NCBI GenBank assembly: GCA_019116525.1
Contig: DXBM01000059.1
Location: 1-50,569, forward strand
Direction of reading: 5' to 3'
Source of the DNA: Candidatus Olsenella pullistercoris
GTDB taxonomy: Bacteria; Actinomycetota; Coriobacteriia; Coriobacteriales; Atopobiaceae
Length of the DNA: 50,569 nucleotides
The notes beneath the pieces were generated by a model, which worked only from the letters and a program-made list of their open reading frames with translations, did no database searches and had not been told where the DNA came from. A program made the translations under genes and the position numbers. Positions 1-50,569 of the stretch are shown piece by piece; the stretch's first letter is position 1, and every line of letters begins with the position of its first letter.

Positions 1-225
1 GCCGCCTGGCCCGAGTTCGACGAGGCCGCGGCAAAGGCGGACGAGGTCGAGATCGCGGTCCAGATCAAGGGGAAGGTCCGCGGCCGCGTGACGGTCTCCG
101 CCGATGCCTCCGACGACGAGATGGCCGAGGCTGCCAAGGCGGCCGTTGCCGAGCAGCTCGCCGGTAAGGAGATCAAGAAGGTCGTCGTCATCAAGGGACG
201 CCTCGTCAACATCGTCGCGGTCTAG
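1..225 (+). CDS. leuS: Leucyl-tRNA synthetase, C-terminal fragment
   Basis: Only the last 74 codons are present; the gene begins upstream of the window and ends at TAG 223-225. The visible residues are the C-terminal domain of LeuRS. They include the VQIKGKVRGRVTV strand followed by a helix and the closing KKVVVIKGRLVNIVAV segment, which matches the family's usual ending. LeuRS charges tRNA-Leu in the cytoplasm. The C-terminal domain contacts the tRNA elbow. The fragment is too short to comment on catalytic residues. A 109-bp twin-hairpin repeat begins 24 nt after the stop codon. Confidence 0.85.
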   Translation, partial: AAWPEFDEAAAKADEVEIAVQIKGKVRGRVTVSADASDDEMAEAAKAAVAEQLAGKEIKKVVVIKGRLVNIVAV

Positions 226-249
226 GCTCCTGGGCAGAGGGGTTCTTGT

Positions 250-358
250 CCCTCCCAAACCGACGGAACCGAGCCTGTTTCGTCGGTTTGAGCGGCATTA
301 AGCAAGCTGAACCCTCCCAAACCCACGGATCGGGCCTGTTTCCGTGGGTTTGGGAGGG
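250..358. repeat. 109-bp twin-hairpin repeat element, copy 1
   Basis: The element opens with CCCTCCCAAACC and closes with its reverse complement GGTTTGGGAGGG, so it has terminal inverted repeats. Inside are two stem-loops. Hairpin A pairs 256-265 with 281-290, and hairpin B is an 18-bp perfect stem pairing 312-329 with 341-358. They are joined by the linker AGCGGCATTAAGC at 291-303. A second copy of identical length lies at 12337-12445. There is no T-tract after hairpin B, so it is not a textbook intrinsic terminator. The flanks TTGT and ACAA extend the inverted repeat slightly. The function is unknown; a REP/MITE-like mobile element or a structured RNA is possible. Confidence 0.8.
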
Positions 359-414
359 AACAAGCGCTCTGGGCGAGAAGGACGCGCCCTTGTGGGAACT
401 TCGTGGAGAGCCGC

Positions 415-443
415 TTGACGCACGGCGAGAAAAACCGTAAAGT
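415..443 (+). promoter_or_regulatory. Probable promoter of the rimP-nusA-infB operon
   Basis: TTGACG at 415-420 and TAAAGT at 438-443 are separated by exactly 17 bp, a good match to a housekeeping sigma-70 promoter. It lies about 85 nt before the rimP start and downstream of the repeat element. It is the best candidate to drive the translation-factor block. Confidence 0.7.
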
Positions 444-469
444 AGCTGCGTATTCGAAGCTTTTAACGC

Positions 470-503
470 AGGAAGTGGGGTGGATCTTCTCGCCCCGCTT
501 CCT
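470..503 (+). promoter_or_regulatory. Stem-loop in the rimP leader
   Basis: AGGAAGTGGGG at 470-480 pairs with CCCCGCTTCCT at 493-503, giving 11 bp with one G-U and a 12-nt loop. It lies between the promoter and the rimP ribosome binding site. Only a short pyrimidine stretch follows, so it could be a weak attenuator or a stabilising leader hairpin. A regulatory role is inferred. Confidence 0.5.
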
Positions 504-528
504 TTCTGTATGAAGACGGGAGGGGAGC

Positions 529-1020
529 ATGCCCAAGCAGCCGCTCGAACAGGCGATCATCGACGCCCTCGAGGCGCGCGCGCCCGAGCGCGGCATTGAC
601 GTCGTGGACGTCGAGGTCGTGGGCGCGACCAAGGCGCCGTGCGTGCGCGTGCGCATCGACCACGCGGATGAGTCACTCGACACCATCACGCTCGACGAGG
701 TGACCGAGGAGACCGAGTGGATCTCCGAGACGCTTGACGAGCTCGACCCCATCCCGTCGAGCTTCACCCTCGAGGTGTCCTCTCCGGGGCTCTCGCGCCC
801 CCTGCGCAAGCCGCGCGACTTCGAGCGGTTCGCCGGGCAGACCGTCCAGGTCTCGCTCGTCCCGGGCGAGGGGAGGCGTCGCTACACCGGCACGCTCCTC
901 GGCATCGAGGACGGCTCGGTCAGCCTTGAGGTTGATGGCCAGCGCGTGAGCGTGAGCTACGACGACATCAGGAAGTGCACGATTAAGCCCGACTTCTCGC
1001 AGCCGGGCGCGAACAAGTAG
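529..1020 (+). CDS. rimP: Ribosome maturation factor RimP
   Basis: The product is 163 residues, normal for RimP, which binds the 30S subunit during its maturation. The N-terminal half has the family alpha/beta fold, with the VSSPGLSRPLRKPRDFERF signature around residues 83-101. The C-terminal half is an SH3-like barrel. ATG 529 follows a strong GGGAGGGGAGC binding site. It is the first gene of a classic rimP-nusA-infB-rbfA order, and nusA begins 12 nt after its stop. Regulation is probably by the upstream promoter and leader hairpin. Confidence 0.93.
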   Translation: MPKQPLEQAIIDALEARAPERGIDVVDVEVVGATKAPCVRVRIDHADESLDTITLDEVTEETEWISETLDELDPIPSSFTLEVSSPGLSRPLRKPRDFERFAGQTVQVSLVPGEGRRRYTGTLLGIEDGSVSLEVDGQRVSVSYDDIRKCTIKPDFSQPGANK

Positions 1021-1032
1021 AAAGGTGCGAAC

Positions 1033-2277
1033 ATGGCCTCTGAGATGATGGAAGCCCTCGAGATCCTCTGCGAGGAGAAGCACATCGACCAGCTCTACCT
1101 CATCGACCGCCTCGAGCAGTCGCTCGCCAAGAGCTACGCTGACGTCCTGCACCTGCCGTTCGGTGCCCGCGTCACGATCGACCGCGCCACGGGCAGGGTC
1201 TACGTCTATGAGCTCGTCCCCAAGGGCGAGCCCGACCCCGAGACGGGCGACTACGCCGAGTTCGACGAGGTCGACGTCACCCCGCCCGACACGAGCCGCA
1301 TCGCCGCGCAGCACGCCAAGGCCGAGATTCGTGCCATCGTGCGCAACGCCGCCCGCCAGCAGATCTTCGAGGAGTTCTCGCAGCGCATAGGCGACATCAT
1401 CACCGGCACGGTCCTCCAGACCACGCCCGACTTCACGATCATCAAGATTCGCGAGGGCGTCGAGGCCGAGCTTCCTCACTTCGACCAGCGTCGCTACCCC
1501 GAGGAGCGCAACGAGCGCCCGCAGGGCGAGCGCTACGGGCACAACCAGCGCGTGCGCGCCATCATCATTGACGTGCGCGACCCCAACTCCACCCAGCCCG
1601 TCGTGCGCGGCGAGCGCCAGCGCCCGCCGATCGTGGTCTCCCGCACCCACCCCGACCTGATCCGCCGCCTCTTCGAGCTCGAGGTCCCCGAGGTCTACGA
1701 TGGCGTCGTCGAGGTCAGGAGCATCGCGCGCGAGCCCGGCGTCCGCTCCAAGGTCGCCGTCTCGTCCAACGATGACCGGCTCGACCCGGTCGGCGCCTGC
1801 GTCGGCCCCAAGGGCAGCCGCGTGCGCACGGTCGTCTCCGAGCTGCGCGGCGAGCGCGTCGACGTCGTGCAGTGGAGCGACGACCCCGCCCGCTGCGTTG
1901 CCTCGGCCCTTTCGCCGGCGCGCGTCTCTCGCGTGGTCATCGATCCCGAGACCAACTACGCGACCGTCATCGTCCCCGACGACCAGCTCTCCCTCGCCAT
2001 CGGCAAGGAGGGTCAGAACGCCCGCCTCGCCGCGCGCCTGACGGGGCTGCACATCGACATCAAGAACGAGTCGCTCGCCGCCACCGTCCTGCGTGACCTC
2101 CCTCGCGCCACAGTCGAGGAGGAGCCAGTCGACGACGGCGAGGCGCACCGCTGCGAGTACGTGGGCCCGAACGGCATCCAGTGCCGCAACATGGCGCGTC
2201 CGGGATCTCGCTTCTGCGGCGTCCACGAGCAGGTGGCGGCAGCCGAGGTCTCCTCTGACCCCGACTCGCTCATCTAG
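1033..2277 (+). CDS. nusA: Transcription termination/antitermination factor NusA with zinc-knuckle-like tail
   Basis: NusA binds RNA polymerase and modulates pausing, termination and antitermination. The 414-residue protein has an N-terminal RNAP-binding domain (about 1-125), an S1 domain (about 130-200) and two KH domains. The latter contain VGACVGPKGSRVRTV (about 255-270) and LSLAIGKEGQNARLAA (about 317-332). The odd part is the end: after KH2 come Cys374, Cys384, Cys395 and His398, spaced like a small C3H zinc-binding knuckle. The usual actinobacterial NusA stops after KH2. The ylxR gene that often follows nusA is absent; infB starts 59 nt downstream. Confidence 0.95.
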   Translation: MASEMMEALEILCEEKHIDQLYLIDRLEQSLAKSYADVLHLPFGARVTIDRATGRVYVYELVPKGEPDPETGDYAEFDEVDVTPPDTSRIAAQHAKAEIRAIVRNAARQQIFEEFSQRIGDIITGTVLQTTPDFTIIKIREGVEAELPHFDQRRYPEERNERPQGERYGHNQRVRAIIIDVRDPNSTQPVVRGERQRPPIVVSRTHPDLIRRLFELEVPEVYDGVVEVRSIAREPGVRSKVAVSSNDDRLDPVGACVGPKGSRVRTVVSELRGERVDVVQWSDDPARCVASALSPARVSRVVIDPETNYATVIVPDDQLSLAIGKEGQNARLAARLTGLHIDIKNESLAATVLRDLPRATVEEEPVDDGEAHRCEYVGPNGIQCRNMARPGSRFCGVHEQVAAAEVSSDPDSLI

Positions 2278-2336
2278 GGCACGCAGCAATCGTCTACTCG
2301 CGGGCGCGTTCGCCCGATGCTTGGAAGGTAGGTCAC

Positions 2337-4955
2337 ATGGCAAAGACTCGCGTACACGATCTCGCCAAGGAGTACGGCATCTCCAGCAAGGAGATGCTCC
2401 AGCACCTGAGCGACATGAAGATTCCGGCCAAGTCGGCCTCGTCCACGCTCGAGGACGCCTACGTCTCGATGGTGCGCAAGAAGCTCAAGCCCATCCTGGA
2501 GGCGCACGCTGCCGAGATCGAGGCCCAGCGCAGGGCCGAGGAGGAGGCAAAGGCCGAGGAGGCGCGCATCGCCGCCGAGAAGGCCGAGGCGGAGCGCCGC
2601 GCGGCCGAGGAGCGCCGCGAGCGCGAGCGCGCCGAGGAGGAGCGCCGCCGCGCCGCCGCCGAGGAGGCTCGCAAGCGCGCGGAGGCCGAGAAGGCCGAGG
2701 CCGAGCGTCGCGCGGCCGAGGAGGCAGAGCGCAACCGCGTGCGGGACAACGCCCCGAAGAGCGTCCCGTCCTTCACCTCGCTGCTCGACCAGATCGCCCA
2801 GCAGGAGAAGATCCTGAAGCAGCAGGCCGAGGAGTCTGCGCAGAAGAAGGCCGAGGAGCGCGGCGGCCGCTCGCGTCGCGAGGGCGCCCCCTCCCGCGGC
2901 TCGCAGGGCCGCCCGGCTGCCCCTGCGCCCTCCGAGCCCGTGAGCGACGGCGGCGGTCGCCGGCGCGGCAAGAAGGGTCGCCGCGGCGACGAGGGCGGCG
3001 AGGACCGCTACAGCCGCATGGCCCGCGAGGCTGAGGCGTACAACAGGAGCCGCGTGCTCGAGGAGGCCCGCGTGGCCGTCGAGGAGGCCTCTCGCGAGTC
3101 CACCGGGCGCCGCAAGCGCCGCAAGGAGCGTCGCCAGAAGCAGGCTGCCGAGGCCGCGATGGAGCAGCGCATCGAGGAGGCGCTCGCGAACGACCAGGAC
3201 CTCTCGCAGCTCGACACCGTCAAGGTGCCGCAGGGCTCCACGGTCCAGGAGCTCGCCGAGCTTCTCGGCGTCTCCGCCAACGACATCATCAAGCGCCTGT
3301 TCCTCCTCGGCACCCCGCTCACGCTCACCGAGTCCATGTCTGACGAGCTCATCGAGCTCGTCGCCGACGACCTCGGGCGTGACGTCAAGGTCATGAGCAA
3401 GGAGGAGGAGAATTCCTTCACCTTCTACGACAACCCTGAGGACCTGCGTCCGCGCCCGCCGGTGGTCACGGTCATGGGCCACGTCGACCACGGCAAGACG
3501 TCGCTGCTCGACGCGATCCGTCACACGGGCGTCGCCGAGGGCGAGGCCGGCGGCATCACCCAGGCCATCGGCGCGTCCCAGGTCAAGATCAACGACCGTC
3601 TCATCACCTTCATCGACACGCCCGGTCACGAGACGTTCACCGCCATGCGTGCCCGCGGCGCCAAGGTGACCGACATCGTCATCCTGATCGTGGCTGCCGA
3701 TGACGGCGTCATGCCCCAGACCATTGAGTCCATCAACCACGCCAAGGCCGCGGGGGTCCCGATCATCGTTGCGGTCAACAAGATCGACAAGCCGGGCGCC
3801 AACCCTGACAAGGTCCGCCAGGAGCTCACCGAGTACGGCATCATCCCCGAGGAGTGGGGCGGGCAGAACATGTTCGTCAACATCTCCGCCAAGAAGAAGA
3901 TCGGCATCGACGAGCTGCTCGAGACGGTCCTGCTCCAGGCCGACGTTCTCGAGCTCAAGGCGAACCCCGACACGTTTGCCTCGGGTAACGTCCTCGAGGC
4001 AAAGCTCGACCGCGGCCGCGGCTCGGTTGCCACCGTCCTCGTGACGCGCGGCACCCTGCGCATCGGCGACGCGCTCGTGGCGGGCATGGCCTACGGCCGC
4101 GTCCGTGCCATGCTCGACCCGAAGGGCAACTCCGTCACCAAGGCCCGGCCCTCCGACGCCGTGGAGATCCTCGGCCTCCAGAGCGTGCCGATGGCGGGCG
4201 ACGAGTTCCGCGTCTTCCACGACGAGCGCGACGCGCGCCAGCTCGCCGACGAGCGCGCCCTCAAGGCCCGCATCGAGGAGCAGAACCGCGTGAAGCACGT
4301 GACGCTCGAGAACCTCTTCGACACGATGGCCGACGCCGAGGTCAAGGAGCTCAACCTCATCATCAAGGCCGACGTCCAGGGCTCCATCGAGGCGCTCCAG
4401 GACTCCCTCGACAAGATGGACCAGTCCGAGGTGCGCATCAACACGATCCACTCCGCCGTCGGCGCCATCACCGAGACCGACGTCATCCTCGCGGACGCCT
4501 CCAACGCCATCATCATCGGCTTCGGCGTGCGCCCCGAGGCCAAGGCGCGCGCCGCTGCCGAGCGGGACGGCGTCGAGATTCGCACCTACAGCGTCATCTA
4601 CAAGGCGATCGAGGACATCGACGCCGCTCGAATCGGCATGCTCAAGCCCACCGAGGTTGAGGTCCAGACCGGCACCGCAGAGGTGCGCGACACCTTCAAG
4701 GTGCCCAAGGTCGGCATCGCCGCCGGCTGCATGGTCCAGGAGGGCGAGATCAGCCGCGACGACTCGGTGCGCCTCGTGCGCGACGGCATCGTCGTCTACG
4801 ACGGCAAGATTGCCTCGCTCAGGCGCTACAAGGACGACGTCAAGAGCGTCAAGGCGGGCTTCGAGTGCGGCATCGGCCTCGAGAACTTCCAGGATGTCAA
4901 GCCCGGCGACCTCATCGAGGGCTATCGCATCGACCAGGTTGCCCGCACGGAGTAG
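2337..4955 (+). CDS. infB: Translation initiation factor IF-2
   Basis: IF-2 is the GTPase that brings initiator tRNA to the 30S subunit and promotes subunit joining. The 872-residue protein starts with an IF2-N domain. A long Ala/Glu/Arg-rich charged segment (about 55-250) follows, predicted helical and low in complexity. Next come a second IF2-N-like region and the G domain, with G1 GHVDHGKT at about 381-388, G3 DTPGHE and G4 NKID. Domains II to IV complete the protein. ATG 2337 has GGAAGGTAGG upstream. It sits between nusA and rbfA in the same operon. Confidence 0.96.
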   Translation: MAKTRVHDLAKEYGISSKEMLQHLSDMKIPAKSASSTLEDAYVSMVRKKLKPILEAHAAEIEAQRRAEEEAKAEEARIAAEKAEAERRAAEERRERERAEEERRRAAAEEARKRAEAEKAEAERRAAEEAERNRVRDNAPKSVPSFTSLLDQIAQQEKILKQQAEESAQKKAEERGGRSRREGAPSRGSQGRPAAPAPSEPVSDGGGRRRGKKGRRGDEGGEDRYSRMAREAEAYNRSRVLEEARVAVEEASRESTGRRKRRKERRQKQAAEAAMEQRIEEALANDQDLSQLDTVKVPQGSTVQELAELLGVSANDIIKRLFLLGTPLTLTESMSDELIELVADDLGRDVKVMSKEEENSFTFYDNPEDLRPRPPVVTVMGHVDHGKTSLLDAIRHTGVAEGEAGGITQAIGASQVKINDRLITFIDTPGHETFTAMRARGAKVTDIVILIVAADDGVMPQTIESINHAKAAGVPIIVAVNKIDKPGANPDKVRQELTEYGIIPEEWGGQNMFVNISAKKKIGIDELLETVLLQADVLELKANPDTFASGNVLEAKLDRGRGSVATVLVTRGTLRIGDALVAGMAYGRVRAMLDPKGNSVTKARPSDAVEILGLQSVPMAGDEFRVFHDERDARQLADERALKARIEEQNRVKHVTLENLFDTMADAEVKELNLIIKADVQGSIEALQDSLDKMDQSEVRINTIHSAVGAITETDVILADASNAIIIGFGVRPEAKARAAAERDGVEIRTYSVIYKAIEDIDAARIGMLKPTEVEVQTGTAEVRDTFKVPKVGIAAGCMVQEGEISRDDSVRLVRDGIVVYDGKIASLRRYKDDVKSVKAGFECGIGLENFQDVKPGDLIEGYRIDQVARTE

Positions 4956-5000
4956 CGTACGGGGACGGGGCGCTGCCCCGTCCCCCTGTTTGGAGCCGGC

Positions 5001-5405
5001 ATGAAGCAGAACCAGAACTCGAGAAGGGTGGGCGAGCAGGCCCGCGTCAAGCTCGCCAACATCCTCCTCTTTGAGATTTCCGACCCCGCCCTCTCGCTCG
5101 TGACCATCACCGGCGTTGAGGTCTCGGTCGACAAGAGCTACCTTCGGGCGTACGTGAGCTGTGACGCCGACCGCTACGAGGAGGTCGAGGCCGCCCTCGG
5201 GCGCGCCAAGGGCCGCATCCGCTCGCTTCTGGGCCGCGCGCTCGGCTGGCGCGTGACCCCCGAGCTCGACTTCCGGATTGACACGACGACTGACGACGCC
5301 GAGCGCATCGCGCGGGCGCTCGAGGACGTCCCTCCCACGCTCGACGTCGAGAAGGACGAGTTCGGCTACCCCGTCGAGCCCGAGCGCACTGACGGTGCGG
5401 AGTAG
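5001..5405 (+). CDS. rbfA: Ribosome-binding factor A
   Basis: The product is 134 residues with the single KH-like fold of RbfA, a late 30S assembly factor. The N-terminal RVGEQARVKLANILLFE helix and the central strand leading to RIRSLLGRALGWRVTPEL are typical. ATG 5001 lies 45 nt after the infB stop, behind a short GGAGCCGGC sequence. The stop codon nearly abuts the next gene, supporting one transcript with infB and the phosphoesterase gene. Confidence 0.93.
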   Translation: MKQNQNSRRVGEQARVKLANILLFEISDPALSLVTITGVEVSVDKSYLRAYVSCDADRYEEVEAALGRAKGRIRSLLGRALGWRVTPELDFRIDTTTDDAERIARALEDVPPTLDVEKDEFGYPVEPERTDGAE

Positions 5406-5414
5406 GTGGGGGCC

Positions 5415-6440
5415 GTGCCTGCGACAGACGCGCTCCCGGCCGGGCAGGCCGAGAGCTTTGACGCCATAACCAGCCTCATAGAGCGCTCTGAGCGGATCGC
5501 GGTCTGCGCGCACACCTCGCCGGACGGCGATGCGCTCGGCTCTCAGCTCGCGCTCATCGAGCTCATCGAGCGCACCTGGCCCGAGAAGGACGTGCGGGGG
5601 CTGCTCGCCGACGACGACGTCGTCCCGCGCATCTATCAGTTCCTCCCTGGGTCCGAGCGCCTCGTCCGCGCGCGTGACTACGCCGAGGACCCTGACCTCT
5701 TCGTCTGCGTTGACCTCTCCCAGCCCGACCGCCTGAACGAGGCGGCCGCCGTTCTGGGGCGCTCGGCGAGGGTCGCCGTGCTCGACCACCACCCGTCCGC
5801 GGCCCCCTTCTGGGACGCGGGCGTCGTGCGCCCGAGCGCCGCCGCGGCCGGTGTCATCGTGGCCGAGTACGCCCTCCACCTCGCGGGCGCGCTCACCGAG
5901 ACGATGGCGCAGTGCCTGCTCTGCGCGCTCGTGACCGACACGGGCCGCTTCCAGTACCAGAACGCCAACGGGGAGGCGTTCAGGGTCGCGAGCGCCCTCG
6001 TTGACGCCGGTGCGTCCCCGTCCGAGGTGTCGCTGCACGTCTACCAGAGCGACCGTGTCAGCTACCTGCACCTCTCCGCCACCGTCATGGGGCGCATCAC
6101 GACCTTCGAGCAGGGGCGGATCGCCTACAGCTACGCCACGATGGCCGACCTCGAGGCTAACGCTGTCCCTGTCGCGGAGTGCGACGGCCTCGTTGACATC
6201 GTTCGGCGCGTTGACGGCTGCGAGATCGCGCTCTTCCTCAAGGAGGTGCCCGGCGGCAAGGTCCGCGGCAACCTTCGCGCCAAGTCGGACCGCGACATCT
6301 CCGTCGTGGCCAGGGAGATGGGCGGCGGCGGTCACCCGGCCGCCGCGGGCTTCACCGTGGAGGGGGACATCGACCAGGCGCTCGCCGTCGTGCTCCCCAA
6401 GCTTCGCGCGCTCTACGCTGAAGGGGAGGGCGGGCGTTGA
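5415..6440 (+). CDS. nrnA: DHH/DHHA1 phosphoesterase (nanoRNase/pAp phosphatase NrnA-like)
   Basis: This is a DHH-family phosphoesterase that likely removes nucleotides from very short RNAs and/or dephosphorylates pAp. Metal-binding motifs are visible: AHTSPDGDALGS near residue 33, a central VCVDLS Asp and VLDHHPS (the DHH motif) near residue 120. The DHHA1 domain ends in GGGGHPAAAGF near residue 310. GTG 5415 is favoured because AGGTGG lies 6 nt upstream; GTG 5406 is an in-frame alternative three codons earlier. The gene overlaps truB (TTGA). The rbfA-nrnA-truB order is common in Gram-positive bacteria. Confidence 0.9.
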   Translation: MPATDALPAGQAESFDAITSLIERSERIAVCAHTSPDGDALGSQLALIELIERTWPEKDVRGLLADDDVVPRIYQFLPGSERLVRARDYAEDPDLFVCVDLSQPDRLNEAAAVLGRSARVAVLDHHPSAAPFWDAGVVRPSAAAAGVIVAEYALHLAGALTETMAQCLLCALVTDTGRFQYQNANGEAFRVASALVDAGASPSEVSLHVYQSDRVSYLHLSATVMGRITTFEQGRIAYSYATMADLEANAVPVAECDGLVDIVRRVDGCEIALFLKEVPGGKVRGNLRAKSDRDISVVAREMGGGGHPAAAGFTVEGDIDQALAVVLPKLRALYAEGEGGR

Positions 6441-7372
6441 GCCGCGGCCCGAGCGCGCTCTCGGCGCTCCTTGCCGTTGACAAGCCAGCCGGCCTCACCA
6501 GCCATGACGTCGTCGCTCGCGTCCGCCGTGCGCTCGGCGAGCGCCGCGTGGGGCACGCCGGAACGCTCGACCCCGCCGCGACGGGCGTCCTCGTCGTGGG
6601 CGTGGGGCAGGCGACCAGGCTCCTTGGGCTGCTCGCGCTCGATCGCAAGGGGTATCGCGCGACCTTCTCGCTGGGCGCCGAGACGACGACCGACGACGCC
6701 GACGGCGAGGTGACCTCCGTCGCCGACGTGGACCGCGCGCTGCTCGACCCCGAGCGCGCGGCGACCGAGGTGGAGCGCCTGGTGGGCGAGCAGGACCAGG
6801 TCCCTCCGCGTTACTCTGCCGTCTCCGTGGGGGGCCGGCGCGCGTACGCCGCCGCGCGCGCGGGTGAGGAGCTCGAGCTCAGCGCCCGCCGCGTGACCGT
6901 GCACGACGCGAGGCTCGTAAGCGTTGACCCCGAGGCTGCCGCGTGGGTCGTTGACCTTGACGTCTCCAAGGGGACCTACGTGCGCAGCATAGCGCGCGAC
7001 CTCGGAAGGTCCCTCGGTTGCCTCGCGCACGTCTCGGGGCTCAGGAGGACCTTCTCGGGGCCCGTGACCCTCGCCGACTGCGTGACCCTCGACGAGCTTG
7101 CCGAGCAAGGTGCGCCCCTCGTGCGCGAGCGGTGCCTTGACCCGGCGGCGACCCTCGGCCTTCCCGTGCGCGACCTCTCGCTCGACGAGGTGCCCGACGT
7201 GATGAACGGACGTCGCATCCAGCCGGGGACGCTGCGCTCGGGCGCCGCTCCGGGGCCCGGCGAGCGCGTGGCCCTCTCCTTTGGCGGCGCCCTTGTCGGC
7301 GTCTGGCGACGAGAGGGCGCGAGGCTCGTCTGCGAGTCCAACTTCCCCCAGGCCATCGAGGGGGTGCGCTGA
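6437..7372 (+). CDS. truB: tRNA pseudouridine-55 synthase TruB
   Basis: TruB converts U55 in the T-loop of tRNAs to pseudouridine. The 311-residue product has the GHAGTLDPAATGVL motif, whose Asp is the catalytic nucleophile, near residue 40. Further on are the family segments KGYRATFSLG and KGTYVRSIARDLG. The start is TTG 6437, overlapping the upstream stop as TTGA, so translation is probably coupled. A C-terminal extension of about 60 residues may be a degenerate PUA-like domain. It overlaps ribF by one nucleotide. Confidence 0.93.
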   Translation: MSRGPSALSALLAVDKPAGLTSHDVVARVRRALGERRVGHAGTLDPAATGVLVVGVGQATRLLGLLALDRKGYRATFSLGAETTTDDADGEVTSVADVDRALLDPERAATEVERLVGEQDQVPPRYSAVSVGGRRAYAAARAGEELELSARRVTVHDARLVSVDPEAAAWVVDLDVSKGTYVRSIARDLGRSLGCLAHVSGLRRTFSGPVTLADCVTLDELAEQGAPLVRERCLDPAATLGLPVRDLSLDEVPDVMNGRRIQPGTLRSGAAPGPGERVALSFGGALVGVWRREGARLVCESNFPQAIEGVR

Positions 7373-8481
7373 TGGGCGAGAAGGACCTCAGCTCGCGCCT
7401 TCTCGCGCTCTCGCCAGAGCGCCCGATCGCGCCGGGCGCCGCGCGCGCCCTCGTGCGGGGCGCCCTGCTCGCGGCTCCGTCGGGGGCCGCGGGAGGCGTT
7501 CCTCCGAGAAGTGCGCTGCGCGGAACTTCTCTGCGGAGTGCCTCCCGCGACCTGCGGTCGGTTTGTGCGATTGGGGCGTTCGACGGGGTGCACGAGGGGC
7601 ATCGGGCGCTTCTCGCCCGGGCGCGCGCTGAGGCCGAGGCGCGAGGGGACGAGCTCGTCGTGGTGACGTTCTCTCCTGACCCGTCGCGCGTCCTCACTCC
7701 GGTTGACCCGCAGCCGCAGCTCCTCTCCTGCGAGGACCGGCTTCGCGCGCTCGCGATCGCCCCCGGCGTGGATCGGCTCGTCACGATTCCCTTCACCCCC
7801 GAGCTCGCCGCGCTGCCCTATGAGCGGTTCGTGCGAGAGGAGCTCGGCTCGCGCATGGCGCTCGACTGCGTCGTCGTGGGCGAGGACTTCTGCCTCGGCG
7901 CGGGAGGGGCCGGGACCGTGGGGGCCCTTCGCGAGCTCGGGCGCGTCGACGGGTTCTCCGTCATCGGCGTCGCGCTCGCCGACGCGGGGGGCGCCCCCGT
8001 CACCGCCACGCGCGTGCGCGACCTTCTCGGAAGCGGGAGCATTGAGGACGCCGCGGAGCTCCTCGGCCGTTGCCACTTTGTCTCGGGCAGGGTCGTGCAC
8101 GGCCGCGGGGAGGGGACGGGGTTCGGCTTCCCCACCGCGAACGTCGAAGTCCGCGAGGGGCTCTGCCTCCCGGCAGAGGGCGTCTACGCGGGCTACGTCG
8201 TCGCCTCTGGCACCGCGTGGCCCGCCGCCATCAACGTCGGCAGGCCGCGGTCCTTCTCGCCGGGCGAGGAGGGCGAGGCGTTCCTCGAGGCGACCCTGCT
8301 TGGCTTCTCCGGCGACCTGTACGGCGCCGAGGTCTCTGTCGTCTTTGTGCGGTGGCTGCGCGCCCCGAGGACCTTCTCGTCTGTGTCCGAGCTCGAGCGA
8401 GTCGTCCTGGGCAACGTCTCCTGGGTCCGCGAGGCGCTGGGAGAGGACGGCATTGACCTTGGGCGGGAGGTGGTCGCGTGA
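7372..8481 (+). CDS. ribF: Bifunctional riboflavin kinase/FAD synthetase RibF
   Basis: RibF phosphorylates riboflavin to FMN and adenylylates FMN to FAD. The FAD-synthetase domain begins only near residue 64 (VCAIGAFDGVHEGH). It contains VVVTFSPDPSRVL and VVGEDFCLG. The riboflavin-kinase domain has GRGEGTGFGFPTANV and a C-terminal helical end. At 369 residues it is about 50-60 longer than usual. The N-terminal extension is unlike the family and contains a large hairpin at 7488-7549. ATG 7372 overlaps the truB stop by one base. A later start such as GTG 7453 cannot be excluded. Confidence 0.9.
   Translation: MGEKDLSSRLLALSPERPIAPGAARALVRGALLAAPSGAAGGVPPRSALRGTSLRSASRDLRSVCAIGAFDGVHEGHRALLARARAEAEARGDELVVVTFSPDPSRVLTPVDPQPQLLSCEDRLRALAIAPGVDRLVTIPFTPELAALPYERFVREELGSRMALDCVVVGEDFCLGAGGAGTVGALRELGRVDGFSVIGVALADAGGAPVTATRVRDLLGSGSIEDAAELLGRCHFVSGRVVHGRGEGTGFGFPTANVEVREGLCLPAEGVYAGYVVASGTAWPAAINVGRPRSFSPGEEGEAFLEATLLGFSGDLYGAEVSVVFVRWLRAPRTFSSVSELERVVLGNVSWVREALGEDGIDLGREVVA
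7488..7549. repeat. Large imperfect palindrome inside the 5' part of ribF
   Basis: CGCGGGAGGC at 7488-7497 pairs perfectly with GCCTCCCGCG at 7540-7549. Inside, CTCC pairs with GGAG, and GAGAAGT (7506-7512) pairs with ACTTCTC (7525-7531). The hairpin lies in the non-conserved N-terminal extension of RibF and leaves the reading frame open. It looks like a REP-type palindrome inserted in frame, or a terminator-like stem in a region that is not really coding. Confidence 0.6.
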
Positions 8482-10403
8482 TCTCGGACGAGGACAAGGA
8501 GCGCGTGAGGCAGGCAACCGACTTCGTGCAGCTTGTTGCCGAGACCGTCGAGCTCAGGCAGCGTGGCCAGGAGTTCTGGGGCTGCTGCCCGTTCCACGGC
8601 GAGAAGACCCCGTCGTTCAAGGTGAACCCCGCGACCGGGCTCTGGCACTGCTTCGGCTGCGGGGACGGCGGGGACGTCTTCTCGTACGTGCAGCGCCGGG
8701 AGGGCCTGGAGTTTCTCGACGCGGTTCGCTACCTCGCCGACCGCGCGGGCATAGAGCTCCACGAGGAGCGCGGCGCCTCGCGCGGCCCCAAGAAGACGCG
8801 CCTCATGGAGGCCCTCGGCGAGGCGGAGTCCTACTTTCACACCATGCTCATGCGCGGCAAGGGGCCGGGGCCTGACTCCGCGCGCCGCTACCTTGCCGGC
8901 AGGGGATTTGGCTCCGACGTCTGCAGGCGCTGGGGGCTTGGCTTTGCCCCGGGCCGCGGCTCGCTCGTGTCGCTTCTCCGCGAGAAGGGCTTCTCGCCTG
9001 CCGAGCTCGTGGCGGCCGACCTTGCGCAGGACCGCTCGGGCAGGCTCGTCGACCGCTTCTACGACCGCGTGATGTTCCCCATCCACGACGAGATGGGGCG
9101 CACGATCGCCTTTGGCGGGCGCATCCTCGAGAAGCGCGACAACGTGGCCAAGTACCTCAACACCCGTGACACCGCCGCCTTCAACAAGGGCAAGCACCTC
9201 TATGCGTACGACCGCGCCAAGGAGGCGATGGCGGCGACCGGGGAGGCCATCGTCTGCGAGGGCTACACCGACGTCATCGCCATGCACGAGGCCGGCTTCA
9301 CCAACACCGTGGCGGCCCTGGGGACGGCGTTTCGCCTCGATCACGTGCGGCTCATGGAGCGTCAGCGCGTGAGTAGGATCGTCTGCCTGTTCGACGGCGA
9401 CGCTGCGGGGCAGCGCGCGGCTGAGCGCGCGGTCCGCTACCTCGACCAGACCTCGGCTGCGCTGCTGTGCGTGGTGCTCCCGGACAACCTGGACCCGATG
9501 GAGTTCCTCTCGGAGCGCGGGGCGGACGCCCTGCGCGCCGTGCTTGATGGCGCGAGGCCGCTCATGGAGTTCGTCTTTGAGAAGCGCCTCTCCGCGCATG
9601 ACCTCTCGGCGCCCGGTCGCCGCGTTCGCGCGCTGCAGGACATGGCGTCGCTGCTCGCTCCGCTCAAGAGGAGCGTCCTTCTCGACGAGTACGCCACGCG
9701 CCTCGCTGACATCCTCGGCATGGACGTCGAGCAGACCAAGCGGGCCATCTGCGACGCGCCCGTGAGGGACCTTGACGAGGCGGCGCCCGCGACTGCCGCC
9801 CGGGCACGACGCGCGAGCGTGCCGGAGCGCGGCGAGGAGCACTCCTCGGCCGACTACGCCCCCGCTCCGGACGACTACCTTCCGCTCGAGGCGACCGATG
9901 CCGCACCCGCCCCTGCCGCCGGGGCGCCGCTTGCGGCGCTCTCGTCCGACGAGCGCATGCAGGTCGCCGCTGAGCGCGAGCTGCTGAGCGCCATCGCGAC
10001 GCGACCGGACGAGATGCGGGGCTACGGTGAGCGCATCGCCTCCCTCAACTGGTGCGACGAGCGGCACGAGGCGATGGCGTGGGCCATGCTCTCCACCCCC
10101 GACGGAAGCGCCCCGTCCGACGTCGTCGCTGCCGCCACGGCGGTCGTGCCTGAGGCGCCGCGGCTGCTCTCGGGCGGGCGCGTGATGGGGGAGAGCGAGC
10201 TCAGCGAGCAGAAGCGCCTCGATCTCATCGTCGACACCGCAGAGCTCCTCTCGTCGAGGCGCCGCATCCGACAGATCCGCGCGCGCCTCAAGGGGTCGCT
10301 TCCTGATGAGGCGAGCGCCGAGGCGCTGTTTGCCGAGGCCACCGCCCTTCAGCGGCGCGCCGCGGAGCTCTCCCGGGCGCTCTCCTCTGTTTCCAGCGAG
10401 TAG
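8478..10403 (+). CDS. dnaG: DNA primase DnaG
   Basis: DnaG makes RNA primers for replication. The 641-residue protein has an N-terminal CHC2-type zinc finger (CCPFHGEKTPSF, then HCFGCG; residues about 35-65). A RNA polymerase/TOPRIM core follows, with VCEGYTDVIAMHEAG near residue 258 and LFDGDAAGQRA near 303. The C-terminal third is a helicase-binding region with a low-complexity Ala/Pro linker at about 435-490. Start GTG 8478 overlaps the ribF stop (GTGA). The neighbour rpoD completes the actinobacterial-style dnaG-rpoD pair. Confidence 0.95.
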   Translation: MISDEDKERVRQATDFVQLVAETVELRQRGQEFWGCCPFHGEKTPSFKVNPATGLWHCFGCGDGGDVFSYVQRREGLEFLDAVRYLADRAGIELHEERGASRGPKKTRLMEALGEAESYFHTMLMRGKGPGPDSARRYLAGRGFGSDVCRRWGLGFAPGRGSLVSLLREKGFSPAELVAADLAQDRSGRLVDRFYDRVMFPIHDEMGRTIAFGGRILEKRDNVAKYLNTRDTAAFNKGKHLYAYDRAKEAMAATGEAIVCEGYTDVIAMHEAGFTNTVAALGTAFRLDHVRLMERQRVSRIVCLFDGDAAGQRAAERAVRYLDQTSAALLCVVLPDNLDPMEFLSERGADALRAVLDGARPLMEFVFEKRLSAHDLSAPGRRVRALQDMASLLAPLKRSVLLDEYATRLADILGMDVEQTKRAICDAPVRDLDEAAPATAARARRASVPERGEEHSSADYAPAPDDYLPLEATDAAPAPAAGAPLAALSSDERMQVAAERELLSAIATRPDEMRGYGERIASLNWCDERHEAMAWAMLSTPDGSAPSDVVAAATAVVPEAPRLLSGGRVMGESELSEQKRLDLIVDTAELLSSRRRIRQIRARLKGSLPDEASAEALFAEATALQRRAAELSRALSSVSSE

Positions 10404-10426
10404 CGTTTCGCCCAGCCCGTCATTGG

Positions 10427-10457
10427 GTATAATCTGCAAGGTTTATGCGTCGAAGGG
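10427..10457 (+). promoter_or_regulatory. rpoD promoter -10 box and ribosome binding site
   Basis: A perfect TATAAT lies at 10427-10432 in the 60-nt gap between dnaG and rpoD, with no good -35 at the expected distance. GAAGGG at 10452-10457 precedes the GTG 10464 start by 6 nt. rpoD therefore probably has its own promoter besides read-through. Confidence 0.55.
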
Positions 10458-10463
10458 ACATAC

Positions 10464-11828
<1,365 letters not shown>

Positions 11829-11867
11829 CGGCAGCTGGCTCGCCGCAGACCGCAGGAAGGGCAGCGC

Positions 11868-12290
11868 ATGTCAACCAACCAGAAGAGGCTCAAGGTCTTC
11901 TCGCTCGCGCTCATGGCGCTCGGCATCCTTGCCGTCGTGGGTGGCGTCCTCGTGCTCACAAGCTCGCCGATGGCGTCCGTGCTTCGCGTCCCGGTTGCGG
12001 GAGCGGCGACCTCGGGGACCATCTCCACTGAGGTCATCGGCGTGCTGGCGCTCGTCGTGGGAGTCTACTGCCTTGCCGTGGGCGTCCTTGGCGCCCGAGC
12101 CGCCAACAACCCGCGGCGGGTGGGGGCCTTCCGCACGCTCGACGTCGTGCTCGTCGTGGCCACGCTCGCTGAGGTTGGCCTCGGTGCCCTTGCCGGCCAG
12201 GTTTCTTGGGTCGAGGTGGTTCTCGCCGTTCTCGCCGTCGGGGCCTTCGTCTACGCTGGTCGTGCCAACAGGGAGGCCCTGGACCGCTAG
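11868..12290 (+). CDS. Small four-helix membrane protein, function unknown
   Basis: The 140-residue protein has a short basic N-terminus and about four hydrophobic helices: roughly 13-32, 50-75, 88-108 and 112-130. A RAANNPRR loop faces one side, probably the cytoplasm. I do not recognise a catalytic motif. ATG 11868 is preceded by AGGAAGGGCAGC. It starts 39 nt after rpoD and could be co-transcribed with it. A 7-bp hairpin (12304-12330) and the second 109-bp repeat element follow its stop codon. Confidence 0.75.
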   Translation: MSTNQKRLKVFSLALMALGILAVVGGVLVLTSSPMASVLRVPVAGAATSGTISTEVIGVLALVVGVYCLAVGVLGARAANNPRRVGAFRTLDVVLVVATLAEVGLGALAGQVSWVEVVLAVLAVGAFVYAGRANREALDR

Positions 12291-12336
12291 GCGTGCCCCC
12301 AAGGCTCGCCTCTTTGAGTCATTGGCGAGCAGAACT

Positions 12337-12445
12337 CCCTCCCAAACCTACGGAATCGCCTCTGTAACGCAGGTTTAAGCGGCATTAAGCTACCTGAACC
12401 CTCCCAAACCTACGCTTTTCTCTCAGGAGTGTAGGTTTGGGAGGG
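12337..12445. repeat. 109-bp twin-hairpin repeat element, copy 2
   Basis: This is the same architecture and length as the copy at 250-358. Terminal CCCTCCCAAACC and GGTTTGGGAGGG are present. Hairpin A pairs 12344-12352 with 12368-12376, with one A-C mismatch. The linker AAGCGGCATTAAGC is at 12377-12390. Hairpin B has a 15-bp stem, 12399-12413 with 12431-12445. In hairpin B a C-G pair of copy 1 becomes T-A here, and in hairpin A a G-C pair becomes T-A, so base pairing is kept. Loops differ freely. Function unknown. Confidence 0.8.
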
Positions 12446-12491
12446 ACTTTGTTCTGTTGACGCATTCGCTCGCGAGAAGCGTTCCGCACAA

Positions 12492-12531
12492 GGTAAAAGA
12501 AACGGGCCGCCGAGAAATTCTCGGCGGCCCG
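12492..12531 (-). terminator. Intrinsic terminator of tRNA-Asn
   Basis: Positions 12503-12516 and 12518-12531 form a perfect 14-bp stem with a one-base centre. On the - strand the stem is followed by a T-rich run (TTTCTTTTACC). It lies 10 nt beyond the CCA end of the tRNA gene, so it should terminate that transcript. Confidence 0.85.
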
Positions 12532-12540
12532 CGTGCTCTC

Positions 12541-12615
12541 TGGCTCCCCGGGTAGGATTCGAACCTACGACACGCTGATTAACAGTCAGCTGCGCTACCA
12601 CTGCGCCACCGGGGA
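12541..12615 (-). tRNA. tRNA-Asn (anticodon GTT)
   Basis: Read on the - strand, the gene starts TCCCCGG and ends CCGGGGA-G-CCA, giving a perfect 7-bp acceptor stem with an encoded CCA. The anticodon arm GCTGA-CTGTTAA-TCAGC shows anticodon GTT. The T arm is GTAGG-TTCGAAT-CCTAC, and the D arm is GCGC...GCGC. All four helices are intact, so it should be functional. Confidence 0.97.
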
Positions 12616-12640
12616 ATCTGGTGCGTGCGCACAAGAGAAG

Positions 12641-12668
12641 AGTATACAGATGCACGCGCGGCATGCAA
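12641..12668 (-). promoter_or_regulatory. Promoter of tRNA-Asn
   Basis: On the - strand TTGCAT (12663-12668) and TATACT (12641-12646) are spaced by 16 bp, about 25 nt upstream of the mature tRNA 5' end. This is a good sigma-70-type promoter for a stable RNA. Confidence 0.75.
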
Positions 12669-12803
12669 GTCCAAAGTCACATTTTTTTGTCGGGACAATG
12701 ACCGCGCCGTGTCGCGGGCGAGCCTCTGCCGTTTCTATGGGCCTCGAGGTGCTGTGCTAGGATTTCAACCGGTTGGTTCGGAGCACTAGGTCAGGGAGGG
12801 CCC

Positions 12804-13628
12804 TTGGTCACACGTCTCTCAGCTCGACCCGAAGGCTCGCACGTCTCGGGGCGCTACGCCAAGGATCGCTTCATTCTCCAGCAGCTTGTTAACAAGGACT
12901 TTAAGCTGCGTTACCGCCGATCGGTGCTTGGCGTCGTATGGAGCGTGCTGAACCCGCTGCTCATGATGATCATCATGAGCTTCGTGTTCTCGTACTTCCT
13001 GCGTGGCTCCAACGTTGAGAACTACCCCCTCTACCTTATCGTGGGCAACATCACCTTTACCCTCATGAACGAGGCGACGAGCACGGGACTGCGCTCTATC
13101 ATCGATGCCGCGCCGCTGCTCAAGAAGGTCAAGGTCGACCGCTGGGTCTTCCCGGTGCAGAAGGTGTTCTCCGCTGCCTTCAACTTCTCCTTCTCGCTCA
13201 TTGCGGTCGCAATCGTCATGCTTTTCTTCCAGGTCCTCCCCACGTGGCATATCGTGTGGATGGTCCCCGCGCTCGCCCTGCTCATGGTCTTCTGCATGGG
13301 GGTGAGCCTGCTCATCAGCTCGCTCGCAGTGTTCTTCCGCGACATGATCCACCTCTGGAGCGTCCTGCTCACCGCCTGGACCTATCTCACGCCCATCTTC
13401 TGGGACCTTTCGCTGCTGACGGGCTCCAGCGCCCCGTGGTTCGTCATCGCAGTCGTGAAGGCCAATCCGATGTACAACTACCTTGAGATGATGCGCTGCG
13501 CGATCGTCTATCAGTCCAGTCCCGAGCCCATGGTCGTTGTTCTTGCCGCGGTCTGGGCGCTCGCGGTCCTTCTCGCCGGCATCGCGGTGTTCAGGAAGAC
13601 CGAGCACAAGTTCATTCTCTACATCTAG
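12804..13628 (+). CDS. ABC-2 type polysaccharide exporter permease (Wzm/TagG-like)
   Basis: The 274-residue membrane protein belongs to the ABC-2 transporter family that exports lipid-linked polysaccharide or teichoic-acid-type polymers. The N-terminal VNKDFKLRYRRSVLGVVWSVLNPL amphipathic stretch before the first helix is typical of Wzm/TagG. Six hydrophobic helices follow, with the late motif LTPIFWD and KANPMYNYLEMMR near residue 215. The likely start is TTG 12804 behind AGGGAGGG. The ATPase partner starts 15 nt downstream. No glycosyltransferase genes lie nearby, so the cargo cannot be read from context. Confidence 0.88.
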   Translation: MVTRLSARPEGSHVSGRYAKDRFILQQLVNKDFKLRYRRSVLGVVWSVLNPLLMMIIMSFVFSYFLRGSNVENYPLYLIVGNITFTLMNEATSTGLRSIIDAAPLLKKVKVDRWVFPVQKVFSAAFNFSFSLIAVAIVMLFFQVLPTWHIVWMVPALALLMVFCMGVSLLISSLAVFFRDMIHLWSVLLTAWTYLTPIFWDLSLLTGSSAPWFVIAVVKANPMYNYLEMMRCAIVYQSSPEPMVVVLAAVWALAVLLAGIAVFRKTEHKFILYI

Positions 13629-13643
13629 GCCGGGGGTCAACGC

Positions 13644-14399
13644 ATGGCAGACGCAACCACGTCCGAGTACTCCATCGAGGTCAACGACGTCTCGATGATC
13701 TTCAACATCGCAAGCGAGCAGCTCAACAACCTCAAGGAGTACTTCATCAAGATCATGCGGCACGAGCTTTTCTTCAAGCCCTTCCGCGCCCTTGACCACG
13801 TGAGCTTCAAGGTGCGGCGCGGCGAGGTCGTGGGGCTCGTCGGCACCAACGGCTCCGGCAAGTCCACGATGCTCAAGTGCATCGCCGGCGTGCTCGAGCC
13901 CTCCGAGGGCTCGATCGAGGTGCGCGGCAACATCGCCCCGCTCATTGAGCTCGGTGCCGGCTTCGACCCGGAGCTCACGGCGCGCGAGAACATCTACCTC
14001 AACGGTGCGCTCCTTGGGTACACCCGAGAGTTCATCGACGCGCACCTGCAGGAGATCATCGACTTCGCCGAGCTCGAGAGCTTTATGGACATGCCCCTCA
14101 AGAACTACTCCTCGGGCATGGTCGCGCGCATCGCCTTCGCCATTGCCACCGTGACCGAGCCGGACGTGCTCATCGTTGACGAGACGCTCTCCGTGGGTGA
14201 CGTCTTCTTCCAGCAGAAGTGCGAGGAGCGGATCCAGCGCTTCATCAAGTCCGGCGACGTGACCGTGCTGTTCGTCTCGCACTCCACTGAACAGGTCGAG
14301 CGCATCTGCCAGCGCGCCATCTGGATCGAGAAGGGCGTCCAGCGCATGGACGGCCCTGCGAGCGAGGTTCTCGCCGCCTATCGCGCGCAGTTCGGCTAG
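13644..14399 (+). CDS. ABC exporter ATP-binding protein (Wzt/TagH-like, short form)
   Basis: This is the ATPase partner of the upstream permease. The 251-residue protein shows Walker A GTNGSGKST near residue 70, a Q-loop-equivalent GAGFDPELTARENIYLNG, signature YSSGMVARIAFAIAT near 155, Walker B VLIVDETLSVGD and the switch His in VSHSTEQV. It ends right after the nucleotide-binding domain. It therefore lacks the C-terminal carbohydrate-binding domain of many Wzt proteins, which suggests no terminal-sugar check on the exported polymer. A GC-rich hairpin (14403-14430) follows its stop. Confidence 0.9.
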   Translation: MADATTSEYSIEVNDVSMIFNIASEQLNNLKEYFIKIMRHELFFKPFRALDHVSFKVRRGEVVGLVGTNGSGKSTMLKCIAGVLEPSEGSIEVRGNIAPLIELGAGFDPELTARENIYLNGALLGYTREFIDAHLQEIIDFAELESFMDMPLKNYSSGMVARIAFAIATVTEPDVLIVDETLSVGDVFFQQKCEERIQRFIKSGDVTVLFVSHSTEQVERICQRAIWIEKGVQRMDGPASEVLAAYRAQFG

Positions 14400-14434
14400 G
14401 TCGCGCCGCCCGGCACCGGCCGCCGGCGCGCTTT

Positions 14435-14465
14435 AAATGGTATGATATTGCCCTAACCTATATAG
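14435..14465 (+). promoter_or_regulatory. 31-bp regulatory module A upstream of the sugar-locus regulators
   Basis: The module begins with AAATGGTATGAT (14435-14446) and ends with the palindrome CTATATAG (14458-14465). A match of 23 out of 31 bases, with the same spacing, occurs on the opposite strand at 16477-16507, ahead of the PTS operon. TATGAT at 14441-14446 may be a -10 box. The TGGTAT core resembles half-sites of GntR/UTRA regulators, two of which are encoded just downstream. Operator function is inferred. Confidence 0.6.
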
Positions 14466-14472
14466 AGGGGGC

Positions 14473-14961
14473 ATGATGAGAGGGCGTCTTCGCCACGATC
14501 GAAGGGCATTGTCAGCACAGGGTTTCGAGATCACGTCCGTCTTGGTGAGCCCGCCGCCCCTGACGTCGCTTCCCGCGGTCTACCTGGATGAGACGTCCTC
14601 CTTGTGGGCCGTCGCGTATCCGCTGCAGCCGCCCGTCATCCACGCACTCTCGGATGTTCGCGCATGCTCCTCGGCAGAGGACCTGGGCGAGGGCGACGAG
14701 GGCGTGCCGAGCGGGCGTCCCACCCTGGACGCGGTGCTGTTGCACCCTCGGGAGCTCTCGAGGAGAAACGCGGCGCGGCGCGGCCTTTCGTTGGGAATCG
14801 GGGTTCGCGTGCTGCTGGCAGATGGCGCGACGGGGGAGACGGCGATGAGCATCCCCCTGTGCGTCAGCGTGGTGCGGCGCGGCTCGCGCGCCCATCGCTC
14901 GCTCATGTCCCAGGCGGACGGGCTCGCCCGGGCGCTCTCTCCAGCGCCGGCGGCGTCCTGA
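14473..14961 (+). CDS. Uncharacterised 162-residue protein
   Basis: I cannot assign a function. The protein is soluble-looking, with no signal peptide or membrane helix. The middle (residues about 35-60) reads LDETSSLWAVAYPLQPPVI followed by a D-V-R segment. The end has a beta strand SIPLCVSVV and an amphipathic helix RSLMSQADGLARAL. That pattern recalls small uncharacterised proteins seen in Firmicutes and Actinobacteria, but this is a weak resemblance. Two adjacent ATGs (14473, 14476) follow AGAGGGGGC. It is the first gene after module A and lies 9 nt before the first GntR gene, suggesting co-expression. Confidence 0.6.
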   Translation: MMRGRLRHDRRALSAQGFEITSVLVSPPPLTSLPAVYLDETSSLWAVAYPLQPPVIHALSDVRACSSAEDLGEGDEGVPSGRPTLDAVLLHPRELSRRNAARRGLSLGIGVRVLLADGATGETAMSIPLCVSVVRRGSRAHRSLMSQADGLARALSPAPAAS

Positions 14962-14970
14962 GGGGGTCGC

Positions 14971-15723
14971 ATGAGGACAGCGGACGAGACGATCAAGGCG
15001 ACCCCGCCCAAGACGCGAGCGGTTGAGGGCATCCTCTGGTATATCGGGAGCCGGGGCATGGAGGGGGGAGATCGTCTCCCGTCGGAGCGCGACCTCAGCT
15101 CGGAGCTGGGCGTCTCGAGAACCGCACTGCGCGCGGCCATCTCGCAGCTCGAATCGCGTTTCGTTCTCGAGAGCAGGCAGGGCTCGGGCACGTATGTCTG
15201 CGCGCGAAAGCCCACGTTCGTGCTTGAGGAGACCTGCAGCTTCTCGGAGGCGGTGCGCCGCGCTGGGCGGGTGCCGTCCTCTCGGCTCGTCCATGCCCGC
15301 GTGCACGCCACCGACGAGCGGAGCGCGCGTAAGATGGGAGCTGCGGCCCCAGGCAGCGTGCTCGAGATCAGGCGGGTGCGCCTTGTTGACGGCGCGCCCG
15401 CCTCGATAGAGACGGCCTATGTCAACAACGACCGGTACCCCGAGCTCGCGCGCGTCGACTTTGCCCACGAGAGCCTCTATGCCTGTCTTGAGCGGGCGTA
15501 TGGAGTCAGGCTGGCCCACGGAACGGATCGCATCTCCATCACGCGGGTGAGGGCGGACGAGGCACGCCTGCTCGAGGTCGCGTGCGGAACGCCGGCGTTT
15601 TTCCAGGAGACGGTCAGCTATGACGAGGAGGGTGGCCTCATCGAGTACTGCGCTTCCGTGGTGCTCCCGAGCAAGGTCCAAATCGCAAGCACCGGCGGGG
15701 CTCCCCGCTTCGAGAGGTGGTGA
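14971..15723 (+). CDS. GntR-family regulator with UTRA domain (1)
   Basis: The 250-residue protein is a HutC-subfamily transcription factor. The N-terminal winged helix-turn-helix (residues about 10-78) includes GDRLPSERDLSSELGVSRT and the wing LESRQGSGTYV. A UTRA effector-binding domain (about 85-245) follows, with EIRRVRLVDGAPASIETAYV. Such regulators usually sense phosphorylated sugars. The start ATG 14971 has GAGGGGGTC upstream. It is followed 9 nt later by a second, divergent GntR/UTRA gene, and the pair precedes the PTS operon it probably controls. Confidence 0.9.
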   Translation: MRTADETIKATPPKTRAVEGILWYIGSRGMEGGDRLPSERDLSSELGVSRTALRAAISQLESRFVLESRQGSGTYVCARKPTFVLEETCSFSEAVRRAGRVPSSRLVHARVHATDERSARKMGAAAPGSVLEIRRVRLVDGAPASIETAYVNNDRYPELARVDFAHESLYACLERAYGVRLAHGTDRISITRVRADEARLLEVACGTPAFFQETVSYDEEGGLIEYCASVVLPSKVQIASTGGAPRFERW

Positions 15724-15732
15724 GGTGCCGAC

Positions 15733-16476
15733 ATGCAACAGCCGATGGACACGCGGGGCGCGGATTCCCCATCCCATCCGCATGCTCCTCTCTATCTCAC
15801 CATCCGCGAGCGCCTGCTTGATGCCATCGCTCGCGGCGAGTACGAGACGGGCACGCTGCTCCCCTCCGAGCACCAGCTCGCCGAGCAGTTCTCGACGACG
15901 CGCCTCACCGTTCGCAGCGCCGTCGACGAGCTGGTGAGCCAGGGGCTCGTCCGACGGGTTCCCGGCAAGGGGATGCTCGTCTCGGCGCCCTGGCTGGATG
16001 GTGGCCCGTCGCTGGACGGCTTCAGGAAGCGATACGCCGCCCTCGGCGACGACGTGTCCGTGCGCGTCCTCTCTCGGGGCCTCCGGGATGCGGGCCCATA
16101 CTTCGCCCACCTCTTTGACATTGCGGAGTCCGATGCGGTGTACTCCGTCCGCAGGTTGAATAGCCTGAACGGGCGTCCGGTGTCGGTCGAGCAGGCGACG
16201 ATGCCCTATGGCCCGCTCGCGGGCATCGAGCGCATCGACCTCGAGACGTTCGGCCTCTACGAGGCCTATGAGATGTGCGGCCACAAGGTGGCGCTCGTCC
16301 AGGAGCGGCTGGGCATCGAAAGCCTGAGCGCGCGCGACGCCGGCCTTCTCGGCGTTGAGCCGGGCGACCCGTCGCTCGTCATCGAGTGCGTGAGTCTCGA
16401 CGCCGACGGGTGCGCCATCGAGCACGCGACCCTCTACAACCGCGGTGACCGCATCTCGTACTCCTATACCTTCTAG
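15733..16476 (+). CDS. GntR-family regulator with UTRA domain (2)
   Basis: This 247-residue protein is a second HutC-type regulator. Its winged helix domain starts near residue 17 (PLYLTIRERLLDAI) and contains GTLLPSEHQLAEQFSTTRL and GLVRRVPGKGMLV. The UTRA domain (about 90-245) includes RRLNSLNGRPVSVEQATMPYG and a C-terminal ATLYNRGDRISYSYTF ending typical of the subfamily. It is clearly different in sequence from its upstream neighbour, so it is not a recent duplication. The 165-nt gap after it holds operator-like repeats and the presumed PTS promoter. Confidence 0.9.
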   Translation: MQQPMDTRGADSPSHPHAPLYLTIRERLLDAIARGEYETGTLLPSEHQLAEQFSTTRLTVRSAVDELVSQGLVRRVPGKGMLVSAPWLDGGPSLDGFRKRYAALGDDVSVRVLSRGLRDAGPYFAHLFDIAESDAVYSVRRLNSLNGRPVSVEQATMPYGPLAGIERIDLETFGLYEAYEMCGHKVALVQERLGIESLSARDAGLLGVEPGDPSLVIECVSLDADGCAIEHATLYNRGDRISYSYTF

Positions 16477-16585
16477 CTATATAGATACTGGAAAAATAAT
16501 ACCACTTAGCGAGAAATACCTGCCGTCCGCGGCCAAGGAATCGCTTTTCGTATAAGTGGTATGAAAAAAGAATAATCTGTATAAG
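16477..16585 (+). promoter_or_regulatory. PTS-operon control region: module B, inverted TAAGTGGTAT half-sites and possible -10
   Basis: The palindrome CTATATAG (16477-16484) and ATACCACTT (16499-16507) form the reverse-strand copy of module A. ATACCACTTA (16499-16508) and TAAGTGGTAT (16553-16562) are a perfect 10-bp inverted pair 44 bp apart. TATAAG at 16580-16585 could be a -10 box whose -35 would overlap the second half-site. The whole stretch is AT-rich compared with its surroundings. Control by one or both GntR proteins through looping or dual-site binding is inferred. Confidence 0.55.
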
Positions 16586-16641
16586 TGAAGAGGCGATCCG
16601 GAGCGTCTCCTTCCCAGCGGACAACCAGAGAAGGGAGAAGT

Positions 16642-17703
16642 ATGGCCGAGAGCGAGAGGATTGAGATCCTGCACTTCGATCAGGAGCGTTACTTGAAAGA
16701 GGCCTCTGAGCTGCGCACGCGGGGAGAGGAGATGGTGCGCTTTGCCGACCAGGTGGCCGACGAGGGCTATGATGCGGTCTTCCTGCTGGGCATGGGGGGC
16801 ACGTGGGACGAGCTGCTGCAGCTCGAGTACATCATGAACCTCTACGCTGACAAGGACCTCGAGCTCCACCTCCTGAACGCCGCGGAATGGAACGTCCTGG
16901 GCAGCCGTCGTCTCACGGAGCGGTCGGTGGTGCTCACGTCCTCTGAGTCGGGGACCACGGTGGAGGTGCTCGAGGCCGTTAGGAAGATGCGCGGGCAGGG
17001 GATCAGGGTCTATGCCCTGACGAACCCCGATTCCCCCATCGGCCAGGCGGTCGGCGCGGAGCGCTGCGTCCCCATGTCCCAGATGCACGGCACCGGCAGC
17101 TGCGAGATGAACTACTACCTTGCCGACTGCTTCGGGCTGAGGCTTCTCTACCGCCGCGGGTGCTACCCGGACTTCGACCGCTTCATGAGCCAGGCCGATC
17201 TCGCGTGGCAGGGACTCGTCGACCTTCGCAAGGCATTCGAGCCGCGGGCGGAGGAGATCGCCCGCAGGTACGCGCTCGCCCCGTACACCATGTTCGTCGG
17301 GTCGGGGGCGCTGTGGGGCGAGACCATCCTGTTCGCCATGTGCAATTTGGAGGAATGCCAGTGGAAGCGCGTCCGCTACGTGACCTCCCCCGACTTCTTC
17401 CATGGGACCCTCGAGCTCGTGGAGCCGGGCGTTCCCGTCTTTCTGTTCAAGGGCGAGGACGCGAGCCGCAAGCTCGACGAACGCGTGGAGAGGTTCCTCA
17501 AGTCTGGGGTGACCGGCGACGAGGACATCGTCATCGTGGACACCAAGGAGCACGCGCTGCCTGGCATTGATGAGGACCTGCGCGTGATTTTCTCGCCGTG
17601 GATCCTCTCGGCCCTCGTCGGGGAGCGGGTGTGCTGCTACTACGAGATGATGACGAAGCACAACCTGAACTACCGTCGCTACTACCATCAGTTTGACTAC
17701 TAG
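16642..17703 (+). CDS. SIS-domain sugar-phosphate enzyme, FrlB/Gfr-like fructosamine-6-phosphate deglycase
   Basis: The 353-residue protein has two SIS domains. The first has LGMGGTWDELLQLEY near residue 50 and VVLTSSESGTTVEVLEAV near 95, a Ser/Thr-rich phosphosugar loop. The second has MFVGSGALWGETIL near 215, then FHGTLELVEPGVPVFLF. The ending HNLNYRRYYHQFDY closely resembles the C-terminus of E. coli FrlB. FrlB-type enzymes split fructoselysine- or glucoselysine-6-phosphate into lysine and glucose-6-phosphate. With a mannose-family PTS next door, the locus resembles Salmonella gfr. ATG 16642 follows GAAGGGAG. The exact substrate is inferred. Confidence 0.8.
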   Translation: MAESERIEILHFDQERYLKEASELRTRGEEMVRFADQVADEGYDAVFLLGMGGTWDELLQLEYIMNLYADKDLELHLLNAAEWNVLGSRRLTERSVVLTSSESGTTVEVLEAVRKMRGQGIRVYALTNPDSPIGQAVGAERCVPMSQMHGTGSCEMNYYLADCFGLRLLYRRGCYPDFDRFMSQADLAWQGLVDLRKAFEPRAEEIARRYALAPYTMFVGSGALWGETILFAMCNLEECQWKRVRYVTSPDFFHGTLELVEPGVPVFLFKGEDASRKLDERVERFLKSGVTGDEDIVIVDTKEHALPGIDEDLRVIFSPWILSALVGERVCCYYEMMTKHNLNYRRYYHQFDY

Positions 17704-17750
17704 CCCATTACCTTTGGTCCACGTCTGAGCTCGGTTAGGAGGAAGCGACG

Positions 17751-18170
17751 ATGCGACGTTACGTCATTGCCTCGCACGCACATCTTGCCCAGGGCATGAG
17801 GGAGAGCCTGGCTCTGTTGGTCGGCAACGTCGACAACGTGTACGCCCTGTGCCTGTTCGTTGATGGCAACGACGATCCCGAGGCGGCGATCGCTGAGCTC
17901 CTCGCGTCGTTCGACGATGAGGATGAGGTCGTCGTGTGCACGGATCTGCTGGGCGGCAGCGTCAACAACGCGTTCGTGCGCGTGGTCTCGCAGAGGCCGG
18001 GCACCCTGCTCGTCACCAACACGAACCTCGCCTTCATGCTCGAGCTTCTGTGCGCTAACGAGGGCGGACCGCTCGACGAGGCCATTCGTCTCGTGCTCGC
18101 GGAGGGACGCTGCTCCGTTTCGTACGTGAACGATCTGCTCGACATTGTGGGAGCAGACGAGGACTTCTAG
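17751..18170 (+). CDS. PTS mannose-family EIIA component
   Basis: The 139-residue cytoplasmic protein accepts phosphate from HPr and passes it to EIIB. The phosphorylated residue should be His9 in VIASHAHLAQG, at the family's usual position. VVCTDLLGGSVNNAF (about 63-77) is the conserved loop facing the active site. It has the normal length for a stand-alone man-family IIA. ATG 17751 is preceded by TAGGAGGA. It lies 47 nt after the deglycase gene and 50 nt before IIB. Confidence 0.92.
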   Translation: MRRYVIASHAHLAQGMRESLALLVGNVDNVYALCLFVDGNDDPEAAIAELLASFDDEDEVVVCTDLLGGSVNNAFVRVVSQRPGTLLVTNTNLAFMLELLCANEGGPLDEAIRLVLAEGRCSVSYVNDLLDIVGADEDF

Positions 18171-18220
18171 GCCCTTTGGCCGACTGCCGTTCGCATGGGT
18201 CACGTTGAGAGGGGCTTCAC

Positions 18221-18697
18221 ATGATTTTGCTCACGCGCGTTGACTTCCGTCTACTGCACGGTCAGGTGGCCGCATCCTGGGTGCAGGGGCTCGGGGCTGA
18301 CTGCATATTCTGCGTGGGGGACCACGTCGCCTCCGACCAGGTCCTCCGCACGGCCCTCAAGCTCGGGAAGCCCCCGCACGTCAAGCTCGTCATCAAGGAC
18401 ATGGCGCACGCGATCGAGGCGATCAACTCGGGCGTGACCGACAGGTACCGCATGATCATCTGCGTGGAGACCGTGCGCGACGCCAAGGCACTTCTCGACG
18501 GATGCCCTACCATCACGGCCCTGAACCTCGGGAACACCCGCGAGAGCGCCACGACGACTGAGGTGACGCACCAGGTGTACCTCGAGCCCGACGAGGTCGC
18601 GATGATCCGGGAGCTTGCCTCACGGGGCGTGCGCGTCGAGGCCCGGGCCCTGTGCGCCGACGTCCCCGTCGACGTTGTCCCCCTGCTGCGACGCTGA
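18221..18697 (+). CDS. PTS mannose/fructose/sorbose-family EIIB component
   Basis: The 158-residue protein carries the EIIB phosphorylation site His13 in the motif RVDFRLLHGQVAASW. It also has ADCIFCVGDHVASDQV, where the substrate-interacting loop of the family lies. It transfers phosphate from EIIA to the incoming sugar bound at EIIC/IID. ATG 18221 follows GAGAGGGGC. It is separate from IIA, whereas several ManX proteins are IIAB fusions. Confidence 0.92.
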   Translation: MILLTRVDFRLLHGQVAASWVQGLGADCIFCVGDHVASDQVLRTALKLGKPPHVKLVIKDMAHAIEAINSGVTDRYRMIICVETVRDAKALLDGCPTITALNLGNTRESATTTEVTHQVYLEPDEVAMIRELASRGVRVEARALCADVPVDVVPLLRR

Positions 18698-18737
18698 TGG
18701 TCGCGACGCCTTTCGTTACCTATGATTGGAGGTTGTT

Positions 18738-19511
18738 GTGTTGACGCAAGCACTCCTGGTTGGCCTGGTCGCCATGTTCGGCAAGATGGACAACCAGTTT
18801 GGCGAGTCATTCTTCCAGCGACCCATCGTCTTGTGCCCCCTGACCGGTCTCGTCCTGGGCGACCTGCCCATGGGCCTGGCCGTGGGAGGCGCGCTGGAGG
18901 CCATGTTTCTCGGCTCGATCGGGTTTGGCGCGTACGTGCCGCCCGACGAGATTATCGGCGGCGTGCTCGCATGCTCCTTCGCCATCACGCTTGGCGAGGG
19001 CCCCGAGACCGCGATCGCCCTCGCGGTGCCGATCGCCTCGCTGGCCGTGAGCATCAAGAGCGGCTTCTATTCCATCATGTCGGTGTTCGCGCGGCTCTCA
19101 GAGAGATACGCCGAAAAGGGGAGCGTGAGGGGGGTCTATGCCACCCACTTCCTCATCGGTGGGATACCCGCGCTGTGCTACGGTCTCATCTGCGGGCTCG
19201 CGTTCTACTTCGGCGCCGACGCGGTCAAGGCGGTGATAGAGGCGGTTCCCGACTTCGTCTTCAACGGCCTGACTGTTGCTGCCAACATCCTGCCGGCGCT
19301 CGGCCTCGCGATGCTCGGACGTCTCGTCCTGTCCCGCGAGCTGGTCATCTGGCTCTTTGCGGGATTCCTGATGAGCTCGTATCTCGGTGTCCCCATCCTG
19401 GGCGTCGCGCTGTTCGCCGTCGTTATCGGCATGGTCCAGTTCAACGTCCTCGGCCTGGCCGGCACGGGCCAGCCCGAGGTGGCGGAGGGAGATGACGAGG
19501 ATGACTTCTAG
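18738..19511 (+). CDS. PTS mannose/sorbose-family EIIC component
   Basis: This is the first membrane subunit of the sugar transporter. The 257-residue protein has multiple hydrophobic helices and the family start LTQALLVGLVAMFGKMDNQFG followed by QRPIVLCPLTGLVLGDL. GGAGG at 18728-18732 favours GTG 18738, with TTG 18741 and TTG 18726 as alternatives. The acidic tail GDDEDDF is cytoplasmic. The gene overlaps EIID by 11 nt. It works as a complex with EIID, and sugar is phosphorylated during passage. Confidence 0.9.
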   Translation: MLTQALLVGLVAMFGKMDNQFGESFFQRPIVLCPLTGLVLGDLPMGLAVGGALEAMFLGSIGFGAYVPPDEIIGGVLACSFAITLGEGPETAIALAVPIASLAVSIKSGFYSIMSVFARLSERYAEKGSVRGVYATHFLIGGIPALCYGLICGLAFYFGADAVKAVIEAVPDFVFNGLTVAANILPALGLAMLGRLVLSRELVIWLFAGFLMSSYLGVPILGVALFAVVIGMVQFNVLGLAGTGQPEVAEGDDEDDF

Positions 19512-20349
19512 AAAGGGCGAGGGGGAGCCCCACGGCGATCAGAGCCCGATCACGCGCTCCGACCTGATTCGCGCCTCCCTCAACGTCGGCTCGCTCGGCC
19601 TGAGCTTCTCATGGACGTACTACAAGCAGATGGGCATCGGCTTCGGTCTCATGATCGTGGGCCTGCTCAAGAAGATCTACCGCGGCCGACCTGACGACTT
19701 CGCGGCCGCTCTGCGCCGTCACGTGTCGTTCTTCAACATAACCATGCCCGTCGGGCCCTTCGTGGGTGGCATCGTCGTCGCCATGGAGGAGCAGATCGCC
19801 CGCGGCGAGCTGGAGCCCCAGGCGGTGCAAGATGTGAAGACCGCCCTCATGGGGCCGCTCTCCGGCATCGGGGACTCGATCTTCCTGTCGACCATTCGCG
19901 TGGTCGCGGCGGGAATCGGCATCTCGCTCTGCCAGCAGGGAAGTTGGTTCGGGCCCCTGGCGTTCCTCCTGATCTACAACGTGCCCGCATGGGGCCTGCG
20001 CGTGTGGGGCATCCAGAAGGGCTATGAGGTCGGCGTTGGGTTCCTCGAGCGCGCCCAGCGCAGCGGCGCGATGACGAAGATCGTCGGCGCCCTGGGCATC
20101 GTCGGGGTCATGGTCCTGGGCGCGATGTGCGACAGCACGGTGGCCGTCAACCTTGCCGTGACGATTGGCGCGGGCGACGCGGCCACGACGCTCCAGCAGA
20201 TCCTTGACGGCATCATGCCCGGCATGCTTGGCATGGCGGCCTTCTGGATCTACTACAAGGCACTCGGCAGGAAGATGAGCCCGATGGTCCTGATACTTGT
20301 CACCATGGTCATCGGGGTCATCGGCTCGTATCTCGGCATTCTCGCGTAG
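19501..20349 (+). CDS. PTS mannose-family EIID component
   Basis: The 282-residue protein pairs with EIIC. It shows the family hallmarks SDLIRASLNVGSLGLSFSWTY, then ATMEEQIARGE-like PMVGGIVVAMEEQI and KTALMGPLSGIGDSIF near residue 115. C-terminal hydrophobic helices end at LGILA. ATG 19501 inside the end of EIIC is chosen because GGAGGGA lies 10 nt upstream; ATG 19492 is also possible. It is the last gene of the sugar operon; a strong stem-loop follows 32 nt after the stop. Confidence 0.9.
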   Translation: MTSRKGEGEPHGDQSPITRSDLIRASLNVGSLGLSFSWTYYKQMGIGFGLMIVGLLKKIYRGRPDDFAAALRRHVSFFNITMPVGPFVGGIVVAMEEQIARGELEPQAVQDVKTALMGPLSGIGDSIFLSTIRVVAAGIGISLCQQGSWFGPLAFLLIYNVPAWGLRVWGIQKGYEVGVGFLERAQRSGAMTKIVGALGIVGVMVLGAMCDSTVAVNLAVTIGAGDAATTLQQILDGIMPGMLGMAAFWIYYKALGRKMSPMVLILVTMVIGVIGSYLGILA

Positions 20350-20381
20350 AGTCGTGCCGCGCGGGTGTGCCCGCATCTGTC

Positions 20382-20417
20382 GAGGCGCCCGCCCGGAGAC
20401 CTCCGGACGGGCGCCTC
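20382..20417 (+). terminator. Stem-loop terminator-like structure after the PTS operon
   Basis: GAGGCGCCCGCCCGGA (20382-20397) pairs with TCCGGACGGGCGCCTC (20402-20417) with one mismatch and a 4-nt loop. No T-tract follows, so it may act as an mRNA 3' end stabiliser or a weak terminator. Confidence 0.55.
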
Positions 20418-20487
20418 CCGACGCGCGTGGGGACGCCTGACGCTCGGCCCCCTGCCCCTCCCGCCGCCCGGTGCCGGCCGCTTGGTG

Positions 20488-20493
20488 TACACT
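20488..20493 (+). promoter_or_regulatory. Possible -10 box of the pyr operon
   Basis: TACACT at 20488-20493 lies just upstream of the pyr leader; the same hexamer precedes rpsO. The expected -35 region is GC-rich and unconvincing. Transcription would start near 20500. Confidence 0.4.
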
Positions 20494-20510
20494 GGGCTTG
20501 ATTTTTAAGC

Positions 20511-20599
20511 CGGTGCGAGACGCCAGCAAGGTCAGGCCCATGGGGTGCTTCACATGCCTTTCTCGGACGCTCGTGCCGCAACGGCAGGGCGTCTTTTTT
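20511..20599 (+). promoter_or_regulatory. pyr operon attenuator: antiterminator segment and intrinsic terminator
   Basis: The stretch 20566-20593 folds into a terminator hairpin, GACGCTC(G)TGCCG against CGGCAGGGCGTC with a CAA loop. Six T's follow at 20594-20599, 14 nt before pyrR. The terminator's 5' arm CTCGTGCCG (20570-20578) can instead pair with CGGTGCGAG (20511-20519), which would prevent termination. The upstream segment, with GAGACGCCAGCAAGG, lies where a PyrR-binding anti-antiterminator would be expected. UMP-bound PyrR favouring termination is known for other bacteria; here it is inferred. Confidence 0.75.
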
Positions 20600-20601
20600 G
20601 A

Positions 20602-21180
<579 letters not shown>

Positions 21181-22116
21181 ATGCTCTCAGTCAAGCACCT
21201 CATCGACACGACGAGCCTCACGGCCGACGACATCACGCAGATCCTTGACACTGCGCGCTCGTTCTCCGAGGTGAACAAGCGCGCCATCAAGAAGGTTCCC
21301 GCGCTGCGCGGCCGCACGATCGTGAACCTGTTCCTTGAGCCCTCCACCCGCACCAAGAGCTCCTTCGAGCTCGCCGAGAAGCGCCTCTCTGCCGACAGCC
21401 TCTCGATGGGCGGCGCCACCTCCTCCGTCGTAAAGGGCGAGAGCCTCGCGGACACCATCGAGACCATCGACGCCATGAACGTCGACATGTTCATCTGCCG
21501 CGCCAAGCTCGCCGGAACGCCTCAGAAGATCACCGAGCACACCGACGCCATCGTCATCAACGCGGGCGACGGAAAGCACCAGCACCCCACGCAGGCCATG
21601 CTCGACCTCTACACCATCCGCGAGAATTTCGGGCACCTCGACGGCCTCAAGGTCGCCATCGTGGGCGACCTCAGCCACAGCCGCGTCTGCGGCAGCCTCG
21701 TGCCCGCGCTCAAGACGATGGGCGCCGACGTCACGCTCGTGGGCCCGCCCACCTTCCAGGTGGACGACCCCGACTACTACGGCGTTCCCCAGACGGCCGA
21801 CCTCGATGCCGTCATCCCCGAGATGGACGTCGTCTACATGCTCCGCGTCCAGCTCGAGCGCATGGAGGGCGCTGCCATCCCCTCGCGCCGCGAGTACAAC
21901 CGCCTCTGGGGCCTCGACATGGCGCGCGTCAACAAGATGAGGCCCGAGGCCATCATCTGCCACCCTGGCCCCATGAACCGCGGCATGGAGATCAACGCGG
22001 ACGTTGCCGACTGCGCCCGCTCGCGCATCCTCGACCAGGTGAACGCTGGCGTCCTCACGCGCATGGCCGAGATGTACCTGCTTCTGGGAGGAGAGAACAA
22101 TGGCGTATCTGCTTAA
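21181..22116 (+). CDS. pyrB: Aspartate carbamoyltransferase catalytic subunit
   Basis: This enzyme makes N-carbamoyl-aspartate from carbamoyl phosphate and aspartate. The 311-residue chain has the carbamoyl-phosphate loop FLEPSTRTKSSFELA near residue 52. Also present are HQHPTQAMLDLYTI, near residue 135, and the aspartate-domain motif CHPGPMNRGMEI near 260. No regulatory PyrI gene is seen, so it is probably an unregulated trimer. ATG 21181 follows GGAGAGGTAG and overlaps nothing. It overlaps the start of pyrC by 17 nt. Confidence 0.95.
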   Translation: MLSVKHLIDTTSLTADDITQILDTARSFSEVNKRAIKKVPALRGRTIVNLFLEPSTRTKSSFELAEKRLSADSLSMGGATSSVVKGESLADTIETIDAMNVDMFICRAKLAGTPQKITEHTDAIVINAGDGKHQHPTQAMLDLYTIRENFGHLDGLKVAIVGDLSHSRVCGSLVPALKTMGADVTLVGPPTFQVDDPDYYGVPQTADLDAVIPEMDVVYMLRVQLERMEGAAIPSRREYNRLWGLDMARVNKMRPEAIICHPGPMNRGMEINADVADCARSRILDQVNAGVLTRMAEMYLLLGGENNGVSA

Positions 22117-23413
22117 GGGTGCTCACGTCGTCGACCCGCAGGTGGGCCTCGACGACGTCCGTGACGTTCTCGTCGACGGCGAGAAGATCGCTGCCGTCGG
22201 GGTGGGCCTCGAGGCGCCGGAGGGCGCCGAGGTCATCGACGCCGCCGGCAAGTACCTCGTCCCGGGCCTTGTCGACATGCACGTCCACTTCCGCGATCCC
22301 GGCTTCGAGTACAAGGAGACCATCGAGACCGGCGCCCGCGCGGCCACGCACGGAGGCTTCACCGACGTTGCCACGATGCCCAACACCGATCCCGTGACCG
22401 ACACGGGCGCGGAGGTGCGCTACCAGATCGACCGCTCCCGCCACGCCGGCCTCTGCCACGTTCGTCCGATCGGCGCGCTCACGGTGGGCGAGAAGGGCGA
22501 GACGCTCGCGGAGATCGGTGACATGGTCATGGAGGGCGCGGTCGCCTTCTCCGACGACGGCCATGGCGTCCAGAGCGCCGGCATGATGCGCACCTGCATG
22601 GAGTACGTCTCGCAGTTCGACAAGGTCGTCTCCGCGCACTGCGAGGTCGAGTCGCTCACCACGCACGGCGTCATCAACGAGGGCCGCGCCTCCACGCGCC
22701 TCGGCATGTTCGGCTGGCCGGCGCTCGGCGAGGAGCTCGAGATCTACCGCGACATCGAGCTGTGCCGCATGACCGGCTGCGCCCTGCACATCGCGCACAT
22801 CTCCACCGAGAAGGGCCTCGAGCTCGTTCGCGCTGCCAAGGCCGAGGGCCTGCCCGTCACCTGCGAGGTGACGCCGCACCACCTCTTCCTCTGCGAGGAC
22901 GACATCTCCGACGCCTACGACACCAACCTCAAGATGAACCCGCCCCTGCGTCGCGCCTCCGACGCCGCGGCGCTCGTCGAGGGCATCCTTGACGGCTCGA
23001 TCGACTGCGTCGTGACCGACCACGCCCCGCACGCCCCGCACGAGAAGGACTGCGAGTGGGAGATCGCCTTCTTCGGCATCGTGGGCCTCGAGACGTCGCT
23101 TCCGCTCATGCTCACCAACCTCGTGCTCCCGGGCAAGATGAGCTGGTCGCGCCTCGTTGAGGTCATGGCCGTGAATCCCCGTCGCTGCCTGCGGCTCCCC
23201 GAGGTCAGGCTCGAGGCCGGCTCGATGGCCGACCTCACGCTCATCGACCCCGCCGCTGAGGTCACGGTCAGCGAGGACTGGCTCGAGAGCCGCTCCAAGA
23301 ACTCCGCGTGGCTCGGCAAGACCCTCACCGGCCTTGCCTCTGACGTCTTCGTCTCTGGCAGGCAAACGCTCACGGACGGCGTCGTCACCCCGGTCAAGCG
23401 GGTGCTCCGATGA
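22100..23413 (+). CDS. pyrC: Dihydroorotase (type I)
   Basis: Dihydroorotase cyclises carbamoyl-aspartate. The 437-residue protein is the longer, class I type. Metal ligands are visible in GLVDMHVHFRDPGFEYKET near residue 57, HCEVES near 180 and HIAHISTEKG near 230. VTDHAPHAPHEKD near residue 305 supplies the catalytic Asp. ATG 22100 with GGAGGAGAG upstream lies inside the end of pyrB, and its stop overlaps pyrK (ATGA), implying coupled translation. Confidence 0.95.
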   Translation: MAYLLKGAHVVDPQVGLDDVRDVLVDGEKIAAVGVGLEAPEGAEVIDAAGKYLVPGLVDMHVHFRDPGFEYKETIETGARAATHGGFTDVATMPNTDPVTDTGAEVRYQIDRSRHAGLCHVRPIGALTVGEKGETLAEIGDMVMEGAVAFSDDGHGVQSAGMMRTCMEYVSQFDKVVSAHCEVESLTTHGVINEGRASTRLGMFGWPALGEELEIYRDIELCRMTGCALHIAHISTEKGLELVRAAKAEGLPVTCEVTPHHLFLCEDDISDAYDTNLKMNPPLRRASDAAALVEGILDGSIDCVVTDHAPHAPHEKDCEWEIAFFGIVGLETSLPLMLTNLVLPGKMSWSRLVEVMAVNPRRCLRLPEVRLEAGSMADLTLIDPAAEVTVSEDWLESRSKNSAWLGKTLTGLASDVFVSGRQTLTDGVVTPVKRVLR

Positions 23414-24198
23414 CGGCCGGCCTTGACGTCCACGACTTCACCGTTGTCTCCAACGAGCCGGTCGCCGACGGCCTCATGCGCGTCGTCCTCTCGAGCCCCG
23501 AGCTCGCGAGCGCTCTTCGCGGCGGCCAGTTCGTGAACGTTGCCGTTCCCGGCGACGCGAGCCAGATCCTTCGCATCCCGCTGTCCTTCAGCTGCGCGGA
23601 CCCCGAGGCGGGCACCGTGGAGATCGTCTACGCGGTCGTGGGCGACGGAACGCGCCGTCTTGCCGCCATGGCGGCGGGGGAGCGCTCCACCGCCGTCGGG
23701 CCCTGCGGTAACCCCTGGCCGGTCGTCGAGGGGGCTCGCCGCGCGTGCGTCGTTGCCGGCGGCGTGGGAGTCACGCCGATCGTCGCCTGCGCGCGCATGC
23801 TCTCTGGTGCGGGCGTCGCCTTCGACGCCGTTGTGGGCGCGCAGACCGCCGGAAAGCTCTGGGGCGCCGACGTGCTCTCGGGTCTCGGTGCCGGGGCCGT
23901 TGCCGTCACGACCGACGACGGCTCCGCCGGGAGGCGCGGGTTCACGACCGACGCCCTCGCCGAACTTCTCGCCAGCGGGGACTATGACGTCGTCTACACC
24001 TGCGGTCCCGAGGTCATGATGGCCGGCGTCGCGCGCCTCTGCCGTGATGCCAAGGTTGCCTGCCTCGTCTCCATGGAGCGCATGATGTGCTGCGGCTTCG
24101 GCGCGTGCGGCACCTGCAACGTGGCCATGGCCGACGGCACCTACAAGTCCTGCTGCAAGGACGGTCCCGTCTTCGACGCAGAGGAGGTGGCGTGGTAA
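23410..24198 (+). CDS. pyrK: Dihydroorotate dehydrogenase electron-transfer subunit PyrK
   Basis: PyrK is the FAD and 2Fe-2S subunit that links PyrD to NAD. The 262-residue protein has an N-terminal ferredoxin-reductase-like barrel and the FAD-binding segment RIPLSFSCA. NAD-binding VVAGGVGVTPIVA lies near residue 115. The C-terminal Cys cluster CCGFGACGTCNV...CC carries the iron-sulfur ligands. It overlaps pyrC by 4 nt and pyrD by 1 nt. Its presence shows that the PyrD next to it is the NAD-dependent class 1B type. Confidence 0.94.
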   Translation: MTAGLDVHDFTVVSNEPVADGLMRVVLSSPELASALRGGQFVNVAVPGDASQILRIPLSFSCADPEAGTVEIVYAVVGDGTRRLAAMAAGERSTAVGPCGNPWPVVEGARRACVVAGGVGVTPIVACARMLSGAGVAFDAVVGAQTAGKLWGADVLSGLGAGAVAVTTDDGSAGRRGFTTDALAELLASGDYDVVYTCGPEVMMAGVARLCRDAKVACLVSMERMMCCGFGACGTCNVAMADGTYKSCCKDGPVFDAEEVAW

Positions 24199-25127
24199 TG
24201 GGCGAGAAGAACGTGAGCCTTGCCGTCAACCTCGGCGGCGTGCGCATGAAGAACCCCGTCAACACCGCCTCGGGCACCTTTGCCTTCGGATCTGTCTTCG
24301 AGGACTTCTTTGACGTCTCCCGTCTCGGCGCCATCACGCTCAAGGGCTGCTCCGCCGAGCCATGGAGCGGCAACCCCGCGCCGCGCATGTGCGAGGTTCC
24401 GAGCGGCATGATGAACACGGTTGGGCTTGCCAACCCTGGCGTCCGCGGCATGGTCGATCAGTACGGTGACTATCTCTCCGGGCTCGAGGCGCGCGGGTGC
24501 CGCGTCATCGTGCAGGCTGCCGGTCACTCTGTCGAGGGGTACGTGGCGGCCGTGGAGCTCATCGAGGAGCTCTGCCCGTGGGCCTCGGGCGTCGAGATGA
24601 ACATCTCCTGCCCCAACATCGCCCGGGGCGGCGCGCTCGTTGGCGGGACGCCAGAGAGCGCGGCCGAGGTCGTGCGCGCGGTGCGCCCGCGCGTGCGCAG
24701 GCCCCTGCTCGTCAAGATGGCGCCCGTGCGCGTCCCGGAGATCGCGCGCGCCTGCGAGGCCGAGGGTGCGGACGCCCTGTCGCTCATCAACACGATCAAC
24801 GGCATGTCCATTGACGTGCGCACCCGCAGGAGCCGTCTCTCAAAGCCCACGGGAGGCGTTTCGGGCCCTGCCATCCACGCCATCGCCGTGCGCATGGTCT
24901 GGGAGGCTGCCCACGCCGTCAAGATCCCGATCAACGGCATGGGAGGCGTGGCGAGCTGGCAGGACGCCGCCGAGATGATCCTTGCCGGCGCTACCTCCGT
25001 CACCGTGGGCACCGCCAACTTCTACGACCCCACGTGCGCCGCGAACATCGTTAACGGGCTCAGGGCGTGGGTCGCCGAGCAGGGCGTCACTGACATCAAC
25101 GAGCTGATTGGAGCCTTCGAATGCTGA
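24198..25127 (+). CDS. pyrD: Dihydroorotate dehydrogenase catalytic subunit (class 1B)
   Basis: PyrD oxidises dihydroorotate to orotate with FMN. The 309-residue protein has the FMN-site strand KNPVNTASGTFAFG and EMNISCPNIARGG near residue 135. The catalytic cysteine position of class 1 enzymes falls in this region (SCPN). NGMGGVASWQDAAEMILAGAT follows near residue 250. ATG 24198 is preceded by GGAGGTGG and overlaps the pyrK stop as TAATG. It overlaps pyrF by 7 nt. Confidence 0.94.
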   Translation: MGEKNVSLAVNLGGVRMKNPVNTASGTFAFGSVFEDFFDVSRLGAITLKGCSAEPWSGNPAPRMCEVPSGMMNTVGLANPGVRGMVDQYGDYLSGLEARGCRVIVQAAGHSVEGYVAAVELIEELCPWASGVEMNISCPNIARGGALVGGTPESAAEVVRAVRPRVRRPLLVKMAPVRVPEIARACEAEGADALSLINTINGMSIDVRTRRSRLSKPTGGVSGPAIHAIAVRMVWEAAHAVKIPINGMGGVASWQDAAEMILAGATSVTVGTANFYDPTCAANIVNGLRAWVAEQGVTDINELIGAFEC

Positions 25128-25843
25128 CGTACGAACAGGCGAGCGACAAGGTCATCATCGCGCTGGACTGCTCCCGCGAGCGCGCCTTCGAGCTCGCGGA
25201 CATGCTCGCGGGCAAGGCGACGTGGGTCAAGGTGGGCATGACGCTCTTCTATGCCGAGGGGCCCGCCATCGTTGACGCGATGTGCGAGCGCGGGCTGCGC
25301 GTCTTTCTCGACCTCAAGGTGCACGACATTCCGTTCCAGGTGCAGGGCGCCGTCCGCGCCGCCTCCCTCACGGGCGCTGACATCCTCTCCATCCACGGCC
25401 TCGGCTCCTCGGCCATGATCGCCGCGGCGCGAAAGGGCGCTGAGGAGGCGGCCGGCGAGCGAGGCGGGGACCGCACGCGTCTCGTGGCCATCTCTGTCCT
25501 CACGAGCATGGACCAGGCTGCGCTCTCCGAGATCGGCGTCGAGTCCCCGGTTGCCGAGGAGGTTGCGCGCCTTGCGCGCCTTGCCTACGGTTCGGGCGCC
25601 GACGGCATCGTCTGCTCGCCGCAGGAGGCCGCCGAGATGCGCGAGCTTCTCGGCCCTGACGCGCTCATCGTGACCCCCGGCGTCCGCCCGGCAGGCGCCG
25701 AGGTGGGCGACCAGAAGCGCATCGCCACTCCGGCCGCCGCAATTGCCGCGGGCGCCTCCAAGCTCGTCATCGGCAGGCCCATCACGGGCGCCGAGGACCC
25801 CGTCGCCGCCTTTGACGCCATCTGCGCGGAGCTCATGGCGTAA
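25121..25843 (+). CDS. pyrF: Orotidine-5'-phosphate decarboxylase
   Basis: The enzyme decarboxylates OMP to UMP. The 240-residue protein has the KVGMTLFYAEGP strand and the catalytic tetrad region FLDLKVHDIPFQV near residue 65, with the Asp-Lys-Asp arrangement. The phosphate-binding VIGRPITGAEDPV lies near 220. ATG 25121 lies within the end of pyrD. It closes the operon; carAB and pyrE are not in this window. Confidence 0.95.
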   Translation: MLTYEQASDKVIIALDCSRERAFELADMLAGKATWVKVGMTLFYAEGPAIVDAMCERGLRVFLDLKVHDIPFQVQGAVRAASLTGADILSIHGLGSSAMIAAARKGAEEAAGERGGDRTRLVAISVLTSMDQAALSEIGVESPVAEEVARLARLAYGSGADGIVCSPQEAAEMRELLGPDALIVTPGVRPAGAEVGDQKRIATPAAAIAAGASKLVIGRPITGAEDPVAAFDAICAELMA

Positions 25844-25899
25844 GGTCCGAACGTCTCGTGCCGTCGTAACCCCTGAGCTGCACCTTTGGTGGAGAGGGG

Positions 25900-25928
25900 T
25901 TGCAAAGCGTGAGCTAAATGGGCACACT
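25900..25928 (+). promoter_or_regulatory. Possible promoter of mihF
   Basis: TTGCAA at 25900-25905 and CACACT at 25923-25928 are separated by 17 bp in the gap after pyrF. The -10 match is weak. A hairpin (AACCCCT...AGGGGTT, 25868-25901) immediately upstream could end the pyr transcript but lacks a T-run. Confidence 0.35.
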
Positions 25929-25992
25929 ATGGTATGCAGGTCCGCCGGCGCGCCTCAGGCGGGCCGTTCGAACACGATGTTTGGAGGAACAC

Positions 25993-26301
25993 ATGGCTCT
26001 ACCTCAGCTTACCGACGAGCAGCGCAAGGCCGCCCTCGAGAAGGCCGCCAAGGCCCGTCACGAGCGTGCCGAGCTTCGCGAGAAGATCAAGAGCGGCAAG
26101 GTCACCCTCGAGTCCGTCCTCGACTCCGACGACCCCATCGCCAGCCGCATGAAGGTCTCCACCCTCATCGAGTCCCTCCCTGGCTATGGCAAGGCCAAGG
26201 CTGCCAAGATCATGGATGAGCTGGGCATCTCCGCCTCCCGTCGCGTCAAGGGCCTGGGCGCCCGCCAGCGCGAGCAGCTCGTTGAGGCCCTCACCAAGTA
26301 A
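25993..26301 (+). CDS. mihF: Actinobacterial integration host factor (MihF/sIHF)
   Basis: This small nucleoid protein is the actinobacterial IHF, unrelated to the proteobacterial HU-like IHF. The 102-residue protein has a basic helical N-terminus and the helix-two-turn-helix DNA-binding core. MKVSTLIESLPGYGKAKAAK and MDELGISASRRVKGLG are the diagnostic motifs. ATG 25993 follows GGAGG. The mihF-gmk-rpoZ order is a strong actinobacterial signature. It bends DNA and supports chromosome organisation and site-specific recombination. Confidence 0.94.
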   Translation: MALPQLTDEQRKAALEKAAKARHERAELREKIKSGKVTLESVLDSDDPIASRMKVSTLIESLPGYGKAKAAKIMDELGISASRRVKGLGARQREQLVEALTK

Positions 26302-26302
26302 G

Positions 26303-26902
26303 TTGGCGAGGAGAGCCAGAACGTTCGTCGTCTCTGGACCGTCAGGCGTGGGCAAGGGCACGCTCGTCGCGCGTTTGCGCGAGCGGATGTCCGGCCTGGG
26401 CCTGACGGTCTCTGCGACAACGCGCGCCCCGAGGCCCGGCGAGATCGATGGGGTCTCATACCACTTCATGAGCGAGGAGGAGTTCGACCGCCGCGTGGCT
26501 GACGGCGAGTTCCTCGAGTGGGCCTGGGTCCACGACCACCGCTACGGCACGCTCGCGAGCGAGGTCGAGCGGGTCGTCTCCGGTGGCCTCTCGGTCATCC
26601 TTGAGATTGACGTCCAGGGGGGCCTTGCCGTGCGATCGGCCATCCCTGACGCCGTCCTCGTCTTCGTCGAGCCCCCGAGCATGGAGGAGCTCGAGCGGCG
26701 CCTCAGGGGGCGCGGCACCGAGGACGAGGCTTCCATCGAGGTCCGCCTCGCCAACGCGAGAAGCGAGATGGCCCATGCAGCCGACTATGACGTGCGCATC
26801 GTCAACGATGACCTTGCGCGCGCCGTGGCGGAGCTCGAAGATGTGATTCACACGTACGAGAAGGACGGAGGTCACGCGCACGATGTCCGTGATCAAGCCT
26901 GA
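26303..26902 (+). CDS. gmk: Guanylate kinase
   Basis: Gmk phosphorylates GMP to GDP. The 199-residue protein has the P-loop SGPSGVGKGTLV near residue 12. The GMP-binding segments are SATTRAPRPGEIDGVSYHF (about 38-56) and LEWAWVHDHRYGT. TTG 26303 is the only sensible start, as it gives a short N-terminus before the P-loop. It is 1 nt after the mihF stop and has no good ribosome binding site, so translation probably depends on mihF. It overlaps rpoZ by 20 nt. Confidence 0.92.
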   Translation: MARRARTFVVSGPSGVGKGTLVARLRERMSGLGLTVSATTRAPRPGEIDGVSYHFMSEEEFDRRVADGEFLEWAWVHDHRYGTLASEVERVVSGGLSVILEIDVQGGLAVRSAIPDAVLVFVEPPSMEELERRLRGRGTEDEASIEVRLANARSEMAHAADYDVRIVNDDLARAVAELEDVIHTYEKDGGHAHDVRDQA

Positions 26903-27170
26903 GATTGACACGCTGCTCGAGAAGACCGAGCACAACCCCTTCCTGCTTTGCTCCATCGCGTCAAAGCGCGCCTGCGACATCAACAACATGGTTCGCGGCC
27001 AGCACCTGCGCGTGACCGCGATCCAGGACTTCGACGACATCACCACCGTCGCGTCTGGAAAGGACCCGGTCTCCATCGCCATGCAGGAGATCGACGAGGA
27101 CACCCTCGGCTTCGTCAAGGAGGACTTTGACGAGGACATCAAGGGCGCCAACGCCATCGCCGCGCTGTAG
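26883..27170 (+). CDS. rpoZ: RNA polymerase omega subunit
   Basis: Omega helps RNA polymerase assembly by chaperoning beta'. The 95-residue protein has the N-terminal KPEIDTLLEKTEHNPFLLC and the signature SIASKRACDINNMVRG (about 26-41), where the family has a conserved arginine/alanine-rich helix. ATG 26883 sits behind GGAGGTCACG, inside the 3' end of gmk. The gene precedes thiI by 8 nt. Confidence 0.93.
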   Translation: MSVIKPEIDTLLEKTEHNPFLLCSIASKRACDINNMVRGQHLRVTAIQDFDDITTVASGKDPVSIAMQEIDEDTLGFVKEDFDEDIKGANAIAAL

Positions 27171-27178
27171 GCAGCCGC

Positions 27179-28426
27179 ATGACGGAGAGACTCTGCCTCG
27201 TCCACTACCACGAGATTGGTCTCAAGGGAAAGAACCGCTCGACCTTTGAGAACCAGCTCGTTACGAACCTGCACCGCGCGCTTCGCGCTTTCCCCGTGAG
27301 CCAGATCTCGCGCATCTCGGGCTACATCGTTGTGGAGACCGAGGACCGTCGGGCGAGCGAGGAGCTCGCTGCGGCCATCCGTCGCGTCCCCGGCGTCGCG
27401 CGCGTCTCGCTCGCCTACAAGTGCGGCCTCGATGAGAGCGAGTACTGCGCCGCCGCCGTGTCCGCACTTGGCGAGGCCGGTGAGTTCGCGAGCTTCAAGG
27501 TGCACGCGCGCCGCTCCTCGACCACCTATGAGATGCACACGCTCGACATGAACCGCCTCGTGGGCTCCGCGCTCTGCGAGAGCTTCCCCGAGAAGAAGGT
27601 CGACGTTCACAACCCTGACGTCACGGTCGTCGTTCACGTGGTCCAGGGTCACACCTACGTCTACGCCGCCTCCGCGCCGGGCGTGGGAGGGCTTCCCGTG
27701 GGCACGGCTGGCAAGGTCGTGACGCTGCTCTCGAGCGGCTTCGACTCGCCGGTCGCCACCTGGATGGTGGGCCGCCGCGGCGCCACCTGCGTGCCCGTGC
27801 ACTTCTCGGGCCGTCCCATGACCGCCGATACGAGCGAGTGGCTCTGCCAGGACATCGTTGACGCCCTTGCCCCATCGGGCACGATCGGGCGCCTCTACGT
27901 TGTCCCGTTTGGCGAGAAGCAGCGTGAGATATCGCTCGCGGTGCCCCAGGCCCTGCGCATCATCACCTATCGCCGCGTCATGCTCCAGGTTGCGGAGCGC
28001 CTTGCCCGCCTTGAGGGGGCGAAGGCCGTTGTCACGGGCGAGTCCCTGGGACAGGTTGCCTCCCAGACGCTCGACAACATCGCCGCCGTGAACGAGGCGG
28101 TGACCATTCCCGTTCTGCGCCCGCTCATCGGCTCCGACAAGCAGGAGATCATCGCTCGCGCGCACGAGATCGGGACCTACGACATCTCCTGTCAGACGGC
28201 GCCGGACTGCTGCACGCTCTTCATGCCAAGGCGTCCGGAGACCCATGCGCGTCTGGACCGAGTCCTCGAGGCGTGGGAGAGCTTCGACCACGAGGCCATG
28301 ATTGAGGAGCTCCTGGACGAGATCGAGTGGCGCGACTACTCGCAGTGCCCGTCCTATCACGCTCCCAAGGGACGCCTTCGCGAGCACCATCGCGAGCTTC
28401 TTCCGGCGGAGTCGGGCGAGCGGTAG
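27179..28426 (+). CDS. thiI: tRNA 4-thiouridine synthase / thiamine sulfur-transfer protein ThiI
   Basis: ThiI adenylates U8 of tRNA and inserts sulfur. The 415-residue protein starts with a ferredoxin-like domain (VHYHEIGLKGKNRSTFE), then a THUMP domain (about 65-165). A PP-loop ATPase domain follows, with LLSSGFDSPVATWM near residue 182. It has no rhodanese domain at the end, as in most Gram-positive ThiI proteins. A Cys pair in QTAPDCCTLF near residue 342 may take part in sulfur transfer. A perfect intrinsic terminator lies 58 nt downstream. Confidence 0.93.
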   Translation: MTERLCLVHYHEIGLKGKNRSTFENQLVTNLHRALRAFPVSQISRISGYIVVETEDRRASEELAAAIRRVPGVARVSLAYKCGLDESEYCAAAVSALGEAGEFASFKVHARRSSTTYEMHTLDMNRLVGSALCESFPEKKVDVHNPDVTVVVHVVQGHTYVYAASAPGVGGLPVGTAGKVVTLLSSGFDSPVATWMVGRRGATCVPVHFSGRPMTADTSEWLCQDIVDALAPSGTIGRLYVVPFGEKQREISLAVPQALRIITYRRVMLQVAERLARLEGAKAVVTGESLGQVASQTLDNIAAVNEAVTIPVLRPLIGSDKQEIIARAHEIGTYDISCQTAPDCCTLFMPRRPETHARLDRVLEAWESFDHEAMIEELLDEIEWRDYSQCPSYHAPKGRLREHHRELLPAESGER

Positions 28427-28484
28427 CCTCTGCCCCCGCGGGCGGCGGGTGCGCAAAGCGCCAATTCATCCTCTGTGTCCTGTG

Positions 28485-28517
28485 GGTGCCCCAGCTGAGC
28501 TGGGGCACCTCATTTTT
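28485..28517 (+). terminator. Intrinsic terminator after thiI
   Basis: GGTGCCCCAGCT (28485-28496) and AGCTGGGGCACC (28498-28509) form a perfect 12-bp inverted repeat with a one-base centre, followed by TCATTTTT. It should end the mihF-gmk-rpoZ-thiI transcript. Confidence 0.85.
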
Positions 28518-28622
28518 GTGCAAGAGCGGCGGAAGCGTGCGGGAAGGTCCCCGGATGAGTTTCTCTGCTTGCTCGCGCTGAGCGGCGCCGCACGTCCCAT
28601 GCTTGGGGTGGGGGGTGGTCGC

Positions 28623-29303
28623 ATGGGAAGGAGAGCGAGAGCGCAGCTCTTGATGAGGAGGCTTGGGCTCGCCGGGGGCGCCCGAGCGGCCATGGCGCTC
28701 GTGGCGGTCCTGGGAATGGTGGTGGTTCTTGCGGCCGCGGCGGTGCTGTGCGCACCGCCCGCCAGCGTTACGCTCGAGCGCGCGGAGCCGCCCGCTGAGG
28801 GGGCAGAGGCGACCGCTGAAGATGCGTCGACAGTGGAGCAGGACGCTCCCGATGAGGCCGAGGGGGAGTCTCCCGCGCCTGACACCGTGGTCGTTCACGT
28901 TGACGGCGCGGTTGTCTCTCCGGGCGTCTACGAGCTTCTCGCAGGGTCGCGCGCTGGCGACGCCGTCGCTGCCGCGGGCGGCCTTGCGGAGGGCGCGGAC
29001 ACGACAGCTATCAACCTGGCAGCCGTGCTCGCAGACGGCGAGAAGGTCTACGTGCCGCTCGAGGGTGAGGCGGTGACGTCCTCGCAGGAGGGTACCCTCG
29101 AGGGAGGGGCGGCCCCGGTGAACCTGAACACGGCCACCGCAGAGGAACTTGACGGGCTTCCTGGCATCGGAGAGGCCACCGCGCAGGCGATCATCGAGGA
29201 CAGAGAGGCTAACGGCCCCTTCTTGAGCCCGGAGGACCTCATGAGGGTGTCCGGAATCGGGGAGAAGAAGTTTGAGCGCCTCGAGGGGCTCGTCTGTGTC
29301 TGA
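28623..29303 (+). CDS. comEA: Competence protein ComEA (SLBB and helix-hairpin-helix)
   Basis: ComEA is a membrane-anchored DNA receptor for natural transformation. The 226-residue protein has a basic N-terminus, one membrane helix (about 27-48) and a Glu/Ala/Pro-rich spacer. An SLBB domain (VVVHVDGAVVSPGVYEL, about 91-145) comes next, then the C-terminal helix-hairpin-helix pair. The latter has NLNTATAEELDGLPGIGEATA and LMRVSGIGEKKFERL. ATG 28623 gives a short cytoplasmic tail before the membrane helix; later ATGs are possible. It overlaps comEC by 8 nt. Confidence 0.9.
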   Translation: MGRRARAQLLMRRLGLAGGARAAMALVAVLGMVVVLAAAAVLCAPPASVTLERAEPPAEGAEATAEDASTVEQDAPDEAEGESPAPDTVVVHVDGAVVSPGVYELLAGSRAGDAVAAAGGLAEGADTTAINLAAVLADGEKVYVPLEGEAVTSSQEGTLEGGAAPVNLNTATAEELDGLPGIGEATAQAIIEDREANGPFLSPEDLMRVSGIGEKKFERLEGLVCV

Positions 29304-31638
29304 GCGCGCCCCCGAGCGGCCCCCGCGCCCCTGCCTGCCCGTGGTCTTCTGGGCGCTTGTCGCAGTCCTTGGCGTTGAGCGCGCGGCACTCGTCGCGGAC
29401 CTTGACCGGGCGTCCCTGCTCGGCCCCGCCGCCCTCTTGCTCGTGGCAGGTGTTGCGCTCGGGTTCGCCGGAGCGAGGGCGCGCGCGACCTGGGCGGCGA
29501 GCGCTGCTGTGGTCTTGGTTGCCGCTGCCGCCGCGCTCGGCGCGAGCGCCATTGAGCTCGCGGGGCAGCGCGCCCTCTCGGCACGCCTTGCGTCGATGCC
29601 CGTCTCCGCCTGCGAGATCGTCCTCGAGAGCGACATGTCCCAGGGCGCCAGCGGATGGCGCGGCCGCGCGCGGGTATCGGTCGGTGCGTCAGGGCTCGGG
29701 GAGGTTTGGCTGCTTGCCGACGAGCCCCTGGCCTTTGGGAGCACCGTACGCGCGGTTGGTCGCTACGAGTCCAACGAGGAGGGCCCGTGGGGAGCCTCGT
29801 CACGAGCGCAGGGCATTGCCGGGGAGGTTCGCGTGCTGCGCGTGCTCGATGCGCTTCCCGCTGACGGCGTGCTCGGGGCGCTCGTCTCGTTCAGGGAGAG
29901 GGTGCTCGCGAGCCTCGAGCCGACCTCCTCCAACGCCCGGGCGCTGCTCGCCGGGAGCGTGTGCGCGTCCACGACCGCCATGGGGGAGCGCGGGCTCGAT
30001 GAGACGTTCGCCGCCTGCGGCATCTCCCACCTCGTTGCCGTCTCGGGAGGCCATCTCGCGATGGTCACCGGCGCGCTCTCGGCAGCGCTCTTTCGCACGC
30101 GGCTGCGACCCCCTGCCCGTCTCGCCGTCCTGCTCGCGGCGAGCGGCGCGTTCGTCCTCTTCTGCGCGGCGCCGTCCTCTGCCGTGCGCGCATGGGCCAT
30201 GTCGCTCGTGGCGGGGGCCTCTGAGCTCATGGGCCGTCGGGCGCACCCCCTGTCGTCCGTGAGCGTCGTGGGTGCGTCCATGGCGCTTGCGGATCCAGGG
30301 GTGAGCGGACAGCTTGGGTTTATGCTTTCGGTGGCGTGCGTGTGCGGCATCTGCGCGCTTGGCTCCTACGCGCGCTATCTCGTGCGCGTCCTGCTGCCGG
30401 GGCAAGGGGCCTGGAGGCGACTCGGGAGGGTCGGCACGCTCGCTACGGGCGCGCTCCGGACGGCGGGCGACGCCCTCTCTATGACCATTGTGGCCCAGCT
30501 CGTCACGATGCCCTTTGTCTGCGCTGCGTTCTCGCAGCTCTCGCTCGTGGCTCCGCTTGCCAACGTGGTGCTCGCCCCGGCCTTCTCGGTGCTTTTGGCG
30601 GGAGGGCTGGCTGCCGCCGCGCTCGTGTGGGCGCCTCCCGCCCAGAGCGTGGCCCTGGCGCTCTGCGACGCGGTGGGGGAGCCCCTTGTGGCGCTTGCGC
30701 GCACCCTCGAGCGCCTGCCCCTGGCATGCGTTGCCGTGAGCGTTGACGAGGGACCTGCCCTGCTCACCCTTGCGGGCCTCCTTGTCCTCCTGCTTGTCCT
30801 CTGGCCGCGCGCGACGCGCGCCCGCATCGCCCTGGCCGTCTGCGTGCCGCTCGCCCTTGGGGCCGGATGGGTGCTCAAGGGGAGGTTCTTCTCGCCTGCC
30901 TGCGTGTGCGTGCTCGACGTGGGGCAGGGCGATGCGGTGCTCGTGACCGATGGGGCGGCCTCGCTGCTCGTTGACACGGGGCCCTCGGGGGCGATCGCGC
31001 CAGCGCTCGCGCGAAGGGGCGTCACGCACCTGGACGCCGTGCTCGTGACCCACCTGCACGCCGACCACACGGGAGGCCTTGCGGAGGTGCGGGCACTCAC
31101 CGGCTGCGAGCACGTCTACGTGGCCGAAGGGGTCGCGGGCGCAGAGGAGCTTGCGGTTGGGGCGGAGGTCATAGAGCTCGCGCATGGGGACGTTCTGCGC
31201 GTTGGCTCCTTTGAGCTTGAGGTGGTCTCGCCGGTGGGCCCCGTCGACGGAACCGAGAACGATCAGTCGGTCGAGCTCTCGCTCAGCTACGACGAGGGCG
31301 GGAGGAGCCTCACGGCGCTGCTCGCGGGGGATGCTGAGCGTGAGGCCACTGGCGCTGCCGTCGAGCGCGGGGACGTGGGGGAGGTTGACCTCCTCAAGGT
31401 GGGGCACCACGGATCGGAGGCATCCGTCACACCCGAGCTCGCGCGCGCCCTGGGCCCGGAGGTGGCCGTCGCGAGCGCGGGCGAGGGAAACGGCTACGGA
31501 CATCCTGACCCTGCGTGCGTGGAGGCGCTCGAGCAGGCCGGCGCGGAGTTTCTCTGCACGATGGACGCGGGTGACGTGTGCGTGGAGCCCGGGGCCGTCG
31601 GGCCCGTTGTCACGGTCTCACGGGGCTGGCCGGCTTGA
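29296..31638 (+). CDS. comEC: DNA internalization channel ComEC/Rec2
   Basis: ComEC is the membrane channel that passes single-stranded DNA into the cell. The 780-residue protein begins with two or three helices and a soluble OB-like domain (about 95-200). The competence domain follows, with HLVAVSGGHLAMVTG near residue 250 and many membrane helices. The C-terminal metallo-beta-lactamase-like domain shows VLDVGQGDAVLV, THLHADHTGG near residue 587 and VGHHGS near 705. GTG 29296 is preferred because GAGGGG lies 8 nt upstream. With comEA it suggests competence potential, but no other com genes are visible here. Confidence 0.92.
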   Translation: MSERAPERPPRPCLPVVFWALVAVLGVERAALVADLDRASLLGPAALLLVAGVALGFAGARARATWAASAAVVLVAAAAALGASAIELAGQRALSARLASMPVSACEIVLESDMSQGASGWRGRARVSVGASGLGEVWLLADEPLAFGSTVRAVGRYESNEEGPWGASSRAQGIAGEVRVLRVLDALPADGVLGALVSFRERVLASLEPTSSNARALLAGSVCASTTAMGERGLDETFAACGISHLVAVSGGHLAMVTGALSAALFRTRLRPPARLAVLLAASGAFVLFCAAPSSAVRAWAMSLVAGASELMGRRAHPLSSVSVVGASMALADPGVSGQLGFMLSVACVCGICALGSYARYLVRVLLPGQGAWRRLGRVGTLATGALRTAGDALSMTIVAQLVTMPFVCAAFSQLSLVAPLANVVLAPAFSVLLAGGLAAAALVWAPPAQSVALALCDAVGEPLVALARTLERLPLACVAVSVDEGPALLTLAGLLVLLLVLWPRATRARIALAVCVPLALGAGWVLKGRFFSPACVCVLDVGQGDAVLVTDGAASLLVDTGPSGAIAPALARRGVTHLDAVLVTHLHADHTGGLAEVRALTGCEHVYVAEGVAGAEELAVGAEVIELAHGDVLRVGSFELEVVSPVGPVDGTENDQSVELSLSYDEGGRSLTALLAGDAEREATGAAVERGDVGEVDLLKVGHHGSEASVTPELARALGPEVAVASAGEGNGYGHPDPACVEALEQAGAEFLCTMDAGDVCVEPGAVGPVVTVSRGWPA

Positions 31639-31676
31639 TGGTAGACTCTTGAAACGTCACGAGGGGAGGGTGTCAC

Positions 31677-32639
31677 ATGGCCAAGAAGGGCGAGCTGCTG
31701 CCGGCGTACCTCATCGTCGGTCCAGACGAGCTCAAGCGCCGTCAGAGCGTCACGCGGCTCCGCGCCCGCGTGGACGGCCCCTTTGCCGCGTTCAACCTCG
31801 AGGAGATCGTCGCCTCCGCCGATCTTGAGCCCGAGGTGGTCCTCTCCTCTCTCAACACGCTCCCTATGGGCGGTGAGCGCCGCATTGTGGTCATCGAGGG
31901 CGTCGAGAAGCTTCCCAAGGCCGTCTCCGAAGCTATCGTCGCCTATCTCGCCGATCCCAACCCTAGCTGCACGCTCGCGCTCGTGAGTGAAAAGCTTGCA
32001 AAGAACACGCGTCTCTACAAGGCCGTTGCCAAGGTGGGCCCGCGCTCCGTCATCGAGTGCGCCGCCCTCAAGGGGCGCGACCTGCCGCCCTATGTGCAGA
32101 AGCTTGCTGCGGCGCACGGCGTTGCCATCGGGTCGGACACGGCTCGGGAGCTCGTGGCGCGCGCTGGCGAGTCCACAACGATGCTGGACACGCAGCTCGC
32201 CTCCCTCGCGGCCCTTCTCGGTGGCCCGGGAACCATCACGCGCGAGTTCGTCGAGGCCAACGTCGCGCGTGTGGTTGAGGTAAAGCCCTGGGAGTTCCTC
32301 AACTGCCTTGCGTCGCGCGACGCCGCGCGTGCGCTCTCGCTCTACCGTCTGCTTGACGGCTCCCCGCTTGGGCTTCTCTCGCTCGTCACCGGACGCCTGC
32401 GGGAGCTTATCTGTGCGCGTTCGCTTGTTGCGCGAGGCGAGGGGCATGCCCTCGCGGCTACCCTCAAGAAGCAGGACTGGCAGGTGCGCGACTATCCCAC
32501 GTGGGCACGGCGCTACGCAGACGGCGAGCTCGAGCGCCTTCTTGCTGAGTGCGCCAACGCCGAGCGGGCCCTCAAGTCCGGCGCGGACGGGGACGCCGTG
32601 ATGGTTCCGCTCATAGCGCGCGTCTGCGGCGTGGCGTGA
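31677..32639 (+). CDS. holA: DNA polymerase III delta subunit
   Basis: HolA is the clamp-loader subunit that opens the beta clamp. The 320-residue protein has an N-terminal domain with LIVGPDELKRRQSVTRLR and LNTLPMGGERRIVVIEGVEKLPK. The middle lid domain has REFVEANVARVVEVKPWEF, and the C-terminal collar helices are present. It lacks a complete Walker A, as expected for delta. ATG 31677 follows GGGGAGGG. TAGACT at 31642-31647 may be its own -10 box. The comEA-comEC-holA-rpsT order is widespread in bacteria. Confidence 0.93.
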   Translation: MAKKGELLPAYLIVGPDELKRRQSVTRLRARVDGPFAAFNLEEIVASADLEPEVVLSSLNTLPMGGERRIVVIEGVEKLPKAVSEAIVAYLADPNPSCTLALVSEKLAKNTRLYKAVAKVGPRSVIECAALKGRDLPPYVQKLAAAHGVAIGSDTARELVARAGESTTMLDTQLASLAALLGGPGTITREFVEANVARVVEVKPWEFLNCLASRDAARALSLYRLLDGSPLGLLSLVTGRLRELICARSLVARGEGHALAATLKKQDWQVRDYPTWARRYADGELERLLAECANAERALKSGADGDAVMVPLIARVCGVA

Positions 32640-32875
32640 GGCGGTCAAAACGGCTGCCTCTGGCTCAAATCGGGCGAAGTGAACGAGTGATCTTGCCGTG
32701 CCGCTTTTCCAAAGCGCTCAGAGGATTATTTTCGCAGGTGGCTTTGATTTGCACCACACAGGGTTTTACATTCCACCTTCTTGGTCGTGCACTTCGCGTG
32801 GTTTCAGCCAAGTGATGTGGTCGCAGCCTCCCCGGCCTGCTCGTGAGGGCAGCGCTGCCAAAAGAAGGAACATGC
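32640..32875. other. Non-coding gap between holA and rpsT
   Basis: This 236-nt stretch between the two convergent genes has a patch of lower GC around 32720-32790. I see no convincing gene, RNA or intact repeat. A short - strand open frame covers it but has a composition unlike its neighbours and no ribosome binding site. Confidence 0.5.
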
Positions 32876-32914
32876 AAAAAAGGCGGGCCCGGGGCAGCAC
32901 CCCCGGACCCGCCT
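32876..32914 (-). terminator. Intrinsic terminator of rpsT
   Basis: On the - strand GGCGGGTCCGGGG pairs with CCCCGGGCCCGCC around a 6-nt loop, followed by TTTTTT (complement of 32876-32881). It starts about 24 nt after the rpsT stop. Confidence 0.88.
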
Positions 32915-32937
32915 TTGACGTTGCGATGAGAGCGAAG

Positions 32938-33201
32938 CTACTTGATGGTGTTCACGAGCTTCTGGACGCCGCTCTTGCGCTGGGCAGCCTGGTTCTTGTG
33001 GATGATGCCCTTGGAGGCAGCCTTGTCGAGGAGACGGCCGGCCTTGTTGGCGGCAGCCTGGGCGGCGTCGGCGTCCTTGGCCTCAACAGCGGCACGGACG
33101 GCCTTGACGGCGGTCTTGAGCTCGGAGCGGACCGCGCGGTTGCGCTGACGCGCCTTCTCGGCGGTGATGATGCGCTTCTTCTGAGACTTGATGTTAGCCA
33201 C
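32938..33201 (-). CDS. rpsT: Small ribosomal subunit protein bS20
   Basis: S20 is an early-binding 30S protein. The 87-residue basic helical protein begins ANIKSQKKRIITAEKARQRN, the classic S20 N-terminus, and has KGIIHKNQAAQRKSGV near the end. The start is GTG at 33199-33201, preceded by GAAAGGAA. It is one of the few - strand genes, placed convergent to holA and divergent from lepA. Confidence 0.95.
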   Translation of the reverse strand: MANIKSQKKRIITAEKARQRNRAVRSELKTAVKAVRAAVEAKDADAAQAAANKAGRLLDKAASKGIIHKNQAAQRKSGVQKLVNTIK

Positions 33202-33268
33202 GTGTAGTTCCTTTCAATGCTTCTCGTTCTGAGGCCTCTGTTTGAGACACGGTGAGGTCAGCTTGCTG

Positions 33269-33301
33269 AGTATAGCATGTGCGCCCGCACTTCGCTATCA
33301 T
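33269..33301. promoter_or_regulatory. Overlapping divergent promoters of rpsT and lepA
   Basis: For rpsT (- strand) TAGCGA (33292-33297) and TATACT (33269-33274) are 17 bp apart. For lepA (+ strand) TATCAT (33296-33301) is a -10 box, with a weak TAGCAT 17 bp upstream. Each -35 overlaps the other promoter's -10, so both cannot be occupied at once. The lepA ATG is only 7 nt beyond its -10 box, pointing to a leaderless transcript. Confidence 0.55.
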
Positions 33302-33308
33302 TCACCTC

Positions 33309-35116
<1,808 letters not shown>

Positions 35117-35120
<4 letters not shown>

Positions 35121-36106
35121 CGGCAGCAGAGGTCCTTGCTGACTGCGCCCCTGCCGCTGAGCTCTCGCCTGAGCCGAGCGCCTGGGACGGCACCTTTTCG
35201 GGAAAGCTGCTCATGGCACCGATGGCGGGCGTCTCCGACGCAGCGTACCGCCTCATGGCGCGTGCCGGCGGCGCGGCGCTCGCGTACTCGGAGATGGTCT
35301 CGTGCGCGGGCCTTCACTACGGCGAGAAGAGCTGGGAGCTCGTTGATCCCGACCCGGCAGAGCCCGACCTCGCCGTCCAGCTCTTTGGCAGCAAGCCCGA
35401 GCTCTTCCGCGAGTCGGCCGAGCGCGTGGCCGAGCGCCTGGGCGAGAGGCTCGCGCTGATCGACGTCAACATGGCCTGCCCCGTGCCCAAGGTGACGAAG
35501 AAGGGGGAGGGCTCGGCGCTTCTCGAGGATCCCGAGCTCGCAGCGAGGATCGTGCGCGCGTGCCGCGAGGGCGCTCCGGGCGTTGCCGTGACGGTAAAGA
35601 TTCGTCGCGGGCGCTACATGGGGCAGGAGGTCGCGCCCGAGTTCGCGCGCGCGATGGAGGCCGCGGGCGCGGCGGCGGTGGCCGTGCACGGGCGCTTTGC
35701 CACGCAGATGTACCACGGCGATGCCGACTGGGGCGCCGTGAGCCGTGTCGTGGACGCTGTAGGGATTCCCGTCATTGCCTCAGGCGACATCCTCTCGCAC
35801 GGGGCGGCGCTGCGGGCGCTCGCGGAGACCGGAGCGACCGCGGTGATGGTCGCGCGCGGGACGTACGGCAACCCGTGGGTCTTCTCGGGCCACGAGCCGA
35901 GCGCTGCCGAGAAGATCGCGGCGTTCGAGTGCCACGTGCGCCTCTTGGCGGCCACCGGAGCCCACCTCAAGCGTGCCCGCAGCCTCGCCGGCTGGTACTT
36001 CAAGGGCATGCCCGACGCTGCGCGCTGGAGAAACGCCGCCATGTCGTGCGTGACGGCGGACGAGTTTCTCGCCGTGGCGAATGAGGTTCGCGCCCACGTG
36101 TGCTGA
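35117..36106 (+). CDS. dusB: tRNA-dihydrouridine synthase (DusB-like)
   Basis: Dus enzymes reduce uridines in tRNA D-loops using FMN. The 329-residue protein has [15 protein letters not shown] near residue 31, VQLFGSKPE and [20 protein letters not shown] near 118 with the catalytic Cys. [11 protein letters not shown] and NPWVF lie toward the end. A C-terminal helical domain begins near residue 250. The start GTG 35117 overlaps the lepA stop, so the two are translationally coupled. Confidence 0.93.
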
Positions 36107-36455
36107 GACGCGTGATCGCGCGCCCGTCCTTCTCGCCGGCACTTCTCGCCCGCTGTCGGAGCCCCCTGCCCGCCCTTAATCCAACAAGATGGTTGTGGGG
36201 CACATCTTTGATGTAAACACCTGTAAGTCCAAATAGAAACTGTCGTTCGACCATAAGAGATAAAGTTATAGGCTCGATTGCTCATAAATCGGATTCGAAC
36301 ATAGATTCTTTGACCCACAATCGTGATGTCGAGAGGCTATTTGAGCTTCTGCCGACACACCATCGGCCCGTGGTGCAAAACCTTGCTTTAGTGGCTTTCC
36401 GGGCGGACGTCATACAATGGTTGGCGTGAGCCACTACATCGGGAGATGAAGCCGC
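36107..36455. other. AT-rich gap with a possible gene remnant
   Basis: This 349-nt stretch is the most AT-rich part of the window, especially 36210-36330. A + strand frame without a start codon is open from 36217 to the TGA at 36427-36429. Its end reads RDVERLFELLPTHHRPVVQNLAL, which resembles the tail of some small phage-type repressors, but this is a weak similarity. TACAAT at 36413-36418 is a plausible -10 box for hemW, without a clear -35. The region looks like decayed acquired DNA. Confidence 0.4.
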
Positions 36456-37685
36456 ATGACATCAACACGCGCTCTCTACCTGCACATACCCTTCTGCGCG
36501 CGAAAATGCGCGTACTGCGGCTTCGCCTCGTGGGCAACGCCGGTGGGAGATCCGCTCATGAGCGCGTATGCCCGTGCGCTGGAGCTACAGCTCGACGAAG
36601 CCTCCGACCTTGGTCTTGTGGAAGACTGCGAGACCGCCTACCTGGGCGGTGGCACGCCCACCCGGCTCGGCGCCAAGCCGCTCGGATCGCTTGTCGAGAA
36701 GGTCATGGAGGTTGCCGCTCCGTCGGAGCTGACCTGCGAGGCAAACCCGGACTCGCTCTCTGACGACGTGCTCTGCGGGCTTTGCGGGGCAGGCGCGACG
36801 CGGCTGTCTGTTGGCGTTCAGAGCTTCGACGATCGCGAGCTTCTCGAGCTCGGTCGCCTTCACAACGCCGCGACCGCTCGGGAGCGCGTGCGCGCCGCAG
36901 TCGCAAGTGGGCTTGACGTCTCGGTGGACCTCATGTGCGCCACCCCTTTCCAGACCAATGAGAGCTGGCAGAGCGCGCTTCGGGAGGTCAGCGCGCTCGG
37001 CGTGTGCCACGTGAGCGTCTACCCGCTGCAGATCGAGGAGGGAACCCCGCTCGAGCGTCGCTATGACGACGACCCGTGCGCCTGGAACGACCCTGACGTT
37101 CAGGCAGAGAGAATGACAATAGCTCAAGTTCAGCTTGAGAGCTACGCCTTCGCTCGCTATGAGGTTGCGAGCTACGCAACCGCAGGTAACGAGTGTCGTC
37201 ATAACAAAGCCTATTGGACAGGCTTACCCTATCTTGGGCTTGGGACCGGAGCGTCGAGCATGCTCGACCTCGAGTGTTACCTGAGGCTTATGGCCCATTG
37301 CTCCCAGCTCCCAGAAGCGCCTGCGGATGCCGTGCGCGCCCGGCTAACGGTTACGACGCCTCGTCACGAACTCGCCGAAGGCGCCTGCCTCAGCTCGCTG
37401 TCCTTCTCGCTGGAGTTCTTGAGCGAGCAGCAGGCCGTCGCCGAGGACCTCATGCTCGGGGTTCGCCTGGTCGAGGGCTTGCGTCCCGAGCTCGTGCTCC
37501 GAGCGCGCGAGCTCTATGGGTCTCAGTTCGACGACACCATAGACGCCCTTCTGTCCCAAGGTCTTCTTGCCGAGAAGAGCGACCGGCTCGCGCCCACCGA
37601 GCGGGGATGGCTCCTCGGAAACGAGCTCTACGGCGCCCTGTGGGATCTTGCCCCCGGCGAGGTCGTCGTTGCTCGTAGCAAGTGA
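36456..37685 (+). CDS. hemW: Radical SAM heme chaperone HemW
   Basis: HemW is a radical SAM protein that binds heme; it was formerly annotated as oxygen-independent coproporphyrinogen III oxidase. The 409-residue protein has LYLHIPFCARKCAYCGF near residue 7, with the CxxxCxxC cluster. The family motifs GGGTPT, ANPDSLS and SVGVQSFDDRELLELGR follow. The C-terminal HemN domain ends the protein. It lacks the extra N-terminal segment of true HemN, favouring HemW. ATG 36456 follows CGGGAGATG. Codon choice between 37080 and 37250 is slightly more AT-rich than neighbours. Confidence 0.9.
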   Translation: MTSTRALYLHIPFCARKCAYCGFASWATPVGDPLMSAYARALELQLDEASDLGLVEDCETAYLGGGTPTRLGAKPLGSLVEKVMEVAAPSELTCEANPDSLSDDVLCGLCGAGATRLSVGVQSFDDRELLELGRLHNAATARERVRAAVASGLDVSVDLMCATPFQTNESWQSALREVSALGVCHVSVYPLQIEEGTPLERRYDDDPCAWNDPDVQAERMTIAQVQLESYAFARYEVASYATAGNECRHNKAYWTGLPYLGLGTGASSMLDLECYLRLMAHCSQLPEAPADAVRARLTVTTPRHELAEGACLSSLSFSLEFLSEQQAVAEDLMLGVRLVEGLRPELVLRARELYGSQFDDTIDALLSQGLLAEKSDRLAPTERGWLLGNELYGALWDLAPGEVVVARSK

Positions 37686-37933
37686 GCGCTCCCCCTGCGG
37701 CCAATCTTGGATGCTTCTCATGAGGAAGGGCTGCCTGCCTGCTATTGGCTGGGACGGCGACGGTACGCTTGATGCCGGAGGTGCAGCTACTGACCTTGGG
37801 GATGACGCCGCTTCTGATTGAGGCTCGCGCGAGCCCGCGATCTTCTCGCCGGCTCTTGCGCATCCAGTTCAGGTGCGGCATGCTAGCAGCCAAAACGCGC
37901 GAGGGACGCGCGTCGACAACGAGAGGGGGCCCC

Positions 37934-38404
37934 ATGCCGGGCAAGCGAACTGACGTCATCAGCTGGGACGAGTTCTTCATGCGCGCCGCCATCGCCGCGA
38001 GCCTGCGCAGCAAGGACCCCAACACGCAGGTCGGCGCCTGCATAGCTGACACCAACCACCGCATCCTCTCCGTGGGGTACAACGGCACGCCCCGCGGCCT
38101 TGGGGACGACGAGTTCCCCTGGGGGACCGACGAGGACCCGCTGCACGACAAGCACAACTACGTCATCCACGCTGAGGCCAACGCCATCCTCAACTACCGC
38201 GGCTCGCTCAAGGACATGACGGGCGCGACGGTCTACGTGACCCTCTTCCCCTGCCACGAGTGCGCCAAGACCCTCGTCCAGGCGGGCATCGGGGAGGTCG
38301 TCTACCTCGACGACAAGTACGCCGGCACCGAGGACAACCTCATCTCCAAGAACATCCTCGACCGCTGCGGCGTCTCCTACCGCCAGGTGAGGCTCTCCGA
38401 GTAG
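37934..38404 (+). CDS. Deoxycytidylate (dCMP) deaminase
   Basis: The enzyme converts dCMP to dUMP, feeding thymidylate synthesis. The 156-residue protein has the zinc-binding HAEANAIL motif near residue 76, with its catalytic Glu, and FPCHECAKTLVQAGI near 103. QVGACIADTNHRILSVGYNG is the substrate-pocket region. ATG 37934 is preceded by GAGAGGGGG. In many actinobacteria hrcA sits here between hemW and dnaJ, but no hrcA is visible. Confidence 0.93.
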   Translation: MPGKRTDVISWDEFFMRAAIAASLRSKDPNTQVGACIADTNHRILSVGYNGTPRGLGDDEFPWGTDEDPLHDKHNYVIHAEANAILNYRGSLKDMTGATVYVTLFPCHECAKTLVQAGIGEVVYLDDKYAGTEDNLISKNILDRCGVSYRQVRLSE

Positions 38405-38441
38405 CCCGGGCGGTCTCGGGTTAGCGCCGCTGGCGAGCGGA

Positions 38442-38447
38442 TATAAT
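38442..38447 (+). promoter_or_regulatory. -10 box of the dnaJ-like/dnaJ transcript
   Basis: A perfect TATAAT at 38442-38447 sits 43 nt before the DnaJ-like start. No convincing -35 is at the right distance. I see no CIRCE or HAIR inverted repeat nearby, so heat-shock control is not evident from the sequence. Confidence 0.55.
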
Positions 38448-38490
38448 TAACCCATCTGTGCACGCTCGCCACCAACGGGAGACACGCCGC

Positions 38491-39570
38491 ATGGCTTCTA
38501 TGAACGACAAGGACTACTACTCGATTCTCGGCGTCGAGAAGGACGCCACGACCGAGCAGATTCGCAAGGCCTTCCAGCAGAAGGCGCGCAAGCTCCACCC
38601 CGACGTGAACAAGGCGCCCGACGCCGAGGAGCGCTTCAAGGAGGTCTCGGAGGCCTACGCGGTCCTCTCGGACCCCGACAAGCGCAAGCGCTATGAGGCC
38701 ATGCGCTCCGGCAACCCCTTTGCCGGCGGCCCCACCGGCCCGCAGGGTGGCGGCTACGCCGACCCGTTCGGCGGGAGCCCGTTCGGATGGGGGCCCTTTG
38801 GGGGAGCGACCTCGAGGCGCCGCTCGCGCGCCTACAACCCGCGCGCAGGCGCCGACGTCATCTACGACCTCACCGTCGACGCCGCGACCGCCTCGAAGGG
38901 GACGCGCAGGGGCGTAACCTACCAGCGTTACGTCTCCTGCTCGGTCTGTCACGGCTCCGGCTCCGTCCGCTCAGAGCACTCCGAGACGTGTCCCACGTGC
39001 GGCGGGCGCGGCAGCATCACCGTTGACACCGGCCTCTTTGGCGTGATGGTGATGACCTGCCCCGAGTGCGAGGGCACCGGGCGCGTCGTGGCCGACCCCT
39101 GCTCTGCATGCGGCGGCACCGGGCGCACCCTCTCGGCGAGCGAGGTCGTGGTCGACGTCCCCGCCGGTGCGCACGACGGCCAGGAGGTTCGCGTCTCCGG
39201 AATGGGCAACGCGGGCACGAACGGCTCCTCCGCGGGCGACTTCGTGTGCCGCGTCTGCGTCCCCGAGGAGCGGCTCACCCGCTCCCAGGCGACTGGGTTC
39301 AACCTCATCGGCTTCGCCCTGCCGTTCGTGGTCTTTGGGCTTGCGACCTCGACGATCGCCTCCTTCGCGCTCATCATTGGCGTTCTGGTCATCATGGGCG
39401 CCTTTCTCGTGATCAGGGACGGCATCAAGCTGCGGGGGCGCTGGTGGCGCAACGCGGGAATCGCGATCGCCAACGGGGCCTCGAACGGGCTCATGGTCGC
39501 GTTCTTCCTCGTGATGATGTTCTCTTGCGCCGCGCGGGGCATGTTCTATTCGCCGTTTCTGTTCTTTTAG
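38491..39570 (+). CDS. Membrane-anchored DnaJ-like protein (J domain, zinc centre, C-terminal transmembrane helices)
   Basis: The 359-residue protein has an intact J domain (about 6-72, HPD at 36-38), able in principle to stimulate DnaK. A Gly/Phe-rich linker (74-105) comes next. The cysteine-rich centre is full, with four CxxC repeats: C150/C153, C167/C170, C190/C193 and C204/C207. Only a short part of the following beta domain remains. The rest of the substrate-binding C-terminus is replaced by about three hydrophobic helices (271-291, 292-309, 323-345). This would tether the J domain to the membrane. It lies 27 nt before the canonical dnaJ and is clearly a diverged paralogue. Confidence 0.85.
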   Translation: MASMNDKDYYSILGVEKDATTEQIRKAFQQKARKLHPDVNKAPDAEERFKEVSEAYAVLSDPDKRKRYEAMRSGNPFAGGPTGPQGGGYADPFGGSPFGWGPFGGATSRRRSRAYNPRAGADVIYDLTVDAATASKGTRRGVTYQRYVSCSVCHGSGSVRSEHSETCPTCGGRGSITVDTGLFGVMVMTCPECEGTGRVVADPCSACGGTGRTLSASEVVVDVPAGAHDGQEVRVSGMGNAGTNGSSAGDFVCRVCVPEERLTRSQATGFNLIGFALPFVVFGLATSTIASFALIIGVLVIMGAFLVIRDGIKLRGRWWRNAGIAIANGASNGLMVAFFLVMMFSCAARGMFYSPFLFF

Positions 39571-39597
39571 CTAGGCCATTCGGGGAGATAGAGGACT

Positions 39598-40818
39598 GTG
39601 GAACCAAAGAGGGACTACTACGAGGTGCTCGATGTGCCTCGCGATGCTGACGAGAAGACCATCAAGCGCGCGTTTCTCAAGAAGGCGCGCAAGCTCCACC
39701 CAGACGTGAACGACGCCCCTGACGCCGAGGAGCGCTTCAAAGAGGTGAACGAGGCGTACACCGTCCTTTCCGACGAGCAGAAGCGCGCCAACTACGACCG
39801 CTACGGCGACCCGAACGGGCCGGCGGGCTTCGGCTCTGACTACGTTGACGTCTCCGACATCTTCGGAGGGGGCGGCTTTGGCTTTGGGGACATCTTCGAC
39901 TCCTTCTTCGGTGGCATGGGCGGCCGCTCCGGGTCCTCCTCGCAGCGCACGCGCGGCCGCGACATGGGGATACGGCTGACCATCACCCTGGAGGAAGCCG
40001 CGGCGGGCTGCAAGAAGACCGTCGCGTACACGCGCCTCGCGCCCTGCGAGGACTGTGGGGGCACGGGCGCGGCCGAGGGCGGGAAGATGCACACGTGCGA
40101 CCGCTGTCACGGCACGGGCCGCGTCGTCGAGGTGCAGCGGACCATTTTCGGCCAGATGCAGACGCAGACGAGCTGCCCGGTCTGCCACGGCCAGGGCCAG
40201 GTCATCGATCACCCGTGCGAGACGTGCGAGGGACAGGGCCGCGCCCCGTCCAGGGAGCGCGTGGAGGTGCAGGTCCCCGCGGGCGTCCACTCCGGGCAGA
40301 CCCTCACGGTGGAGGGCAAGGGCGAGGCGGGCCTGCGCGGCGACGCCAGCGGCAACCTCGTCGTGAGCGTCGAGGTCGCTGACAGCGACCGCTTCGAGCG
40401 CCAGGGCGACGACCTCTACTGCACCGTCCAGGTTGACTCCCTGCAGGCCATCGTCGGCACCACCGTGACCATTGATGGCATCATGGAGGGCGAGCGCGTG
40501 ACCGTCGAGGTTCCCGCGGGGTGCCAGTTCGGCCAGCGCGTCGTGGTCTCGGGCCGCGGCATGCCGCGCATGGGCATGATCGCTCGCGGCAACCTCGTTG
40601 CCGTCGTTCACGTTGAGACCCCGTCCGACCTCACCAAGCAGCAGCTCCTCGACGTTGCCGCGCTTGTCGCGGCGCGCTCGCTCGACGCCGCTCCCGCGCC
40701 CGAGGCACCCGCCGAGGAGCGCGAGGGCTTCTCGGCGGCGGCAGAGAACGTTGCCGAGCACTTTGCCAAGGAGCGCTGGCACGCGCCCAAGAACCCCTTC
40801 AAGGGCGGTCGCCGGTGA
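39598..40818 (+). CDS. dnaJ: Chaperone protein DnaJ
   Basis: DnaJ is the DnaK co-chaperone. The 406-residue protein has the J domain (HPD near residue 36), a Gly/Phe-rich region and four zinc-binding CxxCxGxG-type repeats (about 142-215). Both C-terminal beta domains are intact, with [20 protein letters not shown] and [21 protein letters not shown] 40-residue acidic/Ala-rich tail precedes a basic end. GTG 39598 follows GGAGATAGAGG. It overlaps mtaB (GTGA). dnaK and grpE are not in the window. Confidence 0.94.
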
Positions 40819-42092
40819 GCGAGGCTGTGCCCGGGCGCGCTGTCGCGCTCGTCAACCTCGGGTGCCGCGTCAACCGCGTGGAGCTTGATTTCATGGCATC
40901 CGAGCTCGAGCGCGCGGGCGCTGAGGTGACGGGGGAGCGCGAGGCGCGCGTCATTGTCGTGAACACCTGCGCCGTGACGGCCGAGGCGGAGGCGAAGACG
41001 CGCAAGGCCGTCCGCCACGCCGCGGCGCTTCCCGGCTCGCCGCTCGTCATCGCGACCGGATGCGTCGCGAGCCTCTTTGCCGACGAGCTCGCCTCGCTCG
41101 GGCCCAACGTGACCGTCGAGCGCGACAAGTCAGCCGTGGCGCGCACTGCCCTGCGCGAGCTTGGTCTCGACGGGAGCGATGCCGCGCCGGGGGCCTGCTC
41201 CCTCACGCCCACCCCGACGGGAAGGACGCGTCCTGGGATAAAGATCCAGGACGGGTGCGACAACCGGTGCACGTACTGCATCGTGTGGAGGGCCCGAGGC
41301 TCATCAAGGTCCGTCGCCCCCGACGAGGTCATCTCCTCCGTTCGGGCCGCCCTGGGGCGCGGTGCGCGCGAGGTTGTCCTGACCGGCATCAACCTGGGCC
41401 GCTACCGCGCGAAAGACGACAGCGGGCGCGAGCTCGACCTCGTGGGGCTGCTCGACCGAGTGCTCGAGCGGACCGACGTCGGGCGCGTGCGGCTCTCCTC
41501 GATCGAGCCGCCAGACGTCACGCCCGAGCTTTGCGCGCTCATGGCGAGCGCAGGGAAGCGCGTGGCGCCCTTCCTGCACGTGTGCCTCCAGTCGGGCTGC
41601 GATGACACGCTCCGCCGCATGGCCCGGGTCTACCGGTCGGACGACTACCGTCGCGCGGTCGCTGTCGCCCGCGAGGCGGTACCCGGGCTCGCCCTCGGCA
41701 CCGACCTCATCGTCGGCTTTCCGGGGGAGACGGACGATGAGTTCGAGCGCTCGCTGGCCTTCTGCGAGGAGATGCGCTTCGCCAAGATGCACGTGTTCCG
41801 CTACTCAAGGCGCCCCGGCACCCCGGCGGCGACGATGCCGGGGCAGGTCGGTCCCGCTGTGAGCGCGGCGCGCAGCGCCCGTGCCCGAGAGCTCGGCAAG
41901 CGGATGCGTCACGAGGAGGCAGCTCGTCACGTCGGGGCGCGCGACCTCGTCGTCGTGCAGGCGCACGGCAGCGGGGTCACGGGCGGGCTCTTCGACGTCT
42001 CCCTCGACCCCAGCGTCCCCGTCGACTCGCTCGTGCCCGTGCGTCTCACTGGCCTACGCGACGACGCCACGCTGACCGCCGAGCTGCTGTAG
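40815..42092 (+). CDS. mtaB: tRNA t6A37 methylthiotransferase MtaB
   Basis: MtaB adds a methylthio group to t6A37 of tRNAs reading ANN codons. The 425-residue protein has an N-terminal MTTase domain, with [23 protein letters not shown] and ATGCVAS giving three cluster cysteines. The radical SAM motif [14 protein letters not shown] lies near residue 147. A C-terminal TRAM-like domain follows. GTG 40815 overlaps the dnaJ stop. The dnaJ-mtaB pairing is common in Gram-positive genomes. Confidence 0.92.
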
Positions 42093-42152
42093 GCGACCCG
42101 CCGGGCCCGATGGGCTATCATCGGCAGTGGAAGCGCTTGACACAGGAGGAGC

Positions 42153-43118
42153 ATGGAGCCAACGCAGGTACGCCTCACCATCCCGGACTCAGTGGACCCC
42201 ATGGTCCTCATGGGCCCCGCCGACTCTCTCCTGAGGCGCGTGGAGTCCTCGTTCGATGCCATGGTCTCCGTGCGCGGCAACCAGGTGAGCGTCTCGGGCC
42301 CCGCTGACGTCGTCGACCAGGTCACGTCGGTCTTCTCGCGGCTCATCCGCCTTGTCGAGGCCGGGGAGAGCCCGTCTGTCTCTGACGTTGACCTCCTCGT
42401 CGACCACGTGCGCCACGGCGCGGAGCGCATCGACCTCGTGTCCGATGACATCCTGCTCACCTACCGTGGCCGTGCCATCCGGCCCAAGACCGCCGGGCAG
42501 AAGCGCTACGTCGACTCCATTCGCAAGAACACCATCACCTTTGGGATCGGCCCGGCCGGCACCGGCAAGACCTACCTCGCCATGGCCATGGCCGTCGCCG
42601 CCCTCAAGAGGCGGGAGGTCGGTCGCATCGTGCTTGCGCGGCCGGTCGTCGAGGCGGGCGAGTCGCTCGGCTACCTTCCCGGCACGCTCCAGGAGAAGCT
42701 CGACCCCTACGTGCGCCCGCTCTACGATGCGCTCTTCGACATGACCGACATGGAGAAGGCCGGCGCCCTCATCGAGCAGGGCATCATCGAGATCGCCCCG
42801 CTCGCCTTCATGCGGGGCCGCACGTTCAATGACGCGTTCGTCATTCTCGACGAGGCCCAGAACGCCACCTCGGAGCAGATGAAGATGTTCCTCACGCGCC
42901 TGGGGTTCTCGTCGACCTTCGTCGTGACGGGGGACGCCTCCCAGCGCGACCTCCCCGGCGAGTCCGGCCTCGACTCGGCACGCCGCGTGCTCGAGGGCAT
43001 GAACGATATTGCCTTCGTTGACCTTGACAGGAACGACATCGTCCGTCACACGCTCGTGGCGCAGATCGTTGACGCCTACGCAGCCGCGGACGCCGCGAGA
43101 GGGGAGAGAAGTGCCTAA
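42153..43118 (+). CDS. phoH: PhoH-like ATPase
   Basis: The 321-residue protein is a PhoH-family P-loop ATPase thought to act in RNA metabolism with YbeY. A KH-like N-terminal part comes first. Walker A is GPAGTGKTYLAMAMAV near residue 133, with ARPVVEAGESLGYLPG following. Walker B is VILDEAQNATSEQMKMFLTR near 230, and VTGDASQRDLP is the sensor region. ATG 42153 follows AGGAGGAG. TATCAT at 42116-42121 may be a -10 box. It overlaps ybeY by 8 nt. Confidence 0.93.
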   Translation: MEPTQVRLTIPDSVDPMVLMGPADSLLRRVESSFDAMVSVRGNQVSVSGPADVVDQVTSVFSRLIRLVEAGESPSVSDVDLLVDHVRHGAERIDLVSDDILLTYRGRAIRPKTAGQKRYVDSIRKNTITFGIGPAGTGKTYLAMAMAVAALKRREVGRIVLARPVVEAGESLGYLPGTLQEKLDPYVRPLYDALFDMTDMEKAGALIEQGIIEIAPLAFMRGRTFNDAFVILDEAQNATSEQMKMFLTRLGFSSTFVVTGDASQRDLPGESGLDSARRVLEGMNDIAFVDLDRNDIVRHTLVAQIVDAYAAADAARGERSA

Positions 43119-43620
43119 CGACTACGACATCTCAGTCGAGGACGGAGAACACGCGACCCTCACCGACGACGAGGTGCGGGCCTGCTGCGACGCGACCCTG
43201 GCGCGCGCTGGCGTGGAACGGCCGTGCATGGTGTCGATCTCCTTCGTGAGTGAGGGCCGCATCCGCGCGCTCAACGCGGAGTGGCGCGGCCAGGACAGGC
43301 CGACGGACGTCATTTCGCTCGAGTGCGAGCGCCCCGACGACCCCGCGCTCGCCCCCGGCGAGCCCTGCGAGCTCGGTGATGTGGTGCTCGCCCCCACCTA
43401 CATCGAGCGCCAGGCTGGGTCCTTCGGCACGACGGTCGCCGACGAGTCGCGCCTGCTGCTGTCGCACGGCGTCCTGCACCTCCTTGGCATCGACCACCTG
43501 AGCGACGAGGACGCCGAGCGCATGGAGGAGCTCGAGGAGGCCATCCTCTCTGACCTCCCCGGGGACGGGACGATCAATCGCGTCGTGCTCACGCGCCACC
43601 GAGAGGGGGACGACGTATGA
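43111..43620 (+). CDS. ybeY: Endoribonuclease YbeY
   Basis: YbeY is a zinc-dependent RNase involved in 16S rRNA 3' maturation and ribosome quality control. The 169-residue protein has NAEWRGQDRPTDVISLE and the metal motif SHGVLHLLGIDHLS near residue 120, with three His ligands. GTG 43111 is preceded by GGGGAGAG and sits inside the end of phoH. Its stop overlaps dgkA (ATGA). Confidence 0.94.
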   Translation: MPNDYDISVEDGEHATLTDDEVRACCDATLARAGVERPCMVSISFVSEGRIRALNAEWRGQDRPTDVISLECERPDDPALAPGEPCELGDVVLAPTYIERQAGSFGTTVADESRLLLSHGVLHLLGIDHLSDEDAERMEELEEAILSDLPGDGTINRVVLTRHREGDDV

Positions 43621-43991
43621 TACCGGGCTCCAAGAGCGACCACCCGAGCTTCCGCAAGAGCTTCCTCTTTGCCATGCAGGGCTTCCGCACGGCCGTTGCC
43701 ACCGAGCGCAACATCAAGGTCATGCTCGTTGCCGGGGTGCTCGCCGTCGTCGTGGGGATCTTCCTCAGGCTCGACCTCCTGAGCTGGGCGATCATCCTGC
43801 TCTGCTGTGCCGTCGTCATAATGGCCGAGCTCTTCAACACCTGCGTCGAGACCGTTGTCGACCTCGTCTCGCCTGAGTTCCACCCACTCGCCGGACGCGC
43901 CAAGGACGTTGCCGCCGCTGCCGTGTGGTTCCTCTCGGCGCTCGTGGGCGTCGTCGGCCTGCTCGTCTTTGCCAACGCAATCATCAACTAG
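43617..43991 (+). CDS. dgkA: Diacylglycerol/undecaprenol kinase family protein
   Basis: The 124-residue membrane protein has three helices (about 33-52, 58-78, 100-122). The family active-site motif is AELFNTCVETVVDLVSPE, with KDVAAAAVW following. In Gram-positive bacteria this family phosphorylates undecaprenol for cell-wall lipid carrier recycling. ATG 43617 overlaps the ybeY stop. The ybeY-dgkA-era-recO order is conserved in Firmicutes and many actinobacteria. Confidence 0.92.
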   Translation: MIPGSKSDHPSFRKSFLFAMQGFRTAVATERNIKVMLVAGVLAVVVGIFLRLDLLSWAIILLCCAVVIMAELFNTCVETVVDLVSPEFHPLAGRAKDVAAAAVWFLSALVGVVGLLVFANAIIN

Positions 43992-44009
43992 CCCCAGACA
44001 GGAGGTCGC

Positions 44010-44921
44010 ATGGCCGAGAGGAACGTCCCGTTCACGAGCGGCTTCGTCGCCCTGGTTGGTCGCCCGAACGCAGGGAAGTCAACCCTGCTCAACGCCTGCA
44101 TGGGCGAGAAGCTCGCCATCACGAGCCCCGTGGCGCAGACCACGCGGCGGCGCATGCGCGCGGTCGTGAACACGCCAACCTCGCAGCTCGTCATCATAGA
44201 CACTCCTGGGCTCCACAAGCCCAAGGACGCGCTCGGCTCGGAGCTCAACCGTGCGGCGCTCGCCGAGCTCGCCGATGCGGACGTCGTGGCGTTTCTCGTT
44301 GACTCCACCAAGCCGGTCGGCACGGGCGACGCCTGGGTCGCGCGGCACGTGGACTCCTCGAGCGCCGCCTACAAGCTGCTCGTCCTCACCAAGGCAGACA
44401 TAGCCGGTCCCGAGCTCGTCTCTGCGCAGCTCGAGGCCGCCCGCGCCCTTGCGCGCTTCGACGACGAGGTGGTCATTTCCGCCCGCGAGGGCTTCAACGT
44501 TGACGCGTTCCTCTCCCTCGTCTCGTCGCACCTTCCCGAGGGGCCCAAGTGGTTCCCGGACGACGTCGACGTTGACGCGGCGCCCGAGGAGCTCGTCGCG
44601 GAGTTCGTGCGCGAGAAGCTCTTCCTCAATCTCCGCGAGGAGCTGCCGCACTCCGTTGGGGTGCTCTGCGAGGGCATCGAGTTCACCGACGACGACCATG
44701 CCACGATCGAGGCGACGATCCTTGTCGAGCGCGAGGGGCAGAAGGGCATCGTGGTGGGACGCGGCGGCCAGATGATCGAGCGCGTCGGCACGCAGGCGCG
44801 GCGCGACATCGAGAGGCTCCTCAACTGCAAGGTGTACCTCGACCTCACCGTTCGCGTGCAGCCCCAGTGGCGTCGCGACGCGCGCGAGATCCGCCGCCTC
44901 GGATACGCGGCGGAGGAGTAG
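44010..44921 (+). CDS. era: GTPase Era
   Basis: Era is a GTPase that binds the 16S rRNA 3' end during 30S assembly. The 303-residue protein has G1 GRPNAGKSTLLN near residue 15, G3 DTPGLHKPKDALG, G4 TKAD in place of the usual NKxD, and a C-terminal KH domain with GQKGIVVGRGGQMIERVG. ATG 44010 follows ACAGGAGGTCGC. The G4 change of Asn to Thr is known from other Era proteins. Confidence 0.94.
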   Translation: MAERNVPFTSGFVALVGRPNAGKSTLLNACMGEKLAITSPVAQTTRRRMRAVVNTPTSQLVIIDTPGLHKPKDALGSELNRAALAELADADVVAFLVDSTKPVGTGDAWVARHVDSSSAAYKLLVLTKADIAGPELVSAQLEAARALARFDDEVVISAREGFNVDAFLSLVSSHLPEGPKWFPDDVDVDAAPEELVAEFVREKLFLNLREELPHSVGVLCEGIEFTDDDHATIEATILVEREGQKGIVVGRGGQMIERVGTQARRDIERLLNCKVYLDLTVRVQPQWRRDAREIRRLGYAAEE

Positions 44922-44925
44922 GGGC

Positions 44926-45675
44926 ATGAGCGGGAGGCGCACCTATCGCACCCGCGCCATCGTGCTCGACCGCACCAAGCTCGGGGAGCAGGACCTCATC
45001 CTCACGATGCTCTCCGCCGATGGGTCCCAGCTGCGCGCAGTCGCCAAGGGGGCACGTCGCCCGGGCGGCCGGCTCGCAGCTCGCGTGGAGCTCTTCTGCG
45101 AGACGGACTTCTTGATTGCTGCCGGGCGCTCCCTCGACATCGTCTCCGAGGCGTCCATTGCCGAGCCCCACGCGCTCATTCGCGGGGACTACGAGCGCAC
45201 GGCTGCCGCGAGCGCCGTTGCCGAGCTCGCGCGCCTCACCTGCTTTGAGGACGCTCCCGACCCGCTTCTGTTCCCAATCTGCTCGCGTGCCCTGACCGCG
45301 TGCGAGCAGGCTGGGGACCGGCCCCACCTTGACCTCGTCGCGGCCGCGTACGCCACGAAGGTGCTCGCGCACGGCGGGTGGAGGCCCGAGCTCGCCTCCT
45401 GCTGCGCCTGTGGCGACGCCGCCGTCTCGTTCTTCTCGGCGACGGCCGGCGGCGTCCTGTGCGAGAGCTGCGCCCACGAGGTGGCTGGGGCCGAGCGCGT
45501 CTCGCCGGAGCGCCTCGCGTGGCTGCGCGCGCTGCTCGGGTGCACCTTCGACGAGCTGCTCGTCTCCGAGGTCACGGCCGAGGAGGCGCTCGGCCTGCTC
45601 TCGCTCTCGCATCTCTGGGCGGCGACCCACCTCGACGCACGGCTGCGCGCGATGGAGTTTCTCGCCGGCGCGTGA
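44926..45675 (+). CDS. recO: DNA repair protein RecO
   Basis: RecO helps load RecA during RecF-pathway repair. The 249-residue protein has an N-terminal OB fold (YRTRAIVLDRTKLGEQDLILTM) and a helical domain. A zinc-binding Cys set, CCACGDAAVSFF then GGVLCESCA (about 157-186), follows. ATG 44926 follows GGAGTAGGGGC, 4 nt after the era stop. It ends the conserved block that starts at phoH. Confidence 0.93.
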   Translation: MSGRRTYRTRAIVLDRTKLGEQDLILTMLSADGSQLRAVAKGARRPGGRLAARVELFCETDFLIAAGRSLDIVSEASIAEPHALIRGDYERTAAASAVAELARLTCFEDAPDPLLFPICSRALTACEQAGDRPHLDLVAAAYATKVLAHGGWRPELASCCACGDAAVSFFSATAGGVLCESCAHEVAGAERVSPERLAWLRALLGCTFDELLVSEVTAEEALGLLSLSHLWAATHLDARLRAMEFLAGA

Positions 45676-45749
45676 GGGCAGCAAGCCCCCGGCGCGCAAT
45701 GGAGCTGATGGCGCGAAGCGTTTTCGGGCGAGAGTCATGCGACCAATGC

Positions 45750-45778
45750 GCTATACTTACAAATTGATTTCGTATAGC
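45750..45778 (+). promoter_or_regulatory. Palindromic promoter/operator of the toxin-antitoxin operon
   Basis: GCTATAC (45750-45756) and GTATAGC (45772-45778) are a perfect 7-bp inverted repeat with a 15-nt spacer, directly before the AGGAGGGG binding site. TATACT at 45752-45757 within the first arm is a good -10 box. The layout suits autorepression by the antitoxin, as known for RelB-type systems; this is inferred. Confidence 0.6.
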
Positions 45779-45788
45779 AGGAGGGGCC

Positions 45789-46130
45789 ATGGAAGCGACG
45801 CAGATGAACGTGCGCCTTGACCGGGAGCTCAAGCGCGCGGGCGACGCCGTGCTCGCAGGGCACGGGTACACGCCCTCATGCGCGGTACGTGCGCTCTGGG
45901 AGTATTTGAGCGTGCACGCCGAGCTGCCGGATGCTCTTGAGCGAGTGCTGCGCCAGGGGGATTTTGAAGCCGCGTCACCCTCACCGGACTCGGTTGCCGC
46001 CGAGGGAGCGCGCATCGTGGCCGAGTTCTACGAGCGGGCTGGAATTGAGCAGCCCACGGGCCCCGTGGACTATGAGGTGCTGCGCGGTGACGCCGCGCAC
46101 GACCAGCTCCGTGGGTGGGGATTCTCGTGA
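45789..46130 (+). CDS. RelB/DinJ-like antitoxin
   Basis: The 113-residue protein starts with a ribbon-helix-helix segment, MNVRLDRELKRAGDAVLAGHG (about 6-26), followed by TPSCAVRALWEYL, the pattern of RelB/DinJ antitoxins. The C-terminal half is acidic and probably wraps the toxin. Its stop overlaps the PIN gene (GTGA). ATG 45789 follows AGGAGGGG. RelB-like antitoxins usually pair with RelE folds, so pairing with a PIN toxin is somewhat unusual. Confidence 0.8.
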   Translation: MEATQMNVRLDRELKRAGDAVLAGHGYTPSCAVRALWEYLSVHAELPDALERVLRQGDFEAASPSPDSVAAEGARIVAEFYERAGIEQPTGPVDYEVLRGDAAHDQLRGWGFS

Positions 46131-46630
46131 CGCCGCTCAAGCTGCTCGTGGACACCAATGTATGGATGGATTACTTCCTCGTGCGCCAGGAGCCGCACCG
46201 CGAGGCAGCGGAGCTCGTGAGTCTTGCCTTCGGATCCGAGGACGTGGCACTCTACGTTGCGTCGCTTTCGCTCAAGGACCTTTCATACCTTCTTGAGAGC
46301 GTGTTTCGCCGCGATGCGCGCGTGGTCACCGGGGAGGTGTCGCCTCAGGCGGCAGCGGCAGCGCGTGAGACCTCTTGGGGCTGCGTCCGCGCTGTGGTCG
46401 ACAAGGCCCTTATTGTCCCGGTTGGGCATGCGGAGGTGCTCCAGGCGTTCAGCCTAAGACAGACTCATGATGACTTTGAGGACGATCTCCTGCTGGGCTG
46501 TGCCTATCGCGCCGACGTGGACTACGTGGTCACCGGTGACGCGACGCTTGGCCGTCGCTCTCCGGTCCCCTGCATAAGCGCGCTGCGCGCCGTAGAGCTG
46601 ATCAAGGGGCGGCGCGGTGCCACGGAGTGA
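46127..46630 (+). CDS. PIN-domain toxin (VapC-like ribonuclease)
   Basis: The 167-residue protein has PIN-domain acidic residues in LLVDTNVWMDYF near residue 6, THDDFEDDLLLGCA near 118 and VVTGDATLG near 138. These match the metal-binding set of VapC-type RNases. GTG 46127 overlaps the antitoxin stop and has GGTGGGG 6 nt upstream; GTG 46115 is an alternative. It probably cleaves RNA when the antitoxin is lost. Confidence 0.85.
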   Translation: MTPLKLLVDTNVWMDYFLVRQEPHREAAELVSLAFGSEDVALYVASLSLKDLSYLLESVFRRDARVVTGEVSPQAAAAARETSWGCVRAVVDKALIVPVGHAEVLQAFSLRQTHDDFEDDLLLGCAYRADVDYVVTGDATLGRRSPVPCISALRAVELIKGRRGATE

Positions 46631-46701
46631 TTTCACCCGTCGCGCACAGGCTGCTTGCAGCATAATGGGCGGCTGAGATACTTCGTCAGGAGGGGAGACC
46701 A

Positions 46702-47421
46702 ATGCCCAGGCGTCCTGTCATCGGCGTCGTTCCGCTCGTCGACCACAAGCTCGAGAGCCTGTGGATGCTGCCCGGGTACTTCGACGCCGTGTCCGAGGCC
46801 GGCGGCGTGCCCGTGATGCTGCCGCTGACCGCAGACCCCGACGTGCTCTTTCGCGCGCTCGACGTGGTGGACGGCGTCGTGGTGACCGGCGGCCAGGACG
46901 TGGGCCCCGCCCTCTATGGCGAGAAGGACCCCGCCGCCGTCGGGCTCTGCAGCGAGCTCTGCCCGGAGCGCGACGCGATGGAGGTCCTGCTCGTGCCCGA
47001 GCTCGTGGCGCGCGACGTGCCCACGCTCGGGATCTGTCGGGGCATCCAGGTGATCAACGCCGTGCTCGGCGGCACGCTCTGGCAGGATGTGCCCCGCCAG
47101 CGGCCGTCTGTGGTGGAGCACCACGGCAAGCCGCCCTACGACGAGCCCGTCCACACGGTGGAGGTGCTTGCGGGCACGCCGCTCTCCGTGTGCGTGGGCG
47201 CCGGCGAGCTGCCCGTGAACAGCTACCACCATCAGGCGCTTCGCGACGTGGCGCCGGGTCTCACGGTCATGGCCGTGGCCGCTGACGGTGTGGTCGAGGC
47301 CGTGTGGCGGCCCGCCTCGCGCTTCTTCTGGGCCGTGCAGTGGCATCCGGAGTTCGCCCACAAGGTGGACGAGCCGAGCCGCAAGATCTTCTCGGCGCTC
47401 GTGGACGCCGCTCGGGTGTAG
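46702..47421 (+). CDS. Class I glutamine amidotransferase (gamma-glutamyl-GABA hydrolase family)
   Basis: The 239-residue protein belongs to peptidase family C26, as PuuD does. The nucleophile Cys is in LGICRGIQVINAVLGG near residue 115, and the partner His and Glu are in VQWHPEF near 215. VVTGGQDVGPALYG is the usual early motif. Such enzymes hydrolyse gamma-glutamyl amides. No putrescine-pathway genes are adjacent, so the substrate is open. ATG 46702 follows AGGAGGGGAG. CATAAT at 46661-46666 could be a -10 box. Confidence 0.88.
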   Translation: MPRRPVIGVVPLVDHKLESLWMLPGYFDAVSEAGGVPVMLPLTADPDVLFRALDVVDGVVVTGGQDVGPALYGEKDPAAVGLCSELCPERDAMEVLLVPELVARDVPTLGICRGIQVINAVLGGTLWQDVPRQRPSVVEHHGKPPYDEPVHTVEVLAGTPLSVCVGAGELPVNSYHHQALRDVAPGLTVMAVAADGVVEAVWRPASRFFWAVQWHPEFAHKVDEPSRKIFSALVDAARV

Positions 47422-47453
47422 GGGCGGCGCGCACCGCGTCCCGTCGGACGCCG

Positions 47454-47615
47454 TCAGTACCAGTCGTGCTTCTCGCTGCGCTCGAGACCCGCGATGCGCG
47501 CCATCTCAGCCTCGGTGAGCGAGAAGTCAAGGACCGAGATGTTCCCCCGAATGTGGGTCGGGTCGCTGGAGCCGGGGATCACGGCGACGCCGCGCTGCAG
47601 CTCCCAGCGCAGGAC
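47454..47615 (-). pseudogene. Aldo/keto reductase C-terminal remnant
   Basis: On the - strand the last about 53 codons of an aldo/keto reductase are intact: VLRWELQRGVAVIPGSS, HIRGNISVLDFSLTEAEM and a normal stop at 47454-47456. Upstream of 47615 the homology stops abruptly, and the sequence turns into unrelated repeat-bearing DNA. The catalytic Asp, Tyr, Lys and His residues are therefore missing. It is best read as a truncated pseudogene. Confidence 0.75.
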
Positions 47616-47696
47616 CCCCGAGGACGGCCTTCTCATTCCATAGTTTTGTAGTGGCCCCAACGGCGCCGACCTCGGGGGGCGCAAGGGGCGTCCGAC

Positions 47697-47923
47697 GCTT
47701 AGGAACCCTGAGCAGTTGCGCCTTGCGGCTCAGGCACTGCTTAGGAATCCGGGGGAGTTGTAGGTCGTATGGGCGCCAGACGGCCCTTAAGGGCGACAAG
47801 GACGGTCGTCAACTGGGACTTTGCCGTGCAGCGCCGCCCCATGAGACGCTACAGGGTACAATTCCCCCCGGATTCCCAAGCACGGAACGGTCGCCAAGGT
47901 GCAACTGCCCCGTGTTCCTAAGC
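47697..47923. repeat. Nested inverted repeat made of four 22-bp units
   Basis: Two arms, 47697-47762 and 47857-47923, are imperfect inverted copies around a 94-nt centre. Each arm holds two directly repeated units beginning GCTTAGGAA and ending near AGTTG; in the left arm they are at 47697-47718 and 47739-47760. The two left-arm units match at 18 of 22 positions. The centre has further partial self-complementarity. It lies beside the truncated reductase and looks like a REP/BIME-type or small mobile palindromic element. Confidence 0.7.
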
Positions 47924-48008
47924 AGAAGTGCGCGGCGAGCACGCACCGTGGCGCGAGCCTCGTCGCAGCGGCAGCGACCTTGGGAACCTCGACTTCCACG
48001 TCAAATGT

Positions 48009-48056
48009 GCAGATAATGAACATCGGCGGGCACTGGCAGACGTTATCTGCTACACT
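48009..48056 (+). promoter_or_regulatory. rpsO promoter region with inverted repeat
   Basis: GCAGATAA (48009-48016) and TTATCTGC (48043-48050) are a perfect 8-bp inverted repeat, directly followed by TACACT (48051-48056), a likely -10 box. About 85 nt of leader with several GC-rich self-complementary segments precede rpsO. Ribosomal protein S15 is known to autoregulate through its leader in several phyla, so a regulatory leader is plausible. Confidence 0.45.
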
Positions 48057-48146
48057 ACCGCAAGTCAGTACCCCGTACCTGGCGGCCCGCCAACTGCCTG
48101 ACGGCCGTCCCAGTTCGGGGCGAATCTATGTGAAAGGTGGTTTGAC

Positions 48147-48425
48147 ATGGCAGTTACCAAGGAGCGCAAGGCCGAGCTCGTGGCCCAGTACGGCAAGGGC
48201 GAGAAGGACTCCGGCTCCGCTGAGGTGCAGGTCGCTCTGCTCACCGAGCGCATCAAGGGCCTCACCGAGCACATGAAGGTGCACCCCAAGGACTTCCACA
48301 CCCGCCGCGGCCTGCTGATGCTCGTCGGCAAGCGCCGTCGCCTGCTGTCCTACATCAAGGCTCGCGACATCGAGGAGTACCGCGCCCTCATCAAGAGCCT
48401 CGGCATCCGCGACAACATCCAGTAA
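48147..48425 (+). CDS. rpsO: Small ribosomal subunit protein uS15
   Basis: S15 binds the 16S rRNA central domain. The 92-residue protein has the family motifs [20 protein letters not shown] and [19 protein letters not shown], with the usual length and ending. ATG 48147 follows AAAGGTGG. The rpsO-pnp pair is conserved across bacteria. A strong terminator follows 14 nt after the stop, so pnp expression partly depends on read-through or its own promoter. Confidence 0.96.
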
Positions 48426-48438
48426 GCGGTTCTTCGGA

Positions 48439-48464
48439 GGGGCGCCCGCGGGCGCCCCTTCTTT
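48439..48464 (+). terminator. Intrinsic terminator after rpsO
   Basis: GGGGCGCCCG followed directly by CGGGCGCCCC (48439-48458) is a perfect 20-nt palindrome, trailed by TTCTTT. It should give partial or full termination between rpsO and pnp. Confidence 0.8.
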
Positions 48465-48489
48465 GGTATGTCCGCGAGAAGCGCGGACG

Positions 48490-48537
48490 GGCGGCCGGAA
48501 GGCCGCCGAGACGGCCCGCCTGCAACGGGGCAGGCGG
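48490..48537 (+). promoter_or_regulatory. Two stem-loops in the pnp leader
   Basis: GGCGGCC (48490-48496) and GGCCGCC (48501-48507) close a GGAA tetraloop. CCGCCTGC (48516-48523) and GCAGGCGG (48530-48537) form a second 8-bp stem. Both lie just before the pnp ribosome binding site. In E. coli the pnp leader is cut by RNase III and PNPase represses itself; a similar mechanism here is only inferred. Confidence 0.5.
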
Positions 48538-48553
48538 AGATAAGGGAAAAGAA

Positions 48554-50569
48554 ATGGCAAAGGTTACACACGAGTTCGACCTCTACGGCAAGCACTACGC
48601 CCTTGAGACCGGCGAGCTGGCAAAGCAGGCCACCGGCTCCTGCCTCGTCAGGTGCGGGGACTCCACGGTCCTTCTCACCGCGGTTGTCTCCAAGGAGCGC
48701 AAGGACTACGACTTCTTTCCGCTGACGGTCGACTTCATCGAGAAGATGTACGCCGTGGGCCGCATCCCCGGCGGATACCTCAAGCGCGAGGCGCGCCCGT
48801 CCGAGAAGGCCACCCTCACGGCCCGCATGATCGACCGCCCGCTTCGCCCGTCCTTCCCGGCCGGCTTCCGCAACGAGGTCCAGGTCGTTGCCACCACGCT
48901 CGTTGCCGACCAGGTCAACCCGGTCGACACCATCTGCGTCATGGCCGCCTCCGCCGCCCTCACCGTCGGCGGCGTGCCCTTCGAGGGGCCGCTCGCGTGC
49001 GTGCGCATCGGCCGTGACCGCGACACCCACGAGTTCATCGTGAACCCGACCTACGAGGAGCGCGACAACTCCGACCTCGACCTCGAGCTCGGTGGCGCCG
49101 AGGGCTTCATCTCCATGCTCGAGGCCGGCGCCGAGGAGATCTCTGAGGAGGACATGCTCGCCGCCATGGCCTTCGGCCAGGAGGCCATCGCCGCCTTCTG
49201 CGCCGAGCAGCAGAAGTTCTTCGCCAAGGTCCGCGAGGCCAACGGCGAGTTCCCGGTGCGCGAGTACGTCCTCGACGAGCCCGTCCCCGAGGTCCACGAC
49301 CGCGTCTTCGCCCACTACGGCGAGATGGAGGCCGCCCTCAAGGACGCCGACAAGCTCTCCCGCATCGGCAAGGTCGAGGCGCTCAAGGCCTCCATCAAGG
49401 CCGAGTTCAGCGAGGAGGAGCAGGCGCAGTGGGGCCGTGCCATCCCTGTTGAGCTCAAGGCCCTCGAGAAGCACGCGATGCGCCTCATGGTCGTCGAGAC
49501 CGGAGAGCGCGTTGACGGTCGCACGCCCACCGAGGTCCGACCGCTCATGGTCAAGGGCGACTACCTCCCGCGCGTCCACGGCTCCGGCCTCTTCCAGCGC
49601 GGCCAGACCCAGGTGCTCTCCGTCTGCACCCTCGGCATGCTCAACGAGTGGCAGCGCCTTGACACCATCGAGCCAGTCGATGGCAAGCGCTACATGCACC
49701 ACTACAACTTCCCGCCCTTCTGCACCGGCGAGACCGGCCGCATGGGCAGCCCCAAGCGCCGCGAGATCGGCCACGGCAACCTCGCTGAGCGCGCGCTGCT
49801 CCCGGTAATCCCCTCCGAGGAGGAGTTCCCCTACGCCATCCGCGTGGTCTCTGAGGTCATGGAGTCCAACGGCTCCTCCTCGATGGCCTCCACCTGCGGA
49901 TCCACGCTCGCCCTCATGGACGCCGGCGTGCCGATCAAGCGTCCGGTCTCCGGCGTGGCGATGGGCCTCATCCAGGAGGAGGGCAAGACCGTCGTCCTCA
50001 CCGACATCCAGGGCCTCGAGGACTTCCTCGGCGACATGGACTTCAAGGTGACCGGCACCACCAAGGGCATCACCGCCATGCAGATGGACAACAAGGCCAC
50101 CGGCCTCACGCCCGAGATCCTGCGCTCCGCGCTCATGCAGGCGCACGACGGGCGCATGTTCATCCTTGACGCCATGCTCGACGCCGTCCCCGGCGTGCGC
50201 GAGCAGACCAAGGAGTCCGCGCCGCAGATCATCAGCCTGCAGATCCCCACTGACAAGATCCGTGAGGTCATCGGCTCGGGCGGCAAGGTCATCCGCGGCA
50301 TCCAGGAGGACACCGGCGCCACGGTCGACATCCAGGAGGACGGCACGGTCTTCATCGCCGGCGTCGGCGGGGCCGGCGACGCCGCCGCCGAGCGCATCAA
50401 GGCAATCGTCAAGGTGCCCGAGGTCGGCGAGGAGTACACCGGGCGCGTCGTGGGCATCCAGCCCTTCGGTGCCTTCGTCGAGCTTGTCCCCGGCAAGGAC
50501 GGCCTGCTCCACATCTCTCGTGTTGCCCAGGGCCGCGTCGACAAGGTCGAGGACGTCCTCAACATCGGC
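48554..50569 (+). CDS. pnp: Polyribonucleotide nucleotidyltransferase (PNPase), 3' end cut off by window
   Basis: PNPase degrades RNA phosphorolytically from the 3' end and can add tails. The visible 672 residues cover the first RNase PH domain and the helical domain. The second RNase PH domain follows (GERVDGRTPTEVRPL near 315, then FCTGETGRMGSPKRREIGHG). Next are the KH domain (VIGSGGKVIRGIQEDTGA near 573) and most of the S1 domain (VGIQPFGAFVELVPGKDGLLH). The reading frame runs open to the window edge. ATG 48554 follows AAGGGAAAAG. Confidence 0.95.
   Translation, partial: MAKVTHEFDLYGKHYALETGELAKQATGSCLVRCGDSTVLLTAVVSKERKDYDFFPLTVDFIEKMYAVGRIPGGYLKREARPSEKATLTARMIDRPLRPSFPAGFRNEVQVVATTLVADQVNPVDTICVMAASAALTVGGVPFEGPLACVRIGRDRDTHEFIVNPTYEERDNSDLDLELGGAEGFISMLEAGAEEISEEDMLAAMAFGQEAIAAFCAEQQKFFAKVREANGEFPVREYVLDEPVPEVHDRVFAHYGEMEAALKDADKLSRIGKVEALKASIKAEFSEEEQAQWGRAIPVELKALEKHAMRLMVVETGERVDGRTPTEVRPLMVKGDYLPRVHGSGLFQRGQTQVLSVCTLGMLNEWQRLDTIEPVDGKRYMHHYNFPPFCTGETGRMGSPKRREIGHGNLAERALLPVIPSEEEFPYAIRVVSEVMESNGSSSMASTCGSTLALMDAGVPIKRPVSGVAMGLIQEEGKTVVLTDIQGLEDFLGDMDFKVTGTTKGITAMQMDNKATGLTPEILRSALMQAHDGRMFILDAMLDAVPGVREQTKESAPQIISLQIPTDKIREVIGSGGKVIRGIQEDTGATVDIQEDGTVFIAGVGGAGDAAAERIKAIVKVPEVGEEYTGRVVGIQPFGAFVELVPGKDGLLHISRVAQGRVDKVEDVLNIG

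What the first reader, a model, noticed from the sequence alone, without database searches (positions are those of the whole stretch)
250..358. A 109-bp twin-hairpin element present twice with covarying stems
Copies at 250-358 and 12337-12445 have the same length, the same terminal inverted repeats CCCTCCCAAACC/GGTTTGGGAGGG, the same internal linker GCGGCATTAAGC and two stem-loops each. At the position after AAACC the paired bases are G-C and C-G in copy 1 (hairpins A and B) and T-A in both hairpins of copy 2. Pairing is therefore preserved while sequence changes, which points to selection on structure or on a palindrome recognised by a protein. Both sit just downstream of essential genes on the + strand. 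No T-tract follows, so simple termination does not explain them.
Basis: seen in the sequence. Interest (0 to 1): 0.75.

Follow-up and report, generated by a model that had tools for sequence, protein, structure and literature searches.

The report
Palindromic repeats paired with a nuclease
The 109-base double hairpin is one of at least 18 scattered copies in this gut bacterium's genome, and the same repeat brackets a gene for an unnamed DNA-binding nuclease; relatives of that gene in other bacteria are often bracketed by repeats of their own, many of them palindromes, which looks like a repeat-spreading system built on an unexpected enzyme.

Summary
The repeat is real: 18 full-length 109-bp copies in this genome, 14 of them 22-47 bp past a called stop codon, and 18 strong copies in three congeners.

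No RAYT is linked to it. None of this genome's four RAYT loci carries the element, and a 99%-complete congener has the element but no Y1 transposase. Instead, an inverted pair brackets one gene in three species. Its ~343-aa protein has no Pfam or NCBIfam match; it is modelled as an AbiEi-like DNA-binding half plus a PD-(D/E)XK-like half.

Relatives of the gene tend to be bracketed by their own repeats: 53 of 79 loci against 6 of 142 controls; in same-genome tests 35 of 50 loci match themselves, 3 of 74 paralogue pairs match. Such palindromes are dispersed genome-wide.

Best reading: a REP/RAYT-like system with a different enzyme. Linkage is shown; binding, cutting and mobilisation are inferred. 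Against: one congener with seven copies lacks the gene.

The parts
250..296 (+). copy 1, hairpin A (arms 250-265 and 281-296, 15-base loop; mismatches near the foot)
297..311 (+). copy 1, 15-base linker ATTAAGC-NNNN-TGAA (TTAAG and TG invariant in 32 of 32 copies)
312..358 (+). copy 1, hairpin B (16-bp arms CCCTCCCAAACCCACG / CGTGGGTTTGGGAGGG)
12337..12383 (+). copy 2, hairpin A (imperfect; absent from the minimum-energy fold)
12384..12398 (+). copy 2, linker
12399..12445 (+). copy 2, hairpin B; its loop reads closer to the reverse complement of the common loop (14 against 10 of 21 letters)
1..225 (+). end of leuS, the gene that copy 1 follows (context only)

Best explanation
The element is a dispersed, non-coding twin palindrome. 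Its partner, elsewhere in the genome (G000 contig C4, 7772-8806, bracketed by copies at 7639-7747 and 9027-9135), encodes an AbiEi-like DNA-binding domain joined to a PD-(D/E)XK-like nuclease domain. Proposed working: the AbiEi-like half reads the palindrome arms, as AbiEi reads inverted repeats; the nuclease half nicks or cuts at the palindrome, perhaps when extruded as a hairpin; repair or replication then copies the unit elsewhere, leaving tens of copies, mostly behind genes where they do little harm. The gene itself stays put and is inherited vertically, and each lineage's protein goes with its own palindrome. Shown: copy number, bracketing, gene-specificity, dispersal, vertical inheritance, conserved nuclease-like residues. 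Inferred: that this protein binds these palindromes, that it cuts, and that it spreads or maintains them.
Confidence: 0.6

Rival explanations
1. Operator sites: the protein is an AbiEi-type autoregulator, the bracketing palindromes are its operators, and the scattered copies are a regulon or decoys spread by something else.
For: AbiEi antitoxins bind inverted repeats in their own promoters (PMC7319586, passages); AbiEi-like fold.
Against: Repeats lie on both sides of the gene. Scattered own copies sit behind genes rather than before them: 15 of 18 have a gene's 3' end facing them. Does not explain the conserved nuclease-like residues.
Confidence: 0.15
2. Self-marking or defence: the nuclease acts on DNA and the palindromes mark, protect or titrate.
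For: Nuclease-like domain; AbiE systems are phage-defence systems (PMC3985639, abstract start in the listing).
Against: No toxin partner among 10 neighbours scanned at 9 loci; does not explain gene-specific dispersal. No homologue in phages, one in plasmids.
Confidence: 0.1
3. RAYT-spread REP doublets (REPINs) whose RAYT has been lost or lies in the missing part of this draft.
For: Two-hairpin layout of about 100 bp resembles REPINs (PMC3116915, abstract); RAYTs are common in the genus, 28 of 31 genomes; the draft is 81.5% complete.
Against: The element twin is at none of the four own RAYT loci. G020 has copies and no Y1_Tnp. The element does bracket another gene.
Confidence: 0.05
4. Transcription terminators or mRNA 3'-end stabilisers that happen to resemble each other.
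For: 14 of 18 own copies lie 22-47 bp behind a called stop codon; strong hairpin.
Against: Exact 109-bp length and shared linker in 18 of 18 own copies; T-rich follow-up in 5 of 18 only (reading).
Confidence: 0.06

Closest known systems
REP/BIME and REPIN repeats with RAYT (TnpA-REP) transposases
   Same: Dispersed short palindromes, twin units of about 100 bp, one chromosomal partner gene bracketed by its own repeats.
   Different: The partner is not a Y1/HUH transposase: no Y1_Tnp match in 30 members at E <= 1; modelled as AbiEi-like plus PD-(D/E)XK-like.
CGTC-tagged REPs (Di Nocera 2013, PMC3733652, passages seen)
   Same: Palindromic repeat families for which that paper found no dedicated transposase.
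   Different: 8-9 bp stems and CGTC tag there; about 16-20 bp stems here; hosts listed in the passages I saw are not Coriobacteriia.
AbiEi antitoxins of type IV toxin-antitoxin systems
   Same: AbiEi-like fold over residues 4-201; inverted-repeat binding known for AbiEi.
   Different: Extra nuclease-like domain; no AbiEii toxin among the neighbours scanned; repeats scattered over the genome.
Vsr-like homing endonuclease I-Bth0305I
   Different: Free-standing gene between genes, with an AbiEi-like half and cognate dispersed palindromes.

Membership tests
REP/RAYT (REPtron) | partner is a Y1/HUH tyrosine transposase | tested here: not met
   No Y1_Tnp among Pfam matches of 30 members at E <= 1; G020 has elements but no Y1_Tnp.
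REP/RAYT (REPtron) | partner gene bracketed by its own repeats | tested here: met
   53 of 79 loci against 6 of 142 controls; not seen in 26 of 79.
REP/RAYT (REPtron) | palindromes dispersed between genes in many copies | tested here: met
   own copies overlap a called ORF in 3 of 18.
REP/RAYT (REPtron) | GTAG or CGTC tag at the foot of the hairpin | not tested
   Not scored.
REP/RAYT (REPtron) | repeats mobilised by the partner | not testable with these tools
   Needs strain series or an assay.
AbiE type IV toxin-antitoxin | AbiEi fold | tested here: met
AbiE type IV toxin-antitoxin | adjacent AbiEii nucleotidyltransferase toxin gene | tested here: not met
   0 of 10 neighbours at 9 loci (one ABC transporter has a sub-cut-off PF13304 hit); nearest called gene 138 bp or more away on the sides where one was called, 16 loci.
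PD-(D/E)XK / Vsr-like nuclease | catalytic fold and acidic/lysine residues | tested here: met
intrinsic terminator | hairpin followed by a T run | tested here: not met
   5 of 18 own copies have four or more T in the next eight bases (my reading).

The most novel reading that the evidence does not exclude
A second, HUH-independent kind of repeat-and-partner system exists in Actinomycetota: AbiEi-PD-(D/E)XK fusion proteins, each with its own palindrome that it reads, cuts and disseminates, inherited vertically while protein and palindrome change together. Outside Coriobacteriia 10 of 16 distant homologues also share a repeat between their flanks, against 1 of 240 cross-locus pairs (two of the ten, L321 and L323, do not look palindromic to me).
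Probability: 0.5. Interest if true: 0.92.

Novelty: categorically new. Interest (0 to 1): 0.84.

Why it matters
REP-like palindromes without a known transposase are a standing puzzle (Di Nocera 2013, passages). A protein family of another fold that is tied gene by gene to its own palindromes would show that such repeats arose more than once. It also gives many natural protein-palindrome pairs, several in one genome, from which the recognition code of AbiEi-like domains could be read and tested.

Tried and rejected
RAYT as partner: rejected. Known RNA family: Rfam finds only a tRNA in the window. Covariation as evidence of RNA structure: slight; clear only in the Eggerthella-group palindromes, where 97.1% of cells pair and 25 cells change on both sides against 6.8 shuffled, 0 of 500 as high (sequences counted, not events). 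Clean empty site for copy 1: in none of the 29 relatives with a strong rimP match does an element hit fall between leuS and rimP, but those intergenic regions are too divergent to show the junction. Complementary flanks as a target signature: not seen for the 18 own copies; for 22 Eggerthella-group copies only the first two flanking positions. Shared sites: 3 of 18 own copies share a site with one of the 14 relative copies compared, out of 18 strong ones. Loop inversion as a rule: hairpin B nearly always one way, hairpin A mixed; left open. A bracketed gene can be chance: in G014 an inverted pair brackets what reads like a pantothenate kinase gene. Literature: searches listed no paper linking an AbiEi or PD-(D/E)XK protein to dispersed cognate palindromes; these are listings of an open-access library only.

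First alignment had two rows in the wrong orientation and was replaced.

Full report
What was checked. Copy 1 as query finds 18 distinct places in its own genome. Thirty-two copies (18 own, 14 from three congeners) were aligned: 31 fit 109 bp and one 110 by the end-finding script (one further row, L031, starts one base in). The model built from them finds 18 full-length copies in this draft genome (1.88 Mb, 81.5% complete) at 95-117 bits, and nothing else above 22 bits other than the same places read on the other strand. Over 31 genomes of the genus the places over 75 bits number 18 in G000, 7 in G014, 6 in G020 and 5 in G013; weaker, related two-hairpin elements with other stems appear elsewhere, 14 of 31 genomes having any match at E <= 0.01.

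The structure claim. Hairpin A of copy 2 does not form in the minimum-energy fold. Own copies overlap no called ORF in 15 of 18 cases, and 15 of 18 have a gene's 3' end facing them, 14 within 22-47 bp (ORFs called by a simple composition rule).

Not a RAYT system. Four Y1 transposases exist in the genome. Three have hairpins of their own around them; the flanks of the fourth, L027, share a repeat by my reading; none has a CCCTCCCAAACC twin. Two of the proteins were scanned against NCBIfam and hit its REP-associated transposase model at 70.6 and 63 bits, under its cut-off of 80. Congener G020 (99% complete) has six strong copies but no Y1_Tnp match.

A general association. Homologues occur in 101 of 200 relatives. 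Comparing the left with the right 500-bp flank, 20 of 30 loci share a repeat of 40 bits or more, against 2 of 106 sliding controls and 22 of 25 RAYT loci. In 80 named loci, of which 79 had long enough flanks, 53 of 79 do, against 6 of 142 windows from the same loci away from the gene; the top control matches read like coding repeats. The two sets overlap and their members are related, so the Fisher p of 2e-24 is nominal. Of the 53 repeats 31 contain a stem of 12 or more, against 3 of 213 control segments. Different loci rarely share repeats: 80 of 6162 cross-locus pairs reach 40 bits, and among paralogues of one genome 3 of 74, where 35 of 50 loci match themselves. The repeat therefore belongs to the gene, not to the genome at large.

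Dispersal. TTGTCGCCCGAAANNNNCGG, taken from palindromes beside two Eggerthella-group genes, has 36, 21, 13 and 13 sites in four such genomes and none in four genomes of the window's genus; the reversed pattern has none. CGTGCGGGTTCCGGACG occurs 48, 34 and 17 times in G008, G010 and G020, at most 4 times in the other 28 genomes, reversed control at most 1 per genome, often at 61-bp steps. In the Eggerthella-group set the inner stem changes with its partner.

Vertical gene, changing palindrome. One neighbour gene lies beside 13 of 30 loci at 83% identity or more, yet the palindromes there fall into several unrelated kinds: CCCTCCCAAACC, CTCGC..AAGTCACG, TACGCG..CCAACG and others. A second paralogue lies beside an Atg22-like transporter gene at four loci (L174, L176, L178, L195), with palindromes that resemble but do not equal each other. 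This is how RAYTs behave too (recalled, not tested here).

Further afield. A profile search of 296 genomes of the phylum finds 29 with homologues, 16 of them outside the 13 of the window's order. Of the best locus in each of those 16, 10 share a repeat between flanks; 1 of 240 cross pairs does. L324 carries a 62-bp palindrome-like repeat at 98% identity on both sides. Phage records hold no homologue and plasmid records one, in a 900-kb Collinsella record.

Mechanism. Shown: linkage, specificity, dispersal, fixed gene position, kept nuclease-like residues. From print: AbiEi and Rv2827c bind inverted repeats in their promoters and each failed to bind the other's (PMC7319586, passages). Inferred: this protein binds its own palindromes, its second domain nicks or cuts them, and repair spreads or maintains them. 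Main contrary facts: G014 has seven strong copies but no homologue by two searches; 26 of 79 loci lack shared flanks; one of two further paralogues in the own genome has no hairpin within 700 bp, the other is bracketed by AGCTCCCGGACG palindromes; no insertion event was caught.

Verdict. I rate it categorically new because the one known kind that it works like, REP/RAYT, fails its defining test; a cautious reader may prefer 'new variant' until binding and cutting are measured.

Noticed in passing
L026, L027, L028, L029 (own genome C55, C18, C11, C12): Four RAYT-like Y1 transposase genes, each with different repeats around it (for example ATGATACGAAGGGACTGTCCCTTCGTATCAT at L028).
   Followed up: partly
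window, 51 places: GCGAGAA/TTCTCGC occurs 51 times, second among 139 seven-letter words of its composition, and recurs in loops of otherwise unrelated palindromes; 1.55 per kb near the nuclease genes against 0.84 farther off.
   Followed up: partly
L014, just after the element: A GCCCCACTTGTACC..GGTACAAGTGGGGC palindrome, the kind found around the RAYT of L029, lies close behind a 109-bp element.
   Followed up: no
G008 and G010: Palindromes in tandem rows with an exact 61-bp step.
   Followed up: no
L112 (G014 C23:154512-155631): An inverted pair of elements brackets a gene that reads like type III pantothenate kinase: bracketing can be chance.
   Followed up: no
window 38579-38685 and 39680-39786: 107-base direct repeat, 81% identical.
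   Followed up: no
window 12500-12534 and 20382-20417: Near-perfect short hairpins outside the element family; the first lies between copy 2 and a tRNA on the minus strand.
   Followed up: no
   Followed up: no
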